Positions 1 through 45,349 of a DNA stretch of 45,349 nucleotides are shown here, in pieces. The DNA lies in NCBI RefSeq assembly GCF_027012695.1, contig NZ_JALUYR010000146.1, positions 1-45,349 of the forward strand. Direction: 5' to 3'. The notes beneath the pieces are model-generated. The model made no database searches. It was not told where the DNA came from and saw only the letters and a list, made by a program, of their open reading frames with translations. The stretch is from Thermococcus sp. Lineage in GTDB: Archaea; Methanobacteriota_B; Thermococci; Thermococcales; Thermococcaceae. The first letter of the stretch is position 1. Every line of letters starts with the position of its first letter. A program made the position numbers and the translations under genes.

Positions 1-1176
1 AAGGCTGGCTGGGGTATCTCCGTAAGGTTCTCGAACGGCAATTCTGAACTGAGAAGAGAGTTTGCTAACCTCGTAAGGGAACTCTTTGGAATAGATGCAA
101 AGGAGAGCGTTGGGGAGGGAAGGGTTCCCTCGGTGCGCTTCCATTCCAAAGTGGTCGCCCACATCCTTGAAAAGCTTGGGATTCCACTTTCACCCAAGTC
201 AAACAGGCTGGACATACCACCTGGGCTGTTCAACGCCCCCAAGGAAGTCCTTGCCGCGTACATCAGGGGACTGTTTGACTGCGATGGGAGTGTTGTTCTT
301 AGGGAAAATGGTTCATCGTACATTGAGTTTGACACGACGAGTGAAAAGCTTGCCAGAAAGCTCCAACTGGCACTGCTCCGCTTCGGCATCATTTCCCATC
401 TGCGGAGAAGGAAAAGGAAAGGTCACAGGAGCACGATAAACGGAAAGGAAGTTGTGTCCAAACACGACCGCTGGGAGCTGAAGATATACGGAGAAAACAT
501 CCTCCGCTTTGCAAGCGAGATAGGCTTCAACCACCCCGAGAAGAGGGAACGCTTAGAAAAGCTCCTCAGAACGCTAGAGAACTCCAAGCGCGACACCAAC
601 ATCGACGTGATTCCAAACGTTGGAGCGATTATAAGGGGGATACGCAGTTTCTATGGCATCACTCCAAGGGAAGTTTACGGCTCAGATACCAGCGTAACCA
701 TAGAGAGGAAGAAGACGATTTCAAGGGGACTCCTGATTAGAGTGGTGGAGAACCTGGAGAACGCCATAAGAGAAGCAGACATTCCGGTAACTCTACCCAA
801 CGGGCTGCGGCTCAAAATCGGAATGGCGATAAAGCCTGAAGAGCTTGGAATGACGCCGAGAGGATTCTACGAACTCTTCCGCAGAGAGAACAGAAATCCA
901 AGGCTGACCTACAGCCTTCTCGTAAAAGTGGCCAAGCTCCTTTCGGAGAGGGACTCCAAGACATACAGCGAACTCGCGTGGCTGTTGAGCGACGTAACCA
1001 GCAGGGAATCAGAGATTAGGGAGAAAATGGAATTCCTGAAGTCTCTGGCATACTCGGATATCCTGTGGGAAAAGGTCAAGGAAGTTGAAACAATTCCCTC
1101 CCCCTACGAGTACGTCTACGACCTTACTGTGGAAGGCTCTCACAGCTTCATAGCCAACGGCTTCGTTGTCCACAAC
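1..1176 (+). other. Intein 1 of MCM (5'-truncated by window), LAGLIDADG endonuclease
   Basis: This stretch is not MCM. It has the second dodecapeptide motif of a LAGLIDADG homing endonuclease (AAYIRGLFDCDGSVV, near bases 253-297), then a long helical region that may be an extra DNA-binding domain. It ends with intein blocks F and G: YVYDLTVEGSHSFIANG followed by FVVHN. The terminal His-Asn is at 1171-1176 and the +1 extein residue is Thr (1177). At least 392 residues are present, so this is a full-size endonuclease intein rather than a mini-intein. Catalysis cannot be judged because the first motif is upstream of the window. Confidence 0.92.
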
Positions 1177-3621
1177 ACGGCAGCAGCGGTAAGGGACGAG
1201 TTCACCGGCTCCTGGGTTCTGGAAGCCGGTGTTCTCGTCCTGGCGGATGGTGGTTTTGCCTGCCTGCATCCTGACTCAAGGGTATTGGTGGATGGGAAGT
1301 ACGTTCGCATCGAAGACCTCTTTGAGCTGAACAAATCATACAAGGCCCTCTCCGACGGTCAGGTTGTGGACATTCAGGAGAAGGAGATGGGCGTTGTAGC
1401 CCTCGACCTCGAAAGCATGAAGACAAAGAACTCAAAGGCCACGATAATCCGCAGGAAGCCCTGGAAAGGAGAACTTCTCAGGCTGAAGTTCCGCTCCGGC
1501 AACGAGGTAACCCTAACCCCAGACCACCTCCTGATAGACGGTCGGACCCTTGAGTGGAGGGAAGCGGAAAAGTTTGAGGTTGGTGATTTGATTATGGCTG
1601 TGGATGAAGAACTGAACCCGCGCCAAGATGAAATCGTCTCCATTGAGCGTATCCCATACGAGGGCTACGTCTACGACCTCTACGTTCCGGGAGAGCACAA
1701 CTTCCTGGCTGAGGGTATTATAGTTCACAACTGCATTGACGAGTTCGACAAGATGAGCGAGAGGGACAGGAGCGCCATACATGAAGCCCTGGAACAGCAG
1801 AGCTATCACCACGATTTCAAGATAATGCTCGCCGACGGCAGGAAGGTTAAGATAGGCGAGCTTATAGACAAACTCATCGAGGCCAACCGCGATAAGGTAA
1901 TTCTGGGTAATAACACCGAGATTCTGCCGGTTGATGACATCGAGCTCCTAGCTTATGACCTTGAGAGGAAGGACATCGTGAAGGCCAAAGCGGACCGCGT
2001 GAGCAGGCATAAAGCTCCTGAGAAGTTCATAAAACTCACCTTTTCCAACGGCAGGGAAATCGTTGTGACGCCCGAACACCCGATAATGGTCTGGGAGGGC
2101 GGAAAGATAACCGAGAAACCAGCCGAAATCATCAGAAGGGACGACGTTGTCCTCGGCGTTGCAGGGTATCCAATCGAGCTCAGGATAGTTGAAAGGCGGA
2201 CGTTCCACAACAGGGAGGATGCCGAGGATCTCCAGGACGCACTCTACTCGAAGGGCGTTCAGTCGAGGATAAGGAGACACCCAATCGGCTACGTTGTTAT
2301 CGAGGGGGAGAGAACCTTCCCCGCTGAGCTGGCGAGAGAGCTACTCAAAATTGGAAAGGAGCTCAAGTTCAAACCGCCCCGGGATCTCAGGGTTTCGCCC
2401 TCGAAGAGACTCGTTACCGAGTCACAGCTCAGGGGGATAATAACGGCCCTTAAAGAGCACGTGGAGAAAGTCGAGCGGCTGGCCGAGAGCGATCCCATCG
2501 CCGCGGCTAAGTTCGTTAAGATCATCAACATTCCCGCCCGGTATCCCCTGACGTATCCCACGTTCCGCCTCAAGCTGAAGAGGGGTGATGCCTCGATCGG
2601 GTGGATGATCCAGAACGAGGTTCTCAGGGGCTCCCGGGAGATCAGGGGGGCGATAAGATCCGTGGAGAAGCTCCTCGACCGGAACGTAAACTTCCTGACG
2701 GTAAGGGGCATGGAGCGGATTCCAAACGATGACCAGGAATGGGTGTACGACGTCACCGTCGAGCCCCATCACCTCTTCGTCTCCCACGGACTGGTTCTCC
2801 ACAACACGATAAGCATCTCCAAGGCGGGAATAACGGCCACCCTGAACGCCAGAACGACGGTGATAGCGGCCGCAAACCCCAAGTACGGGCGCTTTAACCG
2901 GCACAAGAGCCTCCCGGAGCAGGTGGATCTGCCACCCACCCTTCTGAGTCGTTTCGATCTGATCTTCCTCCTCCTCGACGAGCCCGATGAGAAGGTCGAC
3001 TCCCAGATAGCCGAGCACATCCTCAGGGTAAGGAGAGGCGAAGCCGAGGTCGTTACGCCGAAGATACCCTACGACCTGCTCAAGAAGTACATAGCCTACG
3101 CGAGGAAGAACGTCCATCCCGTCCTCAGCAGGGAGGCAATGGACGAGATAAAGCGCTATTACGTCAGGATGAGAAAGGGTTTCAAGCGCTCCGGAGAGGA
3201 TGAGGGAGTTCAGCCGATTCCGGTTACCGCGAGGCAGCTCGAGGCGTTGATAAGGCTCAGCGAAGCCCACGCCAGGATGCGGCTGAGCGAGACGGTCACG
3301 AGGGATGACGCGAAGGCGGCTATAAAGATAATCGAGGAGATGATACGAACCATTGCCACCGACGAGGAGGGAAGGCTCGACATCTCCATCCTGGAGGTCG
3401 GCAAAAGCTCAAGGAAGATAAACAAGATCGAGAGGCTCATTGACATCATCAAGAACCTCGAGGGCGAGGGAGAGTTCGGCGCGCCGGAGGAGAGGGTTAT
3501 CGAGGCGGCCAAGCAGGCCGGTGTTGGCACGGAGAGGGATGTGAGAAAGCTGCTCGAGGGCCTCAAACGTGAGGGAAGGGTGTACGAGCCGCGAACCGGG
3601 TTCTATCGGATTGCATCCTGA
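1..3621 (+). CDS. mcm: MCM replicative helicase, 3' part, with three inteins (5' end outside window)
   Basis: The reading frame is open from base 1, inside an intein, so the start and the Walker A part lie upstream of the window. Extein pieces spell the MCM AAA+ core: TAAAVRDEFTG...LADGGFA (28 residues), then Walker B CIDEFDKMSERDRSAIHEAL (23-residue segment), then TISISKAGITATLNARTT, sensor-1 AAANPKYGRF and the arginine-finger stretch LLSRFDLIF. The C-terminal winged helix ends at FYRIAS. MCM is the hexameric 3'-5' helicase that unwinds DNA at archaeal forks with GINS and GAN/Cdc45. The function depends on precise removal of all three inteins. The next gene is aIF2-beta, 52 bases downstream with its own promoter. 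Confidence 0.97.
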   Translation, partial: KAGWGISVRFSNGNSELRREFANLVRELFGIDAKESVGEGRVPSVRFHSKVVAHILEKLGIPLSPKSNRLDIPPGLFNAPKEVLAAYIRGLFDCDGSVVLRENGSSYIEFDTTSEKLARKLQLALLRFGIISHLRRRKRKGHRSTINGKEVVSKHDRWELKIYGENILRFASEIGFNHPEKRERLEKLLRTLENSKRDTNIDVIPNVGAIIRGIRSFYGITPREVYGSDTSVTIERKKTISRGLLIRVVENLENAIREADIPVTLPNGLRLKIGMAIKPEELGMTPRGFYELFRRENRNPRLTYSLLVKVAKLLSERDSKTYSELAWLLSDVTSRESEIREKMEFLKSLAYSDILWEKVKEVETIPSPYEYVYDLTVEGSHSFIANGFVVHNTAAAVRDEFTGSWVLEAGVLVLADGGFACLHPDSRVLVDGKYVRIEDLFELNKSYKALSDGQVVDIQEKEMGVVALDLESMKTKNSKATIIRRKPWKGELLRLKFRSGNEVTLTPDHLLIDGRTLEWREAEKFEVGDLIMAVDEELNPRQDEIVSIERIPYEGYVYDLYVPGEHNFLAEGIIVHNCIDEFDKMSERDRSAIHEALEQQSYHHDFKIMLADGRKVKIGELIDKLIEANRDKVILGNNTEILPVDDIELLAYDLERKDIVKAKADRVSRHKAPEKFIKLTFSNGREIVVTPEHPIMVWEGGKITEKPAEIIRRDDVVLGVAGYPIELRIVERRTFHNREDAEDLQDALYSKGVQSRIRRHPIGYVVIEGERTFPAELARELLKIGKELKFKPPRDLRVSPSKRLVTESQLRGIITALKEHVEKVERLAESDPIAAAKFVKIINIPARYPLTYPTFRLKLKRGDASIGWMIQNEVLRGSREIRGAIRSVEKLLDRNVNFLTVRGMERIPNDDQEWVYDVTVEPHHLFVSHGLVLHNTISISKAGITATLNARTTVIAAANPKYGRFNRHKSLPEQVDLPPTLLSRFDLIFLLLDEPDEKVDSQIAEHILRVRRGEAEVVTPKIPYDLLKKYIAYARKNVHPVLSREAMDEIKRYYVRMRKGFKRSGEDEGVQPIPVTARQLEALIRLSEAHARMRLSETVTRDDAKAAIKIIEEMIRTIATDEEGRLDISILEVGKSSRKINKIERLIDIIKNLEGEGEFGAPEERVIEAAKQAGVGTERDVRKLLEGLKREGRVYEPRTGFYRIAS
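1261..1731 (+). other. Intein 2 of MCM, mini-intein (157 aa)
   Basis: It begins with the nucleophile Cys in CLHPDSRVLVDGKYVR (block A). Block B is near LTPDHLLIDG. It ends with YVYDLYVPGEHNFLAEG and IIVHN, with Cys as the +1 extein residue (start of CIDEFDKM). At 157 residues it has splicing blocks and no room for an endonuclease, so it can splice but not home. It interrupts MCM just before Walker B. Confidence 0.93.
1801..2805 (+). other. Intein 3 of MCM, 335 aa, no recognisable endonuclease motif
   Basis: It begins with Ser (SYHHDFKIMLADGRKVKI) in place of the usual Cys. Block B is VVTPEHPIMV, and it ends WVYDVTVEPHHLFVSHG, LVLHN with Thr as +1. It sits 23 extein residues after intein 2. 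It is about twice mini-intein length, yet I find no LAGLIDADG-type motif in the middle (roughly bases 2180-2700). That middle is charged and helical and may be an eroded endonuclease or an unrelated insertion. Ser1 splicing is known in other inteins. Confidence 0.9.
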
Positions 3622-3624
3622 GGC

Positions 3625-3640
3625 CGCCAAAAGGTTATAA
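3625..3640 (+). promoter_or_regulatory. BRE/TATA promoter of aIF2-beta gene
   Basis: The purine-rich CCAAAAGG is followed by TTATAAAC about 35 bases before the ATG at 3674. A strong ribosome site, ggaggtga, follows at about 3662. Transcription would start near 3660-3664, a short leader. This separates the gene from mcm. Confidence 0.6.
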
Positions 3641-3673
3641 ACGGGATGGAAAAGGTAGAAGGGAGGTGAAGGC

Positions 3674-4105
3674 ATGAGCGAGAGGAAGATTGACTTTTAC
3701 GACTTTGAGGGTCTGCTCGAAAAGGCTTACGAGGAACTCCCGGAGAACGTCAAACATCACCACTCCCGTTTTGAGGTTCCCCCGGCGCAGGTCACCATAG
3801 CCGGAAACAGAACGATCATAGAGAACTTCGTGGACATAGCCGAGGCCATGAACCGCGACCCGAACCACCTCCTCAAGTTCCTGCTGAGGGAGGTCGGAAC
3901 CGCTGGAACGCTCGAGGGGAGAAGGGTGATCCTCCAGGGACGCTTTACGCCCTATCTCATAGCCAACAAGCTCAAGAAGTACCTCAAGGAGTTCGTCATC
4001 TGCCCGGTCTGCGGTTCGCCGGACACGAAGATCATCAAGAAGGGCCGCTTCCACTTCCTCAAGTGTGAGGCCTGCGGTGCGGAAACACCGATACAGCACA
4101 TCTGA
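3674..4105 (+). CDS. eif2b: Translation initiation factor aIF2 subunit beta
   Basis: The protein has 143 residues, the usual length for archaeal aIF2-beta. It carries a short N-terminal helix that in the family binds the gamma subunit, a central alpha-beta domain ([17 protein letters not shown]...[17 protein letters not shown]), and a C-terminal C4 zinc ribbon ([15 protein letters not shown], then CEACGAE). With the alpha and gamma subunits it delivers initiator Met-tRNA to the small ribosomal subunit. The start is set by ggaggtga 7 bases upstream. It lies downstream of mcm but has its own promoter. Confidence 0.97.
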
Positions 4106-4113
4106 CCTCCTGT

Positions 4114-4126
4114 CCCCTTTTTCTTT
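4114..4126 (+). terminator. T-rich archaeal terminator after aIF2-beta
   Basis: The run cccctttttcttt lies about 10 bases after the stop codon, followed by more pyrimidine-rich sequence. Archaeal polymerase commonly terminates at such T-runs without a hairpin. Confidence 0.4.
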
Positions 4127-4189
4127 CGGTCTTCTCCTCTGCCGGTCCAGCTCAATGGACGTTTTATCCGTTAGGGGATTCTAAAGGTT

Positions 4190-4206
4190 GAAAACCCTTT
4201 TAAACT
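4190..4206 (+). promoter_or_regulatory. BRE/TATA promoter of the mmd operon
   Basis: GAAAAC followed by CCTTTTAAAC lies about 45 bases before the ATG at 4248. A possible upstream TTG at 4188 in the same frame would fall inside this promoter, which argues for the 4248 start. Confidence 0.5.
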
Positions 4207-4247
4207 TTACAAACTACAAGTGCCCAGCAAATCCAGGGGGAGTTCTG

Positions 4248-5816
4248 ATGAGCATGGAGGAAAAGCTCAAGGACCTGTATGAGCGCAGGAAGAAGATTCT
4301 GGGGATGGGCGGCGAAAAGGCCGTTGAGAAGCAGCACGCCAGGGGAAAGCTCACCGCCCGCGAGAGGATTGAAAAGCTCCTCGATCCGGGAAGCTTCGTC
4401 GAGATCGGAGCGTTTGTCAAGCACCGCGGAACGGAGTTCGGACTCGACAAGAAAGAGCTTCCAGCCGACGGCGTCATAACCGGCTACGGAACGATTGACG
4501 GTCGCTTAGTCTTCGTCTACGCCCAGGACTTCACGGTGATGGGCGGCTCGCTCGGTGAAATGCACGCTGCGAAGATAAAGCGCATCATGGAGCTCGCCCT
4601 TGAGGCAGGAGCGCCGGTCATAGGCCTCAACGACTCCGGGGGAGCAAGGATCCAGGAGGGCGTTGACTCACTCAAGGGCTACGGCGAGATTTTCAAGATG
4701 AACACCCTGTTGAGCGGTGTGGTTCCACAGATAACAGCTATAATGGGCCCCTGCGCCGGTGGTGCCGTTTACAGCCCTGCTATAGGGGACTTCATCCTCA
4801 TGGTCGACAATCCAGCGAGCTTCATGTTCATCACCGGCCCGCAGGTCGTTAAAGCCGTCACGGGTGTTGAGGTTACTCCGGTCCAGCTTGGTGGCGCGAT
4901 GGTCCACGCCCAGAAGGCCGGACAGGCCCACCTGATAGGGAAGAGCGACGAGGAGGTTCTGGCGTTAATCAGAAAGCTCGTGAGCTACCTTCCCTCGAAC
5001 AACATGGAGAAGCCACCGCGCGTTAAGACCAATGATTTGCCCTTCCGGAAGAGCGAGAGACTCTACGAAATCGTTCCAGACGACCCGAACAAGCCCTACG
5101 ACGTCAGGGATGTCATCTACGAGATAGTTGACAGAGATGAGAACGGCAACCCCGATTTCCTTGAGATTCTTCCCTACTTCGCTCCCAACGCGGTTGTTGG
5201 CTTTGGAAGGATGAACGGGCAGACCGTTGGAATAGTTGCAAACAACCCCAAATACTTCGCGGGCGTTCTTGATATAGATTCAAGCGATAAGATCGCGCGC
5301 TTCGTGAGAACCTGTGACGCCTTCAACATACCGATAGTTACGCTCGTGGACGTTCCCGGTTATCTTCCGGGCGTTGACCAGGAAAGCCGGGGAATCATCA
5401 GGCATGGCGCCAAGGTCCTCTACGCCTACGCGGAAGCCACCGTCCCGATGGTCACCGTAATCCTGAGGAAAGCCTATGGTGGAGCCTACCTCGCCATGGG
5501 GAGCAAGCACCTTGGAGCGGACTTCGTCTTCGCGTGGCCCACAGCCGAGATAGCGGTCATGGGTCCGGAGGGCGCTGCAAACATCATCTTCAGGAAGGAA
5601 ATCGCTCAAGCGGAGAACCCCGAGGAGGTTCGCCAGCAGAAGATAGAGGAGTACAGGGAGAAGTTCGCCAACCCGTATGTGGCGGCATCGCGCGGCTACA
5701 TCGACGACGTCATAGATCCGGCTGAAACGAGGGCGAAGATAATCATGTCGCTCGAAGCCCTCGAGAGCAAGCGCGTTAAACTTCCACCCAGGAAGCACGG
5801 CAACATACCCCTGTGA
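4248..5816 (+). CDS. mmdA: Methylmalonyl-CoA decarboxylase alpha subunit (carboxyltransferase)
   Basis: The 522-residue protein of the acyl-CoA carboxyltransferase family begins MSMEEKLKDLYERRKKIL. It has two crotonase-fold halves. Glycine-rich oxyanion-hole regions are visible as NDSGGARIQEGVDSL and GPCAGGAVYSPAIGDF in the N half, and as DVPGYLPGVDQE and KAYGGAYLAMGSKHLGAD in the C half. It transfers the carboxyl group from (S)-methylmalonyl-CoA to the biotin on MmdC. The downstream genes supply the membrane pump, so this is the decarboxylase type rather than a propionyl-CoA carboxylase. A related carboxylase role cannot be fully excluded, because the same subunit can be shared in archaea. 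Confidence 0.93.
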   Translation: MSMEEKLKDLYERRKKILGMGGEKAVEKQHARGKLTARERIEKLLDPGSFVEIGAFVKHRGTEFGLDKKELPADGVITGYGTIDGRLVFVYAQDFTVMGGSLGEMHAAKIKRIMELALEAGAPVIGLNDSGGARIQEGVDSLKGYGEIFKMNTLLSGVVPQITAIMGPCAGGAVYSPAIGDFILMVDNPASFMFITGPQVVKAVTGVEVTPVQLGGAMVHAQKAGQAHLIGKSDEEVLALIRKLVSYLPSNNMEKPPRVKTNDLPFRKSERLYEIVPDDPNKPYDVRDVIYEIVDRDENGNPDFLEILPYFAPNAVVGFGRMNGQTVGIVANNPKYFAGVLDIDSSDKIARFVRTCDAFNIPIVTLVDVPGYLPGVDQESRGIIRHGAKVLYAYAEATVPMVTVILRKAYGGAYLAMGSKHLGADFVFAWPTAEIAVMGPEGAANIIFRKEIAQAENPEEVRQQKIEEYREKFANPYVAASRGYIDDVIDPAETRAKIIMSLEALESKRVKLPPRKHGNIPL

Positions 5817-5825
5817 GGTGTTAGC

Positions 5826-6182
5826 ATGACCACGATGGCGGAGTTTATGGAAGGGCTTAACCTGACAGTGCTGGGGGTTACGATAGTCTTTCTCGTGCTC
5901 TCCATACTGGCGGTGGTGCTGTACGCCGTCGGATGGCTCGAGAGAAGATTGGTGGAGAGGGAAACCCCGGCCCCGGTTTCGTCCCCAGGAGAGGAGAAGA
6001 GCCTGCCACCGGAGGACCTGGCAATCATAACCGCGGCGGTTCTGGCCTACGCCTCCGAGAAGGCCTCACAGCTCAGGTCCCTGCCCTTCAGGAGGAAGAT
6101 TTCAGACCACTGGAGGCTCTACGGTCTCCAGACCCAGATGGAGGACGTTGAGGATTTCAACTACGAGATAGGGAAGTGGTGA
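5826..6182 (+). CDS. mmdD: Sodium-pump decarboxylase delta/gamma-type subunit (OadG-like)
   Basis: The protein has 118 residues with one N-terminal membrane span (about residues 11-35, LTVLGVTIVFLVLSILAVV). A Pro-rich linker and a cytosolic tail follow. This is the layout of the OadG/MmdD subunit that holds the soluble carboxyltransferase to the membrane pump. It starts 9 bases after mmdA with gaggtg overlapping the mmdA stop, so the two are probably translationally coupled. The sequence is weakly conserved in general; the call rests on topology and on its place between mmdA and the biotin carrier. Confidence 0.82.
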   Translation: MTTMAEFMEGLNLTVLGVTIVFLVLSILAVVLYAVGWLERRLVERETPAPVSSPGEEKSLPPEDLAIITAAVLAYASEKASQLRSLPFRRKISDHWRLYGLQTQMEDVEDFNYEIGKW

Positions 6183-6184
6183 AG

Positions 6185-6643
6185 ATGGCGAAGGTCAGGA
6201 TCATTGTGGACGGTGTCGAGTACGAGGTAGAGGTTGAGGAGCTCCCAGGTGGAAAGTTCAGGGTTAACTTCAACGGAAAGAGCTATGAGGTCGAGGCGAA
6301 GGGACTGGGAATCGACGTTGGAACCCTAAGCGCTCCGGCCCGGGTTTCAGCTCCAAGCGTTCCGACCGCCGTCACGTCCCCCTCGTCCGTTCCGGCCACA
6401 CCAGCAACGCCAGCTCCTGTCCCGGCAGGGGAGGGCATCGTAACCGCCCCGATGCCCGGTAAAATTATCAGGATACTCGTGAAGGAGGGGCAGGAGGTCA
6501 AAACGGGCCAGGGACTGCTGGTGCTCGAGGCAATGAAGATGGAAAACGAGATACCCGCACCAAAGGACGGTGTCGTGAAGAAGATTCTGGTGAAAGAGGG
6601 CGACACCGTTGATACGGGGCAGCCACTGGTGGAGCTCGGGTGA
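6185..6643 (+). CDS. mmdC: Biotin carboxyl carrier protein of methylmalonyl-CoA decarboxylase
   Basis: This 152-residue protein has a short N-terminal domain (AKVRIIVDGVEYEVEVEEL). An Ala/Pro/Ser/Thr/Val-rich flexible linker covers roughly residues 50-80. A biotinyl-lipoyl domain follows, with the biotinylation motif EAMKMEN (Lys modified) and a C-terminal DTGQPLVELG strand. The biotin arm shuttles CO2 from MmdA to MmdB. I take ATG 6185 as the start; two in-frame GTGs at 6176 and 6179 just upstream overlap the end of mmdD. Confidence 0.93.
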   Translation: MAKVRIIVDGVEYEVEVEELPGGKFRVNFNGKSYEVEAKGLGIDVGTLSAPARVSAPSVPTAVTSPSSVPATPATPAPVPAGEGIVTAPMPGKIIRILVKEGQEVKTGQGLLVLEAMKMENEIPAPKDGVVKKILVKEGDTVDTGQPLVELG

Positions 6644-6648
6644 GAACC

Positions 6649-7854
6649 ATGGCGGGAATGCTGGACCAGATAGTGGCGTTCTTCCAGGGGATGGGGCTCC
6701 TCCACCTCACAGCAGGAAACGTCGTCATGATACTGGTGGGGCTCACGCTCGTCTACCTCGCCATCAGGTACGAGATGGAACCCCTTCTTCTCCTTCCGAT
6801 AGGAATAAGCGCCGTTCTCGTGAACATCCCCCTGGGGGGTCTCGCCAACTGGCCTGTCGCTCCAAACCTGCCCGAGAGCATAGCGGACAACATCTTCGCC
6901 ACGCTCAGCTACCTGAACCAGCACTACGGACCACCGGGTCTCTTCGACCTCATATACTACACCCTCATAAGGACGGAGATAGTGCCGCTCCTCATCTTCT
7001 TCGGCCTCGGGGCAATGACGGACTTCGGCCCGCTCATAGCAGATCCAAAGACCGCTTTGATGGGTGCCGCGGCACAGATAGGAGTCTTCATAGCGATGCT
7101 CACCGCTTTAGCTCTCGGCTTCAACCTGCACCAGGCGGCCAGTATAGGAATCATCGGCGGTGCAGACGGTCCAACAACCATCTACCTGACGACGAAGCTC
7201 GCGCCTGAGATACTGGGAGCGACTGCTGTGGCAGCTTACAGCTACATGAGCCTCGTGCCCTTGATTCAGCCGCCGATCATCAAGGCATTAACGAGCCCCG
7301 AAGAAAGACGGATACGCATGGAGCAGCTCAGGCCCGTCTCGAAGAGGGAGAAGGTGATCTTCCCGATAGTGGCAATGATAACTATCGGCCTCCTCGTCCC
7401 CAGCGCGGCCCCGCTCGTCGGAATGCTAATGATAGGCAACCTCTTCCGTGAGAGCGGCGTCGTCGAGCGCTTAAGTAAAGCGGCTCAGGAGGAGCTCATG
7501 AACATCGTTACCATCTTCCTCGGGCTTGGCGTCGGTTCGACGATGCGCGCGGAGAGCTTCCTCACCAGGGAGACCCTCCTCATCCTCGGGCTTGGAATAG
7601 TCGCCTTCGCCAGCGCAACTGCCGGTGGAGTGCTCTTCGGTAAGCTGATGAAGAAGATCAGCGGCGGCAGGATAAACCCGATGATAGGTGCCGCCGGAGT
7701 TTCGGCGGTTCCGATGAGCGCTCGCGTCGTCCAGAGAATAGCGAGCGAGGAAGATCCGGGCAACTTCATCCTCATGCACGCCATGGGGCCGAACGTGGCC
7801 GGCGTTATAGGAACTGCGGTTGCCGCTGGGGTTTTCCTTGCGGTCCTTGGCTGA
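6649..7854 (+). CDS. mmdB: Methylmalonyl-CoA decarboxylase beta subunit, Na+ pump
   Basis: This polytopic membrane protein of 401 residues belongs to the OadB/MmdB/GcdB family. Family hallmarks visible are LIFFGLGAMTDFGPLIADP, the conserved GIIGGADGPTTIYLTTKLAP pore segment with its Asp, and a C-terminal repeat ending MHAMGPNVAGVIGTAVAAG. It decarboxylates carboxybiotin and exports Na+. The start ATG 6649 has ggtgag 5 bases before it, overlapping the mmdC stop; an in-frame GTG at 6640 is less likely. It is the last gene of the operon, followed by a pyrimidine-rich stretch with short T-runs (about 7857-7868) that may end transcription. Confidence 0.95.
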   Translation: MAGMLDQIVAFFQGMGLLHLTAGNVVMILVGLTLVYLAIRYEMEPLLLLPIGISAVLVNIPLGGLANWPVAPNLPESIADNIFATLSYLNQHYGPPGLFDLIYYTLIRTEIVPLLIFFGLGAMTDFGPLIADPKTALMGAAAQIGVFIAMLTALALGFNLHQAASIGIIGGADGPTTIYLTTKLAPEILGATAVAAYSYMSLVPLIQPPIIKALTSPEERRIRMEQLRPVSKREKVIFPIVAMITIGLLVPSAAPLVGMLMIGNLFRESGVVERLSKAAQEELMNIVTIFLGLGVGSTMRAESFLTRETLLILGLGIVAFASATAGGVLFGKLMKKISGGRINPMIGAAGVSAVPMSARVVQRIASEEDPGNFILMHAMGPNVAGVIGTAVAAGVFLAVLG

Positions 7855-7883
7855 CCTCCTTTTCTTTACCCCTTCCCCGACGT

Positions 7884-7900
7884 CCGCGAAAGATTAAAAT
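7884..7900 (+). promoter_or_regulatory. Promoter of the CBS-domain gene
   Basis: GCGAAAGATTAAAATA fits BRE plus TATA, about 40 bases before the ATG at 7939. The ribosome site ggtggtga lies at about 7926. Confidence 0.5.
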
Positions 7901-7938
7901 AGGGTGAGGGCACTTTAACTTAAAGCGGTGGTGAGAAA

Positions 7939-8787
7939 ATGCGCGTGAAGACCCTGATGACCAAGAATCCAGTGGTCATAGAACTTCCGGCCACGAGGGA
8001 GTACGCACTGGAGCTTTTCAAGAAGCACAGGGTGAGATCTTTTCCGGTCATCAACAGAAACACAGGGGCCCTTGTGGGGATAATAAGCATAAAGAACGTT
8101 CTCCTCCATCCCGATGAGGACCAGCTGGCGATGCTCGTGAAGAGGGACGTCCCGACGGTAAGGCCCGACGACGACCTGAAGAAGGCCGTCCGTCTGATGC
8201 TGGAAAGGGACTACCGGCGCGTCATCGTGGTTGACGATGAGAACAGGGTCCTCGGCATACTGACGGTGGGGGACATAGTCCGGCGCTATCTGGCAAAGAA
8301 CGAGAAGCTGAAGGAAGTGTCCATAGAGCCCTACTACCAGAGGAACGTCGGCGTCGTCTGGCACGGCACCCCGCTCAAAGCCGCCCTCAAGGCGCTCCTC
8401 CTCTGCAACGCGATGGCCATTCCGGTTATAGACGACGACGGCAACCTGGTGGGAATGGTTGACGAGACCGACCTCCTGAGAGACAGCGAGGTTGTTAGGG
8501 TAATGAAGCAGACATCCCTAGCGGCCTCCAGCGAGGAGGACTGGATACTGGAGAGCAACCCGACGCTGCTCTTCGAGAAGGCCGAGCTCCAGTTACCAAA
8601 GAAACCTGTGAAGGAGATAATGAACCCCGAGCCCGTGGTTGCAACACCCCACATGAGCGTTTACGACGTTGCCCAGAAGATGGTAAAGCACGAGATAGAG
8701 CAGCTCCCCGTCATAAGGGGCGAGGGCGAGCTCGTTGGTATCGTAAGGGACATGGACATAATCCGCGTCATCCTCAACAGGAGGTGA
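7939..8787 (+). CDS. Four-CBS-domain protein
   Basis: The protein has 282 residues made almost entirely of CBS motifs in two Bateman pairs. Repeats begin near VKTLMTKNPVVIELP (residue 3), VKRDVPTVRPDDDL (residue 70), VVWHGTPLKAALKALL (residue 137) and VKEIMNPEPVVATP (residue 222). Each has the typical end such as RVIVVDDENRVLGILTVGDI. CBS pairs bind adenine nucleotides or S-adenosyl compounds and act as sensors. There is no fused enzyme, so the target is unknown. The stop codon overlaps the ggaggtga that serves the next gene, homoserine dehydrogenase, so a link to aspartate-family amino acid synthesis is possible but only positional. Confidence 0.92.
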   Translation: MRVKTLMTKNPVVIELPATREYALELFKKHRVRSFPVINRNTGALVGIISIKNVLLHPDEDQLAMLVKRDVPTVRPDDDLKKAVRLMLERDYRRVIVVDDENRVLGILTVGDIVRRYLAKNEKLKEVSIEPYYQRNVGVVWHGTPLKAALKALLLCNAMAIPVIDDDGNLVGMVDETDLLRDSEVVRVMKQTSLAASSEEDWILESNPTLLFEKAELQLPKKPVKEIMNPEPVVATPHMSVYDVAQKMVKHEIEQLPVIRGEGELVGIVRDMDIIRVILNRR

Positions 8788-8812
8788 TCCCCGCCCTCGG
8801 GGAATGCCCATG
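8779..8812 (+). promoter_or_regulatory. Shine-Dalgarno and hairpin before homoserine dehydrogenase
   Basis: A perfect ribosome site, AGGAGGTGA (8779-8787), is too far from any start codon when linear. Directly after it lies a 6-bp hairpin (8788-8793 pairs with 8798-8803, loop CCCT), and directly after that ATGCCCATG. Folding removes 16 bases and brings the site 6 bases from the second ATG (8810). A second weaker site, GGGG (8799-8802), inside the stem could serve the same ATG when the stem is open. Confidence 0.55.
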
Positions 8813-9811
8813 CGTGCGATCAGGGTTTCTCTCTTCGGATTTGGCAACGTCGGGAAGGCGGTAGCGGGGGCCCTCATTGGGAAGGAAAGGTTCTTCCGCG
8901 AGAAGTACGGTATCGCGCTCAAGGTCGTGAGCATCTCCGACACGAGCGGGGTGGTATGGCTGCCCGAGGGTATAGACCTCAGGGAAGCCCTCCTTGTCAA
9001 GGAAACCCTTGGAAGGCTCTCCGCCTGGACGAACGACTACGAGGTCTATGAGTTCTCTCCGATGGACGCGGTGAAGGAGATAGAGGCCGACGTTGTTATC
9101 GACGTCACCAACGACAAGAACGCCTGGAGGTGGCATCTGACCGCGCTCAGGGAGGGTAAAGCCCTTGTCACGAGCAACAAGCCGCCCTTAGCGTTCCACT
9201 ACGCGGAGCTGGTTGGCGAAGCCGAGAAGAGAAACGTCCCCTATCTCTTCGAGGCGACCGTCATGGCCGGAACGCCGGTAATCGGTCTCCTTCGAGAGAA
9301 CCTGCTCGGCGATAGGGTGGAGGGGATCGAGGCGGTTCTCAACGCGACTACGACCTTCATCCTCAGCAGGATGGAAGAAGGCAGAACCTTCGAGGAAGCC
9401 CTGAAAGAGGCGCAGTCGCTCGGGATAGCGGAGAGGGATCCGGACGGTGACATTCTGGGCATAGACGCGGGTTACAAGGCGACGATTCTGCACTGCGTTG
9501 CCTTTGAGCCGATAACCTTCGATAAGGCGAGGGTAAAGGGCATAGCAGGGATAACCAGAGGAGAGGTTCAGAGGGTCCGGGCCAGGGGGAAGACCATTCG
9601 CCTAGTCGCGACGGTGGAGATGGGAAAAGTAACCGTCGAGCCGCGGGAAGTTTCGCTGGATAGTCCCCTCGCTGTGGAGAGCCACGAGAACGCGGCGGTG
9701 ATAAAGACCGACCTCCTCGGCGAGCTGGCCATCAAAGGCGCTGGAGCCGGGTTAAAGGAGACGGCGAGCGGTGTGGTGAGCGATGTGATAAAGGCCGCGC
9801 TCAGGCTTTGA
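8810..9811 (+). CDS. hom: Homoserine dehydrogenase
   Basis: This protein of about 333 residues has an N-terminal Rossmann motif, SLFGFGNVGKAVAGAL, for NAD(P). The catalytic domain contains VTNDKNAWRWHLTALREGKA, SNKPPLAFHYAEL, FEATVMAGTPVIGLLRE, and the homoserine-site region ERDPDGDILGIDAGYKATIL. It reduces aspartate semialdehyde to homoserine for threonine and methionine synthesis. It lacks a C-terminal ACT domain, so end-product feedback through ACT is not expected. Starts at 8804 or 8810 are both possible; 8810 is preferred on ribosome-site spacing. Confidence 0.93.
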   Translation: MRAIRVSLFGFGNVGKAVAGALIGKERFFREKYGIALKVVSISDTSGVVWLPEGIDLREALLVKETLGRLSAWTNDYEVYEFSPMDAVKEIEADVVIDVTNDKNAWRWHLTALREGKALVTSNKPPLAFHYAELVGEAEKRNVPYLFEATVMAGTPVIGLLRENLLGDRVEGIEAVLNATTTFILSRMEEGRTFEEALKEAQSLGIAERDPDGDILGIDAGYKATILHCVAFEPITFDKARVKGIAGITRGEVQRVRARGKTIRLVATVEMGKVTVEPREVSLDSPLAVESHENAAVIKTDLLGELAIKGAGAGLKETASGVVSDVIKAALRL

Positions 9812-9855
9812 GGAAGATTTTTATTCCCGCCTGAAAAGATGGGGCCGGTGGAACC

Positions 9856-10380
9856 ATGGAGCACGTCATAGCACTCCACCAGGTCTACGCTGAACTCCTG
9901 TTCCGCGGATTGAAGACGGTGGAGCTCAGGAAGTCGAGGGCCTTCGAGGAGGGTGATCTGGTTTTTCTCTACATAGCCCGGGGCAACCCCTACGAGCTTC
10001 GCGATACGCTGAGGAGACTCGGCCTCCATGAGGAGCAGACTTTGACTGAGAGGGGAACGATAGCTGGAGGCTTTGAGGTTGGAGAGGTGATAAAGGCCGA
10101 CCTCGATACCCTCTGGGAGCTGACGAAGGAGACGAGCGGCTTAAGCCTCGTCCACGGCGAGAACGGGAAGAAGTGGCTGGGGGAGTACATTAAGGACTAC
10201 GGATACGCCTTCACGGTGGAGAGGCCGTTTCTCTTCAGGGAACCGGTGAGCAGGGAGGAGATGAGGGAAAACTACGGTGTCCACGTGGAGGGGATAATCC
10301 ACCTCTCCAGGAAAACGAGAAAAGGATGGGTAAAGAACCTGATGGAGGACCTCCTGACGAGGGAAGCGGTTTACCTTTGA
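9856..10380 (+). CDS. ASCH/PUA-like domain protein (resembles DUF365)
   Basis: The protein has 174 residues. The N-terminal stretch ALHQVYAELLFRGLKTVELR has the ASCH/EVE style 'xxGxKTxExR' signature, followed by DLVFLYIA and later strands IAGGFEVGEVIKADL and the C-terminal VEGIIHLSR. Proteins of this fold bind RNA or modified nucleobases. The exact function is unknown. The start ATG has ggtgga 4 bases upstream, and a TATA-like gatttttatt sits near 9816. Its last 10 bases overlap the end of the convergent ZPR1-type gene. Confidence 0.72.
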   Translation: MEHVIALHQVYAELLFRGLKTVELRKSRAFEEGDLVFLYIARGNPYELRDTLRRLGLHEEQTLTERGTIAGGFEVGEVIKADLDTLWELTKETSGLSLVHGENGKKWLGEYIKDYGYAFTVERPFLFREPVSREEMRENYGVHVEGIIHLSRKTRKGWVKNLMEDLLTREAVYL

Positions 10381-11078
10381 TCCCTTTCATTCTCACGCTT
10401 TTCAGCGTCGCTTTCCTGCTTCTGAGAGGTCTTCCCCTCACCGTTATCTGGGGCCGCCTCCGGATCAACCCTCACGTAGGGGCCGAGGCTCAAACTGTCT
10501 ATCTCCTCCTGGGTTAAGAGCCTGCTCCTGACCTTCTCGCCCACAAGCGCGCTGTTCCCGAGGGGATCCGCTATCTTGACCGTCAGGGGCTTCTTGCCCT
10601 CCCTGACTTCCTCGATGTACTCCAGTATCTCGTCCGTTTTCTTCACGGCTTCCTCGTCACCCTCCTGCTCCCTGAAGTGCCTCGCCATCAGGAGGGTCTC
10701 CCGAACCCTTTCGAGGACGCCTTCCACGTTGGTAACGAAGCCTTCCGCCGCTGGTCCCGGTTCAATCTTCACCCCTATCTCCTCGAGTTCGATCGTTCCG
10801 CTCTTGCTCCTCACGACCCTCGTAAAGAGGTCCTTCTCGTCCTCAACCTTAACGGTGTAGAGTTTGGGCGGCCGGTCTTCGAGGATCATAACGTCCGCGT
10901 TTCTATAGCCGCATTTCTCACAGTAGATCGTGCTCTCCATGACCTTTCCGAAGTAGGGAATCTCGTGGATATGCTGTATGGCCTTCAGCGTGCCCTTACC
11001 TCCACAGATGGGACAGTCGCCGAGGGTTACAACCTTAATATCCTCGGACCCGGTTTTTTTCTCACTACCTTCCGCCAT
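10371..11078 (-). CDS. ZPR1-type zinc-finger protein
   Basis: The protein has 235 residues. A C4 zinc finger at the N-terminus, CPICGGKG...YCEKCGYRN, is followed by the ZPR1 core (MESTIYCEKCGYRNADVMIL and the RVVRSKSGTIELEEIGVKIEPG region). It ends in a charged, low-complexity Glu/Lys/Arg tail. Eukaryotic ZPR1 binds eEF1A and acts as an assembly chaperone; archaeal single-domain forms are poorly characterised. ATG 11078 is preferred over the GTGs at 11087 and 11084, since the TATA at 11109-11117 would place the transcript start near 11085. Confidence 0.85.
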   Translation of the reverse strand: MAEGSEKKTGSEDIKVVTLGDCPICGGKGTLKAIQHIHEIPYFGKVMESTIYCEKCGYRNADVMILEDRPPKLYTVKVEDEKDLFTRVVRSKSGTIELEEIGVKIEPGPAAEGFVTNVEGVLERVRETLLMARHFREQEGDEEAVKKTDEILEYIEEVREGKKPLTVKIADPLGNSALVGEKVRSRLLTQEEIDSLSLGPYVRVDPEAAPDNGEGKTSQKQESDAEKRENERDQR

Positions 11079-11106
11079 TCGCACCACCGAAGAATGGGAT
11101 CAACTC

Positions 11107-11119
11107 CCCTTATAAATTC
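11107..11119 (-). promoter_or_regulatory. TATA box of the ZPR1-type gene
   Basis: On the minus strand the sequence reads AATTTATAAGGGG about 31 bases before the ATG at 11078, implying an almost leaderless transcript. Confidence 0.55.
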
Positions 11120-11134
11120 TGGGGAGAAAAGGGA

Positions 11135-11536
11135 TCACTTCGCTATCCTTATGTCCGACGGAACGAGGATGAGCTTTATCTCGTGCTTGCATATCTTCGC
11201 AGCCTGACCATCGAGGGCGTTGACCATGCCCTTGAGCTGCTCCGCGACCTTTTCGAGAACCTCGGGCTTGACCTCGAGCGGGCTGAGATCAACGAGAACC
11301 AGGTTGCCCTCCTGGAGCTCCTCCGAGATCCTCTCGAGGTCGGCGTAGCTGGTGACGACCACCTTCTTCAGGTAGCGGATCTGGGGTTTGATTATCTCCT
11401 TGGCCAGGACGTCCTCCTCGATTGGGATGACATCAATATCGTGCCTCGGGGAGGAAACACTTTTCTTAACCTCCGATGGCGGCTTCTTTTTTCTGGGCCT
11501 TTCTTCCCTCTTCAGGATGCTGTCAAACAATCCCAT
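11135..11536 (-). CDS. sepF: SepF-like cell division protein
   Basis: The protein has 133 residues. It starts with a membrane-binding type amphipathic N-terminus, MGLFDSILKR, then a basic linker. The SepF/DUF552 fold follows: IIKPQIRYLKKVVVTSYADL, NLVLVDLSPLEVKPEVLEK, EQLKGMVNALDGQAAKI and a closing KLILVPSDIRI strand. Archaeal SepF anchors FtsZ to the membrane. It is separated from rrp42 by about 116 bases and has its own TATA, so it is probably not part of the exosome operon. Confidence 0.88.
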   Translation of the reverse strand: MGLFDSILKREERPRKKKPPSEVKKSVSSPRHDIDVIPIEEDVLAKEIIKPQIRYLKKVVVTSYADLERISEELQEGNLVLVDLSPLEVKPEVLEKVAEQLKGMVNALDGQAAKICKHEIKLILVPSDIRIAK

Positions 11537-11583
11537 AACCGTCCCCCCGGTTAATCGTAAGGGCCGGGTTATTTTCGGTGTTG

Positions 11584-11597
11584 GCCTTTATATCTCT
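11584..11597 (-). promoter_or_regulatory. TATA box of sepF
   Basis: The minus strand reads AGAGATATAAAGGCC about 50 bases before the sepF ATG (11536), with a gggggg-rich ribosome site just upstream of the start. Confidence 0.5.
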
Positions 11598-11652
11598 TTC
11601 TGAAAAATACCGGAAACGGCCCGGACGGTAAAGGGAGAAAGTGAGGAGACCC

Positions 11653-12471
11653 TCACTCCGCCCTGACTGCCTCGAGAACCTTCTCCCTTAGCTCGGCACC
11701 CTTCTTTATCGAGGTATCCACGGCGTAAATGACTTCTTCCAGCTTGAAGGAGCCCCCTTCACCCTTCTGAACCGATGATATCATCCCGTTCTCGTCGGTG
11801 GTTATGGTTATTCTGCCGTCCATGACCATTTCCTCGTCGAGGCTCGGGTCAACGATCATGGTGTTGCCTATCTTGGCCATCGTCACCGGGATCGGAATCT
11901 TGCTCACGGGGAGCGGCTCGTATTCGTCGAGAACCTCCACCTCGCCCGTCTCCTCGTTGTACTCTACTTTGGGCATCCTAGCGCTCAGGAGGGCGGCTAT
12001 TGCACCTATTCCCGTCGCATCGAGGAGGTTCCCATCGTGATCGAGAACGTGGACGTCTATGAAAACGACGCGGACGAGCTTGCCAGGGATTATAACCAGT
12101 TTCTCCAGCTCAACGGCGCCGCTCTCCCTTATGCCCCTGTCAACGACCCTCGCCAGCTCGATGGCGTTCTCGTCCGGCGGCCCGGGTTCGAAGCTGGGTG
12201 AGGCGAGCGGAACTAGCTCAACGTTGGTGGTTATAACGCCCCTGTCGGGGAGGTCCGGGAAGGGCTCACCGAGGTCAACCTTTATCCCAACGAGAACCTG
12301 GGTGTTTCCGAGCTTCACCCAGGCGGAACCTTCCGCCTTCTCGATGATGTTGACCTTGATCTCGAGGTCGCGGTAGTCCTCGAGGCCCCTTCCATCAATG
12401 CGCTTGCCCTCCCTGAGGAGCGCCAGGATCCTGTCGCGCATTATGGCCGCCATAACCTCAACGTCACTCAT
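11653..12471 (-). CDS. rrp42: Archaeal exosome subunit Rrp42
   Basis: This RNase PH fold protein of 272 residues begins [16 protein letters not shown]. It has [29 protein letters not shown] and the [20 protein letters not shown] segment. In archaea Rrp42 forms the hexameric ring with Rrp41 and is catalytically inactive but needed for structure and RNA path. The start at ATG 12471 has ggaggt 8 bases upstream and overlaps the end of rrp41 by 8 bases, so the two are translationally coupled. Confidence 0.97.
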
Positions 12472-13213
12472 TTGCACCGACCTCCTCCGCTATCTTGATA
12501 TACTTCTCCTTGAGCGCTTCCCTCTGCTTCTGGTAGACCGCCTTGGCACCCTTGATGGCCAGCTTAACGGCCTCGATGAACTCGTCCCTGGTGAGGTAAC
12601 CGTCCATCTGGAGGAGCGTTATGTCGTTCTTGAGGGGCATTATGGCAACCGGAACGTCGGCCTCGCCGTAGTTGTCCTCCTCCTTGTTTAGATCGAGCAC
12701 TATCTCCCCGTCAACCTTTCCGGCGGCACAGGCCGCGACGAGGTCCCTCATCGGAACGCCCGCGTCGGCGAGAGCCAGGGATGCGGCGGTTATACCTGCA
12801 ACGCGCGTCCCAGCGTCCGCCTGGAGCACCTCTATAAACACATCGACCGCCGTTCTCGGAAACGGGTCGAGGATCAGGGCCGGTTCAAGTGCCCCCCTTA
12901 TGACCTTGCTTATCTCGACACTCCTCCTGTCGGGACCGGGCTTTTTGCGCTCTTCAACGCTGAAGGGGGCCATGTTATAGCGAACGCGCAGGATTCCCCT
13001 GTCGGGTCTCTGGAGGTGCTTGGGGTGTATCTCCCTCGGGCCGTATACGGCAGCCAAAATCTTGTTCTTGCCCCATTCAACGTAGGCGGAGCCGTCGGCG
13101 TTCTTAAGAACCCCAACCTCCATCTTTATCGGCCTTAACTCGTACTTTTTCCTTCCGTCAATCCTTCTACCGTTTTCGTCTATGAGCCTTAACCCCTCTG
13201 GTCTGCCCATCAT
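12464..13213 (-). CDS. rrp41: Archaeal exosome subunit Rrp41 (catalytic RNase PH subunit)
   Basis: The 249-residue protein begins [20 protein letters not shown]. It carries the RNase PH signature regions: [34 protein letters not shown] and [20 protein letters not shown] with the catalytic Asp region around [19 protein letters not shown]. It performs phosphorolytic 3'-5' RNA decay and tailing in the exosome ring. ATG codons at 13213 and 13210 overlap the rrp4 stop, indicating coupled translation. Confidence 0.98.
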
Positions 13214-13980
13214 TCTCCTTCACCCTCTCCGTTCTTGGGTTCCTCAACCTCAGGTATCTCCTCAATGATCCCCCTCTCCTTGAGCTCCCGCAGTCTCGTG
13301 AGGAGGAGCTCCTTGATCCTGTCGGTGAGTCCCTGGGTGTGACTCTCCCTGTCGACCTTGAGTATGGCCTCTATCGCGAGCTTCTCAAGCTCGTCGTTCT
13401 TTCCGCTGACCCAGACCCAGCCGTTCTGGCCGACTATTATGCGCGTGTTGGTCAATCTTTTGATGAGGTTTATCATAGAACCGCCCTTGCCGATGAGCCT
13501 CGGCACCTTGGAGGGCGTTATCGTCACCAGCTGCCCGCCCCTGAGGGGACCACCCTTAAAGGGCATGCCCTTCGTGGTGAGGTCTATCTGGTTTATCTCG
13601 TTGTAGCCCTTTATCTTGGCGTAGATTATGTCGCCTATGTCGAATATCTTCCTCAGGTCTGTCTTCATGAGATCGATGCGCTCCTCTACCGCGTCCTGAA
13701 CGCGGAGGCTGGCCTCGTAGGGGGCGCCTATGTCAACGACCCAGTTTGAGAAGCGGACGTCCACTATCTTCCCGAGGACGTTGTCCCCCACCTCGGGAAT
13801 GTAGGGGCCCTCGAGGGGTATGACCCTTATAAGGTCGCCCCTGATCTCAACCAGACCAACCACCGTCGAGTATATCCTGTTGCCCTCCCTGAAGGTTCCT
13901 CTTCCGTTCTTAAAGGGGCCCTGTGCGAGCAGGGTCCCGGGAACGACCAGTTCCCTTGGTTTCACAAAAATCCTCCTCAT
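13210..13980 (-). CDS. rrp4: Archaeal exosome cap subunit Rrp4
   Basis: The protein has 256 residues with the standard three-domain order. The N-terminal beta domain is [16 protein letters not shown]...[11 protein letters not shown]. An S1 domain follows (residues about 65-145, [20 protein letters not shown]). A KH domain has [20 protein letters not shown]. An acidic tail closes the protein. It caps the Rrp41/42 ring and recruits RNA. The start overlaps the SBDS stop as ATGA, typical of coupling. Confidence 0.98.
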
Positions 13981-14687
13981 AGTCCCTTCCTCTCTATCAG
14001 TTTGGTTACAGCAGTGCCCTTCGTCAGGGCGTTCAGTCTCTCATAAAACTCCTCCTCAACCCCTCCCGGGATCTCGATGAGGAACATCCACGAGCCGTCG
14101 CTTGCCCACTCCTCGCGCTTTATCGTCCCGAACTTCCTGACCTCTCCGTAGGCCCTGCCCACGTAGTCGCTCGGTACCTTAACGGCTATCACCTTCATCT
14201 CCAGCTTTATCGGGAGGAGGGGCCTTATGGCCTTTATCACCTTTGGAACCTGCGCCTCCGCGTCCTTGAAGAGGTCGACGTGCACTCCTGCTTCTTCCAT
14301 TGCACGGAGAATCCTGTCGACCGGATGCGGATAGCCGGTTCGTGGATCAACGGCATGCCGGTGGATTATTGTAGCTATGTAGCGTTTCTTGTCCTCCAGC
14401 ATCTGCCTCCTCTGTTCGGCGGTGAGCTGAACCTCACCCTTGCGGAGAATTATTTTCGCAACCTCGTAGGGATCGCTGGTCCCGAAGATCTTTTCCATCT
14501 CGTGCTCGCTCGCCTTGTCGCCCTTGTGTGCATCTTTGAAAACGTATGGAGTTGCAAGGATTTCCTCTATCGGAACTTCCTTGCCCTCCTTGAAGTCCCT
14601 CGCAAGGTATGGGTCAACCAGTATCTCGAAGGTCTCGCCGTGGGTTTTGAGACGGGCAATGACGGCCTTGTCAACGCTTACGGGCAT
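13977..14687 (-). CDS. sdo1: Ribosome maturation protein SBDS homologue
   Basis: The protein has 236 residues. The N-terminal SBDS domain ([20 protein letters not shown]...[13 protein letters not shown]) is followed by the central helical domain with [19 protein letters not shown] and the [14 protein letters not shown] region. A ferredoxin-like C-terminal domain ([20 protein letters not shown]) closes it. In eukaryotes SBDS releases eIF6 from the large subunit with EFL1. Its place in the exosome operon is conserved in archaea and suggests a shared role in rRNA or ribosome maturation. Confidence 0.97.
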
Positions 14688-14698
14688 TGCCCGTCACC

Positions 14699-15481
14699 TC
14701 AGTAGTTCTGGTCAAGCTCGGAATAGTCCTCTTCCTTTTCCTCAACTTCCTCTTCCCCGGCTTCCTTGAGTATCCCCGAGAGATACTTCTCGAGCTCTTC
14801 CCTCGCGAGCTTCTTCCAGTGCCTGTCCCCGGTGGTTATGTAGGCGACCTCTATTCCCTCCGCGCTCGGTTCCTCGAGAATCTTCGCGAGGGCCAGTATG
14901 GCGAGCTTTATAGCCCCCTCCATATCGAGGTCGTCCCTGTAGTGTTCCTCGAAGATGGCCATCGCCACGTTTCTCCCGCTTCCTATCGCGACGGCCTTCC
15001 ACTCGAAGTAGGCACCGCTCGGGTCGGTCTCGTAGAGCTCGGGCTTCTCGTTAACGCCAGCCATGAGGAGGGCGGCTCCAAAGGGCCTCACACCACCGTA
15101 CTGGGTGTGGGCCTGCTTGAGGTCGCATATCTTCTTGACGAGAACGTTGAGCGGAACCGGTTCTCCATAGGTCAAGCGGTAGATTTGAGCCTCCAGCCTG
15201 GCCCTGTCGACGAGAACCCTCGCGTCGGCTATTATGCCGCTTGGAGCCGCGGCTATGTGATCGTCGATCTGGAATATCTTCTCATAGCTACTCGGCTCGA
15301 TGAGCTTGCTCGTTATCCTCTTCTCAACGGCGAGGACAACACCTTCCTTCCACTTGACACCGACAGCCGTGGCCCCGCGCTTCACGGCCTCCCTCGCGTA
15401 GTTCACCTGGAAGAGTCTTCCGTCAGGGCTGAAGACTGTAATGGCCCTGTCGTAACCGGCCTGCGGTGGTACAAACGCCAT
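14699..15481 (-). CDS. psmA: 20S proteasome alpha subunit
   Basis: The 260-residue protein starts [20 protein letters not shown], followed by [20 protein letters not shown], the alpha-type gate and H0 helix signature. The body has [17 protein letters not shown] and [16 protein letters not shown]. Alpha subunits form the outer gated rings and dock the PAN/Cdc48 ATPases; they have no catalytic Thr. The C-terminus is a long acidic tail. It is the first gene of the operon, with SBDS 11 bases downstream. The start is supported by aggtgatg just upstream. Confidence 0.98.
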
Positions 15482-15544
15482 TCTACATCACCTCTGGAGT
15501 TATGCTCATCTTTCACTCCCAGCCAATAGTTCCTCACGGCCTAA

Positions 15545-15775
15545 TTAAGCTTTTCTATTGACTCCCAGCGACGCCATCGCCATTCTTCTGGCTATCCTGC
15601 GCGCGAACTCAAGGGGGATGAACGCGAACAGGAACACCACAGCCGCGAGAACGAGCGAAGCATTTCTACCCAGGGGCCGCCAGATCATGAGTGCAAAGGC
15701 AACCAGCATCAGACCGAGGCCAACCGCGAGAAACCTTCTGTAGGTCCTTCCCATAACCTCCAGCGTCTCGTCCAT
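15545..15775 (-). CDS. Small two-span membrane protein, unknown function
   Basis: The protein of about 76 residues begins MDETLEVMGRTYRRFLAVGL. It has two hydrophobic spans (FLAVGLGLMLVAFALMIW and ASLVLAAVVFLFAFIPLEF) joined by a short RPLGRN loop and a basic C-terminus. I recognise no family. The start ATG 15775 follows ggtgggagg closely; a GTG at 15784 is an alternative. A TATA-like GAATAAAAAGC at about 15790-15800 on the minus strand lies back to back with the promoter of the HIT gene. Confidence 0.65.
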   Translation of the reverse strand: MDETLEVMGRTYRRFLAVGLGLMLVAFALMIWRPLGRNASLVLAAVVFLFAFIPLEFARRIARRMAMASLGVNRKA

Positions 15776-15830
15776 CCCTCCCACCGGGAGCTTTTTATTC
15801 CAAATCCGTTTTAAGCCTTTGGTGTTGGGA

Positions 15831-16307
15831 ATGAAGTGTCCCTTCTGTAACCCGGATGGGGAGGCTCTCCTCTACGAGGACGGGCTGATCAAAATACTGC
15901 TGGATTCGTATCCAGCCAGCAAAGGCCATCTGCTCGTCGTCCCAAGGAGGCACGTCGAGAGCTGGGAGGGGCTCAGAGATGGGGAGAAGCTCGCCCTCCT
16001 GAGGGGCATGGAGCTGGCGATGGAGAAGCTGAGGGAGGTTCTGAGGCCAGACGCCTTCAACGTGGGCATGAACCTCGGAAGGGAAGCAGGCCAGACGGTT
16101 CCCCATCTGCACCTCCACGTGATTCCGAGGTGGAATGGAGACTGCAGGAGTCCAAGGGGAGGGGTGAGGAAGGCTGTCCTCGATTTAGAGGACGAGAACT
16201 TGAACTTAAAGGAGCGCTGGGAGAGGAACAGGCTGAGCGGGGAGGAGGTAGAAAAGCTCAGGGCAGCGTTTAACCGACCTCTCCATGCCCCGGAGGGTGA
16301 GACTTGA
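15831..16307 (+). CDS. HIT-family nucleotide hydrolase/transferase
   Basis: The 158-residue protein has the histidine-triad motif HLHLHVIPRW in the segment GREAGQTVPHLHLHVIPRW. It also has an N-terminal zinc-type pair, CPFCNP, and the fold marker KGHLLVVPRRHVESW. HIT proteins of this branch hydrolyse dinucleoside polyphosphates or nucleotidyl amidates; the substrate is not decidable. ATG 15831 is preferred: TATA-like CGTTTTAAGCC at 15807-15817 places the transcript start very close to it, so the mRNA may be leaderless. A GTG at 15822 is an alternative. Confidence 0.92.
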   Translation: MKCPFCNPDGEALLYEDGLIKILLDSYPASKGHLLVVPRRHVESWEGLRDGEKLALLRGMELAMEKLREVLRPDAFNVGMNLGREAGQTVPHLHLHVIPRWNGDCRSPRGGVRKAVLDLEDENLNLKERWERNRLSGEEVEKLRAAFNRPLHAPEGET

Positions 16308-16332
16308 AGAAAAATCATCCGAAAAGCTTTTT

Positions 16333-16349
16333 ACTTTTTTTATACAAAC
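16333..16349 (+). promoter_or_regulatory. Promoter of the secreted protease cluster
   Basis: CTTTTTTTATACAAAC lies about 40 bases before the start at 16383. It is the only clear TATA ahead of the five-gene island, and gggtga at 16372 is the ribosome site. Confidence 0.5.
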
Positions 16350-16382
16350 TTAATTGCTTAAGCCCATCGTTGGGTGATGGCA

Positions 16383-19300
16383 ATGAACAGAAGGGTATGT
16401 GCGTTACTATTGGGCATATTACTAATTCTTGGAGGAGTTCCAACGGGAGCCTCAGTAAAAGAAACGCACCGCTACAGGGGGGGCGTTATCAATCCGTTCT
16501 TTGAAGGCTACCTAAAGGTATTGCCCAATTCAACGGAAGAAGAAAAAGAAGCACTGTTAACCCTTATAGAGGCCATGCTAAACGGAACTCTCAACGGTGA
16601 AATAACAGTCTCTGACACAATGAAAATCAAAAACGCCCAATGGAACGGGACTGATCTGATATTCGAAATCTGGTGGTACGACGGGATTAACCCTGTTGCC
16701 ATAAAAACATACCGTTGGAGAAATCCCAGGCAGGCGCTCCAACTGGTGCATCAAATGAAAAACGGGAAAGCCTCAGAGGAATCCATAGAAGAAGCCTTCA
16801 CTGTTGAGCCCCTGACAATATCCTATGCCGTTCACATTGAGGACGTTGACTACCTCACCAACGATGGAAGCGGGGAGTACGTTCTCCTCCACAACCCAGG
16901 CCTTTCAACTGTAAGTTTACTGGGCTGGTACATAATGGACGAATACGCTTATAACAACCCGAGCTGTTGGATAAACAACACCATCCCGAGGGACGACTGT
17001 ATAGATTCGTATGGAAAAGACCACGTGGTTGGGTTCTCCATTAATATACCTCCGGGGGCAGTTGTGAAGATACCAATTGCCAGCTCCCCTTACAACGCCA
17101 TTCTAAACAACGATGGGGACACGGTTTACCTCATCAACGACAAGGGATATGTTGCCGGCATGTACTCCTACTCGGCATCACCCGAAATAACTGTGGAGGG
17201 AATATCCTACTATCCAAACCCACTTAGGGAGGGCGATTACATGGATTTAACCATAGTCCTTGACAACAGGGGTGCCCTCGATGGAACTGGAACGATAGAA
17301 GTTTACATAGATGGAAAACTCGTAAAAAGCTCCACAGAAACCGTATGGAAATACCACATATGGTACTACAAAATGTATGACGTCTGGAAGGCAACGTCTG
17401 GAACCCACGTTCTGACCGTCAAGTTTGTCCCGCAGTACGATGGAGAAGTTTCTTCAAAGTCTATAACGTTCACAGTCTCGGCCTCAGAGCCATACATAAC
17501 GGAAGTAACCCACAACGATCTGGTCGAGGGTTATCCGGCGAAATTCCACGTTGATGTAGTCAATCCAGATGGAGAGAGAAAGGACATCATTCTGAAGCTC
17601 TTCGTTGATGGCGTTGGGGTAGACACCGTAACCAGCTACGTTTATGAAGAGTGGGGATTTGACTTACAGTGGAGCAACCCCGAAAAAGAATTCCACAAAG
17701 TGGAGATAAAGCTTTATGATGAATCTGGGACCGTGCTCTACTCCCAGTGGGCGGGCACGCTGTACTTCAGGCCCAACACACCTCCTGAAATAGAAAGCCT
17801 CCAGCTGCCTTCGTGGGTGTACGCAAACGAGTGGAGTAATGGAACGATCCAGGTTTACGATTCAGAGGGAGACCTAGTAGATGTTGAAGTGAACGTTATT
17901 GGAAGATTCAGCTTCACTCGCAGTAACCTATTGCCAGGTGTCCCACATGAATTCCCCCTTGCACCCATATACAACCACACCAACTGCCGTGAGAACGTCA
18001 CCGTGGAGTTTACACCAAGGGATCAATACGGAATGACGGGAGAAACCGTAACGAAGGTACTAACAGTAGTCACCGACAGCGACAGGGACGGGTGGTGCAA
18101 CGGCCTTGAGCTTGAATACGGCACGAACCCCTACAACAACGACACGGACGGCGATGGGGTAATTGACCCCAGAGACGTTGATCCGCTGAGGGATGCCGTT
18201 GTTGAGTTGTACCTCTTCAGAGCGAGGGCCCTAGATCCTGCCGAGGACGATGACCAAGACTGGAACGTTGACTTCCGCATTGATGCCACTTTCAAAGCCG
18301 GCTCAATCACACAAACCCTAAAAGAAGACCTCCCCGACAACACCCAAGACGTCGAGAACATGGCAATGCTGACAAACGACCCCTTCGAGAACACGCAGAA
18401 AGAGGCCGTGGCGGTTCTGAAGTTCAACCCACCTGATAACGTTGAGACCGTTGAGATAGACCTCAAACTCGTGGACAGGGATTCAGGGTTTATAATAGAC
18501 AATCCAGACGAGATTATGGATATTTCCCCAAGACCGGGAGACAATGAGGAGGGAAAAGTTGCCAGGCTCTTCTTCAGCCTTAAGAACGGCACGTGGTGGG
18601 GCGACGATTACATAAACGACCATAAAGATTACTTCGGCTACGGCCATCTGAGTGGCTGTGGCGACGGTTCCTGTGGTGATATAAACCCAAGCACCGACAT
18701 TGAACCTTTCTCAAAGTACTACGACGAGCTTGAGTCCCTTGGCTACGATTTAAGCGTTGTAAATATCACAGACGTTCAGGGCTGGGACGGAATAGAGTCC
18801 TTAGAACTCAAGGATCACCAGACCGGAACCCTCTACCAGTACACGAACCCTGATGAGGCCGTGCTCTTCACCCTCGTACTCCCCAACGGGACCCAGAGGA
18901 GGGTCCTCATCATCAACAGGCGGAACGCCGAAGTGAAGACAATGGAGCTAAACGAGGAAGTGAGTGCAACCTCCACGGGAGGGGTGGACAAAGACGCCAA
19001 CATGAGTAACCTCACGACCAACGCAACGCCAAAGGCCAAGAACGAAGCCAAATACGAGGCAACGCTCATTTTCAGGAGGGGAGGAGATAGCATCAAGACC
19101 CTCAGCACCGAGTCAGTTTCGAGTTCAGAAAACTCAACTGAGACGAGCTCGCTGACCTTTGACGCCGTTGCAACCTCAACGGACGTTGATGAGGACGATG
19201 CAGAAATATGGTTCCTCATAAAGACTAATGACGACGATGGGATACCATTCCACAGAGAGCTGGAGCTTAACAAAGAGCTTGGAACTAACAGATTTTCGCC

Positions 19301-20345
19301 AAGCATAAACGACGCTTACGGCGACTACGACGGCGACGGCGTTCCGAACAGTGTTGAACTGTTCATTGGAAAGAATCCAGCAAAGCCAGATGTTCTTGGG
19401 ATAAAGCTTTCGGTCGCAGTTGGCTGGAACGCCGACGAGGATTACCTCAAAAAACTAATCAAGGGATTCCAGAGGGCGAGTCAGGTGGTTTATGACTACA
19501 CTGACGGCTACGCGATGATAGTGAGCGTTAACATCACAAACAATGCCCTGAACACAGATGCCTGGATTCACTCAATGATAAAGATAGAAGAAGGGGACAG
19601 CAACAATTTCAGAACGTTCCCCAAGTTTGGATACTGGGAGGAAAACATGAAAGGGATTACAATCCTACACGAGACATTCTCTGGAAACTATCCCAATGAA
19701 CCTGACTATTACAAGGGAATTGCACACGAATTGGGTCACCTTGTATTTGGATTCGGAGAAGACTACCAACCACCCATTAAGTGGGATCCAGACGAAGAAG
19801 GGAAACCATCAGAGTTCTATTATTGGGACCTCGTCTCACTGCTTGAGAAATACAACATCAGCGGCTTTGAAAGACTTCACACGATAATGGAAACTCTCCC
19901 ATACATAGGCACCGAACTGAGTACTAACGACCACCTGGGGTTAGAAACCGATTATGACTGGTTCTATTATGAACAGCTGGTTAGATACAATGAGATTCTG
20001 ATGAACAAAACAGGACACAATCTAGTTGAACTAATAGAAAATCACGGAGGGCAAATTGACTCTTTAAAACAACTAATGCCCGATCACTGGCAGACAAATT
20101 ATACAATTGACGGTATCATAATGAACATGACCTCCGAGTGGGAAGTAGTCTTCGCATTACTGGCAAGAGGACATAATGTAAGCGTCGATTACAGTCCCCA
20201 AGTCGATGCAGGGTTGTACTTGGACCTGGATTTTAACAACATTGATGACAATACATTGCCGGACGGGTACACCCCCTGGGCAGGCCCATATACCGGCGTT
20301 GGATACTATATGAGGTTCCTCATCAAAACGCCAGAAGAGGGGTGA
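16383..20345 (+). CDS. Large secreted protein with lamin-tail, CARDB-like, TSP3-type repeats and CLCA-like zinc protease motif
   Basis: The protein has 1320 residues with signal peptide MNRRVCALLLGILLILGGVP. Roughly residues 150-265 resemble a lamin-tail domain (NDGSGEYVLLHNPGLSTVSL, GWYIMDEY). Residues 270-460 hold two CARDB/Ig-like beta units. Calcium-binding type-3 repeats appear near residue 565 (DSDRDGWCNGLELEYGTNP, DTDGDGVIDPRDVDP) and again near 980 (DYDGDGVPNSVELFIGKNP). The last third carries HELGHLVFGFGEDY at residues 1115-1128, which fits the HExxHxxxGxx(D/E)(E/D) zinc motif of CLCA-type metzincins. The C-terminus GPYTGVGYYMRFLIKTPEEG recurs as relics downstream. It has no membrane anchor of its own; the adjacent small gene does. 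Protease activity is inferred from the motif only. The region is richer in A and T than its neighbours. Confidence 0.85.
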   Translation: MNRRVCALLLGILLILGGVPTGASVKETHRYRGGVINPFFEGYLKVLPNSTEEEKEALLTLIEAMLNGTLNGEITVSDTMKIKNAQWNGTDLIFEIWWYDGINPVAIKTYRWRNPRQALQLVHQMKNGKASEESIEEAFTVEPLTISYAVHIEDVDYLTNDGSGEYVLLHNPGLSTVSLLGWYIMDEYAYNNPSCWINNTIPRDDCIDSYGKDHVVGFSINIPPGAVVKIPIASSPYNAILNNDGDTVYLINDKGYVAGMYSYSASPEITVEGISYYPNPLREGDYMDLTIVLDNRGALDGTGTIEVYIDGKLVKSSTETVWKYHIWYYKMYDVWKATSGTHVLTVKFVPQYDGEVSSKSITFTVSASEPYITEVTHNDLVEGYPAKFHVDVVNPDGERKDIILKLFVDGVGVDTVTSYVYEEWGFDLQWSNPEKEFHKVEIKLYDESGTVLYSQWAGTLYFRPNTPPEIESLQLPSWVYANEWSNGTIQVYDSEGDLVDVEVNVIGRFSFTRSNLLPGVPHEFPLAPIYNHTNCRENVTVEFTPRDQYGMTGETVTKVLTVVTDSDRDGWCNGLELEYGTNPYNNDTDGDGVIDPRDVDPLRDAVVELYLFRARALDPAEDDDQDWNVDFRIDATFKAGSITQTLKEDLPDNTQDVENMAMLTNDPFENTQKEAVAVLKFNPPDNVETVEIDLKLVDRDSGFIIDNPDEIMDISPRPGDNEEGKVARLFFSLKNGTWWGDDYINDHKDYFGYGHLSGCGDGSCGDINPSTDIEPFSKYYDELESLGYDLSVVNITDVQGWDGIESLELKDHQTGTLYQYTNPDEAVLFTLVLPNGTQRRVLIINRRNAEVKTMELNEEVSATSTGGVDKDANMSNLTTNATPKAKNEAKYEATLIFRRGGDSIKTLSTESVSSSENSTETSSLTFDAVATSTDVDEDDAEIWFLIKTNDDDGIPFHRELELNKELGTNRFSPSINDAYGDYDGDGVPNSVELFIGKNPAKPDVLGIKLSVAVGWNADEDYLKKLIKGFQRASQVVYDYTDGYAMIVSVNITNNALNTDAWIHSMIKIEEGDSNNFRTFPKFGYWEENMKGITILHETFSGNYPNEPDYYKGIAHELGHLVFGFGEDYQPPIKWDPDEEGKPSEFYYWDLVSLLEKYNISGFERLHTIMETLPYIGTELSTNDHLGLETDYDWFYYEQLVRYNEILMNKTGHNLVELIENHGGQIDSLKQLMPDHWQTNYTIDGIIMNMTSEWEVVFALLARGHNVSVDYSPQVDAGLYLDLDFNNIDDNTLPDGYTPWAGPYTGVGYYMRFLIKTPEEG

Positions 20346-20351
20346 CACGAA

Positions 20352-21080
20352 ATGAAAAGACTCGGCTTGGTAGTTCTTTTCCTTTTACTCCTCCTTCCGC
20401 CTGTTAGCGCGGTGAACGTCTGGGAGCACATAAACACCAGCAGGGAAATGTACTTCGTTAAAGTATGGGGTAGATGCAGATGGAAACCGCCCTTTGACCC
20501 GTTAAACGACTCCGGAATCGGCCCCGTCAGCATAGGCTACGTCCACAGTAATCCCAGGTACATAACCGTCACTTACTACACCGCTAATGGCTCAGAGTAC
20601 TGCAAGCACACAGGACATTGCGGCTGGTGGGAAGCTGTAATACCAAAACAAGAGAACCTAACACCCTTTAACTTCTCCATCTGGAACGTCACCAGAGTCA
20701 TGGAAGAGTATCACTGGGGACTCGAAAACTACCTTCCTAACATAACTGGAAAAGTCACGGACGACTTTGAATGGCCCGAAAAATACTGGGTGAGGAGAGC
20801 AGACCTGTGGGAGGTCTGGATAGACGCAAGCGGGTTCCGGGTAACAATATACTCCTTCATCTCAGAGATTGGAGGGTTGGGCTACGTAGTTTTTGAATGC
20901 CAGAACCCGGAGAACATGACGTGCAACTGGAACGAGCCAGTAGTAGACATAGAGCTGATGGTACCCCCAACAACCACCACAACAACCACCCCAAAACAGG
21001 AAGATAAAGGAACCTGCGGTCCAGGATTGCTAATTAGCCTGATGTTGGTCCCTCTGCTGATAAAACGGGTGAAGAGGTAA
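20352..21080 (+). CDS. Exported CGP-CTERM-anchored protein, paralogue A
   Basis: The protein has 242 residues. It has a signal peptide (MKRLGLVVLFLLLLLPPVSA) and an ectodomain with several Cys, Trp and N-glycosylation sequons. A Thr-rich linker encoded by an ACC/ACA repeat follows, and then the tripartite anchor CGPGLLISLMLVPLLIKRVKR-like end (Cys-Gly-Pro, hydrophobic span, basic tail). CGP-CTERM is a Thermococcaceae surface sorting signal. It shares with paralogues B and D the motif EEYHWGLENYLPNI and the closing FECQNPENMTCNWNEP. The protease stop TGA sits inside its ribosome site gaggggtga. I infer a surface partner, inhibitor or receptor of the protease; no function is known. Confidence 0.85.
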   Translation: MKRLGLVVLFLLLLLPPVSAVNVWEHINTSREMYFVKVWGRCRWKPPFDPLNDSGIGPVSIGYVHSNPRYITVTYYTANGSEYCKHTGHCGWWEAVIPKQENLTPFNFSIWNVTRVMEEYHWGLENYLPNITGKVTDDFEWPEKYWVRRADLWEVWIDASGFRVTIYSFISEIGGLGYVVFECQNPENMTCNWNEPVVDIELMVPPTTTTTTTPKQEDKGTCGPGLLISLMLVPLLIKRVKR

Positions 21081-21109
21081 GCTGGCCAATGAACCGGCAA
21101 TCCTCCACT

Positions 21110-21148
21110 ACCCAGAATCCAGCCCAAACGGGCGTTGGATCCTTCATG
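21110..21148 (+). pseudogene. Possible relic 1 of the protease C-terminus
   Basis: The translation PAQTGVGSFM aligns with the protease tail PYTGVGYYM, and the ten bases ggcgttggat are identical to the protease gene. It lies between gene A and the likely start of gene B, the same position as relics 2 and 3. It is short, so homology is suggestive only. Confidence 0.4.
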
Positions 21149-21805
21149 AAACGCTTTGTAATCTCTTCACTGCTCCTTTTCATGATTTTTGTACCCGCTA
21201 GTCCCGCAACGGCCATTAGTCTCTGGGACATGGTGAAGGATAACCAGACCGTTTATCTAGTCTTAATCGAAGGCAAAGGCCCACTTCCGCCCGGGAACCC
21301 CTTCAAAAGCCCTGGAATAGAGGAGATACACATAACCTATCCATACAACGAGACCCACGAGAGGGTAGTGTACTGCTACAGCGATGGCATAACTCACGAA
21401 AAGATACTCCCCAAGTGTCCAAAGTGCAATCAGATGCCATTCAACATAACATCCTGGAACACCACTAAAATCCTCTCGGAGTACCAATGGGGCCTGGAGA
21501 ACTACCTGCCCACCCTGTCCAATAACTGGAGTAACCACATTACAGACTGGGTTCTCTTAATGAATAAATCCTCGGTTGTGATATACTTGTACCAGGATTA
21601 CATCAGCACAAGCGCGTACGTACTCTTCGAGTGTCACGACCCCTCAAACGTAACCTGCGAGTGGAATCCACCAAAACTGAAAATCCCCCCATACCCCACG
21701 GCCACCCTTTCCACAAAAACCACAGAACAGGAAGACGAGAAAACCTGCGGGCCGGGTTTGTTAGTTGGCCTAGCGTTACTCCCTGCGCTGTTGGAAGGAG
21801 GATAA
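21146..21805 (+). CDS. Exported CGP-CTERM-anchored protein, paralogue B
   Basis: The protein has about 219 residues. The signal peptide begins MKRFVISSLLLFMIFVPASP. The ectodomain has ILSEYQWGLENYLPTL and FECHDPSNVTCEWNPP, matching paralogues A and D, plus a CPKC pair. It ends with a Thr-rich linker and CGPGLLVGLALLPALLEGG. The usual basic residues after the hydrophobic span are missing: the tail is EGG, which may weaken sorting. An in-frame ATG at 21089 has gaggt 10 bases upstream and would add 19 residues partly derived from relic 1; the signal-peptide shape favours 21146. Confidence 0.78.
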   Translation: MKRFVISSLLLFMIFVPASPATAISLWDMVKDNQTVYLVLIEGKGPLPPGNPFKSPGIEEIHITYPYNETHERVVYCYSDGITHEKILPKCPKCNQMPFNITSWNTTKILSEYQWGLENYLPTLSNNWSNHITDWVLLMNKSSVVIYLYQDYISTSAYVLFECHDPSNVTCEWNPPKLKIPPYPTATLSTKTTEQEDEKTCGPGLLVGLALLPALLEGG

Positions 21806-21898
21806 ATGGAAAGGGGTAATACCTACCCACCAGGCAACATACCAAAAACGGGCCCCTACACAGGCGTTGGCTATTACTTAACCGTACGGTGGAGGTGA
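21806..21898 (+). pseudogene. Relic 2 of the protease C-terminus (30-codon ORF)
   Basis: An ATG directly after the gene B stop, with ggaaggagg upstream, opens a 30-codon frame. Its part NTYPPGNIPKTGPYTGVGYY aligns to the protease tail NTLPDGYTPWAGPYTGVGYY along its whole length. It ends LTVRWR. The stop TGA lies within ggaggtga, the ribosome site of gene C. It could still be translated as a leader peptide. Confidence 0.75.
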
Positions 21899-21905
21899 TC
21901 TGGGG

Positions 21906-22772
21906 ATGAGAAAAACGTTCCTTGCCCCCTTCATTATCTTTCTCTTGGCCGCCTCATGGGTATTCTGGGAACGGTATGAGATTACCTCCTGCTTCAATAC
22001 GCCCTCCTGTGTTTTAAACAATGCAGAAGCTACAGAAGGGGTAATCCTCATGCAACACCACGAGAACGAGTGGAGGCTGGCAGTGTATCAGAACGGAAAC
22101 CTAACACTCCACATCCTCAAACTGAAAGGAAACATAATTCCAGAGGTGGAACACCACGTCAGAAGCGTTAAAACCTACGCCGACTATTCACCCCTCTCAT
22201 TTGAAGCAAAAAATATTGAGAACCTTGAGCGCGTTAAAGAGGGACTGATAGTAAAATCCAACGGCACGGTAAAGGTCTTTGAAAGAAACTCTCTTGAGGA
22301 ACTGGTGCAGAATTCTGTCCACTGCCAGAAGTTCATAACCATCTGTCCAAAGTGCAGAGTCACCCTCGGAGAAAGCTGGAAACTCGTGAGACTGGGACAC
22401 ACTAACGTTACAGGGGGCTATCTCGTCTTTCCCTCCGAGGACAAGTGCCTCTCAGCCTTTGTCCTGAAAATCTCACCTCACAACAGCACTCACGACCTCC
22501 TAAAAATAGAATATCCCATCGGAATTGTCAATGGTTACGTCCCAAGGCTCAACCTTCCCCAGATTGGAAACACAAGCGTTCCGGCCAACGTTTCCCAGTA
22601 CTTTGAGTCTGCGTGGGGAATCCTCGTAATGAACAGTGAAATTATCCTTAACCCAGATCCCTGGAGCATCGCCGAGGAGCTAGGAGAATGCAGAACCGTA
22701 TACAAAATTACAATTCACAACAACGGAACAGTAGAGAAAACAGGATATGGACTACCCTGCTGGGGAAGATAG
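21906..22772 (+). CDS. Exported protein with N-terminal membrane anchor (gene C), unknown function
   Basis: The protein has 288 residues. A single N-terminal hydrophobic segment (FLAPFIIFLLAASWVFW) acts as signal or anchor. The remainder is extracellular in character, with several sequons (NLT, NGT, NVT, NST) and Cys pairs such as FITICPKCRVTL. It lacks the CGP-CTERM end and the WGLENYLPN motif, so it is not a paralogue of A, B and D although it occupies the same kind of slot behind relic 2. The start ATG has ggaggtga 8 bases before it. I recognise no family. Confidence 0.75.
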   Translation: MRKTFLAPFIIFLLAASWVFWERYEITSCFNTPSCVLNNAEATEGVILMQHHENEWRLAVYQNGNLTLHILKLKGNIIPEVEHHVRSVKTYADYSPLSFEAKNIENLERVKEGLIVKSNGTVKVFERNSLEELVQNSVHCQKFITICPKCRVTLGESWKLVRLGHTNVTGGYLVFPSEDKCLSAFVLKISPHNSTHDLLKIEYPIGIVNGYVPRLNLPQIGNTSVPANVSQYFESAWGILVMNSEIILNPDPWSIAEELGECRTVYKITIHNNGTVEKTGYGLPCWGR

Positions 22773-22778
22773 ATATTC

Positions 22779-22861
22779 ACACCAAAAACTCCCTGGGATT
22801 ACATGCCAAAACCGGCCCGTACACCGGAGTAGGCTACTATCTAAGGGTCAACTGGGGGTGA
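22779..22861 (+). pseudogene. Relic 3 of the protease C-terminus, frameshifted
   Basis: After the gene C stop, one frame reads TPWDYMPK and the next frame KTGPYTGVGYYLRVNWG then stop. Joining them at the A-run 22808-22811 (four As, where relic 2 has five) restores alignment to GYTPWAGPYTGVGYY of the protease. A one-base loss is the simplest explanation. The stop TGA again sits in the ribosome site (gggggtga) of the next gene. Confidence 0.72.
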
Positions 22862-22865
22862 TGCT

Positions 22866-23573
22866 GTGGGGGTTCGCTTTCCAATTTTTGTTTTTGCCCT
22901 ACTGCTCTCAGTCCCATTAGTTAAGGGTGTAAGCGTGTGGGAGGGTTTTATTGATAAGCCCGTTTACTACGTCAACATTGAAGGGTACAGTCTCACTGGA
23001 GTCCCACCGTGGAATCCCTTCAACGACTCTTCCATAACCTGGATTAACATAGGCTACAAATACAACGAAACCCACACATTCAACAGATATTACGAAGGGG
23101 GAAGATGGAAGGAAGGCTTCTTCTCCAAACACGGAAACCCCAAACCATTCAACCTCTCGGACTGGAACCTCTCAATGGTCCTCGAGGAATACCGGTGGGG
23201 CGTTGAGAACTACCTGCCAAACATCAGCGGGAAATTCGCCGCTGGAGAGTGGAAAAAGGGTTATTGGAACAGCACCATAGAGAGATGGAACGCAGTAATC
23301 ACGTCAAACCAAGTGAAAATCACATTAAACACCTTCGCCTGCGGAGGCTCTGGGGAATGCGACGAATACATCACCTTCGAATGCTGGCGGAGTGATGGCA
23401 ACGTGACCTGCCAGTGGGGAAAACCGGTGTTCAAAACCTACCCCGGGCCTCCCATAGGAACACCACCCCAAAGCACGATAACGTGGAAAAACACGATTTG
23501 CAGCCCCGGACTGCTAATCTGGCTGACTCTAATCCCAGCACTGCTCATCGGCAAAAACGGTCCGGAGGAATAA
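22866..23573 (+). CDS. Exported anchored protein, paralogue D (CSPG variant of CGP-CTERM)
   Basis: The protein has 235 residues and starts at GTG. It has a signal peptide (GVRFPIFVFALLLSVPLVKG). The ectodomain has VLEEYRWGVENYLPNISGK and FECWRSDGNVTCQWGKP, clearly paralogous to A and B. The C-terminal anchor begins CSPGLLIWLTLIPALLIG, with Ser in place of the Gly of the CGP motif, and ends KNGPEE, which lacks the basic tail. Anchor processing may therefore be altered. gggggtga before the start overlaps the relic 3 stop. Confidence 0.82.
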   Translation: MGVRFPIFVFALLLSVPLVKGVSVWEGFIDKPVYYVNIEGYSLTGVPPWNPFNDSSITWINIGYKYNETHTFNRYYEGGRWKEGFFSKHGNPKPFNLSDWNLSMVLEEYRWGVENYLPNISGKFAAGEWKKGYWNSTIERWNAVITSNQVKITLNTFACGGSGECDEYITFECWRSDGNVTCQWGKPVFKTYPGPPIGTPPQSTITWKNTICSPGLLIWLTLIPALLIGKNGPEE

Positions 23574-23577
23574 AAGC

Positions 23578-23705
23578 CTATCCTCGAGTTTTCTCGATCG
23601 GATACTTCTTCCCGTTCTTCTCAATCTTCCTCCCAAGCGCTTCACTAAGTCTACCCCAAGTTCGCGGGCGAGCAGGGAGTAAATGACCACATCCGCTAAT
23701 AAACG
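23578..23705 (-). pseudogene. C-terminal relic of a MazG-type nucleotide pyrophosphohydrolase
   Basis: The minus strand reads LADVVIYSLLARELGVDL, then after a one-base shift near 23635-23650 continues ALGRKIEKNGKKYPIEKTRG and stop. The 'LADVxIYxLLxA..LGxDL...KxxKNxxKYPxEKxRG' pattern is the C-terminus of MazG-like/dCTPase-type pyrophosphohydrolases. The remaining upstream part is gone, and the neighbouring 98-codon frame runs into this relic. It marks the right border of the accessory island. Confidence 0.65.
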
Positions 23706-23983
23706 TGCGCGTCGGCGTTCCTGAGCAGTTCGAGGAGCTTCAAAAACTCCTCCAGTTCTTCCCTTGAGAAGTGCTTCTCGACGTCGTCATCTGGATTTAG
23801 CTTCGCTATGTTCTTCCGTGCCTTCATGAGGTCATCGAGGTCCTCCTGGAGCTCAATCGCCCGCTGGGTGAACTCATAACTCGTGTGCGGGCTCTCGAGG
23901 GCCCTCTGCTGGTTGGCGATTACCGCTATCTTGAGGTTCGCTATCGTCTCGTCAATGAGCTCGAGCAGTTCCCCAACCTTCAT
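23696..23983 (-). CDS. Small helical protein, unknown function
   Basis: The protein of about 95 residues begins MKVGELLELIDETIANLKIA. It is almost wholly alpha-helical and acidic, with ELQEDLDDLMKARKNIAKL and REELEEFLKLLELL; it could form a coiled coil or helical bundle. Its last codons overlap the MazG relic, so the C-terminus may not be the ancestral one. A TATA-like CTTAAATAC lies near 24017-24026 on the minus strand. I recognise no family with confidence. Confidence 0.6.
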   Translation of the reverse strand: MKVGELLELIDETIANLKIAVIANQQRALESPHTSYEFTQRAIELQEDLDDLMKARKNIAKLNPDDDVEKHFSREELEEFLKLLELLRNADAHVY

Positions 23984-24167
23984 ATTCACCACGACCTTCT
24001 ATATCGGAGGCAGAGTATTTAAGTTCTCCCGAAAAGAACGCCCAACGAGAGTCACCCGGATAAGAAAAAGGGAAAGGTGCAGTAACTCCGAAAATTTTTC
24101 GATTTTTGGAGGGGCTTCTTTGAAGGCAGAGTTTTAACCCTTCGATGGTAGTTTCATCGGTGGTATC

Positions 24168-26084
24168 ATGGAGGAAGTCGGAGCTTACCCTTCTGATTCG
24201 ACCGGGATGAGAATGGAAAAGCGCGAGAAAAAGCTCCTCATGGGCAACGAGGCCATAGCCTACGGCGCCCTTGAGAGCGGTGTCATTTTTGCAACCGGCT
24301 ACCCCGGAACGCCTTCAACCGAGGTTATAGAAACCATCGCGAGGCTTAAACCTGAGGTCTTCGCCGAGTGGGCACCGAACGAGAAAGTCGCTCTGGAGGA
24401 AGCGGCGGGAGTTGCCTACACCGGGTTGAGGGCTCTCGTCACGATGAAGTGCGTTGGCTTAAACGTTGCCGCTGACCCGCTAATGAGTCTGGCCTATTCA
24501 GGTGTAGAGGGCGGTCTTGTAATCCTCGTCGCGGATGACCCCGGGCCACACACCTCTCAAACGGAACAGGACGACCGCTATTATGGAAAGCTCTCCCTCC
24601 TGCCTGTTCTCGAACCTGCCGACCCGCAGGAGGCCCACGATTTAATAATCTACGCCTACGAGCTGAGCGAGAAATACAAGGTCCCCGTAATCTTCCGCAC
24701 GACCACGAGAGTAAACCACACGACGGCCGATGTGGAAGTTGGCGAGTTTGTTGAACTCGATAGAAAGCCGGTCTTTAAGAAGGACATTGAAAGGTACGTC
24801 AGGGCCAGCATGGAGGGCAACAGGAAGAGGCACCGCTGGTTGAACGAGACCCTCTCCAAAATCGAGGAGGAGTTCAATGACATGCCCTTCAACTGGGTCG
24901 AGGGTAGCGGAAAAATCGGAATAATCGTTGAAGGCGCGCCCTACAACTATGTGCGCGAGGTTCTTCCAAAGCTCAACGCGGACTTTAAGATTCTAAAGCT
25001 CTCAACACCGCATCCCCTCCCGAGGAAGCTCGTCATTGACTTCCTGAAAAGTGTGGACTACGCGATAGTGGTCGAGGACGGGGCACCTTTTCTCGAGGAG
25101 GAGGTCAAAATAGTTGCTTACGAGGCCGGCTTGAACGTCCCGATATACGGCAAGAGAACAGGCCACCTGCCGCTCGAGGGAGAGCTGACGCCGAGCCTCG
25201 TCAGGAACGCGCTCTTAAGGCTCCTCGGAGAGGAAGGCGAAACCTATGAGAAGCCGGAGGAAGTCAAGTATGCTGAAAGACTGGCCCCAAAAAGGCCCCC
25301 AGTCATGTGCCCAGGCTGTCCGCACAGGGGAAGCTATAGGGCAGCCCTGGATGCGCTCAGGGATTTAAAGCTCGGGCGCTACTCCGTTCCAATCCACGGT
25401 GACATAGGCTGTTACGCTTTATCGCTCCTCCCGCCGCTCGAGGCGATATGGACGGAATACGTAATGGGCGCGAGCATAAGCCTTGCCAACGGTCAGAGCG
25501 TCGTCATGGACAAGAAGATAATAGCTACCATAGGAGATTCGACCTTCTTCCACAACGGGATCCAGCCGCTGATTGATGCCGTCTACAAGAACCTCAACGT
25601 CCTCGTCATGATACTCGACAACAGAACCACTGCCATGACCGGTCATCAGCCGCACCCTGGAACCGGTGGAAGTGAAACGGGAAGGAAGTTCAACGAGATT
25701 GACATAGAGGCGCTGGTTAAAGCACTCGGTGTCAAGTACGTTAAGACAGTTGACCCCTACGACCTCAAGCAGACGAGGGAAGCGATAAAGGAGGCCATGC
25801 AGGTGGAGGGGCCTGCAGTCATAATAGCCAGGCAGGAGTGCGTCATTCCCGTGATAAGGCGCGGTGAGATAGGCGAGAAGCCGATAGTCATCGAGGAGGA
25901 GTGTACCGGCTGTAAGGCGTGCATACTCCTGACCGGCTGTCCTGCTTTAGTCTACGACCCGGAAAAGAAGAAAGTCCACATAGACGAGCTTCTCTGCACC
26001 GGCTGCGGCGTCTGCAACCAGACGTGCCCCTTCGATGCCATAAAGTTCCCTAGCGAGCTGGAAAGAGACCAATACCGGCCGTAG
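24168..26084 (+). CDS. iorA: Indolepyruvate:ferredoxin oxidoreductase alpha subunit
   Basis: The protein has 638 residues. The N-terminal pyrimidine-binding domain has GNEAIAYGALESGV and TGYPGTPSTEVIET. A central transketolase-C-like domain lies around residues 240-350. The TPP-binding domain has CPGCPHRGSY, HGDIGCYALS and GDSTFFHNGIQPLIDAVYKN. Two C-terminal 4Fe-4S clusters are CTGCKACILLTGCP and CTGCGVCNQTCP. The first cluster deviates slightly in spacing, as is usual for IorA. It oxidises aryl pyruvates to aryl-acetyl-CoA and reduces ferredoxin, acting with the beta subunit IorB. No iorB is present in the flanks, so the partner must be encoded elsewhere. An ATG at 24207-24213 is an alternative start. 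Confidence 0.95.
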   Translation: MEEVGAYPSDSTGMRMEKREKKLLMGNEAIAYGALESGVIFATGYPGTPSTEVIETIARLKPEVFAEWAPNEKVALEEAAGVAYTGLRALVTMKCVGLNVAADPLMSLAYSGVEGGLVILVADDPGPHTSQTEQDDRYYGKLSLLPVLEPADPQEAHDLIIYAYELSEKYKVPVIFRTTTRVNHTTADVEVGEFVELDRKPVFKKDIERYVRASMEGNRKRHRWLNETLSKIEEEFNDMPFNWVEGSGKIGIIVEGAPYNYVREVLPKLNADFKILKLSTPHPLPRKLVIDFLKSVDYAIVVEDGAPFLEEEVKIVAYEAGLNVPIYGKRTGHLPLEGELTPSLVRNALLRLLGEEGETYEKPEEVKYAERLAPKRPPVMCPGCPHRGSYRAALDALRDLKLGRYSVPIHGDIGCYALSLLPPLEAIWTEYVMGASISLANGQSVVMDKKIIATIGDSTFFHNGIQPLIDAVYKNLNVLVMILDNRTTAMTGHQPHPGTGGSETGRKFNEIDIEALVKALGVKYVKTVDPYDLKQTREAIKEAMQVEGPAVIIARQECVIPVIRRGEIGEKPIVIEEECTGCKACILLTGCPALVYDPEKKKVHIDELLCTGCGVCNQTCPFDAIKFPSELERDQYRP

Positions 26085-26086
26085 CG

Positions 26087-26467
26087 TCAGTCTTTTCTTC
26101 TTTTCGCTTCCCCTTCACCGGAGATTAAAGCGCGAAGGAGCAGATTATAGACCCCTATCCCGGTGAAACCCAACATAGCTGCTGTGACTCTATCGAAGTG
26201 TTCGGTACTCCCAACTAGGAAAACCAAGAGAAACGCAACTATTAGGGTCTTTCTGAATATCCTCCTCCAGCTCTCGGGACGAGATATCCAGGACCCCCAA
26301 TGTTCCTCGGATCAAAGTAGTCGTGAAAATAATTAAAAGAATTCAAGGCTCCTGATGCCGATGACGCTCAGCTCAAGGAGAATGATGAGGGTATATACCA
26401 TTGTAACCTCAAACATCTCGATCATAAGGAAACCGATTAATGAGACTTTAAGGTCTATTCTTCCCAC
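26087..26467 (-). pseudogene. Frameshifted small membrane-protein gene
   Basis: The stretch of about 370 bases between iorA and the next gene is not empty. On the minus strand three consecutive coding-like pieces follow one another. The first is MIEMFEVTMVYTLIILLELS...RSLEFF. After a shift at the T-run (26335-26338 on plus) comes NYFHDYFDPRNIGG. After a shift at the C-run near 26293-26297 comes SWISRPESWRRIFRKTLIVA...FLLVFLVGSTEHFDRVTAAM and a second span, ending KRRKD at a TGA. Together they make a roughly 110-residue protein with about three membrane spans. Both breaks fall in homopolymers, so sequencing error is possible. Confidence 0.6.
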
Positions 26468-27138
26468 ACTTCAAGCACCATGTACCTCCTCACGAGCGGG
26501 TTCGGATACAGCTCCCAGCCGATTCCTTCCGTTTCAGCCTCAATCTCGCCGAAGAGACCCCCCTCCCTTGGATCGAGGCTTTCTCCTCGGATCTTCCCGG
26601 GTCTTATCTCGACGCTCATATACCTCGGAAGGCCAACGATGACCTTTTCCTCTTCCCTGGCGCGATCAATAGCCCACTTAGCGGTGTATATCCCCGAGTA
26701 TATCTCGGCTATCCTCACCGGAACGCTCGACTTGCCTATCGCTATTATCTCTATTCCCGTTTCCTCCCAGAACTTCTTTGCCAGGGGCTGGAGATCCTTC
26801 GCGAGATCCTTCCAGACCTCCTTCCCGCGGTCGGTTATTGTTAAAGCGTCTATCGTCGGTTCGTCGAGCTTCCTGACCTCTATCCCACCTATGGTAGAGT
26901 CGAGGTGGATCACTTCCGGCCTGACCTCCCTCGCGAGTTCGATCGCCAGGAGGGCCTCGTCCTTAATGGCCTGCCTTCCGCTCATGTCGTAGTTGAAGGG
27001 GTCCGCATATTTTACCCTGCTCAGCGTTGCAGTCCTGTAGGGTTTCTCAACCAGTACCGCGGCAGTCGCTATGAGTCCCATAGGTTCGTAGTTTTCATCC
27101 AAAAGTGCACCTCCAGTGTCGGCCGAAACAATCCTCAT
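26455..27138 (-). CDS. Conserved archaeal protein, possibly DUF4152 family
   Basis: The protein of 227 residues begins MRIVSADTGGALLDENYEPM. An early Asp in SADTGG, VIHLDSTIGGIEVRKLDEP and a Lys/Arg-rich IEIIAIGKSSVPVRIAEIY give the look of an RNase-H-like or nucleotide-binding alpha-beta fold, but this is impression only. As far as I recall it matches a Thermococcales family of unknown function. The start at ATG 27138 has ggtgat about 4 bases upstream. A TATA-like GCTATATCGG lies near 27164-27173 on the minus strand. Its stop overlaps the degraded membrane gene. Confidence 0.7.
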   Translation of the reverse strand: MRIVSADTGGALLDENYEPMGLIATAAVLVEKPYRTATLSRVKYADPFNYDMSGRQAIKDEALLAIELAREVRPEVIHLDSTIGGIEVRKLDEPTIDALTITDRGKEVWKDLAKDLQPLAKKFWEETGIEIIAIGKSSVPVRIAEIYSGIYTAKWAIDRAREEEKVIVGLPRYMSVEIRPGKIRGESLDPREGGLFGEIEAETEGIGWELYPNPLVRRYMVLEVWEE

Positions 27139-27203
27139 GGTAATCACCGTTAACGACCAATTACCGATATAGCATCCCGCCGTAACCGTAACGGTGATGG
27201 GCG

Positions 27204-27563
27204 TTGGAACGGAGCGTTTATGAAGCTTTGGGTAGGTACGTTGACGATCTGAGCGAGGCGGTTTTTGTGGGTATCGCGCGGGGAAGGGTGTTTCTGTGCG
27301 GAGAAGGGGAGGTCACACCCCGCGACCGACCACCGCTTCTGAACCTGTTCTGGGAGAACGGCAAACTCCACGTGAGCGGGTTCTGGATGGAGTGGGGGAT
27401 CATGAGGGGGTTCTTCGTCGAGATGAGAGATTGCAGGATGGAGATCCGAGGATGGACGATACACCTCCGTTCATCCTCTGGAGAAAAGGCGATGAAAATC
27501 GAGCTCCATGGAAACAAGGGACTGGCCAGAACGCTCGCCGATGCGCTGGGAAGGTGCCTGTAG
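27204..27563 (+). CDS. Small conserved-looking protein, unknown function
   Basis: The protein has 119 codons if the TTG at 27204 is used (ggtgatg 5 bases upstream). The sequence ALGRYVDDLSEAVFVGIARG, VFLCGEGEVTPRDRPPLLNL and SGFWMEWGIMRGFFVEMRD suggests a compact beta-rich fold. No ATG is available at the N-terminus, so the unusual start must be accepted or the gene begins later. I recognise no family. The gene is divergent from the 26455-27138 gene and shares its short promoter region. Confidence 0.5.
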   Translation: MERSVYEALGRYVDDLSEAVFVGIARGRVFLCGEGEVTPRDRPPLLNLFWENGKLHVSGFWMEWGIMRGFFVEMRDCRMEIRGWTIHLRSSSGEKAMKIELHGNKGLARTLADALGRCL

Positions 27564-27584
27564 GGGGTCAGCCGCTGAAACTCA

Positions 27585-27899
27585 TCACCCATCAGGACTC
27601 GGCAAACTCATCATCCCCCGGAGTTTCTCAAGCTCCCTCCTCAAAGCCATCGCGTTCTCGGGATTCCCTCTTTCGTATCGGGTGATGATCTCATAGATCT
27701 CCGGGTACCTGCTCCTCAGCATGTCGATGAGCTGATTCGTGGGAAGCAGGAGACCGGTATCGCGATAGATGAGGAGCGCCCCCAGGGTGCGAAGCGCGTC
27801 CAGGTACGATTCGTACGCCCTCTCCGGGAGTCCTTCTCCGAGGTAGCGATCGCCGAGCTCGATATAACGACGGGCCCTTTGAATTAGCTCATCCTCCAT
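27585..27899 (-). CDS. Small helical protein, HEPN/TPR-like
   Basis: The protein of 104 residues begins MEDELIQRARRYIELGDRYL. The helical-hairpin pattern ERAYESYLDALRTLGALLIY and the later PTNQLIDMLRSRYPEIYEII are reminiscent of PaREP1/HEPN-type helical proteins, but no RxxxxH catalytic motif is visible. The start is fixed by aggtgggagg directly before ATG 27899 and by the TATA at 27913-27923. It is divergent from the permease gene. Confidence 0.65.
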   Translation of the reverse strand: MEDELIQRARRYIELGDRYLGEGLPERAYESYLDALRTLGALLIYRDTGLLLPTNQLIDMLRSRYPEIYEIITRYERGNPENAMALRRELEKLRGMMSLPSPDG

Positions 27900-27910
27900 C
27901 CTCCCACCTG

Positions 27911-27924
27911 CAGGGTTTATAAGG
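27911..27924. promoter_or_regulatory. Divergent promoter region, near-symmetric TATA
   Basis: GGGTTTATAAGGG contains the self-complementary TTATAA and lies 14 bases before one start (27899, minus) and 28 before the other (27952, plus). A second TATA-like GTTAATAAACC at 27930-27940 fits the minus-strand gene better by distance. Confidence 0.4.
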
Positions 27925-27951
27925 GGGAAGTTAATAAACCTGTCGAGGGCC

Positions 27952-28995
27952 ATGAGGGTGGAGCTGTTAGTCTGGGGAACGGTGGTTGCGGCCATACTGT
28001 ACCTCGCCTGGGAGACCGTCAGACCCCTGGTAACTCCCATATTCTTCGGCGTTATCCTTGCCTACGCCTTCTATCCCGTGCACAGGCGACTCTCGGGGCG
28101 GATCGGTGAGAGGTGGTCCGCGGTCGTAATCTCGATCGGCATGGTGGGGATCGGCGGGATCGCCACCTTCGAGCTCGCGATGATCTCGGTTCAGGTCGCG
28201 TCCTCCCTTTACCGAAACGTCGTCCAGTTCTTCGACTGGCTCCTGGAACAGCCTCTCCCACCGGAGGTGCTCAACTTCCTCCAGCGCTTTCTCGATCAGC
28301 TCATCCCCAGGCTCTCGGAATACATATCCCGGAGTGCGTTCTCGCTCCCCATGTACATCCTCCAGGTCCTGATATTCCTTCTCGCCTTCTACTACACTCT
28401 GGCCTACTCACGGGAGATATATCTGCAGATTGTCCTCTCCCTCCCCGAGAAAAACCGTGAACTCGGAGAGGAGATACTGGCGAGCATCAACAAAACACTC
28501 GGCGCCCTCGTCAGGGCCTGGCTCGTTCTCAACGTCATTAAGGGACTGCTGATGACCCTGGGTTTCATCATCTTCCGTGTTTCCGATATCTACACCGCCA
28601 TCGTGGCCGGCTTCCTGACCTTCATCTTCAGCTTCATTCCGCTCTTCGAGGGCTGGATGATATGGCTCATCGCGGCTGCCTATTTCGCCATGAACGGTTC
28701 ATACCTGCACGCCATAGGCATAGCGCTCTACGGCTTCTTCCTGGTTTCTCCAATGCCCGACTACACGATAAGGCCTATGATGGTGGCGCGGGACACGGAG
28801 CTCGACGAGACGCTCGTGTTCATAGGAATGATCGGTGGGACGTGGGCAATGGGAGTTAAGGGCCTCATAATCGGCCCGATAGTCCTCAACCTGCTCCTCG
28901 TCCTGCTGAAGGAATGGAAGAAAAGGGTATCTAGAGAATCCTCACTCCAGCGGACTTCATCTCCTCAAGGGCACGCTCCTCGTCCTCAGGCGTAA
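27952..28995 (+). CDS. AI-2E/PerM-family membrane transporter
   Basis: The polytopic membrane protein has 347 residues. It shows the family layout: two N-terminal spans (LLVWGTVVAAILYLAWETV...VTPIFFGVILAYAFYPVH), a central amphipathic region (VVQFFDWLLEQPLPPEVLNF), and a conserved C-terminal bundle with GFLTFIFSFIPLFEGWMIW, RPMMVARDTELDETLVFIG and MGVKGLIIGPIVLNLLL. Family members export small molecules or work as Na+/H+ antiporters; the substrate is unknown. The last 22 residues lie antisense to the nicotinamidase gene and look non-homologous, as if the original stop had been lost. Confidence 0.9.
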   Translation: MRVELLVWGTVVAAILYLAWETVRPLVTPIFFGVILAYAFYPVHRRLSGRIGERWSAVVISIGMVGIGGIATFELAMISVQVASSLYRNVVQFFDWLLEQPLPPEVLNFLQRFLDQLIPRLSEYISRSAFSLPMYILQVLIFLLAFYYTLAYSREIYLQIVLSLPEKNRELGEEILASINKTLGALVRAWLVLNVIKGLLMTLGFIIFRVSDIYTAIVAGFLTFIFSFIPLFEGWMIWLIAAAYFAMNGSYLHAIGIALYGFFLVSPMPDYTIRPMMVARDTELDETLVFIGMIGGTWAMGVKGLIIGPIVLNLLLVLLKEWKKRVSRESSLQRTSSPQGHAPRPQA

Positions 28996-29473
28996 TTCCC
29001 TTCACCGCGTCGCTCAGGAGGTATGTCTCAAAGCCGTGCTTAACCGCGTCCAGGGCGGTGGCCTTCACGCAGTACTCGGTTGCCACGCCGCAGATGTAGA
29101 CCCTCTTCACCCCGTTTTTCCTGAGGATTTCCTCCAAGTCAGTTCCCTCAAAGCCGGAGTAGGCCTCCTTATCGGGCTCGGTGGCCTTGGAGATTATCAC
29201 CGCATCGGCCGGGAGCTCGACAACGAACTCCGCTCCCGGCGTGTTCTGGACGCAGTGAGCCGGCCAGGGGCCACCTCGCTCCTTGAAGCTGATGTGGTCC
29301 GGCGGATGCCAGTCGCGGGTCGCCACTATCAGTGCTCCTCTCTTCCTGAACTCCTCGATGTACTCGTTGCATCTGGGAATTATTTTGTCCCCGTCCGGAA
29401 CAGGGAGTGCTCCCCCGGGCATGAAATCACGCTGCATGTCAACAACTATCAAAGCCTCCTCGGGCACGGTCAT
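28931..29473 (-). CDS. pncA: Nicotinamidase (isochorismatase-like hydrolase)
   Basis: The 180-residue protein begins MTVPEEALIVVDMQRDFMPG. The catalytic triad is visible: Asp in VVDMQRDF, Lys in IISKATEPDKEAYSGFEGTD, Cys in GVATEYCVKATALDA. The metal site is DWHPPDHISF. It converts nicotinamide to nicotinate for NAD salvage. It closely matches in my memory the structurally studied Pyrococcus horikoshii enzyme, which also has 180 residues. The TATA GGTTATTAACC near 29499-29509 places the transcript start at about the ATG, so the mRNA is probably leaderless. The 3' end overlaps the permease gene by 65 bases. Confidence 0.96.
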   Translation of the reverse strand: MTVPEEALIVVDMQRDFMPGGALPVPDGDKIIPRCNEYIEEFRKRGALIVATRDWHPPDHISFKERGGPWPAHCVQNTPGAEFVVELPADAVIISKATEPDKEAYSGFEGTDLEEILRKNGVKRVYICGVATEYCVKATALDAVKHGFETYLLSDAVKGITPEDEERALEEMKSAGVRIL

Positions 29474-29507
29474 CACCAAATTCGAATTGGACGGGGGGTT
29501 AATAACC

Positions 29508-29912
29508 TTAAACCTCGAGCCGGTTCCGGAACCGGGACATATCAACACCCTTCTCAAGACCGAAGAGGTACGCCAGAATCCTCTCGTCCAGGTCACCGTA
29601 GCGCTCACGGAGGGCCTTTACGCCCTCGAGGACCTCAAGCTCCGTCCATCCCAGGGCCCGGGCTATGTGGGAGATCATCTCCCCCAGGAGTTTTTCATTC
29701 TTTCGCTCCTCCTCCAGGGCCTCCATCCTCACGACGAGCAGTCCGTCCCTTTCCTCGAGAAGCCCCTCTGCTATCCACTCCTCGATTGATCTCCTCGCCT
29801 CGGAGGGGGACATCCTCCCCAGCCTGAAGGAGAGGATCCCGACAAGCTCACTCCTCGTAAACTCCCCCGAGCCCTTAACCCGAACTGCCTCCTCAAGCGG
29901 GTGCATTGCCAT
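29508..29912 (-). CDS. DUF2240-like archaeal protein
   Basis: The protein of about 134 residues begins MAMHPLEEAVRVKGSGEFTR. The segment ELVGILSFRLGRMSPSEARR...IEEWIAEGLLEERDGLLVV is a winged-helix-like unit. It is followed by helical EMISHIARALGWTELEVLEG and ERYGDLDERILAYLFGLEKG. This order agrees with the archaeal DUF2240 family as I remember it; the role is unknown, and DNA binding is plausible. A TATA-like element near 29933-29943 is shared back to back with the thioesterase gene, giving a nearly leaderless start. Confidence 0.75.
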   Translation of the reverse strand: MAMHPLEEAVRVKGSGEFTRSELVGILSFRLGRMSPSEARRSIEEWIAEGLLEERDGLLVVRMEALEEERKNEKLLGEMISHIARALGWTELEVLEGVKALRERYGDLDERILAYLFGLEKGVDMSRFRNRLEV

Positions 29913-29954
29913 CAAGCTTTTTTAACAGATCCCCTAAATAAAGGTGGTGGTTGG

Positions 29955-30347
29955 ATGGAGGTCAGAACCCACGGACTGGCGAGCGAGAGACTCGTGGGCA
30001 GGCCCCTGAAAGTAGAACCAGGCTACGCGGAAGCCGAGCTTTTAACGACGGAGGAGATGGCCGTCGACGAACACGGCCTCGTCCACGGGGGTTTTACCTT
30101 CGGGTTGGCCGATTACGCGGCGATGCTCGCGGTTAACGAACCCACAGTAGTCCTGGGAAAAGCGGAGGTGCGGTTTTTAAAGCCGGTGAAGGCCGGCGAC
30201 AGGCTGGTGGCAAGGGCACGGATTGTGGACGACCTTGGCAGGAAGAAGGTGGTGGAGGCCGAGGTCTTCAGGGACGGAGAACCGGTCTTTGAGGGCGTTT
30301 TCCACTGCTACGTCCCGGAGAGGCACGTACTCGAGCGGGATGGGTAG
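29955..30347 (+). CDS. Hotdog-fold thioesterase (PaaI-like)
   Basis: The 130-residue protein has the hotdog signature HGLVHGGFTFGLADYAAMLA, with the catalytic-type HGG turn. Strands VVLGKAEVRFLKPVKAGDRL and VVEAEVFRDGEPVFEGVF follow. Members hydrolyse acyl- or aryl-acyl-CoA esters. IorA, which makes aryl-acetyl-CoA, is only 4 kb away, but that link is only suggestive. The start at ATG 29955 has ggtggtgg upstream. The end overlaps the MFS gene by 8 bases. Confidence 0.88.
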   Translation: MEVRTHGLASERLVGRPLKVEPGYAEAELLTTEEMAVDEHGLVHGGFTFGLADYAAMLAVNEPTVVLGKAEVRFLKPVKAGDRLVARARIVDDLGRKKVVEAEVFRDGEPVFEGVFHCYVPERHVLERDG

Positions 30348-31548
30348 GGTGGGAAACTTGAAGGGAGAGAAAAACCGTAGAAAACCCCTCGGTGTGGACC
30401 GGAACGTCCTTCTCCTCGGGATGGTCAGCCTGCTCAACGACATGAGCAGCGAGATGATAGCCCCCGTGATACCCGGTTATCTCATTGACGTTCTCGGTGC
30501 CGGGAAACTTCTCGGCGGCTCCGTGATGGGCGCGATAGAGAGTCTGAGCTCGCTCTTCAAGGTTGTCTTCGGTTACGTCAGTGACCGCTTTAGAAATCGC
30601 AAGTCTTTCATCCTCCTCGGGTATGCCCTCTCCACCCTCTCCAGGGGTGCTCTGGCCTTCACCCGCCAGTGGTGGGACTTCCTGCTCCTGAGGGCCCTGG
30701 ACCGGATGGGCAAGGGGATAAGAACCGCTCCCCGCGACGCGCTCATAGCCGAGTCAAGCGAGGGAGGAAAGACGGGCAGGTCCTTCGGATTTCACAGGAT
30801 GATGGACACGCTGGGGGCCGTTGCAGGGCCGCTCCTCGCGATAGCGCTCATCGAAATCCTCAGGGGGCTCCCGGAGGAGACGATGTACCGTCGCGTTTTT
30901 CTCCTGGCGATGATCCCGGGTCTGCTCTCGCTCCTAGTGATAACCCTCTTCGTGAAGGACAGGGGAGGGGAAGTGAGGAAGAAGATCGAGAGCGTCTCAG
31001 CCCTTAAAGACAGGAGGCTCCAGCTCTTTCTCGTGGTGGTGGCGATCGGTGCTCTGGGAAGGTACAGCTACGCCTTCACACTGTGGAAGGCGGGGGAACT
31101 CGGCTACACCGTGGTTCAGGGCATAGCCTTTTATTTCATCTTCAACCTCGTCTACGCCCTCGCGTCCTACCCCATCGGGATTTACTCGGACGGTTTTGGG
31201 AAGAGAAGGCTGATGACCATCGGTTTTCTCATGGCATCGGCCTCTTCCCTTGCGTTCGCCTACGCCCGGGACTTCGGAACGCTCCTCCTAGCCTTCCTCC
31301 TGTATGGTTTCTATACGGCCATTGAGGACACGGTCCCCAGGGCTTACATGGCCGACCTGGCAGGAAAGCACGAGAGGGGAAAGGTAATAGGTGCCTACCA
31401 CACGGTTTTCGGTGTCTTCGTTTTTCCCGCCTCGGTCATAGCGGGCTGGCTATGGCAGGTTCGCTCCCTCGAGGCGGCCTTCCTCTATTCCGCGGCGATG
31501 AACCTCTTGGCCTTTGTCATGATGATCCGATTGGGGCTTGAGGATTGA
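30340..31548 (+). CDS. Major facilitator superfamily transporter
   Basis: The protein of 402 residues has a basic N-terminus and twelve predicted spans. MFS signs include the loop 2-3 motif VFGYVSDRFRNRKSFILLGY and its C-half counterpart IGIYSDGFGKRRLMTIGF. The conserved GKGIRTAPRDALIAES with RSFGFHRMMDTLGAVAGP is typical of a prokaryotic MFS subfamily often annotated as drug or sugar efflux. The substrate cannot be told. It overlaps the thioesterase gene (ATG 30340 inside its last codons), so the two are probably co-transcribed; a TTG at 30358 with ggtggg is another possible start. Confidence 0.88.
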   Translation: MGRVGNLKGEKNRRKPLGVDRNVLLLGMVSLLNDMSSEMIAPVIPGYLIDVLGAGKLLGGSVMGAIESLSSLFKVVFGYVSDRFRNRKSFILLGYALSTLSRGALAFTRQWWDFLLLRALDRMGKGIRTAPRDALIAESSEGGKTGRSFGFHRMMDTLGAVAGPLLAIALIEILRGLPEETMYRRVFLLAMIPGLLSLLVITLFVKDRGGEVRKKIESVSALKDRRLQLFLVVVAIGALGRYSYAFTLWKAGELGYTVVQGIAFYFIFNLVYALASYPIGIYSDGFGKRRLMTIGFLMASASSLAFAYARDFGTLLLAFLLYGFYTAIEDTVPRAYMADLAGKHERGKVIGAYHTVFGVFVFPASVIAGWLWQVRSLEAAFLYSAAMNLLAFVMMIRLGLED

Positions 31549-31589
31549 ACATCGTCCAGGTTTTTTCCCGGAATTCGGGCCAAAATTGT

Positions 31590-31606
31590 CGGAAAGACTA
31601 AAAAGC
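31590..31606 (+). promoter_or_regulatory. Promoter of the asparaginase gene
   Basis: CGGAAAGACTAAAAAGC fits BRE and TATA. Transcription would begin near 31627, after the ATG at 31616 and before the GTG at 31634, which helps choose the start. Confidence 0.5.
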
Positions 31607-31633
31607 AGCCCGAGTATGGAGAATGGTGGTGAC

Positions 31634-32614
31634 GTGAGGATTCTCATCATAGGCACCGGCGGAACGATAGCGAGCACCAAAACGGAAAGGGGCTACAAGG
31701 CCGGCCTCGGAGTTGACGAACTCCTCGAGTTAGCGGGGATAGAGAAGAACGATGGCGTAAGCATCGACTCGTGGGACCTCATGAGACTGGACAGCACTCT
31801 AATACAGCCCGAGGACTGGATCACGATCGGGAAGGCCCTTTGGGAGTCGTTGGAGGAATACGACGGAATAGTGATAACCCACGGGACTGACACTTTAGCC
31901 TACACCTCCTCCGCCCTGAGCTTCATCGTGAGGAACCCGCCGGTTCCGGTCGTTCTTACCGGATCAATGCTCCCCATAACCGAACCCGGGAGCGACGCGC
32001 CAGGGAACCTCAGGACCGCCATAACCTTCGCCTCCAGGGGGATCCCGGGGATCTACGTTGCCTTCAGGAACAAGGTGATGCTCGGGACGAGGGTTTCAAA
32101 GGTCCACTCCCTGGGATTAAACGCTTTCCAGAGCATAAACTACCCCGATGTTGCCTACATTCGGGGGGATTCCCTCGTGGTAATGCACCGCCCCTGCCAC
32201 GGTGGAGAGCCTCTCTTCGACCCGCTGATAGACCCGGACGTTGCCCACATCCGCCTGACCCCGGGCCTTTCACCAGAGGTCTTCCTGGCGGTGGCCGAAA
32301 GGACCCATGGGGTGGTACTCGAGGGCTACGGCGCGGGTGGAATACCCTACCGCGGGAGAAACCTCCTCAAGGCGGTTTCGAAGGTCGCCCCGGAGAAGCC
32401 CGTAGTGATGACGACCCAGGCCCTCTACGGCGGCGTTGATTTGACCCGCTACGAGGTCGGAAGGAGGGCGCTCGAGGCTGGAGTCATCCCCGCGGGAGAC
32501 ATGACGAAGGAAGCGACCCTCACGAAGCTCATGTACGCCCTCGGTCACACGCAAAAGGTTGAAGAAGTGAGGGAGATAATGGAAAAGAGCCTCGCCTGCG
32601 AGAGGTCACGCTGA
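31634..32614 (+). CDS. ansA: L-asparaginase, type I
   Basis: The protein of 326 residues with start GTG begins MRILIIGTGGTIASTKTERG. The two catalytic threonine motifs are present: GTGGTIAS and the THGTDTLAYTSSAL segment, where TDT and a downstream Lys form the second set. LTGSMLPITEPGSDAPGNL completes the site. It hydrolyses asparagine to aspartate and ammonia; homologous thermococcal enzymes are heat-stable homodimers. The start is chosen by TATA distance and by ggtggtga. The last 9 bases overlap the convergent small gene. Confidence 0.94.
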   Translation: MRILIIGTGGTIASTKTERGYKAGLGVDELLELAGIEKNDGVSIDSWDLMRLDSTLIQPEDWITIGKALWESLEEYDGIVITHGTDTLAYTSSALSFIVRNPPVPVVLTGSMLPITEPGSDAPGNLRTAITFASRGIPGIYVAFRNKVMLGTRVSKVHSLGLNAFQSINYPDVAYIRGDSLVVMHRPCHGGEPLFDPLIDPDVAHIRLTPGLSPEVFLAVAERTHGVVLEGYGAGGIPYRGRNLLKAVSKVAPEKPVVMTTQALYGGVDLTRYEVGRRALEAGVIPAGDMTKEATLTKLMYALGHTQKVEEVREIMEKSLACERSR

Positions 32615-32827
32615 GAGTTTTTCGAGCTCCTCGTTTCCGATAATGAGGGGTCTTTTTGACTCCATCACGTACTTCAGTTCCCACCTGACCTCTCCCCTGT
32701 TCATGAGCTCGGCGTAGCGTCTGGCTTTCCCCTCGGCCTCTTCCATGCTGGAGGCCTCAACGATCCTCCTGACGTACCAGGTTCTATCCCCGAACCGGAG
32801 CTTGAACTCGGCCAGGTACACGGACAT
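32606..32827 (-). CDS. Small protein, unknown function
   Basis: The protein of 73 residues begins MSVYLAEFKLRFGDRTWYVR. The pattern YLAEFKLRF...RRIVEASSMEEAEGKARRY...WELKYV looks like a small alpha/beta fold of the type that ends with a beta strand. I do not recognise it. The TATA at 32850-32860 puts the transcript start almost at the ATG. It is convergent with the asparaginase gene. Confidence 0.6.
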   Translation of the reverse strand: MSVYLAEFKLRFGDRTWYVRRIVEASSMEEAEGKARRYAELMNRGEVRWELKYVMESKRPLIIGNEELEKLSA

Positions 32828-32849
32828 CACCAAACAATCCTCTCCGGAA

Positions 32850-32860
32850 GGTTTAAAACC
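32850..32860. promoter_or_regulatory. Symmetric TATA element between divergent genes
   Basis: GGTTTTAAACC on the minus strand, GGTTTAAAACC on the plus, lies 23 bases before one start (32827) and 43 before the other (32903). The near-palindrome can position TBP in either orientation. Confidence 0.45.
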
Positions 32861-32902
32861 CTAATGGACGAGGGGAACCCATAGAAACAACGGTGATGAG
32901 TA

Positions 32903-35161
32903 ATGAGGCCAGTGCGCTCCGTGTCCGTGATGGTAATCCTGCTCGTGGTATTCAGCGGGCTCGTTTCCGGCGGTAGCCTGCACCGGGATGTTAGGGTGGT
33001 TGGATACGCGGTGGGAAAAGAAATCCTCATAACCGGGACCATGGTGGAGGGCGATTCCATCTACCTGCTCATGGAGGCGCAAAACGAGGGGGGAGAAACA
33101 GCGCACCTGCTGGCTATGATAGACGATAGGCTGGATCTGACCCCGATGGCTTCGTACAGAGAGGTCGGTGGGAACCACTACATAACTCCAATCACCCTCG
33201 TCCGGTACGGTAACGGTTTCCTCATTGCGGGCACTCTCCATCCCGGGGACACCGAAAAGCCTGGAGGGGGTTTCTGGATCTCCTTTGTGGACGATAGACT
33301 GAACGTTGTCTGGACGAGGGCCTACCTGACAAAATACTCCAGCTCAGTTTTCAGGATAATCCCCGACAGTCGTACCGGAAAGATCCTCTTGGTGGGAGAT
33401 GGCTGCTTCTACTCCGGTTCCGATGGGTTTCTGGCAGTTTTCGATCCGGAAAAGAAGGATATCGAGAGAATGATCGGGATAGGTGGAATCAACGCGGACG
33501 GCGTTTCCACCGTATTGCTGCCTGAAGACGGGACGTACCTCGTGGTCGGCAGCACGTGGAGTATGGGCGACTCCCAGGAGAAACTCTTCCTCCTCAGACT
33601 TGACAGGGAGTTCAGGGTTATCTCGTCAAGGGCATTCACTGTCTCAAAAAACGAAAAACCCGTCAAAAGACTTGAACTCAACGGCCTCCACGCGGTTCTG
33701 GAGGGGAATCGGGTCAACGTGAGCGGAACCTTTGTGGTGGAGGAATTCCACCCCACGAAGACGATCGTCGTAAACTCCGGGATCTGGCGGGCAGAATTTG
33801 ACCGGGATCTGAAGCCCGTGGAGTATCGTTTTGAAACGACGACCCTCAACTCGAGTCCCATTGAACTTGGGAGTCCCGCCTGGATCTTCAGGAGAAGAGG
33901 AGATCTCATCCTTTCGAGCGTTAACCTGCGGTATCCGATGGTTATGGTTGGAAGGTTTGGAAGGGATTCCATCAGGGGAGAACTCATCGGCGTCCCCTAT
34001 CCCGCGGGGGCCTACTACTACCTCACCTATCCCCTCACCGCGGTTTTCAGGAAAGAATCCCTAACGGTCCTCCTCCAGGCGAGAAGGTTCTCGGACAGAA
34101 ATTTCCGCGTCTATTCCAATTCGATGGTTGCCGTTGACGTGCCCTATGAGAGACTAGACAATCTGAGCGTGCTGAAGGAGTACTATCTCTACGGGGGCAA
34201 CGTTACCATCAAACTCCATCCCTGGAACGTCTCCCTTGATGATGCGAGTGACATCGTTCGGAGGGACCTATCCTACGGGATACGACTCGTTGATGTCAGA
34301 CCGAAGTCCGTCAGTCTGAAACTGCTTCGCCGGAGCGCCTTTCCGAAGATAATCTACCTCAAAAAGCCCCGACCGGTAGGGGAGCTGAAGGTGTACCTAG
34401 GAAAGGGGTTTATTGATATAAATCCCCTGAGGATATACCTGGACGGAAGGGAGATTAGTCCTGACGAGTGGTACGTCCTCCCCGCGGGAAACCACACCCT
34501 AACCGTCAGGAGACCCGGTTTCATTCCCTACACGGAGAAAATTGAGGTTAAGCCCAACGCAGCTCATCACCGGAACCTGGAATACGTCGGGTTCCTCGAT
34601 CTGAGCGTGGTTCCCGGGGACGCAAACCTCACGATAGGGGGAAGGTTTTACGATCTCAACAGCACCAACGGCTCCATCAGGATGATACTGTCTCCCTGCA
34701 GGTGCAACATAACGGTCCGGAGGAAGGGATACCTCCCCTACTCTGGAGAGGTCATTCTAATGCCCGGTCAGTACGTAACCAGAAAGATCGTACTCAAGCC
34801 CCGGCCGGGAAACCTCCTTGTTGAGAGCAGTCCACGGGCGATAATCTGGGTGAACGGATCCGCCTGGGGACTAACACCCGGAAACATAACCCTGCCACCC
34901 GGGGAGTACAGGATAACGCTCACGAGGGAGGGATACGCGAACTATTCCACCAGGATAAACCTGGACCCGGGAGACTCCCGGTGGCTGAACGTAACCCTCC
35001 AGCCGGTTCAGACGGTTTCGAACGAAACCACCGGTTATCAGAAAACTTCCACAGAAAGAACCCCGAAACCTGGGCGGAAAAAGGGGAAAAGCGTCTGCGG
35101 TCCGGCCATCATGGCGCTCCTGGCAACTTCTGTGGCGCTGCTCCGGAGGGACGGATCTTAG
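32903..35161 (+). CDS. Secreted protein with PEGA domains and CGP-CTERM anchor
   Basis: The protein has 752 residues. A signal peptide (SVSVMVILLVVFSGLVSGG) is followed by about 480 residues of repeated beta blades of the kind ILLVGDGCFYSGSDGFLAVF, TYLVVGSTWSMGD, which suggests a beta-propeller. Three PEGA-type units follow: IYLDGREISPDEWYVLPAGNH, then GDANLTIGGRFYDLNSTNG, then IIWVNGSAWGLTPGNITLPP. A Ser/Thr/Lys linker and the CGP-CTERM signal (CGPAIMALLATSVALLRRDG) close it. It is likely displayed on the cell surface or S-layer. The start ATG has ggtgatga upstream. A carbohydrate-related role is common for PEGA proteins but is not shown here. Confidence 0.86.
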   Translation: MRPVRSVSVMVILLVVFSGLVSGGSLHRDVRVVGYAVGKEILITGTMVEGDSIYLLMEAQNEGGETAHLLAMIDDRLDLTPMASYREVGGNHYITPITLVRYGNGFLIAGTLHPGDTEKPGGGFWISFVDDRLNVVWTRAYLTKYSSSVFRIIPDSRTGKILLVGDGCFYSGSDGFLAVFDPEKKDIERMIGIGGINADGVSTVLLPEDGTYLVVGSTWSMGDSQEKLFLLRLDREFRVISSRAFTVSKNEKPVKRLELNGLHAVLEGNRVNVSGTFVVEEFHPTKTIVVNSGIWRAEFDRDLKPVEYRFETTTLNSSPIELGSPAWIFRRRGDLILSSVNLRYPMVMVGRFGRDSIRGELIGVPYPAGAYYYLTYPLTAVFRKESLTVLLQARRFSDRNFRVYSNSMVAVDVPYERLDNLSVLKEYYLYGGNVTIKLHPWNVSLDDASDIVRRDLSYGIRLVDVRPKSVSLKLLRRSAFPKIIYLKKPRPVGELKVYLGKGFIDINPLRIYLDGREISPDEWYVLPAGNHTLTVRRPGFIPYTEKIEVKPNAAHHRNLEYVGFLDLSVVPGDANLTIGGRFYDLNSTNGSIRMILSPCRCNITVRRKGYLPYSGEVILMPGQYVTRKIVLKPRPGNLLVESSPRAIIWVNGSAWGLTPGNITLPPGEYRITLTREGYANYSTRINLDPGDSRWLNVTLQPVQTVSNETTGYQKTSTERTPKPGRKKGKSVCGPAIMALLATSVALLRRDGS

Positions 35162-35412
35162 GGCTCGGCCGCAAGGTAAATCCCATCCCGTTCGAAGGCT
35201 TCGAAGACCTTTCCCCCATCCTTTGTTTTTAGCTCGACGAGAACCTTTGAGGGCGGTCTATCAACCTCCGCCTCAACCCGGTGGTTGCTCAGAGCCTGTA
35301 TAAAGGCATCCCCAAGCCTCTCGAACTCAAAAACCAGCGCATCGTCCTCCCATCTATAGCCGCGGTAGGTAACGCCGCCCATTCTAAAGGTCACTTCAAG
35401 AACAACTTTCAT
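35158..35412 (-). CDS. Small protein, unknown function
   Basis: The protein of 84 residues begins MKVVLEVTFRMGGVTYRGYR. A beta-rich start is followed by VFEFERLGDAFIQALSNHRV and strands KVLVELKTKDGGKVFEAFER. I recognise no family. ATG 35412 has ggagga at good spacing; ATG 35418 would sit on the ribosome site. A TATA-like CCTTTTTAACC lies at about 35443-35453 on the minus strand. The gene end overlaps the PEGA gene stop by 4 bases. Confidence 0.65.
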   Translation of the reverse strand: MKVVLEVTFRMGGVTYRGYRWEDDALVFEFERLGDAFIQALSNHRVEAEVDRPPSKVLVELKTKDGGKVFEAFERDGIYLAAEP

Positions 35413-35462
35413 TCTCATTCCTCCGCTGGAGGTTTCTCACGGGGGGTTAAAAAGGTTGGGGG

Positions 35463-37685
35463 TTATGCCCTCCTCAATTTTACGACCTGTTTGGCAAACT
35501 CCTCCAGAACCTCCTTCCTCATGCCCTCGAAGAACTTAATCGAGCCCGCGTAGCTGTGGCCGCCGCCCTCTATTCCGGCACTCGGAAGGGCCTCCTGGAG
35601 CTTTGGAATTATCTCGTTGAGGTCGAAGCCGTAGGCTGCCATGCCCTCGCTGGCCCTCACAACGGCGAAGTCCGGGCCGTAGGCGAGCGTTAAGATGGGC
35701 GCGTCCTCGCCGTACTTCTCCTTGAAGTGGTCGTGGATGAGTCCGCTCAACTTGCCCGGACTCGGATAGCTGAACTTCGGGGCGAACAGCTCTATGTCTA
35801 TCGTGTTGAACCTTATGCCGTTGGGCAGGACTACGCTCTTGACGTGCGGTAGCGAGGCCCTCAAAGCCTTCTCCTGCTTCTCCCTGACCTCCGGGTAGAC
35901 CGCGTTGATAAGCTCGCGGTGTCTCTGGAGGTTGCCCGTGAGGAGGAGTATCTCGTCGATGATGCCGTGCCCGTCCATGAACTTCCAGTAGAAGGCCTCG
36001 TGATCTATCACCTCGGCTATCTTCTTGAGGTCCTCCTCGGTCAGGCCCTTGGACTTCTTCGCTATCTCAAGGTACTGCTGGAACTCTGGAGCCTTGCTCC
36101 TGTCGCCGGTTCCGGCTATTGCAGGGAGGTGCTTGATTTTGTCCTCCACCTCGGGGTTTATGAAGCGCGCCACCTCGGTCGCGAGCATTCCAGCGGTGAG
36201 CTCGTAGTAGCCGCGCTTGACGTGGTGCGGGTTGACGTGCACATCTACGTAGTCGTCGACCTTAGCTTTATCCTCACTAATCCACTCCCTTGGATCGTGG
36301 TGGTCTATCACCACAATTGGAACGCCATAAGCTTTAATGCGCTTGTAGGCCGGGATGTCCTCGCTCGTCCCGCCGTTATCCACTATAACCACCAGAGGCA
36401 GCGGGTCTCCGTACTTCTCGTGATCCTCGACCATGAAGATTATGTCCTTGAGGACATCCTCAAGCTCGTAGAAGGGCGCCCTGCTCGGCCTCCTCTTGAA
36501 GAGCTTCCACCTGGCCTGGGGATCGGGGGAGATGCCCTCTATCAGGGGCACGATGGCGTACTCAAGGGCTAAACCGGAGGTGTAGCCATCCGCATCCGAG
36601 TGGTGCCTGAGGAGTATGGGCCTGCCCTCGTATATCGCGCGCCTTATCATGAATGCAGCCTTCATTATCTTCGGCTTCAGCTTCTCTAGGACCTCGCTCT
36701 CAACGAGGAAGCCAACATCTTTAGGCTGCGCCCTCCTGTCGAGCTCCTCCTCTATCCTCCTCTTAACCTCGGCAGCCTCCGGTCCCCAGAGCCTTGTCAT
36801 GTCGCTTGCCTCGATCTGGATCTCGCCGGAGTGGAAGGCGACCTTGCCTATGACCTCAACGATGTCTCCCACCTGTATGTTGGGATAGGCCCTTACTCCA
36901 GGGGCCTCAAACGCGGCAACCCATGTGATCCCGGTTCCATCGGTTATCGTGAAGACCGTCGGACCGCCGGTGACCTGTATCTGCGTCACCTTACCGCGCA
37001 ATCTGATCGTTTTGCCCGCCATGTCCTCGCTCAGATCCTTTATGAGGGTCACGGGGAGTTCCTTCTTCACCACGACCTCCTTGTAGTGTCTGAGGGCCGA
37101 TTCTATGAGGTCTATCTCGCGCTTGTCCGGCCTCACGTCGAGAACCTGAACGAGTATCTCATCCCCCGGCCTGTACTCCCTTCCTCCCAGGAGGTCCTTC
37201 CGCTTTATCAGACCGGTAACGTGCGGGTTGAGCCTGACGAAAACTCCAAAGCGCTCCACCCTATCGATTGTACCCTTGTAGATGCTCCCTATCTCAACGT
37301 CCTCGTAGTCGCAGGTCTTGTCGAGAACGTAGACGACCTTGTACTTCCTGAGGCAGTCCGGGCAGACCCACGTCGTTTCCATACCCGGTTCCCAGGGTTC
37401 CTTGATGCGGCCGCAGATGTCACAGGCCAGGACGCGACCGGTCCCAGCGCAGGTCGGACAGGTGTCGTAAACCGGAACGGTCCCCCTGCCGTGACACTCA
37501 GGACAGGGGATTTCATCGACCTCGTCCTCAACGCCCAGGTGATCCAGGTTTCGGTAGCCCTTCAGCTTGTCCCCTACCTTGAAATCAGCGGGAACGTAGC
37601 CCCAGCCCTCGCAGACGGGGCACTCCTTCTCCCCCACCTTAACCTTCCCGGTTCCGTGGCACTCGGGACAGTCCTTGACGACCAT
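35463..37685 (-). CDS. Multidomain DHH phosphoesterase with DnaJ-type zinc fingers, S1 and OB fold
   Basis: The protein of 740 residues begins MVVKDCPECHGTGK. Four CxxCxGxG repeats (CPECHGTG, CPVCEGWG, CPECHGRG, CPTCAGTG) form a DnaJ-like zinc domain, followed by another pair (CDICGR, CPDC). An S1 domain covers about residues 130-200 (GSIYKGTIDRVERFGVFVRL). An OB fold covers about 215-305. The DHH catalytic motifs are HHSDADGYTSG, VVIVDNGG, VIDHHDPRE and AIAGTGDRS. The DHHA1 end has GIEGGGHSYAGSIKF. The order suggests a RecJ/Cdc45-related or nanoRNase-like enzyme acting on nucleic acids. Start 37685 has ggggtga upstream. It follows the MFS gene by 35 bases. Confidence 0.9.
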   Translation of the reverse strand: MVVKDCPECHGTGKVKVGEKECPVCEGWGYVPADFKVGDKLKGYRNLDHLGVEDEVDEIPCPECHGRGTVPVYDTCPTCAGTGRVLACDICGRIKEPWEPGMETTWVCPDCLRKYKVVYVLDKTCDYEDVEIGSIYKGTIDRVERFGVFVRLNPHVTGLIKRKDLLGGREYRPGDEILVQVLDVRPDKREIDLIESALRHYKEVVVKKELPVTLIKDLSEDMAGKTIRLRGKVTQIQVTGGPTVFTITDGTGITWVAAFEAPGVRAYPNIQVGDIVEVIGKVAFHSGEIQIEASDMTRLWGPEAAEVKRRIEEELDRRAQPKDVGFLVESEVLEKLKPKIMKAAFMIRRAIYEGRPILLRHHSDADGYTSGLALEYAIVPLIEGISPDPQARWKLFKRRPSRAPFYELEDVLKDIIFMVEDHEKYGDPLPLVVIVDNGGTSEDIPAYKRIKAYGVPIVVIDHHDPREWISEDKAKVDDYVDVHVNPHHVKRGYYELTAGMLATEVARFINPEVEDKIKHLPAIAGTGDRSKAPEFQQYLEIAKKSKGLTEEDLKKIAEVIDHEAFYWKFMDGHGIIDEILLLTGNLQRHRELINAVYPEVREKQEKALRASLPHVKSVVLPNGIRFNTIDIELFAPKFSYPSPGKLSGLIHDHFKEKYGEDAPILTLAYGPDFAVVRASEGMAAYGFDLNEIIPKLQEALPSAGIEGGGHSYAGSIKFFEGMRKEVLEEFAKQVVKLRRA

Positions 37686-37720
37686 GAGCATCACCCCAGA
37701 ATCCTCTCACCGGAGAACCC

Positions 37721-38893
37721 TTAAGCCCGGAACAACTTATAACCTTTTGTCCCCCCAAAGAAGGCCCAGAAGACGGCCATCGACAGGGCATAGAGCAGGG
37801 CCGTTATCAGGAAGGGCCACGTTAGCGAGACGTCGAAGAGTCTTCCCCCAAGGTACTGGCCGAGGCCAAAGGTGGCCGTCCAGGAGAGGCTGTTGAGGGC
37901 CATCGCCGTCGAACGCTCCTCCTTCTCAAAGAAGCCCATCATGAAGGAGTTCCATATCGGGTTCACGATGTTCATCAGTATCGTCCTCACCGTGTAAATC
38001 AGAGCCGCGATGTAGAAGGTAGGCGAGAAGGGCATAGCCGCTATGAGCAGGCTCGCGCTCCCGTTGAAGGACACTATCGTCTTAACGCTTCCCAACCTGT
38101 CCGCTATGGCTGGAAGGAGGAAGGTTCCGAGGCCCATTATGAACTGCTGAACCGCGAAGAGCCAGCCTATGCTTTCGAGGCTCGTGCCAAAGCGCTGATT
38201 GAACCAGAGGCCGACGTAGGGGATGGCAATTCCAGCGCCAAGGCCGATGAGAACACTCGGAAGGGCGAAGCGGCCTATCCTCACGATGAGTCCGCGGTCG
38301 ATTCTCGGGAACTTCTCCGAGTCGGCAAGCACTGACTTAACCAGGGCCACCAGGAGGAGCCTCACCGGGATTATCAAGAGGACGAGGGCGAAAACCTCGC
38401 GGTAGGTCAGATACCGGGGGAGAAAGCCCGCAAGGACCAATCCCACGGCGGAACCGATTGTCCCAACAGCAGAGGAGAGGCTGAAGAGGTAGTGTCTCCT
38501 ATCATCGCTCACCTCCCCGCTGAGGAGGGCCATAAAAGAGGGTCCCTCGAAGGCCATCCCTATTCCGAGAAGGACGCCGCCGAGGGCGAGAAAGACCAGC
38601 TGGGGGTATAGAACCTGGATGAGCCTGCCGAGGAAGATGAGGGAAACGCCGAGGAGGACAGCCCGTTTATAGCCGAGCCTGGCCCCCAGCGGGCCTGAGA
38701 AGAGCAGAACCGAGGCCTGGGCAAGCGTTGAGAGCGAGAAGACGGTTCCAATGCCGGAGTAGCTGTAGCCCAGGGATTTGAGGTAGAAGGGGAAGATGAA
38801 CCAGGCTATGTTGCCCCCGAGCCAGGAGACGAAGGAATAGGCAACGAGAAGCCATGCGTCCCTGCCGAAGCCCCGATAGTTCTGCAGCGACAT
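37721..38893 (-). CDS. Major facilitator superfamily transporter
   Basis: The 390-residue protein begins MSLQNYRGFGRDAWLLVAYS and has twelve likely spans. MFS marks include FSGPLGARLGYKRAVLLGVS after span 2 and the C-half counterpart LPAIADRLGSVKTIVSFNG. The substrate is unknown. It is not closely similar to the MFS protein at 30340-31548. The promoter CCTTATATAC at 38915-38924 puts the transcript start at about the ATG, so the message is likely leaderless. The DHH gene may be co-transcribed. Confidence 0.88.
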   Translation of the reverse strand: MSLQNYRGFGRDAWLLVAYSFVSWLGGNIAWFIFPFYLKSLGYSYSGIGTVFSLSTLAQASVLLFSGPLGARLGYKRAVLLGVSLIFLGRLIQVLYPQLVFLALGGVLLGIGMAFEGPSFMALLSGEVSDDRRHYLFSLSSAVGTIGSAVGLVLAGFLPRYLTYREVFALVLLIIPVRLLLVALVKSVLADSEKFPRIDRGLIVRIGRFALPSVLIGLGAGIAIPYVGLWFNQRFGTSLESIGWLFAVQQFIMGLGTFLLPAIADRLGSVKTIVSFNGSASLLIAAMPFSPTFYIAALIYTVRTILMNIVNPIWNSFMMGFFEKEERSTAMALNSLSWTATFGLGQYLGGRLFDVSLTWPFLITALLYALSMAVFWAFFGGTKGYKLFRA

Positions 38894-38912
38894 GAACGTT
38901 TAGATGTCCATC

Positions 38913-38926
38913 GAGTATATAAGGTT
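38913..38926 (-). promoter_or_regulatory. TATA box of the MFS gene
   Basis: The minus strand reads AACCTTATATACTCG 22-31 bases before ATG 38893. The remaining sequence up to 39020 is AT-rich and I see no gene in it. Confidence 0.55.
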
Positions 38927-39019
38927 AACCGAAAAGCTTATCAAATCCACAGAAAACCTACGGCGAATCCAATAAGGGGTTCAATAAGAGGCTAAAAACC
39001 AAAGGGGATAAAATAAGCC

Positions 39020-40486
39020 TCACAGACTCTTCATGAACTCGTCAACTGCTTTCCTCGTCTCGGAGTAGGTTTTTCCTGCCAGTATAATGACCTTGTACCT
39101 GGGATTCGATGGGTTGTCGAGAATCTTGACGACGTAGCCCCTGCTCATTACCTCCTTCTTGATGTTCTCCACCGTCTTCTCCCCGTATACCTTTTCGAGT
39201 AGGTCCCAGGCCCTGTTGCTGATCCATCCTCCTACGATGATGACGTTCCTGTTGGCCGGAATGGATTTGAGGGCGGTATCGTTGATTATGAAAGAGTAGA
39301 CGTCGTCGGTGGCCTGAACCCTTGGGGCCGTTATCGAAACGACCTTTGATATCATCACTGTGCGGACAAACCTGTATGCTTTCACACCCGTGATCTTCCC
39401 GTCCTTGTTCCTGATGAAGAGGGGCTCAAGGGCCAGTCCCCAGTCCGTTGGAAGCTCCAGTCTCTTGCCTGCCCCAACGAACACCCTGTGGAAGCCGGCA
39501 CTGGTGTTGACGTGGAGGTAGAGGATGAAAAGGTTCTCCGCGGGGTCAATGTCCCACACCCACTGGCCCCTGTAAACCTCGCCGTCCTGGTACTGTCTGA
39601 CCTTCTCGTAATACCAGTAATCGTATATCACAGAACGGGTTCCTCCGATGCCCACGAAAAAGTCCTTGGGGGTGAATACGAAGAGGTTCTTGACTCCCGT
39701 CTCAAGGAGCTCCCGTATCCTGGTCTCGGGGTAGCTGTCAAAGGGCTCAAAGTCCTCGTTACCCCTGGAGTCAACGTACATAATATAGTAACGCCCTTCC
39801 TCCATCAGCTTCTGTCTTAGCTCGCCGCTCGGGTAGTGGATGTCAACGAGCATCTCCCTCTGGTTTAGGTTGATGTCCTGGAACTCGATGGCCCAGTCCC
39901 CGACGGTGAGCGTGTCCCCGATCGCGCCCGAGGCGTCCTTAACCTCGGTGTAGGAGTAGAAGTACATCGTATCCTTCCCGTCAACGATGGTTGAAACCAC
40001 CTTGTAGTCACCGCCGATGTCCAGGGGGGTGGTGTTTTCGTTGAAGATTATCTCAACGCTCCTGTCCAGGAACTCAGCGGCCCTCTTGGTCGAGTTGAAG
40101 TAAACGCGAGAGAAGTTGACCTGGATGACGATGGCCCTTCCAACTGGCTCATCGCTGACGTTTATCCCCACGTCAGGCATGTCCCTCCTGTTGAGCCTGT
40201 AGGTCTGGTTCTCGTCCGCTACTGGAACGCTGTGGTACTCCACGGGGACCGAGACCTTCGAGGTGTAGGTGCCGGTTGTGATTCCCTGAAGAACCAGGAA
40301 GGCACCGAGCCTGGAACCGGTTATAGCGTCCTCCCCGATGTGGAGGGGGGTGCCATTAACTATCTTTGTCGTGGGAAGAACTATGATGGTGTTGGCCGAG
40401 TTGATAGGGGGAAGGGCTGCTCCATAGGGGGCCAGTAGAAGTCCTGTCAGGAAGAAACCCAGTACCAGCGCCAGAACCTTTCTCAT
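39020..40486 (-). CDS. Secreted S-layer-like protein
   Basis: The protein has 488 residues with signal peptide MRKVLALVLGFFLTGLLLAP. The mature part is beta-rich with sequons (NTT, NST, NTS). The C-terminal part NVIIVGGWISNRAWDLLEKV...YKVIILAGKTYSETRKAVDE resembles the C-terminal domain of archaeal S-layer proteins, in which a hydrophobic strand followed by GG/GK loops recurs. It lacks a C-terminal membrane anchor. A direct role as main lattice protein is not shown; it may be a minor S-layer-related protein. The start has ggtgat upstream and the TATA at 40517-40526. Confidence 0.75.
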   Translation of the reverse strand: MRKVLALVLGFFLTGLLLAPYGAALPPINSANTIIVLPTTKIVNGTPLHIGEDAITGSRLGAFLVLQGITTGTYTSKVSVPVEYHSVPVADENQTYRLNRRDMPDVGINVSDEPVGRAIVIQVNFSRVYFNSTKRAAEFLDRSVEIIFNENTTPLDIGGDYKVVSTIVDGKDTMYFYSYTEVKDASGAIGDTLTVGDWAIEFQDINLNQREMLVDIHYPSGELRQKLMEEGRYYIMYVDSRGNEDFEPFDSYPETRIRELLETGVKNLFVFTPKDFFVGIGGTRSVIYDYWYYEKVRQYQDGEVYRGQWVWDIDPAENLFILYLHVNTSAGFHRVFVGAGKRLELPTDWGLALEPLFIRNKDGKITGVKAYRFVRTVMISKVVSITAPRVQATDDVYSFIINDTALKSIPANRNVIIVGGWISNRAWDLLEKVYGEKTVENIKKEVMSRGYVVKILDNPSNPRYKVIILAGKTYSETRKAVDEFMKSL

Positions 40487-40511
40487 CGTTAATCACCGCT
40501 TTAGAATTGGA

Positions 40512-40530
40512 CCGAAACTTTATAACTTTT
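40512..40530. promoter_or_regulatory. Bidirectional TATA element: S-layer-like gene and C/D sRNA
   Basis: On plus, CCGAAACTTTATAAC is a good BRE plus TATA; on minus, GGGAAAAGTTATAAAG is equally good. The plus transcript would start at about 40547, exactly where the predicted sRNA begins. The minus transcript would start about 10 bases before ATG 40486. Confidence 0.6.
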
Positions 40531-40546
40531 CCCGGGAAGGGTGGGA

Positions 40547-40601
40547 CGCGATGATGAGTGAATCCAATGCTGACGGGATGATGAACCCCGAACCTGAGCG
40601 C
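40547..40601 (+). ncRNA. Predicted C/D box sRNA (2'-O-methylation guide)
   Basis: Four boxes occur in correct order and spacing. The C box is ATGATGA (40551-40557). A 12-base guide, GTGAATCCAATG, follows, then D' box CTGA (40570-40573). A 4-base spacer CGGG leads to C' box ATGATGA (40578-40584). A 9-base guide, ACCCCGAAC, leads to D box CTGA (40594-40597). CGC/GCG ends can pair as a terminal stem. A TATA box lies about 25 bases upstream. The D-side guide is slightly short. By the N+5 rule the predicted methylated bases are G in CAUUG/GAUUCAC and G in GUUCG/GGGU; I cannot assign the RNAs. The frame through it is also open into tnpB, which I take as chance. Confidence 0.7.
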
Positions 40602-41915
40602 GAAGAAGAGATGATGTTACTTCAACCCAGTAAAGAACAAGAAAAAACACTCGTCCAGTTAGCCGATACCGGAGCCAAAATCTGGAATCGAGTGAAGTAT
40701 CTAAGACGACAAGAATTTTTTGAAGACAAACCAATAGACTTCAACAAGACTGAAAAGATAGTTTACAGGGAATTCAAAAAGGAAATCGGCTCGGCAACCG
40801 TTCAACAAATAGCCAGAAAGAACGCCGAAGCCTGGCGATCATTCTTCTCCCTCTTAAGGAGTAAGCGGAATGGTGAAATGCCAGAATGGCTCAAACCAAA
40901 ACCACCACACTATCTCAAAAAAGACGGGATGAGAAAACCATTAATCGTCCTCAGAAACGACCAGTACAAGATTGAGGGGAATACGCTCATTCTAAAAGGC
41001 CGTGGCAAGTTCAAACGCTTGGAAATCCAGTTTAAAGGCAGAATACACTTGACGGGGAAGCAGGGGAGGTTAGAAATCACTTATGACCCCATTAAGCGGA
41101 AATGGTATGGTCACGTTAGCTTCACGGTGAATGAGAAACTAATCAAGGGCGAGTGGGTGAGCGTTCCAAAACAACTCTTGGAAAACCTTTCAGCCGGGAT
41201 AGACTTGGGAGTAAACAACCCAATGGCTATCTATGTCGGGAATGAAGAAAGCCTCCTCGTGAACGGGAGACCGTTAAAAGCCATTGCCTTTTACTGGCGG
41301 AAGAGGATTGCGGAGTACCAGTCCAAACTCAACAAGAGTGGTGTTAAAACGAGTAGGAAACTCAGAAAACTGCACGAGAAGGCTAAACTACAAGCGAGAC
41401 ACTACATTAACACGGCGGTAAGACAAACCCTCGAAAGACTGTATCACCTGGGAGTTTCGAGAATTGTAGTCGGCTATCCCGAGGGCATCAGTAGGAATTC
41501 CGATAGGGGAGCGAGGCAGAATTTCATTCTTTCCCACGTTTGGAGGTTTAATTACATTATTAAACGTCTCAAGGAAGTTGCTGAAGAGTATGGTATCCTC
41601 GTTGAAGTCGTTGACGAGGCTTTCACGTCTAAAACCTGCCCTGTCTGCGGGAAGCCTCACTATGGGGCTCGCTTCGTTCGTGGGTTATTTAAGTGTCCCG
41701 CAACGGGGATTATCTTCAATGCGGATTTAGTTGGTGCTTTTAATATTTTAAAGAAGGCCGTAAAAACCATAACCCCGAGTCTGAGCGGTCTTTACGCTCA
41801 GAGGAGGGGTAACGGGGGGGAAGGCCCTCCCTGAGGGGCTGAAAGCCCACTTTGATTTGGGCTTTAGTGAAGCATTCGTTGGAACCCTCGCCGTTCACGG
41901 CGGGGAGGAGGTCAG
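40602..41915 (+). mobile_element. TnpB-only IS200/IS605-type element (left end not found)
   Basis: It contains tnpB and a right end with the hairpin CCTCGCCG-TTCA-CGGCGGGG, followed by AGGAGGTCAG, a right-end form seen in archaeal IS200/IS605 elements. No tnpA is present, so movement would need a transposase in trans. I see no left-end hairpin: tnpB begins directly beside the predicted sRNA and lacks the normal first residues. The left end is probably deleted and the element immobile. The right boundary is approximate. Confidence 0.65.
40611..41834 (+). CDS. tnpB: TnpB RNA-guided nuclease
   Basis: The protein has about 407 residues beginning MMLLQPSKEQEKTLVQLADT. TnpB hallmarks include the helical REC part KEIGSATVQQIARKNAEAWR, and RuvC motifs with Asp in SAGIDLGVNNPMAIYVGN, Glu in VVGYPEGISRNSDR and Asp in IIFNADLVGAFNIL. 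The zinc finger is CPVCGKPHYG and FKCPATG, where the fourth Cys is absent, a form common in archaeal relatives. The active-site triad is intact, so DNA cutting guided by its omega RNA is plausible. Compared with relatives, which as I recall begin with about six more residues before LQPSKEQ, the N-terminus looks trimmed. An upstream ATG at 40551 is open but lies in the predicted sRNA. Confidence 0.88.
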   Translation: MMLLQPSKEQEKTLVQLADTGAKIWNRVKYLRRQEFFEDKPIDFNKTEKIVYREFKKEIGSATVQQIARKNAEAWRSFFSLLRSKRNGEMPEWLKPKPPHYLKKDGMRKPLIVLRNDQYKIEGNTLILKGRGKFKRLEIQFKGRIHLTGKQGRLEITYDPIKRKWYGHVSFTVNEKLIKGEWVSVPKQLLENLSAGIDLGVNNPMAIYVGNEESLLVNGRPLKAIAFYWRKRIAEYQSKLNKSGVKTSRKLRKLHEKAKLQARHYINTAVRQTLERLYHLGVSRIVVGYPEGISRNSDRGARQNFILSHVWRFNYIIKRLKEVAEEYGILVEVVDEAFTSKTCPVCGKPHYGARFVRGLFKCPATGIIFNADLVGAFNILKKAVKTITPSLSGLYAQRRGNGGEGPP

Positions 41916-41935
41916 ATCTACGGCATAAACAACGT
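41775..41935 (+). ncRNA. Omega RNA (reRNA) region of TnpB with guide
   Basis: Four stems follow one another from the end of tnpB to the right end. They are CTGAGCG/CGCTCAG (41781-41801, perfect 7 bp), CCCTC/GAGGG (41825-41837), AAAGCCC/GGGCTTT (41842-41865, perfect 7 bp) and CCTCGCCG/CGGCGGGG (41886-41905). This matches the scaffold layout of TnpB omega RNAs, which overlap the tnpB 3' end. The guide would be the bases just beyond the right end, starting about 41916 with ATCTACGGCATAAACAACGT. No separate promoter is visible; processing from the tnpB message is likely. Confidence 0.62.
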
Positions 41936-42029
41936 TGCGGACTTCACTCCCCTCCAGTACGTGAACGCTATGGTCATAACGAGCACCTTCGCGGTAATAG
42001 GGGCGATAGCTGTGGACATGGTGAGATGA
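41916..42029 (+). pseudogene. C-terminal fragment of a membrane-protein gene broken at the transposon right end
   Basis: Immediately after the transposon end, one frame reads IYGINNVADFTPLQYVNAMV, then ITSTFAVIGAIAVDMVR and TGA. It is clearly coding-like, with one membrane span, and its stop is followed at once by the ATG of the next gene, as in an operon. The 5' part is not found on the left of tnpB. The parent gene may have been a permease or a small single-span protein; I cannot name it. Confidence 0.65.
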
Positions 42030-43055
42030 ATGGAGCTGGTAACCGGCCGGAGATGGGAGGCCTTCGCTAAGGAGGGAGCCCTTCTTTTCCCGGAGTATGG
42101 CAAGAACCGCGATGAGCTGCTGGGGCTAGCGGAGTCCCTGGAGGGAAAGGAGACGGTCGTAACTTCAAGCCTCGAGCTGATTGATTTAATCGCCCGGAGA
42201 TTCCGAAAAGGCGAGGAGAACACCCTGGTTTATTCCGACACCGGAAAGACCCTAACTCTCAAGGAAGTCTATGAGCTGAGGAAGTACCTCGACTTCGACG
42301 TCAGAGGTGGGTTTTCTCAGGAGGAGGCGAGAACATCGGTGCTCTTCGTGGAGGGGAAAACCGACGCGAAGTTCTTCAAAGCGGTTTTCAAAAAGCTCTT
42401 CGAGTTCAAGGAGAGCAGAAAAGCCCCTGGGAGTTTAAGGTTCATAGAGAGCGTTTTTGAGCGCGACAACTTCGACCTCCTAAAGAGAGAAAGTGACGGC
42501 CACTACTTGGCTGTTATCCCAAGCGAGGGGAACTCAGGGGTTATTAGAAACCTCGGAAACTTCCTTAAGGCTATGGACGTCTTTGGATTCGCAGTTGAAA
42601 GGCTCGGTGTTGCCGTTGATGTTGACGAGAGCAGGGAAAATGCCCTCGCCTCGATAACCGGAAAGCTCTCCGGATTCCGGCACGAGAAAACGAAGTTCGG
42701 CTACCGCGTCGGTGAAACGGAGGTGGTCCCTCTCATAATCGGCCTGCCCTTCAAGGACGAGCTCATAGACTGGAAGAAGCCGACAGTTGAGGATTTGATG
42801 CTCCATCTCATAGCGAGGGGAGGCCTCCTTGATAAGATAAAGCCCGGTCTCAAAGCCCTCAACGAGAGCCTTGGAAGAAAGCTCAAGCCGAAGGAGGTTA
42901 TGTATTTAGCTCTCTCAGCCTATGGGCACTGGGGAAATCTTGAGGGGTTCTACGAGCTCTTCGTCATGCGCTCTAGGTTTAGAAACCTTAAGGCCGTTCT
43001 GCGGGAGGCAAAGCTTATGGAATCCCTCCAGCACCTCGCGGGGTGGGAGAGGTGA
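42030..43055 (+). CDS. TOPRIM-domain protein (DUF3226-like)
   Basis: The protein has 341 residues. A TOPRIM core begins at about residue 104 with TSVLFVEGKTDAKFFKAVF, containing the catalytic-type Glu. It continues with AVIPSEGNSGVIRNLGNFLK and the DxD-like GVAVDVDESRENALAS. This is the OLD/DUF3226 style of TOPRIM, nucleases or nuclease-like proteins often tied to defence or DNA repair. No ATPase domain is fused. The ATG directly follows the TGA of the broken membrane gene, and the ribosome site lies in that fragment, so insertion of the transposon may have altered its expression. Confidence 0.75.
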   Translation: MELVTGRRWEAFAKEGALLFPEYGKNRDELLGLAESLEGKETVVTSSLELIDLIARRFRKGEENTLVYSDTGKTLTLKEVYELRKYLDFDVRGGFSQEEARTSVLFVEGKTDAKFFKAVFKKLFEFKESRKAPGSLRFIESVFERDNFDLLKRESDGHYLAVIPSEGNSGVIRNLGNFLKAMDVFGFAVERLGVAVDVDESRENALASITGKLSGFRHEKTKFGYRVGETEVVPLIIGLPFKDELIDWKKPTVEDLMLHLIARGGLLDKIKPGLKALNESLGRKLKPKEVMYLALSAYGHWGNLEGFYELFVMRSRFRNLKAVLREAKLMESLQHLAGWER

Positions 43056-43756
43056 GGGTGAAGCTGGTTTCATTTGACGTCTGGAACACGCTCCTCGACA
43101 TAGGGGTCATGCTCTCCTTCCTCTCAAAGGGCCTTGGGGAGGTAACCGGAATAGAGGAAGAAGAAACGGCAGGGGGAGTTTCCCTCGCACGGGAGAGAAT
43201 AAAAGGGATGCGCTCCAAGGGGACAGGAAATCCGGAAAGGGCCCTGGAGGAGAGCCAGGAACTTCTGGCGGAGCTCCTTGGAATAAACGTTGAGCTCGTT
43301 AAGAGAGCCACCGCGAGGGCAGTTCTACGGGTCGGGGACGAGATAGTCCTGCCGGGAGCGAAGGAGGCTTTGGAAGGCGTTAAGCGGAAAGACTTAAAGG
43401 TCACCGTCACGGGCAACGTGATGTTCTGGCCGGGTTCTTACACGAGGCTTCTGCTTGAAAGGTTTGGCCTTATGGACCACATCGACAAGACCTTCTTCGC
43501 GGACGAGGTTAAAGCGTTCAAGCCCATGAGGGAGATGTTCGAGAAGCCTCTGAAGGCCTTCAACGTGAGACCTGAGGAGGCCATACACATTGGCGATACC
43601 TACGCGGAGGACTTTGAAGGCGCTTTAAAGGCCGGCCTCTGGGCGGTCTGGATAAACCCAAAAGCGGAAGGTGTTAGGAGAATCCACGAGCGGGGCTTTG
43701 AGGTGCCGAGTGTCGGGGGGATTCTGGAAGTGCTTGAGGAAATAGAAAAAAGCTAG
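43052..43756 (+). CDS. HAD-superfamily hydrolase
   Basis: The protein has about 234 residues from GTG 43052, which overlaps the previous stop as GTGA. Motif I is VSFDVWNTLLD, where the nucleophile Asp is followed by Val-Trp in place of Asp-X-Asp, a known HAD subtype. Motif II is TVTGNV. The Lys is in ADEVKAFKPMREMFEKPL. Motif IV is HIGDTYAEDFEGALKAG. The replaced second Asp of motif I suggests a dehalogenase-like rather than phosphatase chemistry, or a changed substrate. Function unknown. Alternative starts are GTGs at 43043 and 43058. Confidence 0.88.
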   Translation: MRVKLVSFDVWNTLLDIGVMLSFLSKGLGEVTGIEEEETAGGVSLARERIKGMRSKGTGNPERALEESQELLAELLGINVELVKRATARAVLRVGDEIVLPGAKEALEGVKRKDLKVTVTGNVMFWPGSYTRLLLERFGLMDHIDKTFFADEVKAFKPMREMFEKPLKAFNVRPEEAIHIGDTYAEDFEGALKAGLWAVWINPKAEGVRRIHERGFEVPSVGGILEVLEEIEKS

Positions 43757-43772
43757 CGAATGAGCTTGGCGT

Positions 43773-45349
43773 TCACTTCTTCCCCATTTTAAGCCACGCG
43801 CCAAGCCCCACCTGTCTCGTCTTCTGATACTTCAAATCCTCCTTCTTGTAGCCGAAGGCCTTGAGGATTCTCTCCACTGCCGGCAGAACCTGGTTCTCGA
43901 TGTAATACTCGGCATCATAGCGGTGCTTCGTTGGGTCGAACTCATTGAAGGGAATGGATCTATCCCCTATCCTGCCGGAGCCTTTCAGGACGATGTAGCT
44001 GATAACCGTCCCCGGACGGATTTTGACCCCCTTCGCGGCTAGCCTTTTGGCGACTGCCACGTGGGGACCGGTGGCTTTGTAGTCCCTCAGATCGCGGGTT
44101 ATCTGCTCGTATATAACCAGTTTTTCGGGCGGAACCTCATACTTGCTCAGCTCTTCCGTTACTTCTTTTACTATCCTCACAGCTTTTTCAACATCACCGT
44201 GCTTGAGTATGGCCTCCAGAACTCTTGCCTGGGTTTCCTTGGCTATCTGGCTCCAGTCCCTCCTGACGATTTCAAGGCCCCTTGTGATTATCTTGCCCTC
44301 CTCATCTATCAGGGCGTACTTCTTCTTCGTCACGAAAAAGCCTCTAATGTAGAATCCCTCATATTCGAGTTCGAGCAGACCGGGCAGTTTGGAGTTGATG
44401 TACTTGAGGAACTCCATCGCCTTCTTTTTGACCGTTTCGGCATCTGCCCCTGGAATCGTTGCAAAAAAGCCATCGGTGTTGTGAACGAGTATCCCGTTGG
44501 CGAAGAATCTGTGGGTCCCCTCAACCTCGATGTCATAAACGTAGCCGTCATAGTGTATTTCTTCAATCCTCGATGGATTCCTGAGCCTGACTTCCTGCAA
44601 ATCGCGGGATGTAATGGTTATCAGTTTCATGTCTGGAGTTTTGAGGATATCAACGGGTTTTATCCCCAAGTATTCTCCATTTAGGTAGCCAATGAGCGAG
44701 TGATCCTCCGTAACATCCAGATACCAACTGTTGGTCAGCCAGACGCGGTAAATTTTTTTGTCGGTCCTGTGCCTCATGATGTACGGAACCCTCTTCCACA
44801 CGAGCCTGCCTCGGTTGTCCAGCGTCAGCGCCTCGACGCCTTCAAGGGTACAGTACTCCTTTTCACCAATCCTGTAATCAACGCGCTGGAAGAGTTTTTC
44901 GATTGGAAGGAACTCAACTTTACCGTTTCTCCTGATGATGACCTCAGTATTACCGGTGACGCTGTCGGCATACAATACTTTAAAGCCAAATTTCTCCTCT
45001 ATTTCTCTTATCGTGGTCTCTATGTACTCCCTGCCCCAGGCAGTAACGCTCTCGGCGCACTCCCTGCAATACCAGCGAGCCTTTGCGTAGCCGTAGTAGC
45101 CGTAGAAGCTATTTGCAAGGATTTTAATGGCCCGCTGCCTGTAATCAAGGAGCTTCTTCTCAACGGGGTCTATAGTTGCCTTCATCTTCCTCTTTATCTT
45201 CTGCCTCTCCTCCAGAAGGTCCCCGAGAAGGCTTGGAATGAATCCCGGAAAGTCCTTGCAGAACTTATGGCCCACCTGCGGTGCCACGTCGTATTCCTTA
45301 CAGCCTTCCCTGTTGAGGGTGTCGGGCGAAACGTTGTGGGTGATTATTA
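43773..45349 (-). CDS. polB: Family-B DNA polymerase, 3' part, with intein (5' end outside window)
   Basis: The frame runs to the window edge: [20 protein letters not shown] is the end of the SLYPSIIxTHN motif A region. Then follow [20 protein letters not shown] with the conserved fingers helix, and YAD/TDG (motif C), interrupted by the intein. The thumb has [20 protein letters not shown] and [18 protein letters not shown]. The end is [11 protein letters not shown]. This is the replicative/repair enzyme with 3'-5' exonuclease upstream of the window, closely related to the thermococcal commercial polymerases. It is convergent with the HAD gene, 16 bases apart. Confidence 0.97.
44478..44963 (-). 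other. Intein of family-B DNA polymerase, mini-intein (162 aa)
   Basis: Inserted inside motif C between YAD and TDG. It starts with Ser ([18 protein letters not shown]), has block B near [17 protein letters not shown], and ends [22 protein letters not shown], with Thr as +1. This is the site of the well-known Thermococcus litoralis/Pyrococcus polymerase inteins. At 162 residues it has lost the endonuclease that the homologous full-length inteins carry. Confidence 0.92.

Follow-up and report, generated by a model that had tools for sequence, protein, structure and literature searches.

The frame that opens at ATG 40551 in the 45,349-nucleotide Thermococcus stretch analyzed here (the window) stays open to 41834 and reads as a TnpB protein, and its first codons also carry the boxes of a C/D box sRNA; are these bases a guide RNA gene, the start of a protein, or both? 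The arrangement described in the earlier note, ATGATGA-12-CTGA-4-ATGATGA-9-CTGA within 47 bases, is exact. On the forward strand, the C box ATGATGA (40551-40557), the D' box CTGA (40570-40573), the C' box ATGATGA (40578-40584) and the D box CTGA (40594-40597) are found in this order and at the usual spacing, with spacers of 12 nt (C-D'), 4 nt (D'-C') and 9 nt (C'-D); the C box also holds the first two in-frame ATG codons, and the C' box holds two further ones. The short pairing stem can also be formed, with three terminal pairs (C40547-G40600, G40548-C40599 and C40549-G40598) and with G40550 unpaired. When the RNA is compared with the known sR families, the 53 nt at 40547-40599 (+) fall in the Rfam family sR46 (RF01130), with a cmscan score of 70.9 bits (E 1.4e-14 for the window) against a gathering cut-off of 50 bits, and this is the only match above threshold in the whole window. 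The start proposed previously (40547) agrees with this match, and the proposed end (40601) lies 2 bases beyond it; the expectation that an annotation pipeline would miss the RNA gene does not hold for an Rfam scan, which picks it up. The four-box pattern has no match on either strand of 60 first-order Markov windows and this, together with the Rfam match, argues that the arrangement is not due to chance.

The RNA is preceded by a TATA box, TTTATAA, at 40519-40525 (+), 32 nt before ATG 40551 and, as had been claimed, at the right distance for a transcript start near 40547. This position is kept among the loci, the first T of TTTATW being 32 to 34 nt upstream of the ATG in 60 of the 70 loci scored, so that the first base of the RNA should roughly mark the transcript start. 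In T. kodakarensis, the median distance between the TATA box and the transcript start is about 23 bp, and 5' UTRs of 8 nt or less are counted as leaderless (PMC4247193). Transcription of sR46 is thus predicted to begin from its own TATA promoter at or next to the first RNA base, and, with about 4 nt of 5' UTR, translation from the C-box ATG would be leaderless.

A second C/D box sRNA is seen elsewhere in the window, at 27566-27618 (-). It overlaps the 3' end of a gene at 27585-28040 (-), the stop codon of which lies within its C' region. Its boxes and D' guide are identical in five relatives, and its best Rfam matches are just below the cut-off (snoPyro_CD, 43.1 of 45 bits; sR23, 34.8 of 45 bits).

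The two guides of sR46 differ in their targets. The D' guide GTGAATCCAATG (40558-40569, +) is nearly invariant across the sR46 loci and is complementary to rRNA directly beside the D' box, forming 10 Watson-Crick pairs with the 16S sequence ...TTTAATTGGATTCAACG...; this pairing with 16S (...GGTTTAATTGGATTCAACGCC...) is found in each of the three relatives used for the target scan (G001, G011 and G013), the rRNA being absent from the window's own assembly. The base predicted to be methylated by the N+5 rule is the first G of UUGGA in 16S rRNA, which we take, from a hand count starting at m2G966/m5C967, to be near E. coli position 957. The L7Ae, Nop5 and fibrillarin proteins are established to assemble on the C/D and C'/D' motifs of C/D box sRNAs. 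They would do so on those of sR46, and the D' guide, the complementarity of which is observed, would then direct the 2'-O-methylation of this G. For the D guide ACCCCGAAC (40585-40593, +), no conserved rRNA target is found in the same scan; in Thermococcus rRNA, an 8-bp match occurs in single genomes only and is rejected as a target. In the 56-nt form of sR46, the D guide is CCCCAGAGTGG and has a 10-bp match to 16S rRNA. The window copy resembles the Rfam family in its boxes, its near-identical D' guide, its length class and its terminal GC ends, but, as in nearly all Thermococcus-group copies, its D guide has 3 nt fewer and does not retain the 16S match seen with the 56-nt form. By these comparisons, Thermococcus sR46 carries an orphan D guide; orphan guides have been described before beside genes that overlap (PMC7994747). 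Weak second sR46-like copies (in G005, G015, G020 and G036; L037-L040) were considered as paralogues that could have acquired the D target, and they turn out to be a different conserved sRNA, AATCCGTTGCGGAAAGG.

The conservation of the RNA is independent of tnpB and of the neighboring gene. sR46 is present in all 74 high-quality genomes of the family, whether or not tnpB is there, and a mixed set of relatives has it in 34 of its 45 high-quality genomes; an additional pattern scan covered mostly MAG contigs that were already included in the whole-genome searches. The RNA is 53 nt long in genus g1, mostly 55-56 nt in g13 and g14, and mostly 61 nt in g12. Genus g1 is Thermococcus, because it includes G011, which is T. 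kodakarensis KOD1, with its C/D RNAs at their published KOD1 coordinates. The RNA called "sR46" in T. kodakarensis in another study (PMC9014305; 1371729-1371790) follows a different numbering and is a separate locus. The earlier note had staked its reading on a guide complementary to rRNA or tRNA and on conservation in relatives that lack the tnpB, and the reading survives both comparisons: the C/D box sRNA belongs to a named Rfam family, has a 10-bp 16S match through its D' guide, and is kept where tnpB is missing.

In relatives without tnpB, the frame that starts at the C-box ATG crosses sR46 and continues into a membrane protein of 171-179 residues with a coiled coil and a DUF2391 domain. 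The genes that flank this region of the window also surround sR46 and the DUF2391 frame in these relatives, and the gene that follows the frame there is the gene that follows in the window. In the KOD1 locus (L001), the orthologous DUF2391 frame has the sR46 orthologue (KOD1 87729-87781) at its 5' end and matches PF09622 with 37.7 bits (cut-off 22 bits). When read from an upstream GTG, the KOD1 frame encodes 200 residues with a computed mass of 22.39 kDa and a pI of 4.99; these are the values printed for TK0108 (PMC4473059), and the frame is therefore TK0108. In the cDNA read table of pyruvate-grown T. kodakarensis, the TK0108 locus, listed as "Tko-sR04 + hypothetical protein", ranks first, with the most reads (PMC4247193). 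From its position in TK0108, Tko-sR04 appears to be the orthologue of the window RNA. The two loci share this layout, an orthologous RNA that opens an orthologous frame (PMC4247193), but in the window a truncated tnpB has taken the place of most of the DUF2391 gene. The database start of TK0108 (the GTG of the 200-residue protein; L001 1430-1505) is upstream of the 5' end of sR46, across the promoter region, and this start codon is probably wrong.

The claim that the peptide MMSESNADGMMNPEPE has no counterpart in TnpB proteins is correct, although a counterpart exists elsewhere: at 51 other loci, the DUF2391/TK0108-like frame begins with this peptide. Its fusion in the window is genuine, with a tnpB truncated at the 5' end following in the same frame, and sR46 lies outside the tnpB element. 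The surviving 5' end of the DUF2391 frame covers about 21 codons (40551-40613, +; blastn identity of 89-92% to L028 and L033); the window DNA matches the DUF2391 gene of these two loci up to 40607-40612, and ATG 40611 is the counterpart of their ATG21. The fusion junction, read by eye, is at about 40613-40620. The tnpB that follows (40614-41834, +) has the OrfB_IS605 and Cas12f1-like TNB domains of IS200/IS605 TnpB (PF01385, E 8e-24; PF07282; NF040570), and it shares with these elements the protein family and the element right end, but the left end and about the first 7 codons are gone and a foreign 5' end is fused in their place. This is seen when the window copy is compared with 16 tnpB loci of relatives: copies with an intact 5' end begin with MKR[ST]VTVKLQPSKEQ, or nearly so, and are preceded by the left end or by a small gene. 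In the window copy, the intact N terminus MKR[ST]VTVKL... and the element left end are absent and are replaced by MMSESNADGMMNPEPEREEEMM, such that LQPSKEQ is preceded by MMSESNADGMMNPEPEREEEMML. On the other side, the element right end (41835-41914, +; assigned by eye from the comparison of tnpB copies), which ends in GGGGAGGAGGTCAG, runs with GGAGGAGGTCAG straight into codon ~140 of the DUF2391 gene; the orphan 3' end of this gene, IYGINNVADFTPLQYVNAMVITSTFAVIGAIAVDMVR*, extends over 41915-42029 (+; tblastn and blastn to relatives).

These remnants suggest a history in two steps. An IS605-type element would have inserted at codon ~139/140 of the DUF2391 gene, after a TTAC target (assigned by eye); TTAC precedes the left end in most of the other tnpB copies in which this end is visible. 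A later deletion, from about codon 21 of the gene to about codon 8 of tnpB, would have left the fused frame; sR46 itself was not touched. A mis-join of the MAG is an unlikely cause of the fusion, as both gene ends and both syntenic neighbors flank the element. The tnpB 3' region of the window (41835-41914) is without about 39 nt, a G+C-rich hairpin, that are present in other copies, and its omega RNA may therefore be damaged. A tnpB of the same kind, with 84% amino acid identity to the window TnpB, is seen in the DUF2391 gene of another genome (L028 of G029, 1-1560), at a different codon, and thus the gene has been struck twice.

How the RNA and the frame share these bases can be explained in several ways. 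The possibility that these bases do no more than encode the N terminus of a TnpB or DUF2391 protein, with the boxes as a by-product of ATGATGA codons, is in agreement with the frame being open, and in phase with the DUF2391 gene, through the RNA at all 51 gene-bearing loci of the Thermococcus group (g1 and g11), which are from related species and do not count as 51 independent events. It is nevertheless hardly credible, given the Rfam E-value and the nearly invariant D' guide with its 16S match, and it is rejected because sR46 survives without the frame. Loci without the DUF2391 gene have mostly lost the open frame (L030, L034, L036, L157, L158, L159 and L161), and sR46 is kept in such loci (L030, L034, L036, L158, L159 and L161); in g12, it is kept without the gene being adjacent. 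The same observations bear on a mainly cis-acting role, in which L7Ae bound to the C/D kink-turn shuts off downstream translation and guiding is secondary. Archaeal L7Ae does repress translation via 5' kink-turns (PMC5539422), and Jager et al. raise the possibility of a cis role for some of the 5' snoRNA-like motifs (PMC4247193); however, several genomes keep the RNA after the gene is gone, and in g12 the two are separated, so that such a role cannot be the main function of the RNA, and this explanation is considered unlikely.

It is quite possible, if somewhat short of an even chance, that sR46 is an untranslated leader only, the translation of DUF2391 always starting downstream and the in-frame layout being historical. 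In g13 and g14, an ATG is present just after the RNA; in g14, where RNA and gene are not in phase, this ATG is the gene's own. In the group of loci with 54 codons between the RNA and the conserved GWDD motif, codons 17-26 have a pN/pS of 0.71 versus 0.27 after ATG27, which is preceded by an RBS-like AGGCGAA; this suggests that translation may start downstream of the RNA in many species. Against this stands the frame kept at 51 of 51 loci despite six linker lengths to the GWDD motif (46, 48, 51, 52, 53 and 54 codons). Moreover, there is no ATG, GTG or TTG between the RNA and the motif at six loci of three lineages (L023/L154, L029/L032 and L035/L160), so that translation there probably begins inside sR46, and in the 48-codon group codons 17-28, just after the RNA, have a pN/pS of 0.14, which points to strong coding constraint. 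A fair reading of these comparisons is that some lineages start translation within the RNA, whereas others may start it downstream of the RNA. In at least some species, some transcripts would then probably mature to the sRNA and others would be translated from the ATGs of the C or C' box. The stronger proposal of a dual-use 5' end throughout Thermococcus is put forward tentatively and with some doubt: the AUG of the C box (or C' box) would start the DUF2391 protein, each transcript would become either an sRNP or a translated mRNA, the supply of guide RNA would be coupled to membrane-protein synthesis, and the coding frame would explain the orphan D guide.

The account as a whole, with an sR46 guide RNA that has a 16S target via its D' guide, a genus-wide overlap and a tnpB fusion history, is held with high confidence. 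The C/D box RNA is a new member of a known family with a known kind of 5' overlap, and sR46 itself is ordinary. In a 2017 study, as far as it is summarized in PMC7994747, 7% of the C/D sRNA genes studied run into the start of an ORF downstream; the present locus is alike in this respect, but compared with the genes as summarized there, the whole RNA lies within the frame, both C boxes provide in-frame ATGs, and the frame is kept genus-wide. The present analysis adds that the overlap is in frame throughout the genus, that one guide has a 16S target and the other is an orphan, and that tnpB has been fused to the frame. For annotators, it is a warning that the database start of TK0108 crosses an sRNA promoter and that the N terminus of the window "TnpB" is foreign. 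The RNA is routine; the interesting part is the genus-wide in-frame lock and the possible trade-off between sRNA and protein, and the locus makes the sharing of transcripts between 5'-overlapping archaeal guide RNAs and mRNA directly testable.
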